The notes beneath the pieces were generated by a model that was given only the letters and a program-made list of their open reading frames with translations, did not search any database and was not told where the DNA came from. Both the position numbers and the translations under genes were made by a program. Shown here one piece after another: positions 1 through 47,971 of a DNA stretch of 47,971 nucleotides. The stretch covers positions 19,578 to 67,548 of the forward strand of contig JAMPII010000001.1 of the NCBI GenBank assembly GCA_023662835.1, in the 5' to 3' direction. This DNA is from Muribaculaceae bacterium (GTDB lineage Bacteria; Bacteroidota; Bacteroidia; Bacteroidales; Muribaculaceae). How positions within the stretch are numbered: the stretch's first letter is position 1; each line of letters begins with the position of its first letter.

Positions 1-59
1 CATTTTCTTCGCTCGCCAGCGCCTGCAGCAAACTCTAAAGGACTATCGTTGATGCTCAT
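1..59 (-). CDS. 5' end of an unknown gene (partial)
   Basis: An ATG on the minus strand at 59-57 opens a frame that runs off the left edge of the window, giving about 19 residues (MSINDSPLEFAAGAGERRK). A purine-rich GGGAG lies a few bases upstream, a plausible ribosome binding site. Too little is visible to name a family. The call rests only on the open frame and the Shine-Dalgarno-like sequence. Confidence 0.4.
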   Translation of the reverse strand, partial: MSINDSPLEFAAGAGERRK

Positions 60-125
60 ACTCCCTCACAACCTGATTCAAGCATTTAAAGATATTGTTT
101 CAACATACAATTTCAAGATAAAAAA

Positions 126-186
126 GATTGGTTTTAGAAAAGAAATATGATTGGTTTTAGATGATTGTTATAATATTTGATTGGTT
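126..186. repeat. Direct repeats GATTGGTTTTAGA
   Basis: GATTGGTTTTAGA occurs at 126-138 and 149-161, 23 bp apart, and its first eight bases GATTGGTT recur at 179-186. The spacer lies between a minus-strand gene start (59) and the EamA transporter, so the repeats could be same-face protein-binding sites for either gene. No clear TAnnTTTG promoter was found here. Confidence 0.5.
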
Positions 187-282
187 AATCTTTGTTGCCG
201 CGATGGCAATGCCACTCTTACTAATTCAATGTCTAATGGTAATGAATCTTTGACATAATCTTTCTATGGAAACTTACACCCG

Positions 283-315
283 CGGACGGCTGGCCAACAA
301 TTGCCTAGTCGTCCG
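283..315 (+). promoter_or_regulatory. Leader hairpin before the EamA transporter
   Basis: CGGACG (283-288) pairs with CGTCCG (310-315), and GGC (292ff) with GCC further inside, giving an interrupted stem followed by a T-rich stretch. It lies 36 bp upstream of the preferred start codon. It could be a weak terminator or attenuator, or simply leader structure. No known riboswitch consensus was recognised. Confidence 0.35.
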
Positions 316-350
316 TGTTCTTTATTATGACTATATACTCTGTTACTCAC

Positions 351-1301
351 ATGAACAACAACCTCTCAACATCGAATCAATTGCGCGGCAACATGTTCAT
401 CCTAATTGCCACAATCTTTTTCGGCATAAATTTGCCGGCTCAGAAAATTCTTATCCCTCAATGGCTATCGGCAATCGACATGGTCGTACTGCGCATTGCC
501 GGTGCCACTCTGCTTATCTGGCTCACCTCGCTCATGGTTAAATGCAAACCCATCGAGAAAGGCGACCGCCTTACAGTTTTTCTCAGCGGAGCCGTATTTT
601 TATTTTTGTTTCTCTATCTGTTCGCGCTGTCGCTACGCTACGGCTCTGCCATCGACATCTCTATAATCATGACCCTGCCAGCAATGTTTGTTGTGGCCAT
701 AAACGCAATCTTCTTCCATCATAAGATAAACGCCCTTGAAGTAGCCGGACTACTGGTTGCCTTTGCCGGAGCCGTTGTCGTGATTCTATCGCAAGGTAAT
801 CGAGGTGGCTCGCAAGCCTCAAACCCGCTGCTGGGCGACATGTTGGCGCTAGGCAGCGCCCTCTGTTACGCTCTTTATCTGATTTTTAGCGGAAAGGTAT
901 CCGGAAAATACAAACCCATCACACTAATGCGGTGGATATTCTTAGCAGCGCTGCTACCGGCAGCAGTATTTGTTCCCTCGCTGCTACACGCCCCCTTGGT
1001 GGCTCACGGTTCAGCTCAAGCTTGGGGCTACACTGCATTCGTAGTCATACTGGCAACATACGCCGCCTACATCTTAATTCCACCAGCCATAAAACTAATT
1101 GGCAGCGAGATTGTTGGTCTATATCAGTATCTGGTACCGGTAATAGCAATTATTTGCTGTCTGATTCTGAAACTCGAACGCCTTCAATGGGATCAGCCAT
1201 TGGCAATATTGATAATAATTGCCGGCGTATGGATGACCAACAACGCCAAAACAAAACTGAATAATACCAATACGGCGCCTAAAAATCGCGGTCGATTATG
1301 A
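351..1301 (+). CDS. EamA/DMT-family inner-membrane transporter
   Basis: A polytopic protein of about 316 residues with roughly ten hydrophobic segments arranged as two EamA repeats, typical of the drug/metabolite transporter superfamily. These inner-membrane permeases export or exchange small metabolites, and the substrate cannot be told from sequence. ATG 351 (MNNNLSTSNQLRG) is preferred because it lies just before the first membrane helix. ATG 327 and GTG 315 are in frame, but the latter falls inside the leader hairpin. The 3' end overlaps the convergent polyprenyl synthase gene by 23 bp. Confidence 0.85.
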   Translation: MNNNLSTSNQLRGNMFILIATIFFGINLPAQKILIPQWLSAIDMVVLRIAGATLLIWLTSLMVKCKPIEKGDRLTVFLSGAVFLFLFLYLFALSLRYGSAIDISIIMTLPAMFVVAINAIFFHHKINALEVAGLLVAFAGAVVVILSQGNRGGSQASNPLLGDMLALGSALCYALYLIFSGKVSGKYKPITLMRWIFLAALLPAAVFVPSLLHAPLVAHGSAQAWGYTAFVVILATYAAYILIPPAIKLIGSEIVGLYQYLVPVIAIICCLILKLERLQWDQPLAILIIIAGVWMTNNAKTKLNNTNTAPKNRGRL

Positions 1302-2253
1302 AGCTGAACAACAACGCAAAAGCCTGACGTGCTTCCGAATCAGGAAACGCCGACAAAATAGCCATAGCCTCGTCGCGTAACTTACACATTATATTATAAG
1401 CATAGTCAACGCCACCGGCTCTGCGCGCGTAATCGATAAGCAATTTAATTTCATCCTGGCAAAGCTCCGGGCGATCAATAAGCTCGTTCATTGCCTCACA
1501 CTCAGCCATATCGCTGCGCTTCAGCGCATACAACAGCGGCAGAGTCACTTTACCTTCACGCAGGTCATTGCCCGAAGGTTTGCCCGTGTTTCCGCCGTCG
1601 AAATAATCGAAAATATCGTCGCGTATCTGAAAGCAAAGCCCTAGCAACCGAGCAATCTCGCGTATCTTCTCCTTCCCCTCGCCCGAAGCGCCCGACGTGA
1701 TTGCGCCCATGTCGACACAGGCCATAAACAACGATGCCGTTTTACGCTCTATAATAGAAAAATACGCATCTTCCGAAAGCTGGTGAGAACGCGCCTTGTC
1801 AATCTGGTCGATTTCGCCGAGCGACAGCGTACGACCCAGTTGGGCTATAATCTCTACACAATCCTTCGAGCCGGTTTGCAAAGCCATTTGAAGCGACGAC
1901 GACACAAAATAGTCGCCTACAAGAACTGCCACATGATTATCCCACACAGCATTGATTGTCGGCACATTACGGCGCTCCGTCGTCAAATCGATCACATCAT
2001 CATGGATAAGCGTAGCATTGTGAAGCATCTCGATTGCCGCCGCGCTCGCTATTGTCGACTGCGTTATGCTTCCCAGCAGCTTGGCGCTCAACAGTACAAG
2101 TATTGGCCGTATTTGCTTCCCTTTGGTTTTAAGATAGCTATCCACTATCTCGTTCATCAAGGGATTTGATGCCTGCAAGCCCCGGCGTATATTACGGTTT
2201 AACTCATCAAGTTCGGGTGCTATCGATTTGCGTATGTCGTCGAAACTTGTCAT
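1279..2253 (-). CDS. ispB: Polyprenyl (octaprenyl-type) diphosphate synthase
   Basis: A trans-prenyltransferase of 324 residues, normal length for the family. It elongates farnesyl or geranyl diphosphate with isopentenyl diphosphate to make the quinone side chain. Both aspartate-rich motifs are present: HDDVID near residue 85 and RDDIFDY near residue 215. The GKQIRP substrate-binding stretch is near residue 45. The gene is monocistronic, divergent from polA and convergent with the EamA transporter. Chain length (octaprenyl or other, for menaquinone) cannot be fixed from sequence, so the symbol is a family-level assignment. Confidence 0.88.
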   Translation of the reverse strand: MTSFDDIRKSIAPELDELNRNIRRGLQASNPLMNEIVDSYLKTKGKQIRPILVLLSAKLLGSITQSTIASAAAIEMLHNATLIHDDVIDLTTERRNVPTINAVWDNHVAVLVGDYFVSSSLQMALQTGSKDCVEIIAQLGRTLSLGEIDQIDKARSHQLSEDAYFSIIERKTASLFMACVDMGAITSGASGEGKEKIREIARLLGLCFQIRDDIFDYFDGGNTGKPSGNDLREGKVTLPLLYALKRSDMAECEAMNELIDRPELCQDEIKLLIDYARRAGGVDYAYNIMCKLRDEAMAILSAFPDSEARQAFALLFSFIIDRDF

Positions 2254-2272
2254 GTAGTGAATTTTGATTCTG

Positions 2273-2280
2273 CAAAATTA
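2273..2280 (-). promoter_or_regulatory. -7 box for the polyprenyl synthase gene
   Basis: Read on the minus strand this is TAATTTTG, matching the Bacteroidetes TAnnTTTG -7 element, 20 bp upstream of the start codon. No good -33 TTTG was seen at the usual spacing. The divergent polA start lies 80 bp away, and its own promoter was not recognised. Confidence 0.5.
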
Positions 2281-2359
2281 GTAAAAGTTGTAATTTTTAT
2301 ATATTTTTATCCGCATTTTCTTTAATCCTACAGAAAGTGCTTTTCAAAATACATCACCT

Positions 2360-5128
2360 ATGGAAACAGAAAAAAAACTGTTTTTACTCGACGCCTACGC
2401 CCTAGTGTACCGCGCCTACTACGCCTTGATACGCGCCCCGAGAGTAACCTCAACAGGCTTCAACACATCGGCAATTTTCGGCTTTGTCAACACCCTGCAG
2501 GAACTGCTGAAAAATCAGCAGCCAACCCACATTGCCGTATGCTTCGACCCACACGGGCCTACATTCCGCCACGACGCATACCCCGAATATAAAGCTCAAC
2601 GCGACAAACAGCCCGAAGATATCACCCGTTCAATTCCCATTATCAAACAAATCATCGAAGCCTACGGCATTCAAACCGTAGAAGTAGCGGGCTACGAAGC
2701 CGACGATGTGATCGGAACCCTTTCACGTCGCGCCCAGGCCGACGGTTTCACCACATACATGATGACGCCCGACAAGGACTATGGCCAGCTGGTCACCGAC
2801 CGCGTGTTCATGTACAAACCTGGTCTTAAAGGCAGCGAAGTCGAAATTCGACGGCCTAAGGAGATTTGCGAGAAATTCGGAATAGCCTCACCACGTCAGG
2901 TAATCGACATACTTGCCTTGGAAGGCGACACTGCCGACAACATCCCCGGCTGTCCGGGCGTCGGACCCAAAACAGCAGCCTCGCTCATCCAGCAATGGGG
3001 CTCGGTCGAAAACATGCTCGAGCACATAGGCGAAATCAAAGGCGCCGTTCAAAAGAAATTGGCCGACAATTCCGAACAGATTCTATTCTCAAAATTTCTG
3101 GCAACAATATGCACCGACGCGCCGGTGAACGTTACGCCCGAGCAGCTGGTATGCCGCCAACCCGACTACGCCAAACTTACCGAGATTTTCACAGAGCTGG
3201 AATTCAGACAACTGATTAAACGGTTGCCAACCGCAAAAACCGAGCAGGCTCCAGCAGAAAAACAACCGGCCAACGGCTATGTAGCTTCATCATTGTTCGA
3301 CATACCCGACCCTACTGCCGAAACAGCACCGGCTACCCACGTCCGCTATGATACACAAACAGCAACCTACTCCGCGGCAACAGCCAAAGATATCGCCACC
3401 GCTGCCGCTGCAAAAACCGTTGGCGTGGCCGTATATGCCGTCGGCGAGGAAGACATGACAGCAAAATGGCTAGGCCTTGCAATTTCCACCGCAACTGCAA
3501 AAGCATTCTACATCACCATTCCAGCCTTCCAAGCCGATCGCCGTGCACTTATAGAGCAACTGACCCCCCTGTTCACAGGTTCCAGCGCCCCATTAATCGT
3601 TTGCCATGACGTAAAACGCCTTATAACACTACTGCGACGCGAATCGCTGGTAATGACAGCACCCTACTACGACACATCCGTCGCCCACTATCTGCTCGAA
3701 CCGGAAATGAACCACGCCCTCGCTCGCGTTGCTGCAGCCAAACTAGCCTATGACACAATCGATTTCACCGCCGACACCGACCGCGTGCGCCGACGAGGTC
3801 AGCCAATTCCTTCGGGCGAAGAATCTGTTCGCGTCGGTGAGGCTGCCGACATAACCCTACGCCTCTACCCCGTGCTCAACGCCGAAATAAACAGCCAGGG
3901 CCTTCAAAAACTCATAACCGACATCGAGCTCCCACTGGTGCGCGTTCTAGCATCAATGGAATGGGACGGCGTGCGCGTCGACATGCCCACTCTCGCCCAG
4001 CTGCAACGCAATTTCACAGCCCGCCTGAACACCATGGAGCAGGAAGCCTATCGCTTGGCCGGCGTACAGTTCAACATTGCCTCACCATCCCAAGTTGGCG
4101 AGATACTTTTCGGACGACTGGCGCTCGATCCCAAGGCCAAACGCACAAAAACCGGTGGCTACTCAACAACCGAGGAGATTCTCGACAAATACCGCGATGC
4201 GCATCCATTAGTAGGCTTGATACTCGAAATCAGAGGGTTGCGCAAACTTCTGTCAACCTACATCGAGGCTCTGCCGCAACTCGTAAATCCCGCGACCGGC
4301 AAAATCCACACCACCTACAATCAAACCCTCACCGCAACCGGACGCCTTTCGTCGGCCAATCCAAACCTGCAAAACATTCCCGTACGCACCGACGACGGAC
4401 GCGAGATTCGCCGAGCTTTCATTCCCGACAACGGCCACCTGATGCTAAGCGCCGACTATTCCCAGATTGAGTTGCGCGTGATTGCCGATATCAGCCACGA
4501 CCCGGAAATGACGCAAGCCTTCTTATCCGACACCGACATCCACCGCTCAACCGCAGCAAAAATCTATCATGAGTCGCTCGACAGCGTGACCCCCGAACAG
4601 CGGCGCCGCGCAAAAACCGCCAACTTCGGAATCATATACGGAATTTCGGCTTTCGGACTCGCCCAGCGGCTGCGCATCCCTCGACATGAAGCCAAAGAGC
4701 TGATTGACGGATATTTCCGCACTTATCCCCACATACAAAACTACATTGAAAGCGCTATCGAATCGGCTCGCGAAAAAGGCTACGTAACCACGATTGCCGG
4801 ACGCAAACGCATGCTCCCCGACATCAACTCCCGCTCTGCCGTGATGCGCGGCTATGCCGAACGAAACGCCGTCAATGCTCCTATACAAGGTTCGGCCGCC
4901 GACATCATAAAGCTGGCTATGGTGAACATCTACAACGAGTTTAACCGTCTGGGGCTAAAATCAAAAATGATTATTCAGGTTCACGACGAACTTGTGTTCG
5001 ATGTCATCCCCGATGAGCTTCCCATCGTGCAGCAAACCGTTGTCAGGCTCATGACCGAAGCCCACAAAGGCACGGTTCCGATGGAGGTAGCAGCCGGCGT
5101 TGGCGCAAACTGGCTTGAAGCCCACTGA
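2360..5128 (+). CDS. polA: DNA polymerase I
   Basis: A 922-residue protein with three regions. The N-terminal 5'-nuclease (about 1-290) opens with LLDAYALVYRAYYA. A 3'-5' exonuclease-fold domain spans about 330-520. The C-terminal family A polymerase has motif A DYSQIELRV near 698, the O-helix RRAKTANFGIIYG near 750, and VHDE near 875. It fills gaps and removes RNA primers in replication and repair. The exonuclease domain looks degenerate: the usual DxE is absent at the expected position (VGVAVYAVGEED, about 353-364), although a YYDTSVAHYLL segment resembling Exo III remains near 435. Proofreading is therefore probably lost. RecO follows after 8 bp. Confidence 0.96.
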   Translation: METEKKLFLLDAYALVYRAYYALIRAPRVTSTGFNTSAIFGFVNTLQELLKNQQPTHIAVCFDPHGPTFRHDAYPEYKAQRDKQPEDITRSIPIIKQIIEAYGIQTVEVAGYEADDVIGTLSRRAQADGFTTYMMTPDKDYGQLVTDRVFMYKPGLKGSEVEIRRPKEICEKFGIASPRQVIDILALEGDTADNIPGCPGVGPKTAASLIQQWGSVENMLEHIGEIKGAVQKKLADNSEQILFSKFLATICTDAPVNVTPEQLVCRQPDYAKLTEIFTELEFRQLIKRLPTAKTEQAPAEKQPANGYVASSLFDIPDPTAETAPATHVRYDTQTATYSAATAKDIATAAAAKTVGVAVYAVGEEDMTAKWLGLAISTATAKAFYITIPAFQADRRALIEQLTPLFTGSSAPLIVCHDVKRLITLLRRESLVMTAPYYDTSVAHYLLEPEMNHALARVAAAKLAYDTIDFTADTDRVRRRGQPIPSGEESVRVGEAADITLRLYPVLNAEINSQGLQKLITDIELPLVRVLASMEWDGVRVDMPTLAQLQRNFTARLNTMEQEAYRLAGVQFNIASPSQVGEILFGRLALDPKAKRTKTGGYSTTEEILDKYRDAHPLVGLILEIRGLRKLLSTYIEALPQLVNPATGKIHTTYNQTLTATGRLSSANPNLQNIPVRTDDGREIRRAFIPDNGHLMLSADYSQIELRVIADISHDPEMTQAFLSDTDIHRSTAAKIYHESLDSVTPEQRRRAKTANFGIIYGISAFGLAQRLRIPRHEAKELIDGYFRTYPHIQNYIESAIESAREKGYVTTIAGRKRMLPDINSRSAVMRGYAERNAVNAPIQGSAADIIKLAMVNIYNEFNRLGLKSKMIIQVHDELVFDVIPDELPIVQQTVVRLMTEAHKGTVPMEVAAGVGANWLEAH

Positions 5129-5136
5129 CTTATAAC

Positions 5137-5862
5137 ATGGATTCAACTCTGATTCACGGCATAGCCCTCCGCACCGTACGCTACAACGAACGCAACGACA
5201 TACTGTCGCTCTACACGGCCGAATTAGGACGCATGTCGGTGCTGGTTTCAGCCGGCACCTCTGCAGCCACGCGCCGCCGTCGCGCCCTCACAATGCCGCT
5301 GAGCCTGATTGAATGTGTGGTTCGCAACCGTCCCGGTCGCGAACTAAGCCCCATTCGCGACCTACGCCCCACTCTCCCACTGCCGATGCTCCACAGCGAT
5401 CCCGTACGCATATCCATAGCTATGTTCATGGCCGAAATACTCTGGCATGTGCTCCCCGAAGGCGATGCCGACAAAGGATTATGGCGTTTTCTGGCCGACG
5501 CCATCGCATTTCTCGACGCCACACACAACAGCATCGCAAACATCCACCTGGCAATGCTCATGGGTATGAGCCATTTCCTGGGCATAGCCCCCGACTCATC
5601 CACCTACCGGCCCGGTCGAGTTTTCGACATGGCCGGTGGACGATTCCTAGATTCCCCTCCGATAGCCCACAATCACTGGCTGGAGGCCTCCGATGCCGAA
5701 GCACTGAACTCGCTCCAACGAATAACATTAACCAACTCCCACCTCTTCACCATGAGCCGCGCCCAGCGACAACGCGCCCTTGACCTCACCCTGCAATACT
5801 ACACTCTCCACTACGCCCCACTGTCCCGTTTACAGTCGCTCGACATTCTCCGAAATCTTTAG
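5137..5862 (+). CDS. recO: DNA repair protein RecO
   Basis: A 241-residue protein with the RecO layout: an N-terminal OB-fold (ALRTVRYNERNDILSLYTAELGRMSVLV) and a helical C-terminal part ending in the family-typical YYTLHYAPLSRLQSLDILRNL. RecO loads RecA onto SSB-coated DNA in the RecFOR gap-repair pathway. The zinc-binding cysteines found in some RecO proteins are not evident. It starts 8 bp after polA and is probably co-transcribed with it. The 332 bp that follow contain no gene, only the pckA promoter and leader. Confidence 0.9.
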   Translation: MDSTLIHGIALRTVRYNERNDILSLYTAELGRMSVLVSAGTSAATRRRRALTMPLSLIECVVRNRPGRELSPIRDLRPTLPLPMLHSDPVRISIAMFMAEILWHVLPEGDADKGLWRFLADAIAFLDATHNSIANIHLAMLMGMSHFLGIAPDSSTYRPGRVFDMAGGRFLDSPPIAHNHWLEASDAEALNSLQRITLTNSHLFTMSRAQRQRALDLTLQYYTLHYAPLSRLQSLDILRNL

Positions 5863-6079
5863 AACCTGTCCATAAAGCCGGATAATTTTAGTTAAATAGC
5901 TACAATCCAATCAACTTTTCCATCGATTCTATTGTATCTCAATTATCCCTCGGCCTACCAAATGCGGCTCTTGCCGAAGCTAGGAACTGCTACATTTTTT
6001 TGACCCGCCCGTTAAGTTAAAAAATGTTCATTAAGGAAATATTTCTTTATTTTATTACTCTCTCTCTAAAAAAAGGTAT

Positions 6080-6087
6080 TACCTTTG
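6080..6087 (+). promoter_or_regulatory. pckA promoter -7 box
   Basis: TACCTTTG matches TAnnTTTG exactly. Transcription would begin near 6094 and give a leader of about 100 nt. The -33 region is T-rich without a clear TTTG. The rest of the recO-pckA spacer (5863-6079) shows no gene and no convincing terminator. Confidence 0.65.
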
Positions 6088-6194
6088 CATCAGCATTCAA
6101 GTCGGAGCCTATGACAACTCACTTATAACATAGAGTTCACAAGAAACCGCCAAGAAAGTATATATTTAAACTACAATATTAAAGCTACAAAACA

Positions 6195-7799
6195 ATGAGC
6201 AAACTCGATCTTACCCAGTATGGTATCACAGGTACCGTTGAAATTGTTCACAACCCTTCCTATGAAGAGCTGTTCGTAGAAGAAACTCTCCCATCGCTCG
6301 AAGGTTACGAAAAAGGCACAGTAACCGAACTCGGTGCTGTTAACGTTATGACTGGTGTTTACACCGGCCGCTCGCCCAAGGACAAATTCATTGTCATGGA
6401 TGAAACATCGAAAAACACCGTATGGTGGACTACCGAAGAATACAAAAACGACAACAAGCCCGTTACCGAATCAACTTGGAACGCAGTTAAGGAACTCGCC
6501 GCTAAGGAACTCTCAAATAAAAAACTTTATGTTGTCGACGGATTCTGCGGCGCCAACAAGGACACACGAATGGCCGTACGCTTCATCATGGAAGTTGCCT
6601 GGCAGGCTCACTTCGTTACAAACATGTTCATTCGCCCGACAGCCGAAGAACTCAAAGAATTCAAACCCGACTTCGTTGTTTACAACGCTTCAAAAGCCAA
6701 AGTTGAAAACTACAAAGAACTTGGCCTGAACTCAGAAACAGCTGTTGTTTTCAACCTCACATCACGCGAGCAGGTTATCCTAAACACCTGGTATGGCGGC
6801 GAAATGAAAAAAGGTATGTTCTCAATGATGAACTACTACCTTCCGCTCAAAGGTATCGCATCAATGCACTGCTCTGCAAACACCGACCTCAACGGCCAAA
6901 ACACCGCAATCTTCTTCGGTCTGTCAGGAACAGGCAAAACAACCCTTTCAACCGATCCCAAACGTCTGCTCATCGGCGATGACGAACATGGCTGGGACGA
7001 CAAAGGAGTCTTCAACTTCGAAGGCGGCTGCTACGCCAAGGTTATCAACCTCGACAAAGATTCCGAACCCGACATCTACAACGCCATCCGCCGAAACGCG
7101 CTCCTGGAAAACGTCACTGTTGATGCCGAAGGCAAAATCGACTTCGCCGACAAGAGCGTAACCGAAAACACACGCGTTTCCTACCCCATCGAACATATCG
7201 AAAAAATTGTACGCCCAATCTCGGCTGGTCCCGCAGCAAAGAATGTTATCTTCCTGTCGGCCGACGCATTCGGCGTGCTTCCCCCCGTATCAATCCTCAC
7301 ACCCGAACAAACTAAATATTACTTCCTGAGCGGATTCACCGCCAAGCTTGCCGGCACAGAACGTGGCATCACAGAACCAACCCCCACATTCTCAGCTTGC
7401 TTCGGTCAGGCATTCCTTGAACTCCACCCCACAAAATACGCCGAAGAACTCGTTAAGCGCATGAACCAGAGCGGAGCAAAAGCATATTTGGTCAACACCG
7501 GCTGGAACGGAACGGGCAAACGCATCTCAATCCGCGACACACGCGGCATCATTGATGCAATTCTCGACGGCGCCATCCTGAAAGCACCGACAAAGAAACT
7601 CCCAATTTTCGATTTCGAAATCCCCACACAACTCGACGGCGTGGCTACAGAAATACTCGATCCCCGCGACACATACACCGACCCCACACAATGGGAAGAA
7701 AAAGCAAAAGACCTTGCAGGCCGTTTCATCAAAAACTTCAATAAATACACAAACAACGCCGCCGGCGCTGCGCTCGTTGAAGCTGGCCCCAAACTCTAA
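6195..7799 (+). CDS. pckA: Phosphoenolpyruvate carboxykinase (ATP)
   Basis: A 534-residue ATP-dependent PEPCK of normal family length. It interconverts oxaloacetate + ATP and PEP + CO2 + ADP. In Bacteroidales it typically runs in the carboxylating direction, feeding the succinate fermentation branch. Visible motifs are the RSPKDKF substrate loop (~59), the Walker-like [11 protein letters not shown] (~244), the metal-binding IGDDEHGW (~262) and the NTGWNGTG region (~435). It is monocistronic, with its own promoter at 6080 and a terminator at 7821-7855. Codon use is strongly biased (AAC, GAC, GTT), as in highly expressed genes. Confidence 0.97.
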
Positions 7800-7820
7800 C
7801 CCAATCCCTTACAATCATAA

Positions 7821-7855
7821 TAGGAACGCTCAGCCATGGGCGTTCCTATTTTTAT
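7821..7855 (+). terminator. pckA intrinsic terminator
   Basis: TAGGAACGC pairs with GCGTTCCTA around a short loop and is followed by a T-rich stretch. It lies 21 bp after the pckA stop and isolates pckA from the arabinose operon. Confidence 0.85.
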
Positions 7856-7882
7856 TTCAGCAAACAACCACACAGGGCGCAC

Positions 7883-7911
7883 CATATAAGTGTAAAAGCT
7901 ACACTTATATG
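7883..7911. promoter_or_regulatory. Palindromic operator candidate for AraR
   Basis: A perfect 12-bp inverted repeat, CATATAAGTGTA (7883-7894) and TACACTTATATG (7900-7911), separated by five bases. It occupies the -33 region of the promoter whose -7 box is at 7928-7935, and the operon encodes a Nudix-type AraR. Position and symmetry suggest the AraR operator. The palindrome GTTTTAAAAC (7911-7920) abuts it. The assignment to AraR is inferred from context. Confidence 0.65.
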
Positions 7912-7927
7912 TTTTAAAACATACATA

Positions 7928-7935
7928 TAAATTTG
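7928..7935 (+). promoter_or_regulatory. Arabinose operon promoter -7 box
   Basis: TAAATTTG matches TAnnTTTG. Transcription would begin near 7942, leaving a 5' leader of about 130 nt before the symporter gene. No TTTG is present at the -33 position, which instead holds the right arm of the palindromic operator, as expected for a regulated promoter. Confidence 0.65.
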
Positions 7936-8073
7936 GATACCACTGAATTGCTAACTAATTTTACGTTTGGTAGCAACCCTACTTACACAATCATGAAAAA
8001 CCGATAGTGTATATTAGATACCCAAACACCCCAATTCAAACATTCCCTCATAACAAACCAATAACTCAGTATC

Positions 8074-9756
8074 ATGCAATTACTCGACTGGATTGTCATT
8101 GCCCTGTTTTTTGTTGCCCTGGTCGGCATCATCGTATGGGTAATGCGCCAAAAACAAAACAACGCTGCCGACTATTTCCTCGGCGGCAAAGACGCAACCT
8201 GGATCGCAATCGGTGCGTCGATTTTCGCATCAAACATCGGTTCGGAACACCTCATCGGTCTAGCCGGAGCTGGAGCCTCTTCAGGCCTAGCAATGGCCCA
8301 TTGGGAAATTCAAGGCTGGATGATTCTTATACTAGGCTGGGTATTCGTACCTTTCTACTCCCGCTCAATGGTCTACACCATGCCTGAGTTCCTCGAAAAA
8401 CGCTACAACTCCCAAAGCCGCACAATTCTGTCACTTATCTCCTTAATCAGCTACGTACTCACAAAAGTTGCAGTGACCGTTTATGCCGGTGGCCTCGTGT
8501 TCCAGCAAGTGTTCGGAATCGACTCCCTCTGGGGCATCGACTTCTTCTGGATTGCCGCAATCGGACTGGTTTTCATCACAGCCATCTACACAATCGTTGG
8601 CGGTATGAAATCAGTGCTCTACACCTCCGTGCTCCAAACGCCCATTCTGTTGCTCGGCTCGCTAATCATTCTCGTGCTCGGCTTGAAAGCCCTCGGTGGC
8701 TGGGACGAAATGATGCGCATCTGCTCAATCGAGAAAGTGAACGAATATGGCGACACAATGACAAACCTCATCCGCGACAACCGCGACGCCAACTATCCCT
8801 GGCTCGGAGCGCTCATCGGCTCGGCAGTCATCGGCTTCTGGTACTGGTGCACCGACCAGTTCATTGTGCAACGCGTTCTCTCAGGTAAAGATGAAAAAGA
8901 AGCACGCCGAGGCACAATTTTCGGCGCATACCTCAAACTGCTCCCCGTGTTCCTTTTCCTCATTCCCGGCATGATTGCCTTCGCCCTCGCTCACCAAGGC
9001 ATAACCATCAACGGCGAAGTGTTCCGCCTGTCAACCCCCGACGCAGCATTCCCCACTCTTGTTGCCAAGCTCCTCCCAGCAGGCGTGAAAGGTCTGATTG
9101 TATGCGGAATTCTCGCAGCATTAATGAGCTCGTTGGCATCGCTATTCAACTCCTCGGCCGCTCTGTTCACAATCGACTTCTACCAGCGCTTCAAACCCGA
9201 CACCGAGCCCAAAAAGCTTGTACGTATCGGCCAGGCAGCCACGGTTGTAATAGTAGCACTCGGTATTCTATGGATTCCGGTAATGCGATCCGTAGGCGAC
9301 GTGCTATACAATTACCTTCAGGACGTTCAGTCAGTGCTCGCCCCGGGCATCGCCGCTGCATTCCTAATGGGTATACTCTGGAAACGCGCCTCTGCCAAGG
9401 GCGGCATGTGGGGCCTTATCGCCGGTATGGTTATTGGCCTTACACGTTTGTGCGCTAAAATATACTACAGCAACGCAACCCTTATGCCCGGCGACCAAAA
9501 CCTGTTCAAATACCTCTTTTACGACGTTAACTGGCTCTTCTTCTGCGGCTGGATGCTCTTATTCTGCCTCCTGGTTGTGTTGGTTGTTTCGCTCTGCACA
9601 AAAGCCCCCGACCCCGAAAAAATCAAAGGTCTGGTCATGGGAACATCAACACCGGAGCAACGCCTGGCCACACGCCAAAGCTGGAATGCATGGGATGTAA
9701 TCCACACAATCATCATCCTCGCTATAACAGCTGCTTTCTACATCTACTTCTGGTAA
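8074..9756 (+). CDS. Sodium/solute symporter (SSS family), probable arabinose uptake
   Basis: A 560-residue inner-membrane protein of about 14 hydrophobic segments. The SGLT-like signature is clear: ADYFLGGKDATWIAIGASIFASNIGSEH at about 32-58, and FWYWCTDQFIVQRVL near 255. It is the first gene of the operon, followed after 10 bp by the Nudix regulator and then the arabinose catabolic enzymes. The likely role is sodium-driven L-arabinose uptake, the position taken by the transporter called AraM in related Bacteroidetes loci. Substrate assignment is from context; the family alone shows only a sugar-type SSS carrier. Confidence 0.88.
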   Translation: MQLLDWIVIALFFVALVGIIVWVMRQKQNNAADYFLGGKDATWIAIGASIFASNIGSEHLIGLAGAGASSGLAMAHWEIQGWMILILGWVFVPFYSRSMVYTMPEFLEKRYNSQSRTILSLISLISYVLTKVAVTVYAGGLVFQQVFGIDSLWGIDFFWIAAIGLVFITAIYTIVGGMKSVLYTSVLQTPILLLGSLIILVLGLKALGGWDEMMRICSIEKVNEYGDTMTNLIRDNRDANYPWLGALIGSAVIGFWYWCTDQFIVQRVLSGKDEKEARRGTIFGAYLKLLPVFLFLIPGMIAFALAHQGITINGEVFRLSTPDAAFPTLVAKLLPAGVKGLIVCGILAALMSSLASLFNSSAALFTIDFYQRFKPDTEPKKLVRIGQAATVVIVALGILWIPVMRSVGDVLYNYLQDVQSVLAPGIAAAFLMGILWKRASAKGGMWGLIAGMVIGLTRLCAKIYYSNATLMPGDQNLFKYLFYDVNWLFFCGWMLLFCLLVVLVVSLCTKAPDPEKIKGLVMGTSTPEQRLATRQSWNAWDVIHTIIILAITAAFYIYFW

Positions 9757-9766
9757 AAACATCGAC

Positions 9767-10444
9767 ATGAGCGACTACTATTCCCAACACCCCCGCCATT
9801 ATGTTGCAGTCGACTGCATCATTTTCGGCCTGAACAACGGACGGTTGAGCATCCTGCTCTCCCACCGCGCCTTTGAACCGGAAATGGGAAAATGGTCGCT
9901 CATGGGCGGTTTCGTCGGAAACGACGAAAGCGTCGACGAAGCGGCGGCAAGAGTGCTCGCCGAACACACCGGGCTCGACGACATTGCCCTGCAGCAAGTT
10001 GGTGCTTTCGGCGAAATCGATCGCGACCCCGGCGAACGCGTAATATCCGTAGCCTACTGCGCGCTAGTGAACGTTGACCAAACAAACCAACAGGCAATAG
10101 AAGCACATAATGCCTGTTGGACACCCCTCGACCAACTTCCCGAACTCGGATTCGACCACCCAAAAATGATAGCATCAGCCCGCGAATGGCTTTGCCGGCA
10201 ATTTCTCACCCGCCCGATCGCGTTCAGACTCCTGCCCGAAACCTTCACCTTATCGCAGCTGCAAGCTATATGTCAGGTGGTTATCGGCGAAGAAATCGAC
10301 AAACGCAACTTCCGTAAACGCGTATCCGAAATTCCGAGCATCGAGCCTACCGGCATAATCGACAAATCCGGTTCGCGCCGCGGCGCACAACTATTCCGCT
10401 TCAACCACAAAACTTACAAATCGAACCCTAAATTCAAACTCTAA
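9767..10444 (+). CDS. araR: AraR-type Nudix-family transcriptional regulator
   Basis: A 225-residue protein with an N-terminal Nudix fold and a C-terminal winged-helix region (about 145-225, ending [21 protein letters not shown]), as in the NrtR/AraR family. The Nudix box reads [24 protein letters not shown]. The REUxEE core has become RVLAEH, losing a metal-binding glutamate, so hydrolase activity is unlikely. Family knowledge: the Bacteroides AraR of this type is a DNA-binding repressor released by L-arabinose. It lies between the symporter and araD, and its likely operator is the palindrome at 7883-7911. Confidence 0.88.
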
Positions 10445-10457
10445 AAAGTTGTTTAAA

Positions 10458-11156
10458 ATGCTTGAAGAACTTAAACAAAAAGTATACAAAGCCAACATGG
10501 ATCTGGTACGCCATGGTCTTGTAATATTCACATGGGGAAATGTTTCGGGAATCGACCGCGAAAAAGGGCTGGTTGTAATCAAACCCAGCGGCGTCGACTA
10601 CGACACAATGACGGCCGACCAAATGGTTGTCGTCGACCTTAACACCGGTGCCGTTGTCGAAGGCGACCTACGCCCCTCAAGCGACACTCCTACACATCTG
10701 GTACTTTACCGCGCCTTCCCCGAAATAGGCGGAATTGTCCACACTCACTCAACCTACGCAACCGCTTGGGCTCAAGCCGGCAAAGACCTCCCCAACATCG
10801 GAACAACCCATGCCGACTATTTCCACAACGACATACCCTGCACCGACGATATGACAGCCGCCGAAGTTCAAGGCGACTACGAATTGGAAACTGGCAATGT
10901 TATTGTCGACCGTTTCGTCAAAGCTCAGATAAACCCTAGCCACACTCCCGGCGTTCTAGTCAAAAACCACGGACCCTTCAGCTGGGGTAAAACACCGGCC
11001 GAAGCCGTCCATAACGCCGTTGTCATGGAACAAGTAGCAAAAATGGCATTCATCGCCTATAGCGTGAATCCCACCCTCACCATGAACCCGCTGCTTGTTG
11101 AAAAACACTTCTCACGCAAGCACGGTCCCAACGCTTATTACGGACAAAAAAAATAA
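10458..11156 (+). CDS. araD: L-ribulose-5-phosphate 4-epimerase
   Basis: A 232-residue class II aldolase-fold enzyme converting L-ribulose-5-phosphate to D-xylulose-5-phosphate. Visible are [13 protein letters not shown], the zinc ligands in [14 protein letters not shown] (~95) and KNHGPFSWG (~170), and the C-terminal HGPNAYYGQ that is diagnostic of AraD. ATG 10458 is chosen because the frame's earlier TTG (10449) would add only three residues and sits five bases from the araR stop. It is tightly linked to araR and araA in the operon. Confidence 0.96.
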
Positions 11157-11176
11157 CATATATAAACGAAAATATC

Positions 11177-12721
11177 ATGAACGCATTCGAAAACTACGAA
11201 GTATGGTGGATTACCGGCGCACAGCTCCTTTACGGTGGCGATGCCGTTGTAACAGTCGACTCCCATTCAAAAGCAATGGTCGACGGACTAAACAACTCCG
11301 GAAACCTCCCTGTAAAAATTGTATATAAAGGCACCGCAAACTCCTCGCGCGAAGTAACCGACCTGATGAAGGCCGCCAACAACGACAGCCGTTGCGTTGG
11401 CGTAATCACTTGGATGCACACCTTCTCACCCGCAAAAATGTGGATTCACGGTTTGCAGGAACTAAAAAAACCGATGCTCCACTTCCACACACAGTTCAAC
11501 GCCGAAATTCCTTGGGACACAATGGACATGGACTTCATGAACCTGAACCAAAGCGCCCACGGCGACCGAGAATTCGGCCACATATGCGCGCGCTTGCGAA
11601 TGCGCCGCAAAGTTGTGGTTGGACACTGGACCGATCCTGAAGCACAACGCAAGATTGCCGTTTGGCAGCGCGTTGCTGCAGCTTGGGCCGACTCGCAGGA
11701 CATGCTGATTCTCCGTTTTGGCGACCAGATGAACAACGTTGCCGTTACCGACGGCGATAAAGTGGAAGCCGAAATGCGCCTAGGCTATCACGTCGACTAC
11801 ACTCCCGTCAGCGAGCTCATGGAGTACTACAAAAAAATTGCTGACGAAGATATCGACAAACTTGTTGAAACATACTTCCAACTCTACGCCCACGCTCCCG
11901 AATTAGAGGACAAATCGACCGAAGCCTACAAAAAAGTACGTAACTCAGCCCACGCCGAACTGGCCCTGCGCGCAATCCTAACAGCAAAAGGCGCAAAAGG
12001 ATTCACTACCAACTTCGACGACCTCGGTACCCAGGACATCAACGACCCGAAATTCGTAGGATTCGACCAGATTCCCGGTTTGGCATCGCAACGTCTTATG
12101 GCCGAAGGCTATGGTTTCGGCGCCGAAGGCGACTGGAAATCAGCCGCACTGTACCGCACAGTTTGGTTCATGCAACAGGGAATGACAAAAGGATGCTCCT
12201 TCCTTGAGGATTACACCATCAACTTCGAAGGCTCTAACTCGTCGCTACTACAGTCACACATGCTCGAAGTTTGCCCCCTTATCGCTGCAGAACGTCCACG
12301 CCTCGAAGTTCACTTCCTCGGCATCGGCATCCGCAAAAGCCAGACTGCCCGTCTGGTGTTCACCTCAAAACCAGGCCCCGGCGTGGCAGCAACCATTGTC
12401 GACATGGGCAACCGCTTCCGTATGATTGTCAACGACGTTGAATGCATCAAACCCAAACCACTGCCAATGCTCCCTGTAGCTTCGGCTCTCTGGATTCCCC
12501 AGCCAAACTTCGAAATCGGAGCCGGAGCATGGATACTGGCCGGCGGAACCCACCACTCATGTTTCTCCTACGACCTAACAGCCGAATATTGGTATGACTA
12601 TGCCGAAATTTCCGGTATTGAGATACTTCACATCGACAAGGACACCACTATTCCCGCCTTCAAGGACCGTATGCGCTGGAACGAAGTGTACTACATGCTC
12701 AACAAATCCCTCTACATGTAG
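11177..12721 (+). CDS. araA: L-arabinose isomerase
   Basis: A 514-residue protein, close to the usual ~500 for AraA, opening with the characteristic NYEVWWITGAQLLYGG. It isomerises L-arabinose to L-ribulose in the cytoplasm and is manganese-dependent in the family. The conserved GEGDWK-like stretch appears as FGAEGDWKSAALYR (~315), followed by SFLEDYT, with a metal-ligand histidine region in SSLLQSHMLEVCP (~357). The kinase gene follows after 3 bp, which suggests translational coupling. Confidence 0.97.
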   Translation: MNAFENYEVWWITGAQLLYGGDAVVTVDSHSKAMVDGLNNSGNLPVKIVYKGTANSSREVTDLMKAANNDSRCVGVITWMHTFSPAKMWIHGLQELKKPMLHFHTQFNAEIPWDTMDMDFMNLNQSAHGDREFGHICARLRMRRKVVVGHWTDPEAQRKIAVWQRVAAAWADSQDMLILRFGDQMNNVAVTDGDKVEAEMRLGYHVDYTPVSELMEYYKKIADEDIDKLVETYFQLYAHAPELEDKSTEAYKKVRNSAHAELALRAILTAKGAKGFTTNFDDLGTQDINDPKFVGFDQIPGLASQRLMAEGYGFGAEGDWKSAALYRTVWFMQQGMTKGCSFLEDYTINFEGSNSSLLQSHMLEVCPLIAAERPRLEVHFLGIGIRKSQTARLVFTSKPGPGVAATIVDMGNRFRMIVNDVECIKPKPLPMLPVASALWIPQPNFEIGAGAWILAGGTHHSCFSYDLTAEYWYDYAEISGIEILHIDKDTTIPAFKDRMRWNEVYYMLNKSLYM

Positions 12722-12724
12722 CCC

Positions 12725-14323
12725 ATGAACGCAAACGCTAAACAAATAATTGAATCTGGTCGCGCCATTCTCGGTATCGAGTTTGGCTCGACCCGAATCA
12801 AAGCCGTCCTTATCGATCCCGACAACAACCCTATAGCCCAAGGTTCTTTCCAATGGGAAAACCAGTTGGCCGACGGCCTGTGGACCTACCCCATCGAAAC
12901 CGTGTGGTTCGGACTTCAATCATGCTATGTCGATCTACGCAACAACGTGCAAACGCTTTACGGAGTTGAAATCCAACAGCTCGCCGCTATAGGTATCAGT
13001 GCGATGATGCACGGCTACATGCCCTTCGGCAACAACGACCAGATTCTCGTGCCCTTCCGCACATGGCGCAACACAAACACAGCAGCCGCAGCCGCAGAAC
13101 TGTCGAAACTATTCAACTTCAACATCCCTTTGCGCTGGAGCATCTCACATCTGTATCAGGCAATATTGAACAACGAGCCCCACGTAGCCGAAATCAAATA
13201 CATAACAACCCTGGCCGGTTACATCCATTGGCAGCTCACCGGCGAAAAGGTGCTTGGCATTGGCGACGCATCCGGTATGCTCCCCGTCGATTCGGCAACA
13301 AAGAACTATTCAGCCCCAATGGTGGAGAAGTTCAACCAGCTGATCGCTCCCAACAACTACCCCTGGCAACTGCAGGACATCCTTCCCCGCATACTCCTTG
13401 CCGGACAAAACGCCGGAACGCTTACGGCAGAAGGCGCAAAACGTCTCGACGTCTCGGGACATCTTAACCCCGGAGCCCCTCTATGCCCACCCGAAGGAGA
13501 TGCCGGCACCGGTATGGCCGCAACAAACGCCGTAATGCCCCGCACAGGAAACGTCTCGGCCGGAACATCCTCATTCTCAATGATTGTTCTCGAGCACGAG
13601 CTGTCGCAACCCTACGAAGCTATCGATATGGTGACAACACCCGACGGCGCGCCCGTGGCCCTTGTACATTGCAACAACTGCACCTCCGACCTCAACGCAT
13701 GGGTGTCGCTGTTCCGCGAATATCAGGAACTTATGGGAATCCCTGTCGACATGGATTTAATCTATTCGAAGCTCTACAACAACGCCCTCACCGGCGATAC
13801 CGACTGCGGCGGACTGATGTCGTTCAACTATGTTTCCGGCGAACCCATCACCGGATTTGAAGCCGGACGTCCGCTGTTCGTACGCTCAGCTAACGACAAA
13901 TTCACCTTAGCCAACCTTATGCGCGCCCACCTGTACGGCTCTGTTGCCGTGCTGAAAATCGGCAACGACATCCTATTCAGCAAAGAACACGTATCAGTCG
14001 ACCGCCTTACAGCCCACGGTGGCTTGTTCAAAACCCCGGGCGTAGGCCAACGCGTTTTAGCGGCCGCCCTCAACTCGCCAATCTCCGTAATGGAAACCGC
14101 AGGCGAAGGCGGAGCTTGGGGCATCGCGCTGCTCGCCAGCTATGTTGTGAACAATCCCGGAGCCATGTCGCTCGCCGATTATCTGCAAAACGTTGTGTTC
14201 AAAGGAAACGCCGGAATGGGAATTCAGCCTACAGCCGACGAAGTTGAAGGCTTTAACCGCTACATAGCCTGCTACACAGCCGATCTGCCTATCGAAAAGG
14301 CCGCAGTTGAATGCCATAAATAA
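12725..14323 (+). CDS. araB: FGGY-family kinase, probable ribulokinase
   Basis: A 532-residue FGGY-type carbohydrate kinase with an N-terminal ATPase motif (AILGIEFGSTRIKAVLID) and a second actin-like motif (NVSAGTSSFSMIV, ~278). A glycine-rich AGEGGAWGIALLASY lies near 459. It is last in the arabinose operon and supplies the only kinase step, so it most likely phosphorylates L-ribulose. It looks unlike E. coli AraB in overall sequence and resembles the xylulokinase-like kinase that fills this role in Bacteroides. The function is therefore contextual and the symbol is a role assignment. Confidence 0.85.
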   Translation: MNANAKQIIESGRAILGIEFGSTRIKAVLIDPDNNPIAQGSFQWENQLADGLWTYPIETVWFGLQSCYVDLRNNVQTLYGVEIQQLAAIGISAMMHGYMPFGNNDQILVPFRTWRNTNTAAAAAELSKLFNFNIPLRWSISHLYQAILNNEPHVAEIKYITTLAGYIHWQLTGEKVLGIGDASGMLPVDSATKNYSAPMVEKFNQLIAPNNYPWQLQDILPRILLAGQNAGTLTAEGAKRLDVSGHLNPGAPLCPPEGDAGTGMAATNAVMPRTGNVSAGTSSFSMIVLEHELSQPYEAIDMVTTPDGAPVALVHCNNCTSDLNAWVSLFREYQELMGIPVDMDLIYSKLYNNALTGDTDCGGLMSFNYVSGEPITGFEAGRPLFVRSANDKFTLANLMRAHLYGSVAVLKIGNDILFSKEHVSVDRLTAHGGLFKTPGVGQRVLAAALNSPISVMETAGEGGAWGIALLASYVVNNPGAMSLADYLQNVVFKGNAGMGIQPTADEVEGFNRYIACYTADLPIEKAAVECHK

Positions 14324-14352
14324 CCCATCGCAGCCTCGCTTATAACACTAAG

Positions 14353-14400
14353 CGAACACAATAAAAAAGCCCGCTTTCGCGGGCTTTTTTATTGTGTTCG
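14353..14400. terminator. Bidirectional terminator, 48-bp perfect inverted repeat
   Basis: Two 22-bp arms (14353-14374 and 14379-14400) are perfectly complementary around a TTTC loop. A GC-rich core GCCCGC/GCGGGC is flanked by six A and six T, so it can terminate both the plus-strand arabinose operon and the minus-strand mutAB transcript, whose stop is at 14409. A smaller repeat, CGCTTA/TAAGCG (14337-14354), abuts it. Confidence 0.93.
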
Positions 14401-14408
14401 GCAAGGAA

Positions 14409-16547
14409 TTATGCTTCTTCGCCGTTAAGGATTTCGAGCATCTTTATAGCCGACAGAGGAATACGCGTGCCCGGGCCAAAGATGGCAGCAACGCCTGCCT
14501 TATAAAGGAAGTCGTAGTCCTGAGCTGGAATTACACCACCGGCGGTTACGATAATATCCTCGCGGCCGAGCTTCTTGAGTTCAGCAATTACCTGCGGAAT
14601 CAGAGTCTTGTGGCCGGCAGCCAGCGATGAAACGCCCAGAATGTGAACGTCGTTTTCAACAGCCTGACGAGCAGCTTCGGCCGGTGTCTGGAACAGAGGT
14701 CCCATATCAACGTCGAATCCGCAGTCGGCATAACCGGTCGCTACTACTTTCGCACCGCGGTCGTGACCATCCTGACCCATTTTTGCAATCATGATACGGG
14801 GCTGACGACCTTCCTTGCGGGCAAATTCCTCACACATACGCTGAGCGCGGAGGAAATCGGGGTCTTGTTTTGTTTCGTTAGAGTACACTCCTGAAATTGT
14901 TCTGATAACTGCTTTGTAACGTCCTACTACCTCTTCGCAAGCGTCGGAGATTTCGCCCAATGTTGCTCGCAATCCGGCTGCTTTCACGGCCAAATCAAGA
15001 AGGTTGCCCTTCTTCGTGCGTACGCATTCGGTGATATCGGCAAGCGCTTTCTTAACAGCGGCCTCGTCGCGGTGAGCCTTGAGGTCGACCAAACGGGCAA
15101 CCTGGTCCTTACGCACCTCGGTATTGTCGATTTCGAGGATATCGATAGGATCTTCGTGTTCGAGACGATACTTGTTAATACCAACAATTGTTTGACGACC
15201 GGAGTCGATGCGAGCCTGTGTGCGAGCCGAAGCTTCTTCGATACGCATTTTGGGCAGCCCTGATTCGATCGCTTTGGCCATACCTCCAAGCTTCTCGATT
15301 TCCTGAATATGCTCCCATGCACGATGGGCAATTTCGTTGGTCAGAGCCTCAACATAATAGCTACCTCCCCATGGATCAACCTGCTTGGTAACCATGGTTT
15401 CTTCCTGAATGTAGATCTGGGTGTTGCGCGCGATACGGGCCGAGAAATCGGTAGGTAGCGCGATAGCTTCGTCCAGAGCGTTGGTATGCAGCGACTGTGT
15501 GTGGCCAAGAGCGGCACCCATAGCCTCGATACATGTACGGCCAACATTGTTGAACGGGTCCTGTTCGGTAAGACTCCATCCCGATGTCTGCGAGTGGGTG
15601 CGAAGAGCAAGCGATTTGGGGTTCTTGGGGTTGAACTGGCTAACAATTTTAGCCCAGAGCATACGGGCGGCACGCATTTTGGCTACTTCCATGAAGAAGT
15701 TCATACCTATCGCCCAGAAGAACGACAAACGGGGAGCGAACGAGTCGATATCCATGCCTGCGTTTACACCGGCACGGAGGTATTCCAGACCGTCGGCCAA
15801 AGTGTAGGCCAACTCAATGTCGCAAGTAGCGCCGGCTTCCTGCATATGGTAGCCGGAAATCGAAATTGAGTTGAACTTAGGCATGTTTTGCGATGTGTAC
15901 TCGAAAATATCGGCGATAATTCGCATCGAGAACTCAGGCGGATAGATATATGTGTTGCGCACCATGAATTCCTTGAGAATATCGTTCTGGATTGTACCAG
16001 CCATTTCCTCGAGTTTTGCGCCCTGTTCCAAACCGGCGTTGATGTAGAAGGCAAGCACCGGAAGCACAGCACCGTTCATTGTCATCGACACCGACATCTT
16101 GTTCAATGGAATACCGTCGAACAGCACTTTCATATCCTCGAGCGAGCATATCGACACACCGGCTTTGCCAACGTCTCCTACAACGCGTTCATGATCGGCA
16201 TCGTAGCCGCGATGGGTAGCAAGGTCGAAAGCAACCGACAAACCTTTCTGGCCGGAAGCAAGGTTACGGCGATAGAAAGCGTTCGATTCAGCTGCAGTCG
16301 AGAAGCCTGCATACTGGCGGATTGTCCACGGGCGCAGGGGGTACATAGCGCTATACGGGCCACGCAGGAACGGTGGAATACCCGACATAAAGTTCAGATG
16401 TTCCAGACCTTCAAGGTCGCTTTTTGTATATATCGATTTTACGGGTATAAGTTCAGGGGTCAGCCAATCTTCGCCTGCAGCCACCTCGGGCTGCTGAGCG
16501 CCGAATGCATCTTTTGTGATATCAATGGTTTTAAAATCGGGTCTCAT
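14409..16547 (-). CDS. mutB: Methylmalonyl-CoA mutase, large (catalytic) subunit
   Basis: A 712-residue protein with the complete catalytic and cobalamin-binding architecture. The TIM-barrel domain begins with the substrate-channel segment [23 protein letters not shown]. The C-terminal B12 domain carries [10 protein letters not shown] (DxHxxG, about 600) and ends with the [25 protein letters not shown] loop. It interconverts methylmalonyl-CoA and succinyl-CoA with adenosylcobalamin, the key step of propionate formation from succinate. It lies 21 bp downstream of mutA in one operon. No cobalamin riboswitch was found upstream. Confidence 0.97.
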
Positions 16548-16568
16548 AGTTTTGAGTGTGGTTGTTGG

Positions 16569-18416
16569 TTATTTTAAAAGTTTGGCGTTGAACTCTTTCA
16601 GCGTGTCGAGCACATTCGAACGAACATGGATAAAGTTCTCGATGCCTGCTGCCTTGAGTTCTTCCATGCATGCGGGCGCACCGGCTACTACAAACTCGGC
16701 GCGGCCGTTCAGGTAGGCATAAGCCTTGGGCGCAAGTTCTGCATATTCGTCGTCGCTCGAGCAGAGAACAACAACGTCGGCCTCTTTTGCCAGTGCGGCG
16801 TCAACGCCCTCTTCAACACTGTTGAAGCCAAGGTTGTCTATAATTTCATAGCCTGCACATCCGAAGAAGTTGGTCGAGAACTGAGCGCGGGCAAGACGCA
16901 TGGCCAGATTGCCGATAGTCAGCATGAACACTTTCGGACGGTTGGCGGCGGCTTCAGTTTGCAAACGCAGTGCTTCGAAGTCGCTGGCAGCACGATTGGT
17001 GTTCAAGCCGCCGTTACCTTCAGCTTCACCGTGACCGCAACCGCAAGCGCAACCTGTTGTCTCTATTTTCGCAGCAGCTGTTTCGTTGATGTTGGGGTAC
17101 TGGTTTGTTCCAAGCAGAATTTCCTTGCGGCGGGCAACGTCGGTGTGGCGTTTAGCTGCCGTCTCGTTAACTGCGGACTGAACCGTACCGTTGTTAACGG
17201 CAGCCAAGAATCCACCGTTTTCTTCTGTTGCGAGGAAGAGCTTCCAGGCTTCGTTGGCTATTGACACTGTAAGTGTTTCAACATAATATGACCCACCGGC
17301 TGGGTCAACAACCTTGTCGAGGTGGCTTTCTTCCTTCAGAAGGAACTGCTGGTTACGTGCGATACGCTCCGAGAATTCATCGGGCTGCTTGTAAGGCACG
17401 TCGAAGGGGGTTGTTGTGATTGAATCGACTCCGGCAAGAGCGGCCGACATCGATTCGGTTTGCGAACGCAGCAGGTTAACGTGTGCGTCGTAGATTGTTT
17501 GGTTGTAGCGCGATGTGATAGCGTGAACCATCATTTTTGCCGATTCCTTTACGGCAGGTTTATATTGCTCGACTATCTGAGCCCAGAGCATGCGGGCTGC
17601 GCGGAATTTGGCAATTTCCATGAAATAGTTCGACGAAACCCCCATGTTAAACTTAACGCGGTTAGCTGCTGTGTCGGCATCGACGCCGGCATCGGTCAGC
17701 ATTGTCATCCACTGTGCGCCCCACGCCAGAGCGTAGCCAAGTTCCTGATATATATAGGCTCCTGCATCGGAAAGCATGAACGAGTCAACCGAAAACACAC
17801 GCAGGTTCTTGGCGGGCTTCACTGTCGCGAGCAGTTCGAGCGACAAGGCCTTTACATCGCCGGGGAATTCTGTGCCATGCTTCAAAGCCCGGCGCATCGG
17901 ATTGAAATCGATTGAACCCTTGAACACATCTAGCTTATCCTGCTCGGTCAGGTACTGTACCAAAGCCGCAGCCAATGTGTTAGCCTTACGAGGACAAGAT
18001 TTGAAGTTAACTTCTACTTTTTCCAGATCGATACCCTTGAGCAGAGCTGCCACCTCAGCAGCAGTTGTCAACTCAACATTGAATCCCAGCGAGGTCACGC
18101 CTTTAGCAACAGCATTGTTCGCAGCCTTGTTCGCGGCTGTAACTTCTTGCTCCAGAATTTCCTGACGTGTAAGCCAGTCGTTATTGTCGCGCGTACCGCG
18201 AACGTAAGGATACTGACCGGGGAGAGAGTCGGTTGTCTTCAGGTCGGCGATGTTTTCGGCTCTGTAAACCGGCTCGACGTTGAAGCCTTCATTTGTTCGC
18301 CATACCAATTTCTTGTTAAAGTCGGCGCCTTTCAAATCGGCCTCGACTTTGGTGCGCCACTCTTGGTAGGAGCACTCAGGAAACATGTCGAACAATTTTT
18401 CTTTTTTTTCTGCCAT
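16569..18416 (-). CDS. mutA: Methylmalonyl-CoA mutase, small subunit
   Basis: A 615-residue homologue of MutB without the DxHxxG cobalamin motif, as expected for the non-catalytic subunit of the heterodimer. Shared signatures include [17 protein letters not shown] and ESHLDKVVDPAGGSYYVETLT. The linker between barrel and B12-like domain (about residue 455) holds a dense cysteine/histidine cluster, CACGCGHG, which could bind a metal. I cannot say how common it is. The gene is transcribed first, from the promoter at 18487-18518. Confidence 0.95.
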   Translation of the reverse strand: MAEKKEKLFDMFPECSYQEWRTKVEADLKGADFNKKLVWRTNEGFNVEPVYRAENIADLKTTDSLPGQYPYVRGTRDNNDWLTRQEILEQEVTAANKAANNAVAKGVTSLGFNVELTTAAEVAALLKGIDLEKVEVNFKSCPRKANTLAAALVQYLTEQDKLDVFKGSIDFNPMRRALKHGTEFPGDVKALSLELLATVKPAKNLRVFSVDSFMLSDAGAYIYQELGYALAWGAQWMTMLTDAGVDADTAANRVKFNMGVSSNYFMEIAKFRAARMLWAQIVEQYKPAVKESAKMMVHAITSRYNQTIYDAHVNLLRSQTESMSAALAGVDSITTTPFDVPYKQPDEFSERIARNQQFLLKEESHLDKVVDPAGGSYYVETLTVSIANEAWKLFLATEENGGFLAAVNNGTVQSAVNETAAKRHTDVARRKEILLGTNQYPNINETAAAKIETTGCACGCGHGEAEGNGGLNTNRAASDFEALRLQTEAAANRPKVFMLTIGNLAMRLARAQFSTNFFGCAGYEIIDNLGFNSVEEGVDAALAKEADVVVLCSSDDEYAELAPKAYAYLNGRAEFVVAGAPACMEELKAAGIENFIHVRSNVLDTLKEFNAKLLK

Positions 18417-18486
18417 GATAAGTGGTATTAATTATTAGATTATTGGTCGCATAAGTTTTTAGGGTGGTAGCTCACCCATCATAGCA

Positions 18487-18518
18487 CAAAGTTACAAAAT
18501 AGCTGTATTCCAAACAAA
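18487..18518 (-). promoter_or_regulatory. mutAB promoter
   Basis: On the minus strand TTTG (18518-18515), a 20-bp spacer and TAACTTTG (18494-18487) form a near-ideal Bacteroidetes promoter. The start of transcription would be near 18480. The leader contains a small hairpin, GGGTG/CACCC (18462-18477). Confidence 0.8.
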
Positions 18519-18603
18519 TGTTTTATGAGGTTGTTTCGCATTGTCCATTTCCCACAAAATAGCTCTTGCCACGCCCGTATCTAACCTTCGCCACCTCACA
18601 ATT

Positions 18604-18643
18604 ACAAAAAAAATCGGGTGCCGGCATAACTTTGCCGACACCC
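18604..18643 (-). terminator. susCD operon intrinsic terminator
   Basis: On the minus strand GGGTGTCGGCA (18643-18633) pairs with TGCCGGCACCC (18626-18616), with 10 of 11 bases matched, followed by ATTTTTTTT. It lies about 220 bp after the susD stop, so the susD mRNA carries a long 3' untranslated region. Confidence 0.85.
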
Positions 18644-18696
18644 AACGTGCAACATGAATTATTTTATAAACTTCAAGTCTTTTTCATGTTCTAATT

Positions 18697-18861
18697 AGAG
18701 TATGTTTACTTTTGGCTTATGTTAAGATTTAACATGGATTTTTGAATATGTTTTTAACTTGAATGAAGGAATTATGGGGTTCCATAATGACTGAATGAAA
18801 GTTGGAAACAGGCCAAAAAGGCTGTTCTAAGATTTCATAAAGTTAAAAGTAAACACACTCT
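18697..18861. repeat. Long-range 17-bp inverted repeat at the susD stop codon
   Basis: AGAGTATGTTTACTTTT (18697-18713) and its complement at 18845-18861 match at 16 of 17 positions and enclose 131 bp of A+T-rich sequence. That interior holds smaller hairpins: GTTAA/TTAAC near 18721, ATTATGG/CCATAAT at 18771-18788, and AACAGGCC/GGCTGTT near 18807. The right arm ends in the first base of the susD stop codon. TAAT follows the right arm, and TAATT precedes the left. This is either mRNA 3' structure or a miniature inverted-repeat insertion. Confidence 0.6.
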
Positions 18862-20642
18862 TAATCCCAGCCGTCGTTCTGTGTAATTTCAGCAGCTGTG
18901 TTCGAGTCGATTACATTTTGTGGAATGGGGAAGAGTGTCCACGATGTAATCTTACCAGCTGTCGACTGGAAGCATCCGGGCCAAGCCTCCGACTGGTCGG
19001 CGATAGCCATAGCATGATCGTTGATGCTCTTTATGCCGTCCTGTCCCATACGAAGCAGTGTAGGCCAGCGCTGTTCCTCGAAGAAGAGTTCGCGTACGCG
19101 TTCGTCAAGAATGTACTGCAGTGTAATGTCACTTGCCTGAGCTCTTTTCGAGCACTGTGCGCGGTCGCGAAGAAGGTTGATATCATCAGCTGCTTTACCG
19201 GCATCACCGTTGCGAAGGTTTGCCTCGGCACGGAGAAGGATTGTCTCAGCCGAGCGGCATGCATACTGGTCGAGGTAGTATGAGCTGCGTTGCCAGCCTT
19301 CTGAAAGGTCGTCGTAATTGTAATCGTCGGCCGATGCCCATTTTTCCCATACAGGATAGTAACGATCGATACGGGTGGGGTCGAGCATATCGAGTGTTAC
19401 TACTTTGCCGTACATTGAGTGACGTTTGTCGATGCAGACAAAGTTACGGTGAATATTGCACTGTGCATTACGAATATCGTTTGCATAGTCGTCGGCCCAC
19501 ACTTCGTTGATTACATAGTTTGTCGGCGAGTTGCCTGAGATACCGCGGCCACCAACATATGCGCAGATGTTGCCACCGGGATAAACCGATTCGTCTGCTC
19601 CGTTCCACGGACAGTTTTCTCCATTTTCCTTGTACTGATCCTTCCAGTAAGCATCGCGTAGAACGGGCGACCAGTTACGGGGCGATTCGCTGTGGTTACC
19701 GCCATCTGTGTGATAAACATCATAATCGTGCTGGAACACCCAGAGCGATTCTGTGTTGCCACTTTCACGGTCCTGATTGTCGCGCTGGAATAGGTCGAAG
19801 AACACGTTACCGTCGGGACGGTAGGCATCTGTTCCGTTAACCTTCTTGTCGCTAGGGAATGCGCGCGAACCAAAACGCTGCTGCATCAGCGGGTGCATTG
19901 CAACAACTCTGTCGGCATATTCAATCGACTTGGCAAGCAAAGTTTTATCATTATTTTTAATTGTTGCCAGAGCCAAATATGCTTCAGCAAGGAAATGGTA
20001 GGCTGCGCCTTTAGCCACACGACCGGCTTCGTAGGGATATTCGGAGAGTGCGTTGGCCGCAATCTCAAGGTCGGCGATAGCCTGCTGATAAGTCTCTTCG
20101 CGTGAGGTGCGAACGAAATCGAGCTTAACACCCTGATAAAATTCTGTAACCAGGGGCACACCGCCGAACATTTCAGCCAAACGCAGATAACCGTAACCGC
20201 GCATGAACATCATTTCGCCATAAGCCTGATTCTTTTCAGCATCGCTTGACCATGCCAGGCCGGGCTTATTCACGCCCTCCAGCGACTGGTTGGCGTAGTT
20301 AACCAACTGGAACATGGCATCGTAGATTTTATTCGACTGGTTTGAGCTAGTACTCCAGTTGGCAAAAGTGCTTATGTAGTTACCGCTGGCGCGCCAGTTA
20401 GGGGTGTCGGCAACGTCGGCACCGAGACCTTTAAGAAAGTTGTCTACGTCGTACCAGTAACGGATATGCACGTACATATTGGTAATACAAGCCTTCACCT
20501 GATCCACCGTTTCATAGGCGTTGGTTGTGGTGTAGATTGTACGTGGCTTTTCGGTCAGGAATTCATCGTCGTCGCAAGCGGCTAACGAAGCTGACAAAGC
20601 TACACCGGTAGCTATATATAATGCTAATTTATTAAGTTTCAT
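18861..20642 (-). CDS. susD: SusD-family outer-membrane glycan-binding lipoprotein
   Basis: A 593-residue surface lipoprotein. The signal peptide ends in a lipobox (SASLAAC, Cys about 23) followed by acidic DDDE, the export signal typical of Bacteroidetes surface lipoproteins. The RagB/SusD tetratricopeptide fold follows, with family features such as FMRGYGYLRLAEMFGGVPLVTE (~150) and the C-terminal WTLFPIPQNVIDSN. It caps the SusC pore and captures the substrate. It starts 13 bp after susC. The substrate is unknown, because no glycosidase or regulator is adjacent. The symbol denotes the family, not starch specificity. Confidence 0.94.
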   Translation of the reverse strand: MKLNKLALYIATGVALSASLAACDDDEFLTEKPRTIYTTTNAYETVDQVKACITNMYVHIRYWYDVDNFLKGLGADVADTPNWRASGNYISTFANWSTSSNQSNKIYDAMFQLVNYANQSLEGVNKPGLAWSSDAEKNQAYGEMMFMRGYGYLRLAEMFGGVPLVTEFYQGVKLDFVRTSREETYQQAIADLEIAANALSEYPYEAGRVAKGAAYHFLAEAYLALATIKNNDKTLLAKSIEYADRVVAMHPLMQQRFGSRAFPSDKKVNGTDAYRPDGNVFFDLFQRDNQDRESGNTESLWVFQHDYDVYHTDGGNHSESPRNWSPVLRDAYWKDQYKENGENCPWNGADESVYPGGNICAYVGGRGISGNSPTNYVINEVWADDYANDIRNAQCNIHRNFVCIDKRHSMYGKVVTLDMLDPTRIDRYYPVWEKWASADDYNYDDLSEGWQRSSYYLDQYACRSAETILLRAEANLRNGDAGKAADDINLLRDRAQCSKRAQASDITLQYILDERVRELFFEEQRWPTLLRMGQDGIKSINDHAMAIADQSEAWPGCFQSTAGKITSWTLFPIPQNVIDSNTAAEITQNDGWD

Positions 20643-20655
20643 GATAATTCCTTGA

Positions 20656-23600
20656 TTAAAGAGTTACGTTGATACCGAGCGAGAAGGTGCGGGCCAGAGG
20701 ATAACCATAGCTGTAGCCTGTGCCGACTGTCTGTTGGATTTCTGGATCGCCACCATCCCAACCTGTGATTGTGAACAGGTTTTTGGCTGCTACGTAAAGG
20801 CGCAGGTTCTGGATTTTGGCCTTCTTAACCCACGACTGATTGAAGTCGTAGGAGAGGCTCAGGTCGGCCAAACGAACGAATGTGTAGCTCTGCAGCGGTG
20901 TGTAACGACCGTCTGTATAGTTGATGCGCGGATATTTATTGCTTCGGTTTTCAGCTGTCCACCAACCATGGTTAAGGTTGTTATCCATGTTCACGTCAGA
21001 AAGTGTGCGGTAAGCATAGAGATTCTGGGCTTTTCCGTAACCATTGCCACCGAATACGCCGGTGAACATTGCATACATAGTGAAGTTCTTGTACTTAACT
21101 GTATTCGAGAAGCCCATGCGGAAGTTCTCTTTGCTGTAGCCTAGAATCATACGGTCGTCGGATGTGATTTTGCCGTTACCATCCTTATCGTAGAACTTAA
21201 CGTCGCCGGGTTGAGCACCGTTAGCCTGGATATAGTCAACATCATCTTCTTGTACGATACCGATGTTTTTGTAGCCATATATAGCGCCGAGCGATTTACC
21301 GATGAAGCGTGCATTGCTGATATCATCTTTACCGTCGCCGTAAAGGTCTTTCAGTTTGTTACGGTTGAGATAGAAATTCAAGCTCGATGTCCAAATCCAT
21401 TCGCGTGTCTGGATATTGGTTGTGTTAAGGTTGATTTCGATACCCCAGTTGTCAACACGACCCATTGTTGCTGCCATGCTTGTCAAACCGTTGATCATTA
21501 CAGGGATTGTACGGTTGAAAATCTGGTCGGTTGTTTTCGATGTGTAAGCGTCAACGTCCAAGAGGATGCGGTCGTTGAAAGCGCCGAGTTCGAAACCGAA
21601 GTTCCACGATGTTGTTGTTTCCCAACCGAGCGATTCGTTACCCATAGCTGTGATGCGCTGGCCCCAACTGGTTTCCGATGTGTTGCCGAAGGGGTAAGGG
21701 AAGCCACCTTTCTGGCCGAGAGTGATTGTCGACAATGTTCCGTAGGGGCTGAGCGACTGGTTACCGTTTTTACCCCACGAAGCCTTAACCTTCAAGTTAT
21801 TTACAACGGGAACTTTTTCCCAGAAGCTTTCGTTCGATACGGTCCATGCCACACCTACAGCGGGAAAGTTACCCCATTTATGCTTGTCACCAAACACCGA
21901 CGAACCGTCGCGGCGGATTGAAGCACTCAGGTGATAGCGCTGATCGTAGTTGTAGTTAACGCGAGCCAGATAACCTACGTCGTTGTGTTTCCAGTAGCCC
22001 GGGTTGCTCACCTTCTGGGTAGCGGCGAGGTTAAGACCATCGTAGCCAAGGATTGTATTTCCAAGTGCCTTATAGTCGGAACCGGTCATACCGCGGAAGA
22101 AATAACGGCGCGAGTCGCGAGTGTAAACAGCTGTTGCGTCAACGTAGTGGTTGCCAAACTGTCCGGTGTAGCTCAGGATATTATCCCAAACCCACGAGCG
22201 ATATTTTGTATGGTTATTGTAACCGTTTGCATTCGACAGGTACTGACCAACCTCTGAGTCGGCGTAGCGGGCTTCAGCCTCTTCTATAGACAGACCCGAC
22301 ATTTCTTTAATGTAATAGCCTTCGTGTGTGAAGTAGTCGCGTTCGATATTTTCTGTCGAGAAGCTACCATTCATACGGAACTGCAAACCTTTAACCCACG
22401 GGCATTTAAGAATCAAGTGGCCCTTGAGTGTTGTAGTAGCGTAAGTGTCGTGATCGTCGATAGTGTTGCTGAGCACGTTCCACAAGGGGTTTGTACGATA
22501 AACGCCTTCGTTACAAGGATATTTGTTCACTTCGCCGTTAACGCGGGTAGGCTGTCCGTAAGGGCTCAAACGCGTTGTTTGATAAAGGTCATAAACGCTG
22601 GCGCCTGAATAATCGTTGAACGCGTAGTTCATCTGAGTGCCAATCTGCAACCAGTCGGTGAGGTCGGCAGTCAAACGGCTGTTCATCACGAAACGTTCGT
22701 AATCGTCGCCGCGAACAACACCTTCCTGATTGGTGTACGATCCGGAAACGTAGTAGTTAACCTTATTGGTTGCACCCGAAACGGTTACACCGTAGTTCTG
22801 CATAACGCCAGTGCGTGTTGCATAGTCGAACCAGTCGGTTGTGCGCCCGGCCTGATAGTTCTCATATTCAAACTTACCCATCCATGTGGGGTCGGCATCT
22901 TCTGCCAATCCGGCAAGCAAGTTGTTTTTACGAACATAATCTTTCGGGCTCAGGAGGTCGGGCTTGGCAGCGGCGTTCGAAAAAGCCCATGAAGCATTGA
23001 GGCTAACAACAGGTTTGCCCTCAACTCCTTTCTTGGTGGTAATCATAATCACACCATTTGCAGCTTTCGAACCGTAGGCAGCAAGTGAAGTAGCGTCCTT
23101 AAGCACACTCATCGACTCGATAACGCCGGGGTCAATGTCGCGTAAGCTTCCTTGGTAAATCACACCATCAACAACCAACAGTGGGTCGGAACCGCCATTG
23201 ATTGATTTCTGGCCGCGTACCTGCATCGAGGGATCCTGGCCGGCGCCTTGCTGCTGCGACACGGTGATACCGGTCACTGTGCCTCGAAGTGCGTCCATTG
23301 CATTCGATGTTGGCATAATTGAAAGAGGTGAATCGGAAACTTTCACCGACGAAACCGATCCGGTGAAGTTCTTGCGCGATACGGTACCGTAACCAACAAC
23401 AACCACTTCGTCGAGCAACTGATTGTCAGGCTCCATCTTGATGGTAACGTTGTTTTGTCCGGTAACTGTCAGCTCCTGGCTGAGATAACCGATGTAAGTC
23501 ACTTGAACGACATCGCCGTTCTTTACTATGAGAGCGAACTGACCGTCGATGTTGGTCGATGCTCCTACTGCCGATCCTTTAACGATGACAGAGGCGCCCA

Positions 23601-23712
23601 ACAGCGGATCGCCAGTTTCGTCTACCACATCGCCCTTGAGCGTATAGCTCTGGGCGGCTAAAGTTGCAACTCCGAATATCAGAGAAAACAACCATACACA
23701 GATGCGTTTCAT
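20656..23712 (-). CDS. susC: SusC-family TonB-dependent outer-membrane transporter
   Basis: A 1018-residue protein with signal peptide (MKRICVWLFSLIFGVATLAAQS), a carboxypeptidase-regulatory-like domain (~23-100), a TonB-box/plug region starting DEVVVVGYGTVSRKNFTGSVSSV (~105), and a C-terminal beta-barrel ending RTFSLGINVTL. It imports oligosaccharides or peptides using TonB energy together with SusD. There is no extra N-terminal signalling (STN) domain. The pair lacks neighbouring carbohydrate-active enzymes, sensor or sigma/anti-sigma genes, so the substrate stays open. Confidence 0.95.
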   Translation of the reverse strand: MKRICVWLFSLIFGVATLAAQSYTLKGDVVDETGDPLLGASVIVKGSAVGASTNIDGQFALIVKNGDVVQVTYIGYLSQELTVTGQNNVTIKMEPDNQLLDEVVVVGYGTVSRKNFTGSVSSVKVSDSPLSIMPTSNAMDALRGTVTGITVSQQQGAGQDPSMQVRGQKSINGGSDPLLVVDGVIYQGSLRDIDPGVIESMSVLKDATSLAAYGSKAANGVIMITTKKGVEGKPVVSLNASWAFSNAAAKPDLLSPKDYVRKNNLLAGLAEDADPTWMGKFEYENYQAGRTTDWFDYATRTGVMQNYGVTVSGATNKVNYYVSGSYTNQEGVVRGDDYERFVMNSRLTADLTDWLQIGTQMNYAFNDYSGASVYDLYQTTRLSPYGQPTRVNGEVNKYPCNEGVYRTNPLWNVLSNTIDDHDTYATTTLKGHLILKCPWVKGLQFRMNGSFSTENIERDYFTHEGYYIKEMSGLSIEEAEARYADSEVGQYLSNANGYNNHTKYRSWVWDNILSYTGQFGNHYVDATAVYTRDSRRYFFRGMTGSDYKALGNTILGYDGLNLAATQKVSNPGYWKHNDVGYLARVNYNYDQRYHLSASIRRDGSSVFGDKHKWGNFPAVGVAWTVSNESFWEKVPVVNNLKVKASWGKNGNQSLSPYGTLSTITLGQKGGFPYPFGNTSETSWGQRITAMGNESLGWETTTSWNFGFELGAFNDRILLDVDAYTSKTTDQIFNRTIPVMINGLTSMAATMGRVDNWGIEINLNTTNIQTREWIWTSSLNFYLNRNKLKDLYGDGKDDISNARFIGKSLGAIYGYKNIGIVQEDDVDYIQANGAQPGDVKFYDKDGNGKITSDDRMILGYSKENFRMGFSNTVKYKNFTMYAMFTGVFGGNGYGKAQNLYAYRTLSDVNMDNNLNHGWWTAENRSNKYPRINYTDGRYTPLQSYTFVRLADLSLSYDFNQSWVKKAKIQNLRLYVAAKNLFTITGWDGGDPEIQQTVGTGYSYGYPLARTFSLGINVTL

Positions 23713-23850
23713 TACTGTATCTATTAATTTAAGGTAAATTTCAATTAAAACCTAAATAAAACTCCTTTATCCGAATTGTACCGTATAGTTTAAGGTTAAA
23801 TTGAGGGGGAAATTCTCGCCTCTATCAATTTTCTGCCTAATTAACGGCTA

Positions 23851-23879
23851 CAAATTTACACACTGACTCCCCAAATTTA
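23851..23879 (-). promoter_or_regulatory. susC promoter candidates
   Basis: Two minus-strand copies of TAAATTTG (23858-23851 and 23879-23872) fit the -7 consensus. The nearer one would give a leader of about 130 nt. Neither has a TTTG at the ideal 20-bp spacing, so which is used is uncertain. Confidence 0.5.
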
Positions 23880-23979
23880 TGCGACAAAATCGTTCAAACA
23901 GGCTTGCAAAACGTTCGCTTTGCCCCTTCTGCTCAGTTTATCGCCATCCCGGCGACTCTTTCTTATACGCACATCCTGC

Positions 23980-24005
23980 GTCCACGCTTCGTACGAGGCG
24001 CGGAC
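23980..24005. other. Unexplained GC-rich hairpin in the susC-cupin spacer
   Basis: GTCC-A-CGCTTC / GAGGCG-C-GGAC folds around GTAC, with one mismatch and one G-T pair. No T-run follows on either strand, so it is not a standard intrinsic terminator. The surrounding 150 bp are more GC-rich than other spacers here and hold no convincing gene. Confidence 0.4.
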
Positions 24006-24031
24006 TCTTCCCTACAAAAATTCGCTTGCTG

Positions 24032-24358
24032 TTACTTGATTTTAATCAGCATTATTTTCGAATCTGCGTTAGCGTGGATGCTGTGAGGAACTCCTTTCCC
24101 CATAAGAATGAATTCACCTCTTTTCAAGTTTGAGAGCCTACCAAACATTGTGAAGCCGATATCACCCTCAATCACTGTTAGCATGACATTGGCCGGCGCC
24201 AGATGTTCAGGCAACGATTGTCCCTTGGCAAACGACAGTAGCGATACTCCACCATTTTCATCGCTCAACACATTTTTAAACCCTATATTTTCGTGGTTGA
24301 AGTTAAAGTGTGATTCCAAATCAACCACCTCGCCAAATTGATAATCTGTTCTAAGCAT
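24032..24358 (-). CDS. Small cupin-domain protein
   Basis: A 108-residue single-domain protein with a cupin-like barrel pattern: SLLSFAKGQSLPEHLAPANVMLTVIEGDIGFTMFG, then LKRGEFILMGKGVPHSIHANADSKIMLI. Glu and His residues that could hold a metal are present (PEH ~51, PHSIH ~92), although the usual HxH of motif 1 is reduced to ExH. No signal peptide, so cytoplasmic. It is downstream of the glycosyltransferase but has its own -7 box. Cupins of this size include sugar-binding and redox-related proteins; no specific role can be given. Confidence 0.75.
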   Translation of the reverse strand: MLRTDYQFGEVVDLESHFNFNHENIGFKNVLSDENGGVSLLSFAKGQSLPEHLAPANVMLTVIEGDIGFTMFGRLSNLKRGEFILMGKGVPHSIHANADSKIMLIKIK

Positions 24359-24394
24359 AATTCCAAGTTTTGAAATTAGAACGCCCGAACGATA

Positions 24395-25405
24395 TTATAG
24401 GTTTGCAAAGCTACGGCAACGTTTAATATAAAATTTGCTAATAATGTTTGGACGGCCGGCCGTAAGGTCAATTTCAGCCATGCCCGTCGGAGCTGCTACC
24501 CTACGGCGCATGCGGATAAAATCGCGGTGGGCGCGGGCAACCGCCTTAGCCTCGGCCCATTTCCCTGCTGCCAGAAACATCGCCCCCGCAACTGTGTCGT
24601 ACAGCCGTCGCACAAACAAACGGCGGCGCCGCACGGCCTGCGGAAGATTTTTATGAAGCAACAACAAATTGTTGCGGAAATTAAGATATGTCTTTTGCGG
24701 ATTTCCGGCAGGGAGCGTTCCGCCGCCTAGGTGATAAACAGCCGACTGGGGCATCACAACCACATCGTAGCCCAGCCGGCGTATGCGCCAGCACAAGTCG
24801 ATTTCCTCCATATGGGCAAAAAACGAACTGTCGAGCCCGCCGGATTTGAGGTAAATATCGCGGCGTACAAACAAGCATGCGCCCGAAGCCCAATCGACCG
24901 ATACAATATCATTGTACTGCCCATGATCCTCCTCAACAACATCAAACAGCCGCCCGCGGCAATAGGGAAACCCATTCTTATCGAGAAATCCGCCCGATGC
25001 CCCGGCATATTCAAACAAACCGTGGTCGGCATCCGACAATATCTTGGGCTGACATGCGCCAACTGCGGGATTCGCTTCCATGAACGCCAACATAGGCCGC
25101 AGCCAGTTCTCGCCGGTCGCCACATCGGAATTGAGCAGGACAACATATTTATTATCAACTGCCGCTATCGCCCGGTTGTAACCCTCGGCGAAACCATAAT
25201 TTTTGTCGAATCGTATAACCTTAGCCTGCGGAAACTCTTCAGTTAACAGCTTCAGCGACCCGTCGGTCGAGCCATTGTCGGCAACAATGATATCGGCGGC
25301 ATCGGCCGGGGTGGTAGCTATCACCGCCGGTAAATAGCGTCGCAACATTTTTTCGCCGTTCCAATTCAGGATTATCACGGCCACGGGCTTCACTGTCTGG
25401 TTCAT
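24395..25405 (-). CDS. Family 2 glycosyltransferase
   Basis: A 336-residue GT-A fold glycosyltransferase: VIILNWNGEKMLRRYLP at the start, the nucleotide-sugar loop VADNGSTDGS (~42), LNSDVA as the DxD-equivalent (~92), and FFAHMEEIDLCWRIRRLGYDVVVMPQSAVYHLGGGT (~195), typical of rhamnosyl/galactofuranosyl-type GT2 enzymes. It is cytoplasmic or membrane-associated. Its start overlaps the acyltransferase stop by 4 bp, so the two are translationally coupled and may act together on a surface lipid or glycan. Donor and acceptor are unknown. Confidence 0.9.
   Translation of the reverse strand: MNQTVKPVAVIILNWNGEKMLRRYLPAVIATTPADAADIIVADNGSTDGSLKLLTEEFPQAKVIRFDKNYGFAEGYNRAIAAVDNKYVVLLNSDVATGENWLRPMLAFMEANPAVGACQPKILSDADHGLFEYAGASGGFLDKNGFPYCRGRLFDVVEEDHGQYNDIVSVDWASGACLFVRRDIYLKSGGLDSSFFAHMEEIDLCWRIRRLGYDVVVMPQSAVYHLGGGTLPAGNPQKTYLNFRNNLLLLHKNLPQAVRRRRLFVRRLYDTVAGAMFLAAGKWAEAKAVARAHRDFIRMRRRVAAPTGMAEIDLTAGRPNIISKFYIKRCRSFANL
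24406..24413 (-). promoter_or_regulatory. Cupin gene -7 box
   Basis: TAGCTTTG on the minus strand fits TAnnTTTG and lies inside the last codons of the glycosyltransferase gene, 48 bp before the cupin start. No -33 TTTG was seen. Confidence 0.4.
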
Positions 25406-26340
25406 TTTTCGGTAGCTTTTGAGTTTTCGGTCAAGGGAATTTCAACGCGATGTTTCCAGCGGTTATGGGTCCATAGCCAATTGGCCGGGGTGCGTCGTAT
25501 AGTTTGTTCAAGCAGGCGGGCATAGCTATCGGTTACGCCGAACTCAGGCAGATCGGCTGGATGCTCGGCAACGAGCTTAACAGTCAGGCGATAATGACCA
25601 CGTGAAGGTTTTTCCACATCCCAATAAAGCACAGCCATATCGAGTTTGCGAGCCAACGTTTCTGTGCCGGTAATCATTGCAGTAGGATGGTTCAGGAAGT
25701 TAACAACATGGAGAGTGTCGCCATGACTGGGCTTCTGGTCGCTCATGAATCCCGTGATATTCAGCACTCCGGCGCGACGCAACTGCAGCAAATGGCGCAA
25801 CACGACGCGCTTGTCGTACGACTCCGATCCAAAGCGCGAACGCAACTTAAGGAAATAATCGTTAAACCATGGGTTTTTCAAATGGCGGTAAACCTGAGCG
25901 TAAACAACCTTGTCGGATGGTTTATAGCGACTCCATAACGTTATCGACGGCGCCCATTCCCAATTGAAGCAGTGGGAAAACATCATTGCTATAGAACGTT
26001 TTTCGTCGAACAGGCGATCGACGGTCTCAATGCCCACAATCTCCATACGTTCCTTAATTTCACTGTCGCTAACGTGGTTAAGCTTGATTGTTTCTACGAT
26101 ATAGTCGGCAAAGTTCCTATAGAATTGTCGCTCAATCGCGGTCAGTTCATCAACCGATTTTTCGGGGAACGACTCGCACAGATTCTTTTTGACCAACTTG
26201 CGACGATAGTGAACAACATGATAGGCCAGAAAAAATATCACATCAGCAATTGCATACAGCACCCCGAAAGGGAGACGCGAAACAGCCCCAAGCATCCACT
26301 TGAGTGGTAAATAAATAATGTCGGAACGTTTTTTAGTCAT
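25402..26340 (-). CDS. LpxL/HtrB-type lysophospholipid (lipid A) acyltransferase
   Basis: An inner-membrane acyltransferase of 312 residues from ATG 26340. It has the catalytic HX4E motif SHCFNWEW (~120) and C-terminal ANWLWTHNRWKHR, both hallmarks of the LpxL/HtrB family that adds acyl chains to lipid A. An upstream in-frame ATG (26379) would lie inside mtaB, and the chosen start (MTKKRSDIIYLPL) overlaps the mtaB stop by only 8 bp. It sits between MtaB and a GT2 enzyme. The acyl donor and exact substrate are not determinable. Confidence 0.9.
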   Translation of the reverse strand: MTKKRSDIIYLPLKWMLGAVSRLPFGVLYAIADVIFFLAYHVVHYRRKLVKKNLCESFPEKSVDELTAIERQFYRNFADYIVETIKLNHVSDSEIKERMEIVGIETVDRLFDEKRSIAMMFSHCFNWEWAPSITLWSRYKPSDKVVYAQVYRHLKNPWFNDYFLKLRSRFGSESYDKRVVLRHLLQLRRAGVLNITGFMSDQKPSHGDTLHVVNFLNHPTAMITGTETLARKLDMAVLYWDVEKPSRGHYRLTVKLVAEHPADLPEFGVTDSYARLLEQTIRRTPANWLWTHNRWKHRVEIPLTENSKATEK

Positions 26341-27667
26341 TTTCAATGATTGTTGCGTTGATTGTTTGTTCAACCTCATCGGCTACGGAGTCGAGACGCA
26401 CATTTATTATCTTGTTGGCCAATTCGGGGCGGGGAGGTATAATCACGCGCAGATAATTGTCAGTGAATCCGCCCATAGGGTGATCGTCGCGAAGTTGTTC
26501 GGGAAGCACCCGGCGCACTGTACCCAGAAACTGCGATGTAAAATCAGCCAACTTTCGCTCGGAAAGGCGCAGCATTATTTGGGTACGCCGGTGCTTCTCT
26601 TCCTGCGCCACCGGATTGTCTATCTCTAGAGCGCGAGTCCCGAGCCGTTCGGAATAAGGAAACACATGCAGCCGCGATATCGGCAAACTCTCAACAAAGT
26701 CGTAGCTCTGCCGGAAAAGCCGGTCGGTCTCGCCACGTGCCCCGACAATCAGGTCAACGCCAACAAAAGCGTGAGGCATCGCCTTCTTTATATGTTCAAT
26801 GCGGCTGCGGAACAAGTCGGTTCCGTAACGGCGATGCATCAGCTTCAGCACCTCATCGCTCCCTGCCTGCAGCGGAACGTGAAAATGCGGCATGAAATGG
26901 CGCGAACCGGCAACCCAATCTATAATCTCCTCAGTCAGCAAATTCGGTTCAATCGACGATATACGGAAACGCTCAATGCCGTCAACGCGGTCGAGAGCCT
27001 GAATGAGGTCGAAGAACGTGTCGTCGCGTCCCTTGCCAAAGTCGCCTACGTTAACCCCGGTCAACACTATCTCGCGGCCTCCCTCTTCGGCCACCCTGCG
27101 GGCCTGCGCAACAAGCTCGGGGATTGTGCCCGAACGCGAACGTCCTCGCGCCATAGGTATGGTGCAGTACGTACACCAGTAGTCGCAACCATCCTGCACC
27201 TTAAGGAAATAGCGTGTCCGATCCTCGCCCGAACATGATGGGCGGAATTGTCGTATATCGCGCGTAGGCGTGACCTCCATCCGTCGCGAACGACATGTTT
27301 CGCTCAGCCACGAGTCGATATAATCGACCAAAGCGAGCTTCTGGTCAGTGCCGGCAACTATATCGACTCCCGGAATGGCAGCAACCTCTCCGCTCTTCAA
27401 CTGGGCATAGCAACCTGTCACCACAATCGCCGCATCCGGGTAGCGCTTGGCAAAACTGCGGATTGTTTGACGGCACTTTTTATCGGCCATTTCGGTTACC
27501 GAGCATGTGTTCACCACTACAATATCGGGCACTTCGCCCTGTTGAACACGGCGTATGCCTTTTTCCGACAGCATCCGCGCCACTGTCGATGTCTCGGCGA
27601 AGTTCAGCTTGCAGCCAAATGTGTGATAAAGGGCTTTATAGCCCGGAAAAGCTTCAGGGTCTAGCAT
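26333..27667 (-). CDS. mtaB: tRNA t6A37 methylthiotransferase MtaB
   Basis: A 444-residue radical-SAM methylthiotransferase converting t6A37 to ms2t6A37 in tRNAs reading ANN codons. It has three parts. An N-terminal MTTase domain has cysteines for one iron-sulfur cluster (TFGCKLN, NTCSVTE, VTGCYAQ). The radical-SAM core has CDYWCTYC (~155). A C-terminal TRAM-like region runs from about 385. The TFGCKLN start and length match the MtaB rather than the MiaB or RimO subfamily. It is first in an operon with the acyltransferase and glycosyltransferase. Confidence 0.93.
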   Translation of the reverse strand: MLDPEAFPGYKALYHTFGCKLNFAETSTVARMLSEKGIRRVQQGEVPDIVVVNTCSVTEMADKKCRQTIRSFAKRYPDAAIVVTGCYAQLKSGEVAAIPGVDIVAGTDQKLALVDYIDSWLSETCRSRRMEVTPTRDIRQFRPSCSGEDRTRYFLKVQDGCDYWCTYCTIPMARGRSRSGTIPELVAQARRVAEEGGREIVLTGVNVGDFGKGRDDTFFDLIQALDRVDGIERFRISSIEPNLLTEEIIDWVAGSRHFMPHFHVPLQAGSDEVLKLMHRRYGTDLFRSRIEHIKKAMPHAFVGVDLIVGARGETDRLFRQSYDFVESLPISRLHVFPYSERLGTRALEIDNPVAQEEKHRRTQIMLRLSERKLADFTSQFLGTVRRVLPEQLRDDHPMGGFTDNYLRVIIPPRPELANKIINVRLDSVADEVEQTINATIIEND

Positions 27668-27698
27668 CGTGATATATCGCTATCGCTATTTTCAGCCG

Positions 27699-27706
27699 CA
27701 AAGTTA
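27699..27706 (-). promoter_or_regulatory. mtaB promoter -7 box
   Basis: TAACTTTG on the minus strand, 32 bp upstream of the mtaB start. It is back-to-back with the -7 box of the divergent glycosidase gene (27729-27736), leaving 22 bp between the two boxes. Confidence 0.6.
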
Positions 27707-27728
27707 CGAAAATTTACTTAGAGGTCGC

Positions 27729-27736
27729 TATCTTTG
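27729..27736 (+). promoter_or_regulatory. Glycosidase gene promoter -7 box
   Basis: TATCTTTG matches TAnnTTTG and would place the transcript start near 27743, about 20 nt before the ATG at 27763. The short leader supports that ATG over the upstream in-frame TTG at 27754. Confidence 0.65.
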
Positions 27737-27762
27737 CATTATCAATTAAGCGGTTGTTTATC

Positions 27763-29031
27763 ATGAAAAAGATTATAACAATAATTATGGCATCATTGGC
27801 TTTTACAGCTTCGGCTGCCCAGCTCGATTCAGTTTACAACAAACTCAAAACAGGATTCGTCGACCTGCGCAAGCAGGTTGTAAAGCAACCCGACGGGTTC
27901 ATCAAATACCCCTATCTGATTCCTGCCGGATTTTATTCGCAGCTATGGGATTGGGACGCATTTTTTATGGCTAATCACTTTATTTCCAAAGGACAGCCCG
28001 AATACATGAAAAGCTGGGTGCTCACCTTCTCACAAGGCATCGACAACGACGGCTACGTAGCCGGATGCATGACAAAAGACGGCCCAAGAAATGTTTACAG
28101 CGGCCGTTTCGCCATGAAACCATTCCTGTCGCAAGGCGCCTACCACTACTCCAAAGCCACCGGCAACTGGGAATGGCTCCGCCCGATATATCCGGCTCTT
28201 AAAAGCGTTATCGACTATCGTAAACGAACCCAATGCGACTCCATATCCGGTTTGTACTACTGGGAGATTGCCATGCAAAGCGGTGCCGACAACAATCCTG
28301 CCATGAACTATTTCAAGGACGATAGCCGCTCATTCATATCAACCGACGCCACAGCGTTCCAATACGGCGAGCTGCTGGCCCAGGCCGCTATCGCCGAAAA
28401 ACTGGGCTACACAGCCGATGCCCTCGCCCTGCGCAAGGAAGCAGTAGCAATAAAAGAGAACCTGAACAAACTTTGCTGGAACCAGGAGGATGAATGCTAC
28501 TACAACATCGACCGCGAAACGCGCCAGCAATACCGGCGCGTAGGTTACTCGACTTTCGTGCCGCTGATGTACAAAATGGCGCCCCTGGAGCGCGGACGTG
28601 CAATGCTCAAGCGCCACATGCTCTCGCCCCAGGAAATGAAATCTCCATTCGGTTTCCGAAGCCTTTCGAAAAGCGATGTCGACTACAACAACAAAAACAT
28701 AATAGTGCCCTTCTCAAACTGGCAAGGTCCCGTATGGGGAATCACTAGCTATATTTATTCCATTGGCCTTCACCATTATGGATTCGACGACGAAATTGCC
28801 TGGATGGCCGAAAAAGTTGGCGGACTTATGGCTAAGGACCTCGACAACTACGGAACCATGCACGAAACCTACCATGCCGAAACCGGCGAGCCACTGGCCC
28901 CGTCAAACTTTAAATACCGTACGCCGGAAGGCAAAATACAAGGATTCGTCAGCTGGAACCTTTGCATGGAAAACATACTCGAAGGTCTGCTCTTCAACCG
29001 CTGGATGCTTCTTGAACTGCCAGCTATGTAG
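27763..29031 (+). CDS. Secreted GH63-like alpha/alpha-barrel glycosidase
   Basis: A 422-residue protein with a Sec signal peptide (MKKIITIIMASLAFTASAAQ), so periplasmic or exported. Features of the GH63/GH37-type (alpha/alpha)6 barrel are LWDWDAFFMA (~62), the aspartate motif MQSGADNNP (~170, probable general acid), NWQGPVWG (~320), and the glutamate motif HETYHAETGEP (~365, probable base). Members include mannosylglycerate hydrolases, glucosidases and trehalase-like enzymes, so the substrate is uncertain. It is monocistronic, divergent from mtaB, with its stop 5 bp from the convergent kinase gene. Confidence 0.85.
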   Translation: MKKIITIIMASLAFTASAAQLDSVYNKLKTGFVDLRKQVVKQPDGFIKYPYLIPAGFYSQLWDWDAFFMANHFISKGQPEYMKSWVLTFSQGIDNDGYVAGCMTKDGPRNVYSGRFAMKPFLSQGAYHYSKATGNWEWLRPIYPALKSVIDYRKRTQCDSISGLYYWEIAMQSGADNNPAMNYFKDDSRSFISTDATAFQYGELLAQAAIAEKLGYTADALALRKEAVAIKENLNKLCWNQEDECYYNIDRETRQQYRRVGYSTFVPLMYKMAPLERGRAMLKRHMLSPQEMKSPFGFRSLSKSDVDYNNKNIIVPFSNWQGPVWGITSYIYSIGLHHYGFDDEIAWMAEKVGGLMAKDLDNYGTMHETYHAETGEPLAPSNFKYRTPEGKIQGFVSWNLCMENILEGLLFNRWMLLELPAM

Positions 29032-29036
29032 CCCTA

Positions 29037-30713
29037 TCAATAACGGAACGACGATCCTCCCAAAAATTCGCGCAACAGCGAAGTGGAGGGTATCAGCCGC
29101 TCAGGCACAGGACTGAAGTAGCTGAGCAGACGCATCAGCCTATATGCAACAGCATATTCATCGGCATTGCGCGCAACCGAGTGAAGAACATCCTCGGCCA
29201 GCGGACGCATAACGCCAAGCTCGAAAATGAGCGAAGAGTTAAACATAGCGTCGGCATTCTCCTGATAAGGGAATATCCATTTGTCCTCGCCGCGGCGAAC
29301 GCTCGGCCAGCGTTTTATCGTGTCAACCGCACTCACTCCCCTATACTTGAAGTCGCGTATTATGCGGCGCAGCAATCGGTTGTCGGTTGTCGGCACCCAG
29401 TTATGGTCGTCGATCGATATTGTTGTCAACGCCGAAACATAAATCAGGAACTTGCGCTCGGGCGCTATTTGAGCCGACAGTTCAGGGTTAAGCCCGTGTA
29501 TACCTTCAATAAGAAGCACTCCGCGATCCGACAATTTCAATTTGTTCCCCTTATACACACGCTGTCCCAGCTCGAAATTATACGTTGGCAATTCAACCTC
29601 CTCGCCGTTTAGCAAACGGGTTAAATCGCGGTTGAAAGTTTCAAGATCCAGAGCATAAAGCGACTCATAATCGTAGTCGCCATCGGCATCACGCGGCGTT
29701 TTGGTACGGTCAACGAAATAATCGTCAAGCGAAATCATACAAGGTTCCAGCAGGTTGGTCATCAACTGGATAGCCAGACGCTTGGTAAATGTTGTCTTGC
29801 CCGACGACGAAGGCCCGGCTATGAACACAATGCGCGCCCCACCCTTTTCGTAGCGTTCGAGAATCTGGTCGGAAATACGTCCGATTCGTTTGTCGTGCAT
29901 AGCCTCGGCAACATTGATGAGCATCGGCGTTTCATGCTTTCTGACTGCCAGATTGAACGTTCCGGCATCGTCAACGCCAACAACGCGGTTAAAAGCCAGA
30001 TAATCGGTAAACGCCTTGTACAGTTTCTCCTGAGCCTTAGGCGTCGACGGCATATCGAGACGTTTGCTGTCGGGTCCCATGAGCAACAATCCATCCTTGA
30101 ACGGCTCCAGATTGAACACAGGGCACATACCGGTTTGAGGAGCCAGACAGCCATAGAAACTGTCCACTACACCATCGAGCGTATAATAAACCGTATACAG
30201 TTCGCCAAGCGTCTCCAGCAGCCTATTCTTGTCGGTAAGTCCCTGGCGCGCATATAGTTTCTCAACATCCGTACATAAGCGTTCTTTGCGCACAATCGGC
30301 AAATTGCGATCGATGAGCGACGTCATGGCCTGCTTAAGTGCCGCAATTGTATCATCATTCACTCCCGGAAATCCTCCTCCAGTCAGCCTGCAGAAGTATC
30401 CCTGGGAAATGGAATGCTCAACCTCAAGCCGTGCGCCCGGAAAAAGCTCGACAATAGCGCGGTAAAGAATCATCACAAGTGTGCGCACATACACTTTACG
30501 GCCATCCTCAGTCGAGGCTGGCATGAACTCAACCTGCTTTGGCGAGAACAGCGGATATTGCAAATCCTCTGTCTTGTTGTTAACGCGGGCGCATATCGGT
30601 TTTTCCCTGATTTCGTCAGCCAGAGTATGATAAATATCCATTAACGTATCGCCGCCGTTAAAGTCGACATATCGGCCTATATTCTTGACGAACACCTTCA
30701 GTTGTGCGCTCAT
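29037..30713 (-). CDS. Uridine kinase-like protein with TGS and ThrRS-like domains
   Basis: A 558-residue protein. An N-terminal TGS domain (~1-60) and a second domain like the threonyl-tRNA synthetase editing-associated region (VEHSISQGYFCRL) lead into a C-terminal phosphoribulokinase/uridine kinase domain. That domain has Walker A GPSSSGKTT (~300), SLDDYFVDR (~332), and LLIEGIHGLNPEL. This three-part architecture is common in Bacteroidetes and Firmicutes and is usually annotated as a nucleoside or uridine kinase, though substrates are little proven. It is the last gene of the minus-strand block, 3 bp after ribH. Confidence 0.88.
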   Translation of the reverse strand: MSAQLKVFVKNIGRYVDFNGGDTLMDIYHTLADEIREKPICARVNNKTEDLQYPLFSPKQVEFMPASTEDGRKVYVRTLVMILYRAIVELFPGARLEVEHSISQGYFCRLTGGGFPGVNDDTIAALKQAMTSLIDRNLPIVRKERLCTDVEKLYARQGLTDKNRLLETLGELYTVYYTLDGVVDSFYGCLAPQTGMCPVFNLEPFKDGLLLMGPDSKRLDMPSTPKAQEKLYKAFTDYLAFNRVVGVDDAGTFNLAVRKHETPMLINVAEAMHDKRIGRISDQILERYEKGGARIVFIAGPSSSGKTTFTKRLAIQLMTNLLEPCMISLDDYFVDRTKTPRDADGDYDYESLYALDLETFNRDLTRLLNGEEVELPTYNFELGQRVYKGNKLKLSDRGVLLIEGIHGLNPELSAQIAPERKFLIYVSALTTISIDDHNWVPTTDNRLLRRIIRDFKYRGVSAVDTIKRWPSVRRGEDKWIFPYQENADAMFNSSLIFELGVMRPLAEDVLHSVARNADEYAVAYRLMRLLSYFSPVPERLIPSTSLLREFLGGSSFRY

Positions 30714-30716
30714 ATC

Positions 30717-31187
30717 CTACAAATTGTCGGTGAAATCTATCATATGTATAGCCGCTTCGGCCGCTTCGGTTCCTTTGTTGCCAAGCTTACCGCCGGCGCG
30801 GTCAAGTGCATCATCAAGCGCGTCGACCGTCAACACCCCGAACACTACCGGCGCTACAGCCGTAGCGTTAAGCTGCGTTGTGCCTTGCGTGACGCTCTGA
30901 CAAACATAGTCGAAATGCGGTGTGCCTCCGCGAATCACGCAGCCCAACACAATAACAGCATCATAGCTGCGAATCAAACGAGCCGCAGCATAGGTCAGCT
31001 CCACAGCGCCGGGCACCGCGAACACCTCGTATTCTACACCCTCCTTTGCAAGCAACCCGACAGCCCCTTCGCAAAGAGCGTCGGTCACCGTTGCGTTCCA
31101 CAGTGTTTTGACCACGGCCACTTTCTTTCCGGCCTTGAGTTTAGGCAGCGACCCTGAGGGTGCACTTTGTGTTAATGCAGTTGACAT
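30717..31187 (-). CDS. ribH: 6,7-dimethyl-8-ribityllumazine synthase
   Basis: A 156-residue lumazine synthase catalysing the penultimate step of riboflavin synthesis, condensing 5-amino-6-ribitylaminouracil with 3,4-dihydroxy-2-butanone-4-phosphate. It shows the family segments VVKTLWNATVTDAL, VPGAVELTYAAARL (~57), VLGCVIRGGTPHFDYVC (~80, with the catalytic His) and FGVLTVDALDDALDRAGGKLGNKGTEAA. The enzyme assembles as an icosahedral shell in many bacteria. Its neighbours are unrelated to flavin synthesis, and no FMN riboswitch was found. Confidence 0.94.
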   Translation of the reverse strand: MSTALTQSAPSGSLPKLKAGKKVAVVKTLWNATVTDALCEGAVGLLAKEGVEYEVFAVPGAVELTYAAARLIRSYDAVIVLGCVIRGGTPHFDYVCQSVTQGTTQLNATAVAPVVFGVLTVDALDDALDRAGGKLGNKGTEAAEAAIHMIDFTDNL

Positions 31188-31195
31188 ACTATATA

Positions 31196-32071
31196 TTATA
31201 TGTGTAAGGCTATATCGTTAACGAATGCGCTCATGGCATCGTTGTCGGCCATGGCTATTGTTTCGTGATTAATTTCGCTGTTGACAAGTGTTTCTATCAC
31301 AGCAGCCAATGCTGCCGGGATATCGCTATTCCCAACCGGAGCCGAGGCATGCATGTTCTGCAGGCCGAACATCTCCAGCGTTTCGCTCCCCACGCTCAAC
31401 ATACGGTCGGCATGGAAACGCACCCGCTCACTGAAGGCGCGCTCGGCCGTTGCCTGGCCAAACAACATTTTCAAATCGGTAGGAAGCGCAATTGTCATGT
31501 CGGCCGATTCGAGATTCTCCAGAATAGCAGGCATATGACGTGTAATCCTATGGGCCAGCCAAGGGCTAAATGCCGGAACATAGATAATCATGGCGCGTCG
31601 GTCGCGTGCATAACGAAGTATGTCGTTCACTTGCGGGCGCACCCGCTGGTCAACAACGTACGCGCCGCCGTAAACAACAACATCGTCGGCATCGATGCGC
31701 GGCCAAACAACCGACATTTCCTCCTGCGGATACGTTCCATAAGCTATAGTTTGTTCCGGAGTGTCGAAAGTGAGGTGGGTTGCCGAACTTCCCTCCGTGA
31801 AAAGATCAATTGAACGGGTGTCGACACCGGCAGATGCCAGCTGCCCGACGATGATTTGCCCGGCGCAATCGCGTGCTGTTTCGCCTACGAACGTAACCGG
31901 CACACCTTTTTGCGCGGCTTTGCATGCTGCGCGCAACAGATAGCCGCCAGCCCGCGAACCAACCGGCTGCGACTGCCGGAATCCTATTTCCAGAAAGCAT
32001 TCGCCTATAACAATGGTCTTCCTGTGTTCCTGAGGCCCGACAGGCGATAAACGGGTTGATTCCGTATTCAT
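31196..32071 (-). CDS. PfkB-like sugar kinase homologue with altered active-site loop
   Basis: A 291-residue ribokinase-fold protein from ATG 32071, chosen because the longer frame overlaps the SIS gene and this start lies 7 bp after its stop. The N-terminal PfkB pattern is clear (GSRAGGYLLRAACKAAQKGVPVTFVGETARDCAGQIIVGQLASAGVD). The C-terminal anion-hole motif, normally DTxGAGD, appears as APVGNSDIPAAL: the base aspartate may survive but GAGD has become GNSD. It may be a divergent or inactive kinase. Its pairing with a sugar-phosphate isomerase suggests a sugar-phosphate role. Confidence 0.75.
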   Translation of the reverse strand: MNTESTRLSPVGPQEHRKTIVIGECFLEIGFRQSQPVGSRAGGYLLRAACKAAQKGVPVTFVGETARDCAGQIIVGQLASAGVDTRSIDLFTEGSSATHLTFDTPEQTIAYGTYPQEEMSVVWPRIDADDVVVYGGAYVVDQRVRPQVNDILRYARDRRAMIIYVPAFSPWLAHRITRHMPAILENLESADMTIALPTDLKMLFGQATAERAFSERVRFHADRMLSVGSETLEMFGLQNMHASAPVGNSDIPAALAAVIETLVNSEINHETIAMADNDAMSAFVNDIALHI

Positions 32072-32078
32072 ATTTCTA

Positions 32079-32693
32079 TTATTGGTTGTCGCCGCGCGAC
32101 ACTGTGCCAAGGTAGCCGCCATGGTGACGCAGCGCATACTGATGTCGGTCGAAGCCGATGAGTTTCATCATGTTCACAACCAGTACATCGCCGATAACTG
32201 TCATCATTGTTGTCGAGGTTGTAGGCGTCAGTCCCAGAGGACACACCTCTGGAGCGCAGCCGGTTGCAAGCGTGGCATTTGCCAGACGCCCCAGCTCGCT
32301 ATCGGGGTTGCCGGTTATCACGATTAGCGGCAACTGAGGGTACAGGTTATGAGCCAGATGAACCAGTTCAATAATCTCGCGCGTCTTTCCGGAATTGGAA
32401 ATCAGCAGCATAACATCGTTGGGCTGAAGCACACCCAAATCGCCATGTTGAGCTTCGGAAGGGTGGAGATTTACAGCCGGTGTACCCGTCGAGGAAAAGG
32501 TTGTGGCAATATTCATGGCTATCTGGCCGGCCTTGCCCATTCCGGAGGTGACGAGTTTGCCGCCGAGCTGATGCACATGCTTGTGTATCAGCTCGACTGC
32601 ATGGTCGTATGCGTCGCTCACGGGGATGCTGAGTACTGCCTCGCTCTCCTGACGGAGAATCTGCTCCATTGTCTGTTGAACAGAAGAAGTCAT
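32079..32693 (-). CDS. KpsF/GutQ-type SIS sugar-phosphate isomerase without CBS domains
   Basis: A 204-residue SIS-domain protein: SGMGKAGQIAMNIATTFSSTGTPAVNLHPSEAQHGDLGVLQPNDVMLLISNSGKTREI is the signature of arabinose-5-phosphate isomerases (KdsD/GutQ). Those enzymes convert ribulose-5-phosphate to arabinose-5-phosphate for Kdo synthesis. The usual two CBS domains (about 120 residues) are missing, as in shorter family members. It precedes the PfkB-like gene by 7 bp and follows asnS by 67 bp. Arabinose-5-phosphate isomerase activity is likely but not proven by sequence. Confidence 0.85.
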   Translation of the reverse strand: MTSSVQQTMEQILRQESEAVLSIPVSDAYDHAVELIHKHVHQLGGKLVTSGMGKAGQIAMNIATTFSSTGTPAVNLHPSEAQHGDLGVLQPNDVMLLISNSGKTREIIELVHLAHNLYPQLPLIVITGNPDSELGRLANATLATGCAPEVCPLGLTPTTSTTMMTVIGDVLVVNMMKLIGFDRHQYALRHHGGYLGTVSRGDNQ

Positions 32694-32760
32694 ATTAGAG
32701 GTCGTTTCTCTTTCGTTTTATTAATTGCTGATATGATAGATGCCGTCAAATGCCAACATC

Positions 32761-34152
32761 CTAGAATTCAGCATTATTCGGTGTTCGTGGGAATGGAATA
32801 ACGTCGCGGATGTTGGTCATTCCGGTAACGAAAAGCACAAGGCGTTCGAAACCCAATCCAAATCCGGCGTGGGGAACTGTTCCAAAACGGCGGGTGTCGA
32901 GGTACCACCACATATCCTTCATTGGTATGTTCAGCTCTTCGATGCGCTGAAGCAGTTTTTCGTAGCTCTCCTCACGCTCCGAGCCACCGATAATCTCACC
33001 TATCGACGGGAAGAGAACATCCATGGCGCGCACCGTGCGCCCATCCTCGTTCTGCTTCATATAAAAGGCTTTTATCTCCTTGGGATAGCCGGTCAGAATT
33101 ACCGGACATTTAAAGTGGTGCTCAACCAAATAGCGTTCGTGTTCGCTCTGCAGGTCGACACCCCATTTAACAGGGAATTCAAATTTATGGCTCGACTTCT
33201 CCAGGATTTCAATACCCTCGGTATAGGTGAGTCGCACAAATTTTTGTTCAAGCACATGCTCCAGACGTGCCATCAGCTCCTTATCGTAATGCTCGGCAAG
33301 GAATTCTATATCGTCGCGGCAGTTGTCGAGAGCGTAGCGTATACAATATTTCAAGAAGTCCTCGGCAAGATCCATGTTATCGTCTATGTCGTAGAACGCC
33401 ATTTCCGGCTCAATCATCCAGAACTCCGACAAGTGGCGCGGAGTGTTCGAATTTTCGGCGCGGAAAGTGGGTCCGAATGTGTAAATGGCTCCGAGCGCTG
33501 TTGCGCCTAGTTCACCCTCAAGCTGGCCTGAAACTGTAAGCGCTGTGGGTTTTCCGAAAAAGTCTTGCGAATAGTCGACAGCACCATCCTCTGTTTTAGG
33601 AAGGTTCGACAACGGCAGTGTTGTAACCTGGAACATCGCGCCGGCGCCCTCGCAGTCGCTGGCTGTAATCAGTGGAGTGTTAAGGTAGTAGAAACCGTGT
33701 TCCTGGAAGAAACGGTGAATGGCGAATGCCAAAGCGCTACGCACGCGCAACACAGCGCCGAAAGTATTTGTGCGTGGACGAAGGTGGGCTTTCTCGCGAA
33801 GGAATTCGAGCGTATGGCCTTTCTTCTGCAATGGGTAGGTTTCCGGATCAGCTGTGCCGAAAACATGGAGCGTCTCAGCCTGCACCTCAACGCTCTGCCC
33901 CTTACCCATCGATTCCACCAACAAGCCCTCAACCTTGATTGAGGCGCCTGTTGTGATAGGCTTAAGCTGTTCCTCGTTGAAGTTCTGCATGTCGAACACA
34001 ATCTGCAGGTTCTTTACCGTCGAGCCGTCGTTGAGCGCAACGAACTGAACGTGTTTGTTGCCACGACGTGTACGAACCCAGCCCATTACGGTAACCTTGG
34101 TGCCGACAAAAGCTTTGTCGGCTATCAAGGCTGATATTTTGTTGCGTATCAT
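32761..34152 (-). CDS. asnS: Asparaginyl-tRNA synthetase
   Basis: A 463-residue class IIb aminoacyl-tRNA synthetase charging tRNA-Asn. An N-terminal OB-fold anticodon-binding domain ([25 protein letters not shown], ~20) is followed by the class II core. Motif 2 is in [25 protein letters not shown] (~228) and motif 3 in [31 protein letters not shown] at the end. The C-terminal [11 protein letters not shown] distinguishes AsnRS from AspRS. It lies 24 bp after the pseudouridine synthase gene. Confidence 0.97.
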
Positions 34153-34176
34153 TTTCTGTTACTTTTTAGCTTCAAT

Positions 34177-35748
34177 TTATTCGAACGATCCCATTTTCAG
34201 GAAGTTCACTTCTTCCTGAGTGAGGTAGCGCCAGCGTCCGCGGGGCAGATTTTTCTTTGTTAATCCGGCAAAGTAAACGCGGTCGAGTTTTGTCACATGG
34301 TAGCCGAGGCTCTCGAAAATACGGCGCACGATGCGGTTGCGACCCGAGTGTATCTCAATACCGGCCTGATTGCGGTCGGTGTCGGTTGCGTAAGATATAG
34401 CATCGGCATGAATAGGTCCATCTTCAAGTTCTATACCGTCGGCAATCTGTTGCATGTCGTCCTCGGTGATATCCTTATCCGTCCAAACATGATAGATTTT
34501 TTTCTTAACATATTTGGGATGAGTCAGTTTCGAAGCAAGGTCGCCATCGTTTGTCAGCAGCAGCACACCGGTTGTATTACGGTCCAGACGGCCAACGGGA
34601 TAGATGCGTTCGTTACATGCACCTTTAACCAGGTCGAGAACTGTGGTGCGACCATTGGGGTCGTCGGAAGTTGTTACACAATCTTTTGGCTTGTTGAGCA
34701 GGATGTAGCACTTGCTTTCCAGTGTCACTACCTTTTCATCGTATTCAACAACGTCGGCGTGCGATATTTTTGTACCCAACTCGGTGACAACGTTGCCGTT
34801 CACTTTCACCAGACCTTGCTGGATAAATTCGTCAGCTTCGCGGCGCGAGCAAATTCCGGCATTTGCCATGAATTTGTTCAAGCGAATCTGCTCATTCGGA
34901 TCCGGTATCGGCATCTCGTATTCGATGCGTTTCGGACGCGGCGTGAAACTCTTGCCCTGACGCGGCATGAAACCACCCTGCTGACGGTTTCGGTTATTGT
35001 TGTAACCACCCTGCTGGCGATTCTGATTGTTGTAGCCTCCCTGGCGGTTCTGGTTGTTATAGCCACCCTGGCGGTTCTGATTATTGTAGTTATTGTAACC
35101 GCCCTGACGGTTCTGGTTGTTATAGCCGCCCTGACGGTTCTGATTGTTGTAGCTATTGTACCCGCCCTGGCGGTTCTGGTTGTTATAGCCGCCCTGACGG
35201 TTTTGATTGTTGTAGCCGCTCTGACGATATCCGCCCTGGTTGTTGTAGCCGCCTTGGCGGTTCTGGTTGTAACCTCGGTTGTTATAACCGCCCTGATTAT
35301 TGTAACGGTTGTAGCCGCCTTGGCCGTAATTGTTTTGCTGTGAGGTTTCGCCGGTAACCTCGGTTGAATCGGTCTTGGCAGTGGCGTCGGTCGTGTCGTT
35401 TGTCGATTGATACTGCTGACGCGGCTGATAGCCGCCCTGATTATAGTGGTTGTTGTAACGGTTGTTATTGTTGTAACCGCCTTGGCGATTGTAACCTCCC
35501 TGATTATTGTAGCCCCCTTGGCGGTTCTGGTTGTAGCCGCCCTGACGGTTGTAACCGCCTTGGTTGTAGCCGTTCTGTCGTGGCTGGTAGGAACGAGGCT
35601 GATAGCCTGTCGATTGATCGCTTTGTTCCGACGATGAATTTTGGTTGTAATCTACTTTACTGAAACTGCGTTCACCTTCCGACGAACCTGCAATTCTGTT
35701 TTCCCCTATTCTGGGTCGTTTAGGCCTCTTTTCTTCGTTAATGTCCAT
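34177..35748 (-). CDS. rluB: RluB-type 23S rRNA pseudouridine synthase with a long Gly/Tyr/Asn/Gln-rich N-terminus
   Basis: A 523-residue protein. The C-terminal half (about 285-520) is a normal RsuA/RluB/E/F pseudouridine synthase, with an S4 RNA-binding domain (RLNKFMANAGICSRREADEFI) and the catalytic aspartate in VGRLDRNTTGVLLLTNDG. The N-terminal ~270 residues are low-complexity, with about 17 GGY units mostly as GGYNNQNRQ or GGYNRQ, resembling prion-like or RGG/YG RNA-binding tracts. The tract is encoded by DNA repeats at 34960-35600. The 23S rRNA target is a family inference. Two candidate -7 boxes lie upstream. Confidence 0.92.
   Translation of the reverse strand: MDINEEKRPKRPRIGENRIAGSSEGERSFSKVDYNQNSSSEQSDQSTGYQPRSYQPRQNGYNQGGYNRQGGYNQNRQGGYNNQGGYNRQGGYNNNNRYNNHYNQGGYQPRQQYQSTNDTTDATAKTDSTEVTGETSQQNNYGQGGYNRYNNQGGYNNRGYNQNRQGGYNNQGGYRQSGYNNQNRQGGYNNQNRQGGYNSYNNQNRQGGYNNQNRQGGYNNYNNQNRQGGYNNQNRQGGYNNQNRQQGGYNNNRNRQQGGFMPRQGKSFTPRPKRIEYEMPIPDPNEQIRLNKFMANAGICSRREADEFIQQGLVKVNGNVVTELGTKISHADVVEYDEKVVTLESKCYILLNKPKDCVTTSDDPNGRTTVLDLVKGACNERIYPVGRLDRNTTGVLLLTNDGDLASKLTHPKYVKKKIYHVWTDKDITEDDMQQIADGIELEDGPIHADAISYATDTDRNQAGIEIHSGRNRIVRRIFESLGYHVTKLDRVYFAGLTKKNLPRGRWRYLTQEEVNFLKMGSFE
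34960..35600 (-). repeat. Intragenic repeats encoding GGYNNQNRQ-type units
   Basis: Imperfect tandem repeats of about 27 bp (with 15-18 bp variants) encode the Gly/Tyr/Asn/Gln/Arg tract of the pseudouridine synthase. Identical stretches between adjacent units could expand or contract by slippage. A spurious 348-codon frame on the opposite strand is created by the same repeats. Confidence 0.85.
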
Positions 35749-35812
35749 AGATATTAAAGTTGTTGGAATGGAAATTGAGTTTTGTTTTTGCCTCTCGGCT
35801 TATTTTAAGTAT

Positions 35813-35881
35813 CAAATTTATCTGTAAAAAGTTCAGAGCATAGGTTGTGCTGTTGCTACACTTTCTTATATGACAAATTTA
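35813..35881 (-). promoter_or_regulatory. Two candidate promoters for the rluB-asnS block
   Basis: TAAATTTG occurs twice on the minus strand, at 35820-35813 and 35881-35874, 65 and 126 bp upstream of the rluB start. Neither has an obvious -33 TTTG at 20-bp spacing. The block of six minus-strand genes downstream has no gap larger than 67 bp and could be read from here. Confidence 0.45.
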
Positions 35882-35934
35882 CATTATTATTATTAATTGA
35901 AATAACCATGTAAATCGCGCTTACACAAAATTAA

Positions 35935-35957
35935 CCATAATTAACACTCAATTATGG
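35935..35957 (-). terminator. Hairpin at the end of the YtfE-LuxR gene
   Basis: CCATAATT and AATTATGG form a perfect 8-bp stem with a 7-base loop that spans the stop codon at 35952. It is followed on the minus strand by TTAATTTT. The T-tract is weak, so it is a probable rather than certain terminator. Confidence 0.5.
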
Positions 35958-36899
35958 CAACTGCACCTCGTTTATATCGATAATGTGGTGGAGCACGGCA
36001 TAAAAAGCCAGACCCGTAACGGAATGAATTTTGAGTTTCGAACTGATACTTTTGCGATAAGTGTTCACCGTATGAATCGACAGGCACATCTTATCGGCAA
36101 TCTCCTTTGTGGCAAGCCCCAACGCAACCCAGCGCAAAACCTCCTTCTCGCGCTCGGTCAGTGTGTCGTCGCTTCCGCTGTCATCCTTAGCCGGCGCCAC
36201 CTTTACGGTGCTCCGCTTCTGTATCTCGCGTTCAAGCCGCTCTACCTGCGGGAACAGCATATGGTTCTCTATCTCGCAGTGCTGCGACAGTTCCTTGCCG
36301 CACAACATCAAGTGAATCAGCGCCGTGTTTATTATCTCGTTATTCTTCTGCTTGTATTTGTAAATAAACAGCTCCTTGAGTTTGTCGAGCTGCGCGGCCA
36401 TATTATCGTGGCTCGACGAGAAGTCGGCAATTTTGAAACGGTCGGAAATTACGCCGCTGAGTAAATTCTCGACATACGAGAAAATAACACTGTCCTCATA
36501 TTCCATATGGCTGCGCACTTCCTCGATGTAGGAATCGTAGAACCGCAGAATAACAATAGCAATCTCAGAATTTTCACTCTCGTGAATACCCTCAATCAAA
36601 ATACGCTTTATGTAGGGCAGCGAATACTCCAGAAATCGCGAGTGCGACTTCCGCAGATACCCTATCAGCGACATTGGCGATATATTGTACGCCTCCCACC
36701 GCTTGCGGCTTATGAAATTTATCACGGCAAGAAACGTTTCAGTGTCTACTCCGTTTTCGGCGCAAACCTGTTCCACCGTGCCGTCGCCAAATCCAAGGGC
36801 GATGTCAAACCGGTTGAGTACAACAAGCAACTGATTGTTGTCCTCTATTATATCCCTAAGCGAGTCGGTTCGCGTGTAGGTTGATTGGTCAGTCAGCAT
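35952..36899 (-). CDS. YtfE/RIC-like di-iron (hemerythrin) protein fused to a LuxR-type HTH
   Basis: A 315-residue regulator. Residues ~20-60 resemble the N-terminal domain of RIC/YtfE (DUF542), but the usual Cys-Cys pair is replaced by Ala-Leu (RFDIALGFGDG). Residues ~80-225 form a hemerythrin-like bundle with His86, His131, Glu135, His164, His207 and Glu211, spaced like the six di-iron ligands of E. coli YtfE. A linker leads to a LuxR/FixJ HTH (~245-310, LTEREKEVLRWVALGLATKEIADKMCLSIHTVNTY). It probably senses NO, oxygen or iron state and binds DNA. It has its own promoter and an upstream palindrome. Confidence 0.88.
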   Translation of the reverse strand: MLTDQSTYTRTDSLRDIIEDNNQLLVVLNRFDIALGFGDGTVEQVCAENGVDTETFLAVINFISRKRWEAYNISPMSLIGYLRKSHSRFLEYSLPYIKRILIEGIHESENSEIAIVILRFYDSYIEEVRSHMEYEDSVIFSYVENLLSGVISDRFKIADFSSSHDNMAAQLDKLKELFIYKYKQKNNEIINTALIHLMLCGKELSQHCEIENHMLFPQVERLEREIQKRSTVKVAPAKDDSGSDDTLTEREKEVLRWVALGLATKEIADKMCLSIHTVNTYRKSISSKLKIHSVTGLAFYAVLHHIIDINEVQLP

Positions 36900-36922
36900 A
36901 AATTCGAGTATTTTTTCCTAAG

Positions 36923-36953
36923 CAAAAGTAATATTTATTATTCGTCCCCGCAA
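36923..36953 (-). promoter_or_regulatory. Promoter of the YtfE-LuxR gene
   Basis: On the minus strand TTG (36953-36951), 20 bp, then TACTTTTG (36930-36923) fit the Bacteroidetes promoter. Transcription would start near 36916, giving a leader of about 17 nt. Confidence 0.6.
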
Positions 36954-36972
36954 TACCTTATGTTAGGGTATT
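36952..36972. promoter_or_regulatory. Inverted repeat AATACC/GGTATT at the YtfE-LuxR promoter
   Basis: AATACC (36952-36957) and GGTATT (36967-36972) form a 6-bp inverted repeat with a 9-bp spacer. It covers the -33 element and the DNA just upstream. It is a candidate operator, possibly for autoregulation by the LuxR-type protein. Confidence 0.4.
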
Positions 36973-37017
36973 TATCAAATGAACAGTCCTTTCACTAACT
37001 AATATTAACTATAAAAA

Positions 37018-37052
37018 TTAGGGTCCTGAAATTTTATGATATGGGCCCTTAA
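37018..37052 (+). repeat. Copy 1 of a 28-bp GGGCCC-bounded dispersed element
   Basis: The core is GGGTCC (37021-37026), the 16-mer TGAAATTTTATGATAT (37027-37042) and GGGCCC (37043-37048), with TTA on the left and TTAA on the right. The 16-mer and right end are identical to the minus strand of the copy at 47387-47422. The left arm here has one substitution. It sits between the divergent promoters of the YtfE-LuxR gene and the acyl-CoA ligase operon, in no gene. Confidence 0.85.
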
Positions 37053-37116
37053 CCTCGAAATTGCTGAAATTGGGAATTGTGACGCAAAACGCCCCTTCAC
37101 TTTCTGCTATTATATT

Positions 37117-37148
37117 TTTGCATTAAGCAACCTCTTATGTTATTTTTG
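37117..37148 (+). promoter_or_regulatory. Promoter of the acyl-CoA ligase operon
   Basis: TTTG (37117-37120), exactly 20 bp, then TATTTTTG (37141-37148) make a textbook Bacteroidetes promoter. A second -7-like TATTTTTG overlaps at 37113-37120. The leader would be about 60 nt. The remaining spacer (36973-37116) holds only repeat copy 1. Confidence 0.8.
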
Positions 37149-37213
37149 CAAAAAACAGCCGCTACTATTTTTTGTTATAAAAGTATTAGCAAAACTAGAC
37201 CACATTTCAAATT

Positions 37214-38884
37214 ATGGCAGAATACGAATCAGTCAATGAAATATATGCACAGAGCTTCCGCGACAACTGGAGCCTGCCGGCTATCACCGACTATCTTACG
37301 GATACAACCGTCAGCTACGGTGAATTTGCAGCCGAAATTGCTCGGCTTCACCTGTTTTTCCGCCTTACAGGCCTGAAACCGGGCGACAAAGTAGCTCTCA
37401 TGGGCCGAAACACACCCCGCTGGATCACCGTCTTCATAGCCACCATAACATACGGCGCTACAATCGTGCCTATTCTTCAGGATTTCACTCCGGCCGACGC
37501 GCAACATATTATAAACCACTCCGGTTCGGTGTTGCTCTACATTGACAACCAAATTTGGGAGAACCTCGAATTTGAAAAAATGCCGGCTATCAAAGGAGTT
37601 ATATCGCTGGTCGACGGCAAAATGCTGGCCGAACACCCCAAGAACGACGATAAAATTGCCAAAGTTCTGAAAAGCCTCAAACGCTCGTTCCGCAAAGTAT
37701 ACCCCGTAGGCTTCGGCCCCGACGATGTGTTCTATGCAAAGACAGAACCCGACGACGTTGCCGTACTGAACTATACGTCGGGCACAACAGGCTTCTCGAA
37801 AGGCGTCATGCTAACCTACCGCAACCTTTGGGGAAACATAGCCTACGGCATTAGTTCGCGCCTGCACTATCAAGGCTCACGGGCGCTGTCGTTCCTTCCG
37901 CTGGCCCACGCCTACGGCTGCGCTTTCGACATGTTGGTTCCCCTGGCCGTAGGCACCCACATCACCGTGTTCGGCCGCCTGCCCTCGCCTCAGCTGCTTG
38001 TGAAAGCTATGGCGAAAGTAAAACCAAATTTAGTTATATGCGTGCCGCTGGTTTTGGAAAAGATTTACAAAAAGCAGATTCTACCCATGATTGTGCGCAA
38101 GCCTATGCGTTGGGTACTGGCCATTCCCGGCCTCGACAAAGCCTTCTACGTGATGATCCGGCGTAAACTCGTGGCCGCTTTCGGCGGCGAGTTCGAGGAA
38201 GTGATTGTTGGCGGAGCTCCATTAAACAGCGAAGTAGAAGAATTCCTCCACAAAATCCGCTTCCCATTCACCGTTGGCTACGGAATGACGGAATGCGGCC
38301 CGCTCATCAGCCACACACCCTGGCGCCAGTTCCGCGTCGGTTCCTCCGGACGAACCCTGCAAGGCTTTATGGAGAGCAAAATCCTGAGCGACGATCCCGA
38401 GAACATTCCCGGCGAAATTTGCGTAAGGGGAACAAACGTCATGAAAGGCTACTACAAGAACCCGGAGGTAACCGCAGCGACAATCGACAAAGATGGATGG
38501 CTCCATACCGGTGACATGGGAACCCGCGCTTCCGACGGCACCATATTCATTAAAGGACGATACAAAACAATGATTCTCAGTTCAAACGGCCAGAATATTT
38601 ACCCCGAAGAGATTGAAGCGAAATTGAACAACATGCCTCTAGTTAGTGAAAGCCTGGTTGTAGAGCGCAACAACCGCCTGATAGCTCTCGTTTATCCCGA
38701 TTACGAAGCTATGGACAACTTCGGAATCACCAACGAGCAGCTTCCCCAAGAAATGAACAATGTGCTTGCCGAACTCAACAATCTGGTAGCCCCCTATGAA
38801 AAAATTGACCGTATCCAGCTAATCGCGCAGGAATTTGAAAAAACTCCCAAACGCTCAATAAAACGATATTTATACAACGTCTGA
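37214..38884 (+). CDS. Long-chain fatty acid-CoA ligase (AMP-binding)
   Basis: A 556-residue ANL-superfamily enzyme with the P-loop-like LNYTSGTTGFSKGVMLTYRN (~190), YGMTECGPL (~357) and GWLHTGDMGTRASDGTIFIKGRYKTMILSSNGQNIYPEEIE (~430), then a C-terminal catalytic lysine region (TPKRSIKRYLY). It activates a fatty acid with ATP to acyl-AMP and then acyl-CoA. It is somewhat shorter than E. coli FadD-like long-chain ligases. First gene of a three-gene operon; the antiporter starts 2 bp after its stop. Confidence 0.9.
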   Translation: MAEYESVNEIYAQSFRDNWSLPAITDYLTDTTVSYGEFAAEIARLHLFFRLTGLKPGDKVALMGRNTPRWITVFIATITYGATIVPILQDFTPADAQHIINHSGSVLLYIDNQIWENLEFEKMPAIKGVISLVDGKMLAEHPKNDDKIAKVLKSLKRSFRKVYPVGFGPDDVFYAKTEPDDVAVLNYTSGTTGFSKGVMLTYRNLWGNIAYGISSRLHYQGSRALSFLPLAHAYGCAFDMLVPLAVGTHITVFGRLPSPQLLVKAMAKVKPNLVICVPLVLEKIYKKQILPMIVRKPMRWVLAIPGLDKAFYVMIRRKLVAAFGGEFEEVIVGGAPLNSEVEEFLHKIRFPFTVGYGMTECGPLISHTPWRQFRVGSSGRTLQGFMESKILSDDPENIPGEICVRGTNVMKGYYKNPEVTAATIDKDGWLHTGDMGTRASDGTIFIKGRYKTMILSSNGQNIYPEEIEAKLNNMPLVSESLVVERNNRLIALVYPDYEAMDNFGITNEQLPQEMNNVLAELNNLVAPYEKIDRIQLIAQEFEKTPKRSIKRYLYNV

Positions 38885-38886
38885 TT

Positions 38887-39855
38887 ATGCTGCTGGATAT
38901 AATTTTACTCATTGGTGGTCTCGTTCTGATACTTGCCGGCGCTAATTTCCTCACCGATGGCGCTTCGTCGATGGCCAAACGCTGGGGCGTGAGCGAGTTG
39001 GTTATCGGATTAACCATTGTTGCCTTCGGCACTTCCGCTCCCGAACTGGCTATCAGCGTACTGTCGGCCATACAAGGGAATGCCGGCCTGGCCGTCGGCA
39101 ACGTTGTCGGCTCAAACATATTCAACATTCTGGTCATCGTAGGAGTGTCGGCAATCATTCTCCCCTTAAAAATAGGCAAAGGAATTATGCTCAACGAAGT
39201 GCCGATGGTTGTTCTTTCATGCCTGGTGATTCTGGTATGCGCCAACTCGCCGCTGCTCGACGGCTCGCAACAGAGCGTTTTGTCACGCTCCGACGGATTG
39301 ATCATGTTGCTGTTTTTCGCCATTTTCATGCGCTACACCTTCTCAATAGCAAAAAACGAAGCGGAAACTACCGACCCTAAAGCTCAGCCGGTAAAGCAGC
39401 TGCCACTATGGCGTGCCATATCTTACATTCTCGGTGGACTTGCCGCTCTTATCTGGGGCGGCGACATATTTGTCGACAGAGCTTCCGGACTAGCAAAATC
39501 AATTGGCGTAAGCGATGCCATGATTGGATTAACGATCGTAGCAGCCGGAACATCGGTCCCCGACCTGGCCGCATCAGCTATGGCTGCAGTCAAACACCGC
39601 CCCGAAATGGCCGTCGGTAACGCAATCGGCTCATGCCTGTTCAATATTTTCCTTGTGCTGGGAGCCTCCGCTACTATCCACCCGCTTCCAATGGGCACTA
39701 TCGGCAACTTCGACTTACTTAGCTTGTTGGGAGCCTCACTGCTATTCTGGCTCTTCGGCTGGATCATCGGCCACAGCACAATCACCCGCGCCGAAGGCAT
39801 CATCATGGTGCTCGCCTACATTGCCTACTTAACCGCCGTCATTATACGCGCATGA
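38887..39855 (+). CDS. Calcium/sodium antiporter (CaCA family, YrbG-like)
   Basis: A 322-residue inner-membrane protein of about ten hydrophobic segments with the two alpha-repeats of cation/Ca2+ exchangers: GLTIVAFGTSAPELAISV (~42) with GNVVGSNIFNI (~72), and GLTIVAAGTSVPDLAAS (~215) with GNAIGSCLFNI (~245). It probably expels Ca2+ in exchange for Na+ or H+. The first repeat keeps the ion-coordinating Glu (APELA), while the second has Asp (VPDLA). It overlaps the next gene by 4 bp (ATGA). Confidence 0.92.
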   Translation: MLLDIILLIGGLVLILAGANFLTDGASSMAKRWGVSELVIGLTIVAFGTSAPELAISVLSAIQGNAGLAVGNVVGSNIFNILVIVGVSAIILPLKIGKGIMLNEVPMVVLSCLVILVCANSPLLDGSQQSVLSRSDGLIMLLFFAIFMRYTFSIAKNEAETTDPKAQPVKQLPLWRAISYILGGLAALIWGGDIFVDRASGLAKSIGVSDAMIGLTIVAAGTSVPDLAASAMAAVKHRPEMAVGNAIGSCLFNIFLVLGASATIHPLPMGTIGNFDLLSLLGASLLFWLFGWIIGHSTITRAEGIIMVLAYIAYLTAVIIRA

Positions 39856-40919
39856 AACATTCACCTGCAATCATTATCATTCTCGCCTTTCTGGCATCCT
39901 GCTTGCCGGCCTTGTGCTGCACATCAGCTATTATCTCCGGAAAATGTACGCCCGACGGACGCCCGTTGCTATGGAAAAACCGCGACACCGGAACTCTTCT
40001 CAACTTCGTCGACCGTGTCGACAGCGACGGTAAAGGCTCGCTTGCCTATGTAGCCCTGTTCAACGACGGCGACTCACTACGTTCCCAAGCCTGGATAGGC
40101 ATGAACGAAGCCTCGTTCGCTATCATGAACACAGCTTCCTACAATCTGGCCCCCGACACAGCAACCGTGCGCGACAGGGAAGGATTCGTAATGGCAAAAG
40201 CGCTGGCATCGTGCCGCTCGCTGGCCGACTTCGAACGGCTGCTCAACCAATACAAACGGCCAATAGGCGTACAAGCAAACTTTGGTGTTGTTGACACCAA
40301 CGGCGACGCCGCTTTCTATGAAACATGCGACACAGGATTCGTGAAATTTCCCCTCTCCGACTCCCCCACAGGCCTGCTCATCAGAACAAACTTTTCCCAA
40401 TCGGGCGACTCGATATCCGGCTTCGGCTACATACGCTACGCAAACGCCACCCACCTAATCAACCCCGCGGCATCAAACTGCGCCATAACCCCGGCCTTCC
40501 TTATCGACACCGTATCGTGCAGTTTCTACCACTCCCTTCTCGAAGCCGACATGCTAGCCGATACCTCCGCTACTTGGATTGTCGATCAAGATTTTATACC
40601 ACGCTACAGCACCTCAGCCTCCATAGCTATTGCCGGCAAAAGCAACTCGGCCGACAACCGTCAGCCAATCATGTGGTGCGCATTAGGATATCCACCCTGC
40701 GCACCCATGCAGCAAGTGACGCTCAACGATATCCCCGCCGGAATGCTTCCCGATCCCAAAACAACGCTCGCCCCTGATTGCGTTAAAGCAATGCAACTTA
40801 AGGATAAAGTGTTCCCCATTACCCGCGGAAGCGGACAACACTACATATATCTTCCCGCCCTGCGCTCCTGTATCCGCAACAAACAGCACGTATCGTCCCC
40901 GTCGAAATTAGAGCTCTGA
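39852..40919 (+). CDS. Exported Ntn-hydrolase, C45/choloylglycine hydrolase-like
   Basis: A 355-residue protein with an N-terminal hydrophobic signal ending ALC|CTSA. After cleavage Cys23 would become the N-terminal nucleophile. CTSAIISGKCTPDGRPLLWKNRD matches the Ntn start of acyl-CoA:6-APA acyltransferases, penicillin V acylases and bile-salt hydrolases (Cys, then DG..L..RN.D). It likely cleaves or transfers an amide-linked acyl group in the periplasm. A LASC lipobox-like sequence (14-17) is an alternative processing site. It overlaps the antiporter gene by 4 bp. The substrate is unknown. Confidence 0.82.
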   Translation: MKHSPAIIIILAFLASCLPALCCTSAIISGKCTPDGRPLLWKNRDTGTLLNFVDRVDSDGKGSLAYVALFNDGDSLRSQAWIGMNEASFAIMNTASYNLAPDTATVRDREGFVMAKALASCRSLADFERLLNQYKRPIGVQANFGVVDTNGDAAFYETCDTGFVKFPLSDSPTGLLIRTNFSQSGDSISGFGYIRYANATHLINPAASNCAITPAFLIDTVSCSFYHSLLEADMLADTSATWIVDQDFIPRYSTSASIAIAGKSNSADNRQPIMWCALGYPPCAPMQQVTLNDIPAGMLPDPKTTLAPDCVKAMQLKDKVFPITRGSGQHYIYLPALRSCIRNKQHVSSPSKLEL

Positions 40920-40981
40920 TTTAGAGTTGTTAATTCACAATAGTGTAATTCAATCGTAACTCGTTTGTCACATCCAGCCTC

Positions 40982-40989
40982 TATATTTG
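40982..40989 (+). promoter_or_regulatory. -7 box of the structured RNA
   Basis: TATATTTG matches TAnnTTTG, in a spacer that begins 63 bp after the Ntn-hydrolase stop. A TTTG lies at 40965-40968, but its spacing (13 bp) is shorter than usual. Confidence 0.55.
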
Positions 40990-40995
40990 CAATAC

Positions 40996-41268
40996 CTAAA
41001 GCAAAGGCTTGATTTTAGAAAGATTTACGATCATTACCATTTACATCAGAAACATTATTGCATTGAATAGTAATTTATAGCAGCTCGTTCAGAGTGCAAT
41101 GACAAACAAAAAGGTTCTATAACAAAAATCAAGTAGAACCGGCCCGGTAAAACCGACGGTTGTGAAAACCTGAAATTCCGGAGCAGCAACTCTGCAACGA
41201 CAACATTATAAACGGCGCAAGCCAATTAATAACAGCATTCACCTCAACTTTGGTGAATGCTTTTTTTT
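40996..41268 (+). ncRNA. Candidate structured non-coding RNA of about 270 nt
   Basis: The region has its own -7 box, no convincing open frame and its own intrinsic terminator. Predicted pairings are a closing helix GGCTTG (41006-41011)/CAAGCC (41218-41223), a ten-pair arm (41055-41064/41093-41102), GGTTCTA/TAGAACC (41113-41119/41134-41140), CGGT/ACCG (41145-41155), GGTT/AACC (41158-41170), and GCAG/CTGC (41183-41195). I do not recognise it as tmRNA, RNase P RNA, SRP RNA or a SAM or cobalamin riboswitch. A 6S-type RNA or a leader for cysE are possible alternatives. Confidence 0.6.
41234..41268 (+). terminator. Intrinsic terminator of the structured RNA
   Basis: AGCATTCACC and GGTGAATGCT form a 10-bp perfect stem with an 8-base loop, followed by eight T in all. 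It lies 87 bp before cysE, which has a separate -7 box, so the upstream RNA is probably released here. Confidence 0.9.
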
Positions 41269-41327
41269 AACATTTTTTGTACATCATTTTTTATCACACC
41301 AATTCATCCCCTATAACGCAAATTGCC

Positions 41328-41335
41328 TATCTTTG
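41328..41335 (+). promoter_or_regulatory. cysE promoter -7 box
   Basis: TATCTTTG matches TAnnTTTG and lies 20 bp before the cysE start. No -33 TTTG was recognised. It would drive the five-gene block cysE to pdxB. Confidence 0.6.
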
Positions 41336-41354
41336 TACTTAAATCAAGAGCACT

Positions 41355-42287
41355 ATGAATCCGCTGAATACCCGGCACGAAGAAACTATTCGTGACATAG
41401 CCCGGCTGCTTAGCCGGAGCGAAGACATGTCAAATATATGTCCATCGCAGTGGCAAGGTGAGCCATTGCCCTCCCATAGTGCCGTAAAAGAGATTGTTAC
41501 CCTTTGTAGAGCACTGACTTTCCCGGGATTTTTCGGCGACAGCACCGTCACCCGCGCAAACATCAACTATCACGCCGGCCTTTGGACCGAGCGTTTGTAC
41601 ACCCTCCTCTGCCAGCAAATTCATGCAGGATTGTCAATGGGCGAATGCGCCGACAAACCCGACGGCAATATGGATCAACGCAACGCTCTCGCAGCCGAAA
41701 AAGCCATCGGATTCATCAAACACCTGCCCCAGTTGCGCGACATGCTCAACGACGACGTTACGGCAACCTACCACGGCGACCCCGCAGCCCTGTCAAAGCA
41801 AGAAATCATATACTGCTATCCCGGACTGCGCGCTATCTCAGCCTACCGATTCGCAAACTGCCTTTACCAACTCGACGTGCCCATAATTCCACGCATGATT
41901 TCCGAAATGAGCCATAGCGAAACCGGCGTCGACATACACCCCGCCGCAACTATCGGACGACGATTCACTATCGACCACGGCACCGGAATCGTAATCGGAG
42001 CAACAGCCATAATCGGCAACGACGTAAAAATTTACCAAGGCGTAACGCTAGGAGCCCGAAGCTTCGACCTCGACGAAAACGGCAACCCCGTTAAAGGTGT
42101 GCCACGCCACCCGATTATCGGAAACAACGTCGTCATATACTCAAACGCCACAATTCTCGGCCGAATCACTATCGGCGACAACGCCATAATTGGAGGTAAC
42201 ATTTGGGTAACTACCGACGTAGCTCCAGGCGAAAAAATCATTCAGGCCAAAGCTAACAACATCCTGCGCCTGAAAAACGACAACTGA
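41355..42287 (+). CDS. cysE: Serine O-acetyltransferase
   Basis: A 310-residue acetyltransferase making O-acetylserine from serine and acetyl-CoA for cysteine synthesis. An N-terminal helical domain is followed by the left-handed beta-helix of hexapeptide repeats: GVDIHPAATIGRRFTIDHGTGIVIGATAIIGNDVKIYQGVTLGARSF (~193-238), with the catalytic His in DHGTG. The C-terminal part ends GNIWVTTDVAPGEKI. Length and sequence fit the EpsC/NifP-like SATs of Bacteroidetes rather than the 273-residue E. coli CysE. It is first in the block and follows the RNA terminator. Confidence 0.93.
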   Translation: MNPLNTRHEETIRDIARLLSRSEDMSNICPSQWQGEPLPSHSAVKEIVTLCRALTFPGFFGDSTVTRANINYHAGLWTERLYTLLCQQIHAGLSMGECADKPDGNMDQRNALAAEKAIGFIKHLPQLRDMLNDDVTATYHGDPAALSKQEIIYCYPGLRAISAYRFANCLYQLDVPIIPRMISEMSHSETGVDIHPAATIGRRFTIDHGTGIVIGATAIIGNDVKIYQGVTLGARSFDLDENGNPVKGVPRHPIIGNNVVIYSNATILGRITIGDNAIIGGNIWVTTDVAPGEKIIQAKANNILRLKNDN

Positions 42288-42309
42288 ATATAGTGACTTC
42301 AATATAACG

Positions 42310-43878
42310 ATGAATACCGACAAATTTGAAATGGTAGCCAAAACCTTCCAAGGACTCGAAGATGTTTTGGCCCAGGAACTGGAACAACTCGGCGCCGAAA
42401 ACGTAAGCGCCGGCCGACGCATGGTTTCATTCTCAGGCGACAACGAAATTCTGTACAAAGCAAACCTATGCTGCCGTACAGCCCTGAGAATTCTGAAACC
42501 AATTTACAAATTCACGGCATCCGACCCCGACCGCCTCTATGAAATGACTAAAGAATTCGACTGGACTTCCGTGCTCAACCCACAAAAAACTTTCTCCATC
42601 GACCCCGTCGTAAACTCCGACTCGTTCAACCACTCACGCTACGTCACCTACCGCGTGAAAGATGCCATTGTCGACTTCTTCCAGGATCGTTACGGCCAAG
42701 GATGCCGTCCGGGCGTTCGCCTTCAGGACGCCGACGTGATGATAAACGTTCACATCGATGGCAACCGCGTGACCCTGTCGCTCGATTCATCAGGCGAATC
42801 GCTCCACAAACGCGGCTACCGCGTTGCTCAAACCGAAGCACCCATCAACGAAGTGCTCGCAGCCGGAATCCTGATGAAAACAGGATGGAAAGGCGAATGC
42901 CCCCTCGTCGACCCAATGTGTGGCTCCGGAACATTCCTCATCGAAGCCGCCCTGATTGCCGCAAACATCAACCCCGGTGTATATCGGAAACACTTCGCCT
43001 TCGAACAATGGCCCGACTTCGACGAAGAACTCTTCGAACAAATCTACAACGACGACTCGGGCGAGCGCGACGTCATTTGCAAAATTTACGGAGCCGACAT
43101 CTCGCCAAAAGCCATAGCCATAGCTCAGAAAAACATAAAACAAGCTGCCGTAGGAAAATACATAGATCTTGAAGTGAAACCGCTCTCTCAGTGGTTCGAA
43201 GCTCCACTCGACGGACTGCTCGTGACAAACCCTCCTTATGGCGAACGCCTGCAAGTTGACGACATCGATTCGCTATACTCAACGCTCGGAACAAAACTCA
43301 AAAAAGTGTTCCGCGGCTACACAGCTTGGGTAATCGGATATCAGGACGAGCAGTTCCGCGCCATCGGCTTGGCCCCTTCCTCGAAAACAGCGCTTTACAA
43401 CGGTGCCCTTGAATGCCAGTTGCGCGAATACCAGATTTTCGACGGCGATTACAAATCGTTCCGCCGCGATGGACACTCGCTCCGCTCATCGGCAACCGAC
43501 AACGGCGCAGCCATGGCTCGGAAGCAAAAACAACGTCGCCCAACCGACATAGAATGGCGCCGGGACGCACGCAAAAAAGGCTTCGGCGGTAAGGACGGCG
43601 ATTTCGAAACAGGCCGCCCCGGCTCAAAAAAAACACAACGTCGCGAACCAATCCACAACAACCGCGAAAAGCAGAAACCATTCGACCGCTTCAACTCAGG
43701 AAAAAAATTCCAGCGCCGTCAACCTGAACCGGAAACTCCCGAAATCGAATCTGAAAACCCGCTGGCAAAACGTCGCAACGAAAAAGCCCTCGAATCAATA
43801 ATCGGTCGCCGCCCGTCAATAAACCCCAACATGAAACATCGTGGCTGGCGCAAAAACAACAACGACAACAACGAATAA
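42310..43878 (+). CDS. Class I SAM-dependent RNA methyltransferase (RlmL/TrmN-like)
   Basis: A 522-residue enzyme with an N-terminal ferredoxin-like/THUMP region (1-160) and a Rossmann methyltransferase core: DPMCGSGTFLIEAALIAANINPG (~200), the SAM-binding YGADISPKAIAIA, and the NPPYGERL catalytic motif (~303) of N2-guanine or N6-adenine RNA methylases. It resembles the first domain of RlmL. From about residue 395 a 125-residue Lys/Arg/Gln-rich tail follows, which probably binds rRNA. The exact rRNA or tRNA target is not determinable. Confidence 0.9.
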   Translation: MNTDKFEMVAKTFQGLEDVLAQELEQLGAENVSAGRRMVSFSGDNEILYKANLCCRTALRILKPIYKFTASDPDRLYEMTKEFDWTSVLNPQKTFSIDPVVNSDSFNHSRYVTYRVKDAIVDFFQDRYGQGCRPGVRLQDADVMINVHIDGNRVTLSLDSSGESLHKRGYRVAQTEAPINEVLAAGILMKTGWKGECPLVDPMCGSGTFLIEAALIAANINPGVYRKHFAFEQWPDFDEELFEQIYNDDSGERDVICKIYGADISPKAIAIAQKNIKQAAVGKYIDLEVKPLSQWFEAPLDGLLVTNPPYGERLQVDDIDSLYSTLGTKLKKVFRGYTAWVIGYQDEQFRAIGLAPSSKTALYNGALECQLREYQIFDGDYKSFRRDGHSLRSSATDNGAAMARKQKQRRPTDIEWRRDARKKGFGGKDGDFETGRPGSKKTQRREPIHNNREKQKPFDRFNSGKKFQRRQPEPETPEIESENPLAKRRNEKALESIIGRRPSINPNMKHRGWRKNNNDNNE

Positions 43879-43918
43879 CCTATAACACAACAGGTTGTTA
43901 AAAAAAACTAAATCCGAA

Positions 43919-45208
43919 ATGAATAAAATCCACCGCATACTCCTCCTCGGCTCAGGAGGCCGCGAATCAGCTCTAGCCTGGAAAATCAGCCAAAGTCCGC
44001 TAACCGAACAACTGTTCATAGCCCCCGGCAACGGAGGCACAGGCGCTTACGGCACAAACGTAAACCTCAAACCTACCGACTTCAACGCTATCGAACAATT
44101 CGTGGCCGAAAATGCCATCGACATGATTGTTGTCGGAAACGAGGATCCGCTGGTGGCCGGAATCTACGACCGTCTATCCTCCGATAAACTACTCATTGTA
44201 GGCCCATCAAAAGCCGGTGCCGCGCTCGAAGGAAGCAAAGACTTCGCAAAACAGTTCATGGCACGCCACAACATCCCTACCGCCCGCTACAAATCGTTCA
44301 CCGCCGACAACATTGACGAAGGTTACGCATTCCTCGAATCGCTCAAAGCACCCTACGTGCTCAAAGCCGACGGCCTGGCCGCAGGCAAAGGCGTGCTAAT
44401 TCTTCCAACCCTTCAAGAAGCAAAAGACGCCCTGAAAGAAATGCTATCCGGAATGTTCGGACAATCATCGGCTACAGTAGTCATCGAAGAATTCCTCACA
44501 GGAATCGAATGCTCAGTCTTCGTACTGACCGACGGCGAAAACTACCGCGTTCTCCCCGTAGCCAAAGACTACAAACGAATCGGTGAAGGCGACACCGGAC
44601 CAAACACCGGCGGCATGGGCGCCGTAAGCCCTGTCCCATTCGCCAATCAGGAATGGATGGAAAAAGTGCGCACCCGAATAATCGAGCCAACCGTTAAAGG
44701 ACTGAAACAAGAAAACATCACATACCGCGGCTTCATATTCCTCGGCCTCATAAATGTTGACGGCAACCCGATGGTAATCGAATACAACGTGCGCATGGGC
44801 GACCCCGAAACCGAAGCCGTTATGCTGCGTGTCGATGCCGACCTCGTTGCCCTTATGGAAGCCGCCGCAAAAGGTAACCTTGGCAACCTGCCGCTCAACC
44901 ACGACCCACGCACAGCCGTAACCGTAATGATGGTGTCGGGAGGCTACCCGGGCTCCTACGAAAAAGGCAAAATCATCACTGGCATCAACAACGTAAACCC
45001 CGACGAAAGCATCGTATTCCACGCCGGCACAAAACTCAACGACGACCAATCTGTCGTAACATCCGGAGGCCGGGTGCTCGCCGTCAGCTCCTACGGCACC
45101 GATATCGCCGACGCCCTGGCCCACAGCTTCAACTCAGTTGAAAAAATCAACTTCGACGGAGCATACTACCGCCGCGACATCGGCCGCGACCTTATGGCTC
45201 TTCTCTAA
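43919..45208 (+). CDS. purD: Phosphoribosylamine-glycine ligase
   Basis: A 429-residue ATP-grasp enzyme joining glycine to phosphoribosylamine in purine synthesis. It opens ILLLGSGGRESALAWKISQS, with GNEDPLVAGIYDRL (~76), VLKADGLAAGKGVLI (~145), PNTGGMGAVSP (~230) and VIEYNVRMGDPETEAVMLR (~293). ATG 43919 is preferred over an upstream in-frame TTG (43895), because the family begins at the MNKIHRILLLGSGG strand. It is flanked by the methyltransferase and a membrane protein in one block. Confidence 0.97.
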   Translation: MNKIHRILLLGSGGRESALAWKISQSPLTEQLFIAPGNGGTGAYGTNVNLKPTDFNAIEQFVAENAIDMIVVGNEDPLVAGIYDRLSSDKLLIVGPSKAGAALEGSKDFAKQFMARHNIPTARYKSFTADNIDEGYAFLESLKAPYVLKADGLAAGKGVLILPTLQEAKDALKEMLSGMFGQSSATVVIEEFLTGIECSVFVLTDGENYRVLPVAKDYKRIGEGDTGPNTGGMGAVSPVPFANQEWMEKVRTRIIEPTVKGLKQENITYRGFIFLGLINVDGNPMVIEYNVRMGDPETEAVMLRVDADLVALMEAAAKGNLGNLPLNHDPRTAVTVMMVSGGYPGSYEKGKIITGINNVNPDESIVFHAGTKLNDDQSVVTSGGRVLAVSSYGTDIADALAHSFNSVEKINFDGAYYRRDIGRDLMALL

Positions 45209-45219
45209 TAAGAGCACAC

Positions 45220-46200
45220 ATGAACGACGGCGAAATAACCCGTTTCCTCCATTCGCGCTACGGCTATCTGCTAATGGCATTGATAGCCGTGGCCGCCACT
45301 TTCCACGCATTTTCGTTAGGAAGCTTCCTCAATAGCACCTCCACGCAGGGGATTCTCGGAATTACCCCGGCCAACGATTGGCTGGCCCCGGGAACCGCAC
45401 GCCCCTTATGCGGCACATTGCTGACGCTAGTTATTTCAGCCATGCTCGTAATCGTAAACAGCCGCTACAACATAATCCGCGGCCTCTCGATGCTATACGC
45501 CGGCATTTTTCTGATATTCTCAGCCGCCGTCCCATCATTGTCGTGCAATATCAACTCAGGCTCATTCATGGCTCTAGCATGGGTACTCACGCTTATTCCG
45601 CTATTTTCAGCCTACCAGCGCCAACTGGCAACCCGCAGAATTTTCCTAACCATTTGCACTGCCACAGCCGCCACACTTATCTTCATGCCACCCCTGGCCA
45701 TCATCTACATTCCCATTTACATTGCAGGCTGCGTTCAAATGCGCTGCCTGAACCTGAAAACAGCCCTGGCTGCTATTATCGGCATCGTCACACCAATATG
45801 GATTATATGGGGATTCGGCCTGACCGATGTGCAAACATCATCATTTGCGCTTAACAATCTTTTTTCACCACTGAAATTTGCCACCCCCGCCCTAAACGCC
45901 ACCGTCCTTACAACAATCGCCCTCGGAGGCATATTCGCCCTCTTCAATCTTATAAAGATATACAACTACAACGGTCGGGCGCGCGCCTACAACGGTTTCA
46001 TCACAATCACTGCCGTCGCCACAATCCTTCTGTTGCTCATTGACTCAGCCAACACCCTGGCCTATCTACCCCTGCTAAACGTGTGCGCAGCCATACAAGC
46101 CGGCCACTTCTTCTCCATTAACAACCGCCGCCGCTCCTACGTGCCTATTCTGATAATCATCGCTATTTATATCGCGCTATATGTCTGGAACATCGTTTGA
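45220..46200 (+). CDS. Polytopic membrane protein of unknown function
   Basis: A 326-residue protein with about eight to ten hydrophobic segments covering most of its length, a short cytoplasmic N-terminus (MNDGEITRFLHSRYGYLL), and a positively charged stretch NNRRRS before the last helix. I do not recognise a catalytic motif. It lies 11 bp after purD and overlaps pdxB by 20 bp, a conserved-looking tight arrangement that suggests co-translation. Similar integral membrane proteins of unknown function sit beside purD/pdxB in other Bacteroidales, as far as I recall. Confidence 0.8.
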   Translation: MNDGEITRFLHSRYGYLLMALIAVAATFHAFSLGSFLNSTSTQGILGITPANDWLAPGTARPLCGTLLTLVISAMLVIVNSRYNIIRGLSMLYAGIFLIFSAAVPSLSCNINSGSFMALAWVLTLIPLFSAYQRQLATRRIFLTICTATAATLIFMPPLAIIYIPIYIAGCVQMRCLNLKTALAAIIGIVTPIWIIWGFGLTDVQTSSFALNNLFSPLKFATPALNATVLTTIALGGIFALFNLIKIYNYNGRARAYNGFITITAVATILLLLIDSANTLAYLPLLNVCAAIQAGHFFSINNRRRSYVPILIIIAIYIALYVWNIV

Positions 46201-47209
46201 AAAAGTTATTGTCGAAAGCAAAATACCCTTCATAAAAGGCCTACTCGAACCATATTTTAACGTCGTCTATCTCGCCCCCGATGAAATCACACCACAAGCC
46301 ATAGCCGATGCCGACGCAATGATTATACGCACCCGCACCCACTGCGACCAACACCTGCTCAGCAATTCGCGCTGCCGCTTTATAGCAACAGCTACCATAG
46401 GCACCGACCACATCGACCTCGACTACTGCGCCGACAACAACATCACCGTTGCCAACGCCCCGGGATGCAACGCACCCGCCGTCGCACAATACGTACTCTC
46501 AACAATCGGCCTCTGGATGCAGCAAAACAACCGCCTTCCCAGCCAAACAACCCTCGGCGTTGTCGGCCTTGGCCACGTCGGAAGCATCGTCGCACAATGG
46601 GCTCAAAACAACGGGATAAACGTGCTATGCTGCGACCCCCCACTGCAACTGTCAGGTAACAGCAACCGCCAATTCCATCCGCTCGAAACCCTCGCCGCCC
46701 AGTGCGACATAATCACATTCCACACCCCGCTGACGCGCCAGCTTCCACATCCCACGTTCCACCTTGTCAACCCGGCGTTCATCAACAAACTCGCAAAACA
46801 ACCACTAATAATAAACAGCGCACGCGGCTCCATCGTCGACACCGACTCACTCATTCAAGCCTACGACAACGGCAACATAAGCGCCCTGGCAATCGACTGC
46901 TGGGAAAACGAACCAAACATCAATCAACAATTGCTCAAACGAGCATTCATCGCCACGCCGCACATTGCCGGCTACTCCATCGAAGGCAAAAAGCGCGCAA
47001 CACAAATGGCAATAAACGCCCTTACAACCAACTTCGCCAAGCCCCCAGTCACTTTGGCCGAACCCGCACCAAAACGCCACAAACAGGCTCCATCACTCAC
47101 CCACATCATCAAATCCTACAACCCCACAGCCGACACCCTGCAACTAAAAGCCTCACCATCCTTCTTCGAAACCCTGCGCAACAACTACAACTATCGCCCC
47201 GAACCCTAA
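46181..47209 (+). CDS. pdxB: Erythronate-4-phosphate dehydrogenase
   Basis: A 342-residue D-2-hydroxyacid dehydrogenase of pyridoxal phosphate synthesis, oxidising 4-phospho-D-erythronate. The N-terminus KVIVESKIPFIKGLLEPYF is diagnostic of PdxB. The NAD-binding GLGHVGSIVAQWA lies near 125. The catalytic triad is visible as Arg in NSARGSIVD, Glu in DCWENEP and His in TPHIAGYS. It is shorter than E. coli PdxB (378), with a reduced C-terminal dimerisation domain. It overlaps the membrane-protein gene by 20 bp and converges on the broken gene. Confidence 0.94.
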   Translation: MSGTSFEKVIVESKIPFIKGLLEPYFNVVYLAPDEITPQAIADADAMIIRTRTHCDQHLLSNSRCRFIATATIGTDHIDLDYCADNNITVANAPGCNAPAVAQYVLSTIGLWMQQNNRLPSQTTLGVVGLGHVGSIVAQWAQNNGINVLCCDPPLQLSGNSNRQFHPLETLAAQCDIITFHTPLTRQLPHPTFHLVNPAFINKLAKQPLIINSARGSIVDTDSLIQAYDNGNISALAIDCWENEPNINQQLLKRAFIATPHIAGYSIEGKKRATQMAINALTTNFAKPPVTLAEPAPKRHKQAPSLTHIIKSYNPTADTLQLKASPSFFETLRNNYNYRPEP

Positions 47210-47229
47210 CGCAAATCATCACATATTCA

Positions 47230-47711
47230 TTATTTCGCCACGTTCCAATCAAAGCTGAACGTGCTGTCAATCACCGGGACACACACATTCAAGCCCTTTC
47301 CTTTCTTCCTCTTAACGTTCATATACCCAACTATCGCATCCTGCGGATATATCGTGTTCGTCTTCAAATACCCCTGCTTGCGCACATTAAGGGCCCATAT
47401 CATAAAATTTCAGGGCCCTTAAAAGCATCACTCCTCGTCAGCAACGTACAATACACACTGTCAGGATAAAATATTACAGGTTCTTTCCCTAGATTCATAA
47501 TAAATGTATCCAGCCGATAGTACTTCCCATAATCATCGTCATCTTCGTTACACGATAGCCCTACAACAATATCATTCTTATTAAGATAGGCCCAAAATTT
47601 GCCATCATTATATTCCGTCAGAACCGTATCACACTCCGGATACAAAAAAGTTTGAGCGTTGGCAATCACCGAAAGCCAAACCAAAATCACAAAACAAAAT
47701 ATATGTTTCAT
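47230..47711 (-). pseudogene. Small secreted protein gene split by a 32-bp insertion
   Basis: The frame from ATG 47711 has a Sec signal peptide (MKHIFCFVILVWLSVIANAQ) and stops at 47400, its last six codons (KGPEIL) coming from the GGGCCC repeat. A second, correctly framed stretch continues at about 47386-47230 (VRKQGYLKTNTIYPQDAIVGYMNVKRKK ... VIDSTFSFDWNVAK-stop). Deleting 32 bp (the 28-bp core plus one TTAA) gives ...SDAFNVRKQGY..., an unbroken frame of about 149 residues. The parent is a small exported protein of unknown function. Confidence 0.75.
47387..47422 (-). repeat. Copy 2 of the GGGCCC-bounded element, with TTAA on both sides
   Basis: On the minus strand: TTAA, GGGCCC, TGAAATTTTATGATAT, GGGCCC, TTAA. 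The ends form a perfect 10-bp inverted repeat (TTAAGGGCCC/GGGCCCTTAA) around 16 bp. It interrupts a secreted-protein gene. Excising the core plus one TTAA restores the frame, as expected for an insertion duplicating a TTAA target. Confidence 0.85.
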
Positions 47712-47721
47712 TTAACAACTG

Positions 47722-47752
47722 CAAAATTATAATAAACCGGAGTAACATTCAA
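47722..47752 (-). promoter_or_regulatory. Promoter of the split secreted-protein gene
   Basis: On the minus strand TTG (47752-47750), 20 bp, then TAATTTTG (47729-47722). The transcript would start about 4 bp upstream of the ATG, so the leader would be very short. Confidence 0.45.
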
Positions 47753-47915
47753 CAAAACAACCGTTACCACCAAATGTCACAACCATTCCGCCTCTAAGAT
47801 ACGAATTTCAAGCAACAATTCAAATATTTCACACCATTCACGCCTTTAGGGGCACAGCCTTCCGCGTTCGCATCATAACACCAGTCAGTAGTAGGAACAT
47901 TCGCCGGCTATACAT

Positions 47916-47957
47916 AAAAAAAAGCGATTGCTGCGGTGTTGTCCGTCAGCAATCGCT
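47916..47957 (-). terminator. Intrinsic terminator of a gene beyond the right edge
   Basis: AGCGATTGCTG (47923-47933) and CAGCAATCGCT (47947-47957) are a perfect 11-bp inverted repeat. Read on the minus strand it is followed by eight T. It must end a minus-strand transcript entering from the right. The stretch 47753-47915 between it and the next promoter holds no gene I can support. Confidence 0.85.
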
Positions 47958-47971
47958 GTGAAGGAGGCGGT

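Follow-up and report, generated by a model that had tools for sequence, protein, structure and literature searches.

Solo 28-bp repeats and an IS5-type MITE family in a Muribaculaceae genome

Closest described systems

When an inverted-repeat element is lost, short direct repeats near its ends can leave a small remnant of fixed size. The "nearly precise excision" of Tn10 is the model for such a remnant; the case presented here differs from it in concerning a 160-bp MITE, 5-bp repeats and many loci. Small dispersed repeats are a further point of comparison. Those of Nostoc, reportedly treated by Elhai in 2008, are said to be 20-30 bp long, dispersed and probably mobile, as the present repeat is; however, the Muribaculaceae case also shows a parent MITE family, a transposase remnant and a 3-bp duplication. 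The Nostoc repeats are mentioned in one section of PMC2884548. REP singlets, in the part of PMC3116915 that treats them, are likewise regarded as paired elements reduced by deletion or decay, but the Muribaculaceae case has a DDE-type transposase and a target duplication.

The IS1031 group of the IS5 family is described, in a section of PMC12016507, as preferring TNA and producing exclusively 3-bp repeats. This group and the MITEs derived from it share several features with the present family: TAA or TTA flanks with a 3-bp duplication (at locus L002), a tip that starts with GGG, and a transposase remnant, related to PF01609/PF13340 proteins, located beside the repeat. However, the solos have one repeat instead of two, and their own genome yielded no intact parent. 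The known kind of element here is the IS5-type MITE, and what is new is its solo end repeats; no paper describing solo MITE ends from Muribaculaceae came up in the literature searches. Very short dispersed repeats, often of unknown origin, are linked in this way to a transposon of a named kind, which has forms of 160, 62-63 and 28 bp in one genome, and the minimum size of a DNA transposon becomes a directly testable question.

The 28-bp element, its copies and the parent MITE family

The window is the whole stretch of DNA that was analysed, 47,971 bp long (C11:19578-67548), from a genome of 2.18 Mb in 67 contigs; its open reading frames were listed for 17700-20000 and 43000-47971 only. The minus strand of 47387-47422 reads TTAA-GGGCCC-TGAAATTTTATGATAT-GGGCCC-TTAA. 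The features concerned are the following.

47391-47418, minus strand: solo 28-bp terminal repeat GGGCCC-TGAAATTTTATGATAT-GGGCCC (from the sequence and the genome copies)
47387-47390, no strand: TTAA flank; the minus-strand reading puts TTA against the element (flank reading)
47419-47422, no strand: TTAA flank; the minus-strand reading puts TAA against the element (flank reading)
47421-47711, minus strand: upstream piece of the split gene, 97 codons, the start resembling a signal peptide (ORF listing and homologue matches)
47230-47388, minus strand: downstream piece of this gene, 52 codons plus a stop (homologue matches)
37021-37048, plus strand: second solo in the window, GGGTCC-core-GGGCCC, flanks TTA|TTA (copy classification and flanks)

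The element provides the stop codon for the frame beginning at 47711. Beyond it an open frame, offset by two, runs on to 47230, and the frame of the gene rejoins once 28+4 bp are taken out. The structure, the premature stop and the offset frame had all been described in an earlier note made from the sequence alone, and all were found. The scarcity of GGGCCC was tried as a clue and rejected: the window has 3 occurrences against 10.5 in a dinucleotide shuffle, but 3 against 2.2 expected from its 4- and 5-mers. A different MITE-like element of 163 bp lies in the window at 18698-18860, with inverted ends GAGTATGTTTAC / GTAAACACACTC and flanks TTA|TTA; its tip resembles the IS ends at locus L126 of genome G009.

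The genome, which the note had suggested searching, holds nine exact copies of the 28-mer, far beyond chance. The 23-bp core occurs in 100 copies with up to three mismatches, and 99 of these were classified together with their flanks (two further rows of the classification table are spurious). Inner-to-outer end repeats of longer elements account for 79 of the 99, the complete ones being 160-bp MITEs, and two are ends of 62-63-bp elements (L077, L087). Fourteen are clean solos, that is, a single 28-bp repeat in unrelated flanks, and the remaining four (L063, L065, L066, L083) are solos in a decayed or half state.

The complete 160-bp elements L069 and L081 have the interior CTGGGGTCGCTGG...CCAGCGACCCCAG, L084 is a further 160-bp form, and a second type of MITE interior starts with CTGGGGCGGCTCCGGGCGAGTG. 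Many MITE copies sit at contig ends or next to 100-N gaps, so that their interiors are lost. Matching terminal inverted repeats are present at both ends of L069, L081 and L084 and of the 62-63-bp elements L077 and L087; the 28-bp solo does not have two such repeats, since it consists of a single core with only the 6-bp tips inverted. The two 62-63-bp elements are built of two repeats around CTGGGG, and the tip change of L087 is identical at both ends.

At C23 and C30 a transposase fragment adjoins the repeat. Taken alone the fragment has no Pfam or NCBIfam match; it shares 46% identity with open frames in G025 and G001, 257 and 267 amino acids long, and the G001 protein, the one relative's protein that was scanned, matches PF01609 and PF13340. 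IS-like ends were found at seven of the ten related loci scanned; their repeats are TTA, TAA or GTA and their tips start with GAG, GAC or GGC, a matching 3-bp repeat being required by the scan. A PF13340 search of the own genome found no intact parent IS. The transposase remnants fused to the repeat, together with the TTA/TAA repeats of the relatives, point to a putative parent IS of the IS5 family, similar to IS1031. At several loci in G001 (L133, L134, L136, L137) an IS5-type IS is immediately adjoined by a short element whose tips match its own. The earlier note was right to see a transposon-derived sequence, far smaller than a normal MITE, that splits a gene for a secreted-type protein, and the sequence is present at many sites. 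What it read as a very small mobile or recombinase-made insertion is, however, no isolated novelty but an end repeat belonging to an IS5-type MITE family.

Target-site duplication and the interrupted gene

The flanks of the clean solos are TAA|TAA in seven, TTA|TTA in three, TTAA|TTAA in two (the window copy and L007) and TTA|TAA in two. A 3-bp flank match was found in six of the nine two-ended MITEs, the others being L012, L062 and L084. With solos and MITEs pooled, 16 of 23 flanks match (P = 0.047), and for the solos alone 10 of 14 (P = 0.09), under the null that each side is TAA or TTA at random and half are expected to match. The flanks alone are therefore weak evidence of duplication.

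Firm evidence comes from L002, where 31 bp (28+3) are missing from each of the 11 homologous stretches in the alignment, some of them paralogues. For nine of these, from eight genomes of the same genus, BLAST alignments span the site with 67-77% identity, and the other two align on one side only. This empty site indicates that the usual duplication of the solo family is 3 bp (TAA/TTA). At the other 13 clean-solo sites no cross-site alignment was found in other species, except in G011, which has the same solo. The 4-bp TTAA target duplication proposed in the earlier note is ruled out as a general rule by the 3-bp flanks, identical in 10 of the 14 clean solos, and by the empty site of 28+3 bp. 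The solo at L082 is located in the loop of a terminator-like hairpin, and its flanks, when joined, give a continuous hairpin of -20.4 kcal/mol.

The copy at the window locus is atypical: the triplets adjacent to the element are TAA on one side and TTA on the other, with no 3-bp flank match. The upstream piece of the gene matches 14 of 397 family genomes, the own genome included, and each of the 11 homologous loci tested has matches to both pieces. However, all eight aligned single proteins hold 60-88 extra residues between the two matches (78 in five), and L203, L204 and L207, left out of this alignment, have by arithmetic about 35-75 extra residues in their first domain. The later tandem domains of L199, L204 and L207 are without the block, and by arithmetic their length equals that of the rejoined gene within 2 residues. 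Because of these tandem domains in three loci, a clean 4-bp insertion and a deletion between two target sites are about equally likely here.

The clean insertion, with a 4-bp TTAA duplication in a gene naturally without the middle block, would fit either origin of the solos discussed below. The rejoining of the frame over 28+4 bp and the tandem domains favor it, while the longer aligned proteins and first domains stand against it, as do the 3-bp repeats of most other clean solos and the exclusively 3-bp repeats ascribed to the IS1031 group in the section of PMC12016507 cited above. A further point against it is L007, the other TTAA|TTAA solo, where a start-codon region is joined to a Cthe_2159 piece that starts at profile position 122 of 262; the junction point corresponds to residues 451-490 of four homologues. 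This looks like a deletion junction, although the left piece may be another gene. The symmetrical TTAA around the scar is by itself no proof of duplication.

Origin of the solos and their distribution

We favor, with a probability of about 0.5, the reading in which the 28-mer represents a single terminal inverted repeat from a MITE family of IS5-type (IS1031-like) descent and the solos are remnants of near-precise MITE loss. The outer tip of the repeat is GGGCCC, and its inner edge carries GGGCC. If a deletion fused this inner GGGCC with the GGGCCC tip of the opposite end, the rest of the MITE would be lost and the product would be exactly GGGCCC-N16-GGGCCC between the target half-sites. For L069 and L081, joining the GGGCC copies at 23 and 155 would produce a remnant of precisely 28 bp; L069 also has the mirror pair. 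Such a join would explain the change of the last base, GGGCCG to GGGCCC. We infer both this deletion step and its driver, which may be transposase or replication slippage. Near-precise loss is supported by the 79 of 99 classified copies that form ends of longer elements carrying this repeat, by the TAA/TTA flanks common to solos and MITEs, and by the transposase fragments next to the repeat at C23 and C30. The origin of REP singlets by deletion within REPINs, stated in the part of PMC3116915 cited above, is also counted in its favor.

Against near-precise loss, the same MITEs contain longer repeats, AAATTT (6-7 bp) and the GGGCCC tips (6 bp), which would leave 33/34 or 6 bp. No 34-bp remnant was found in the part of the own genome searched, nor among the 100 core matches, whose limit of 3 mismatches it would satisfy by our comparison, and no 6-bp remnant in the part searched. 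The absence of a 33/34-bp remnant despite the AAATTT repeats suggests that the process is guided, by transposase or by hairpin geometry, or that the 28-mer itself spreads. The outer 22 bp are free of mutation in 10 of 14 solos and in 61 of 79 MITE ends. By this measure the solos are not older than the MITE ends, which also counts against near-precise loss, and age does not separate near-precise excision from self-spread. In addition, the other-genus solos are isolated, with no partner element nearby.

It is possible, but in our view doubtful, that the 28-mer is itself an active unit: having arisen once, by deletion, it would be mobilized in trans by an IS5-type, IS1031-like transposase cutting the GGGCCC tips around one 16-bp core, would spread among the genera of the family and could cause adjacent deletions. 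No DNA transposon with a target duplication would then be smaller. The single size class (14 clean copies) with GGGCCC at both tips, the clean 28+3 insertion at L002 and the absence of remnant sizes other than 62-63 bp agree with such movement, as do L140, L155 and L158 in other genera, which are flanked on each side by TTA/TAA and for which about 3 kb of sequence shows no convincing second end. However, one 16-bp core in one orientation makes the second end just a 6-bp tip, tip variants are no rarer in solos than in MITE ends, and 28 bp is very short for the synapsis of two ends. A functional hairpin (a terminator, or an RNA or protein site) in place of transposon debris is very improbable. 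The 28-mer does fold (-6.8 kcal/mol as DNA, z -2.3), L082 sits in the loop of the terminator-like hairpin described above and L088 has matching alterations in both tips; but the repeat lies in coding sequence at L002 and in the window, four of the five clean solos with altered tips are altered on one side only, and its presence is limited to two of 99 relatives, the own genome included. Still less credible is an artefact in which full MITEs were collapsed to 28 bp by short-read assembly. Most MITE interiors are indeed missing at contig ends or N gaps, but the solo junction TTTCA-GGGCCC-TAA is absent from the MITE, and a separate assembly, a G011 contig, has the L006 solo in a stretch 99.92% identical over 5219 bp.

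The two genomes with the 28-mer, within 3 mismatches, among the 99 relatives searched are the own genome and G011, which belongs to the same genus. The shared stretch (L113 3404-8622 against L114) carries ORFs that we take to be thymidylate synthase (thyA) and dihydrofolate reductase (folA-like), and at the L002 site G011 is 77% identical. Horizontal transfer of the shared solo was rejected on the contrast between the two identity values, and the 5.2 kb of G011 are probably misbinned DNA of the own species. Carriage by phage or plasmid was also rejected, as there was no exact match in viral contigs and no MITE match in plasmids or phages.

The core was found in 13 of 397 family genomes, the own genome included; a reversed control pattern matched two genomes, once each. 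Among the 16 listed core loci outside the own genome, nine (in five genomes) look real by their tips, one is the G011 copy, and six look like chance and were rejected as true copies (L141, L142, L143, L147, L150, L152); sizes and tips of the other-genus copies were judged by eye. L140, L155 and L158 may be old remnants or travelling solos. In another genus, at L144 (about 1470-1550), a core copy is enclosed by a longer, imperfect inverted repeat (AGGTTTA...TAAACCT), an arrangement resembling a terminator with the core in its loop.
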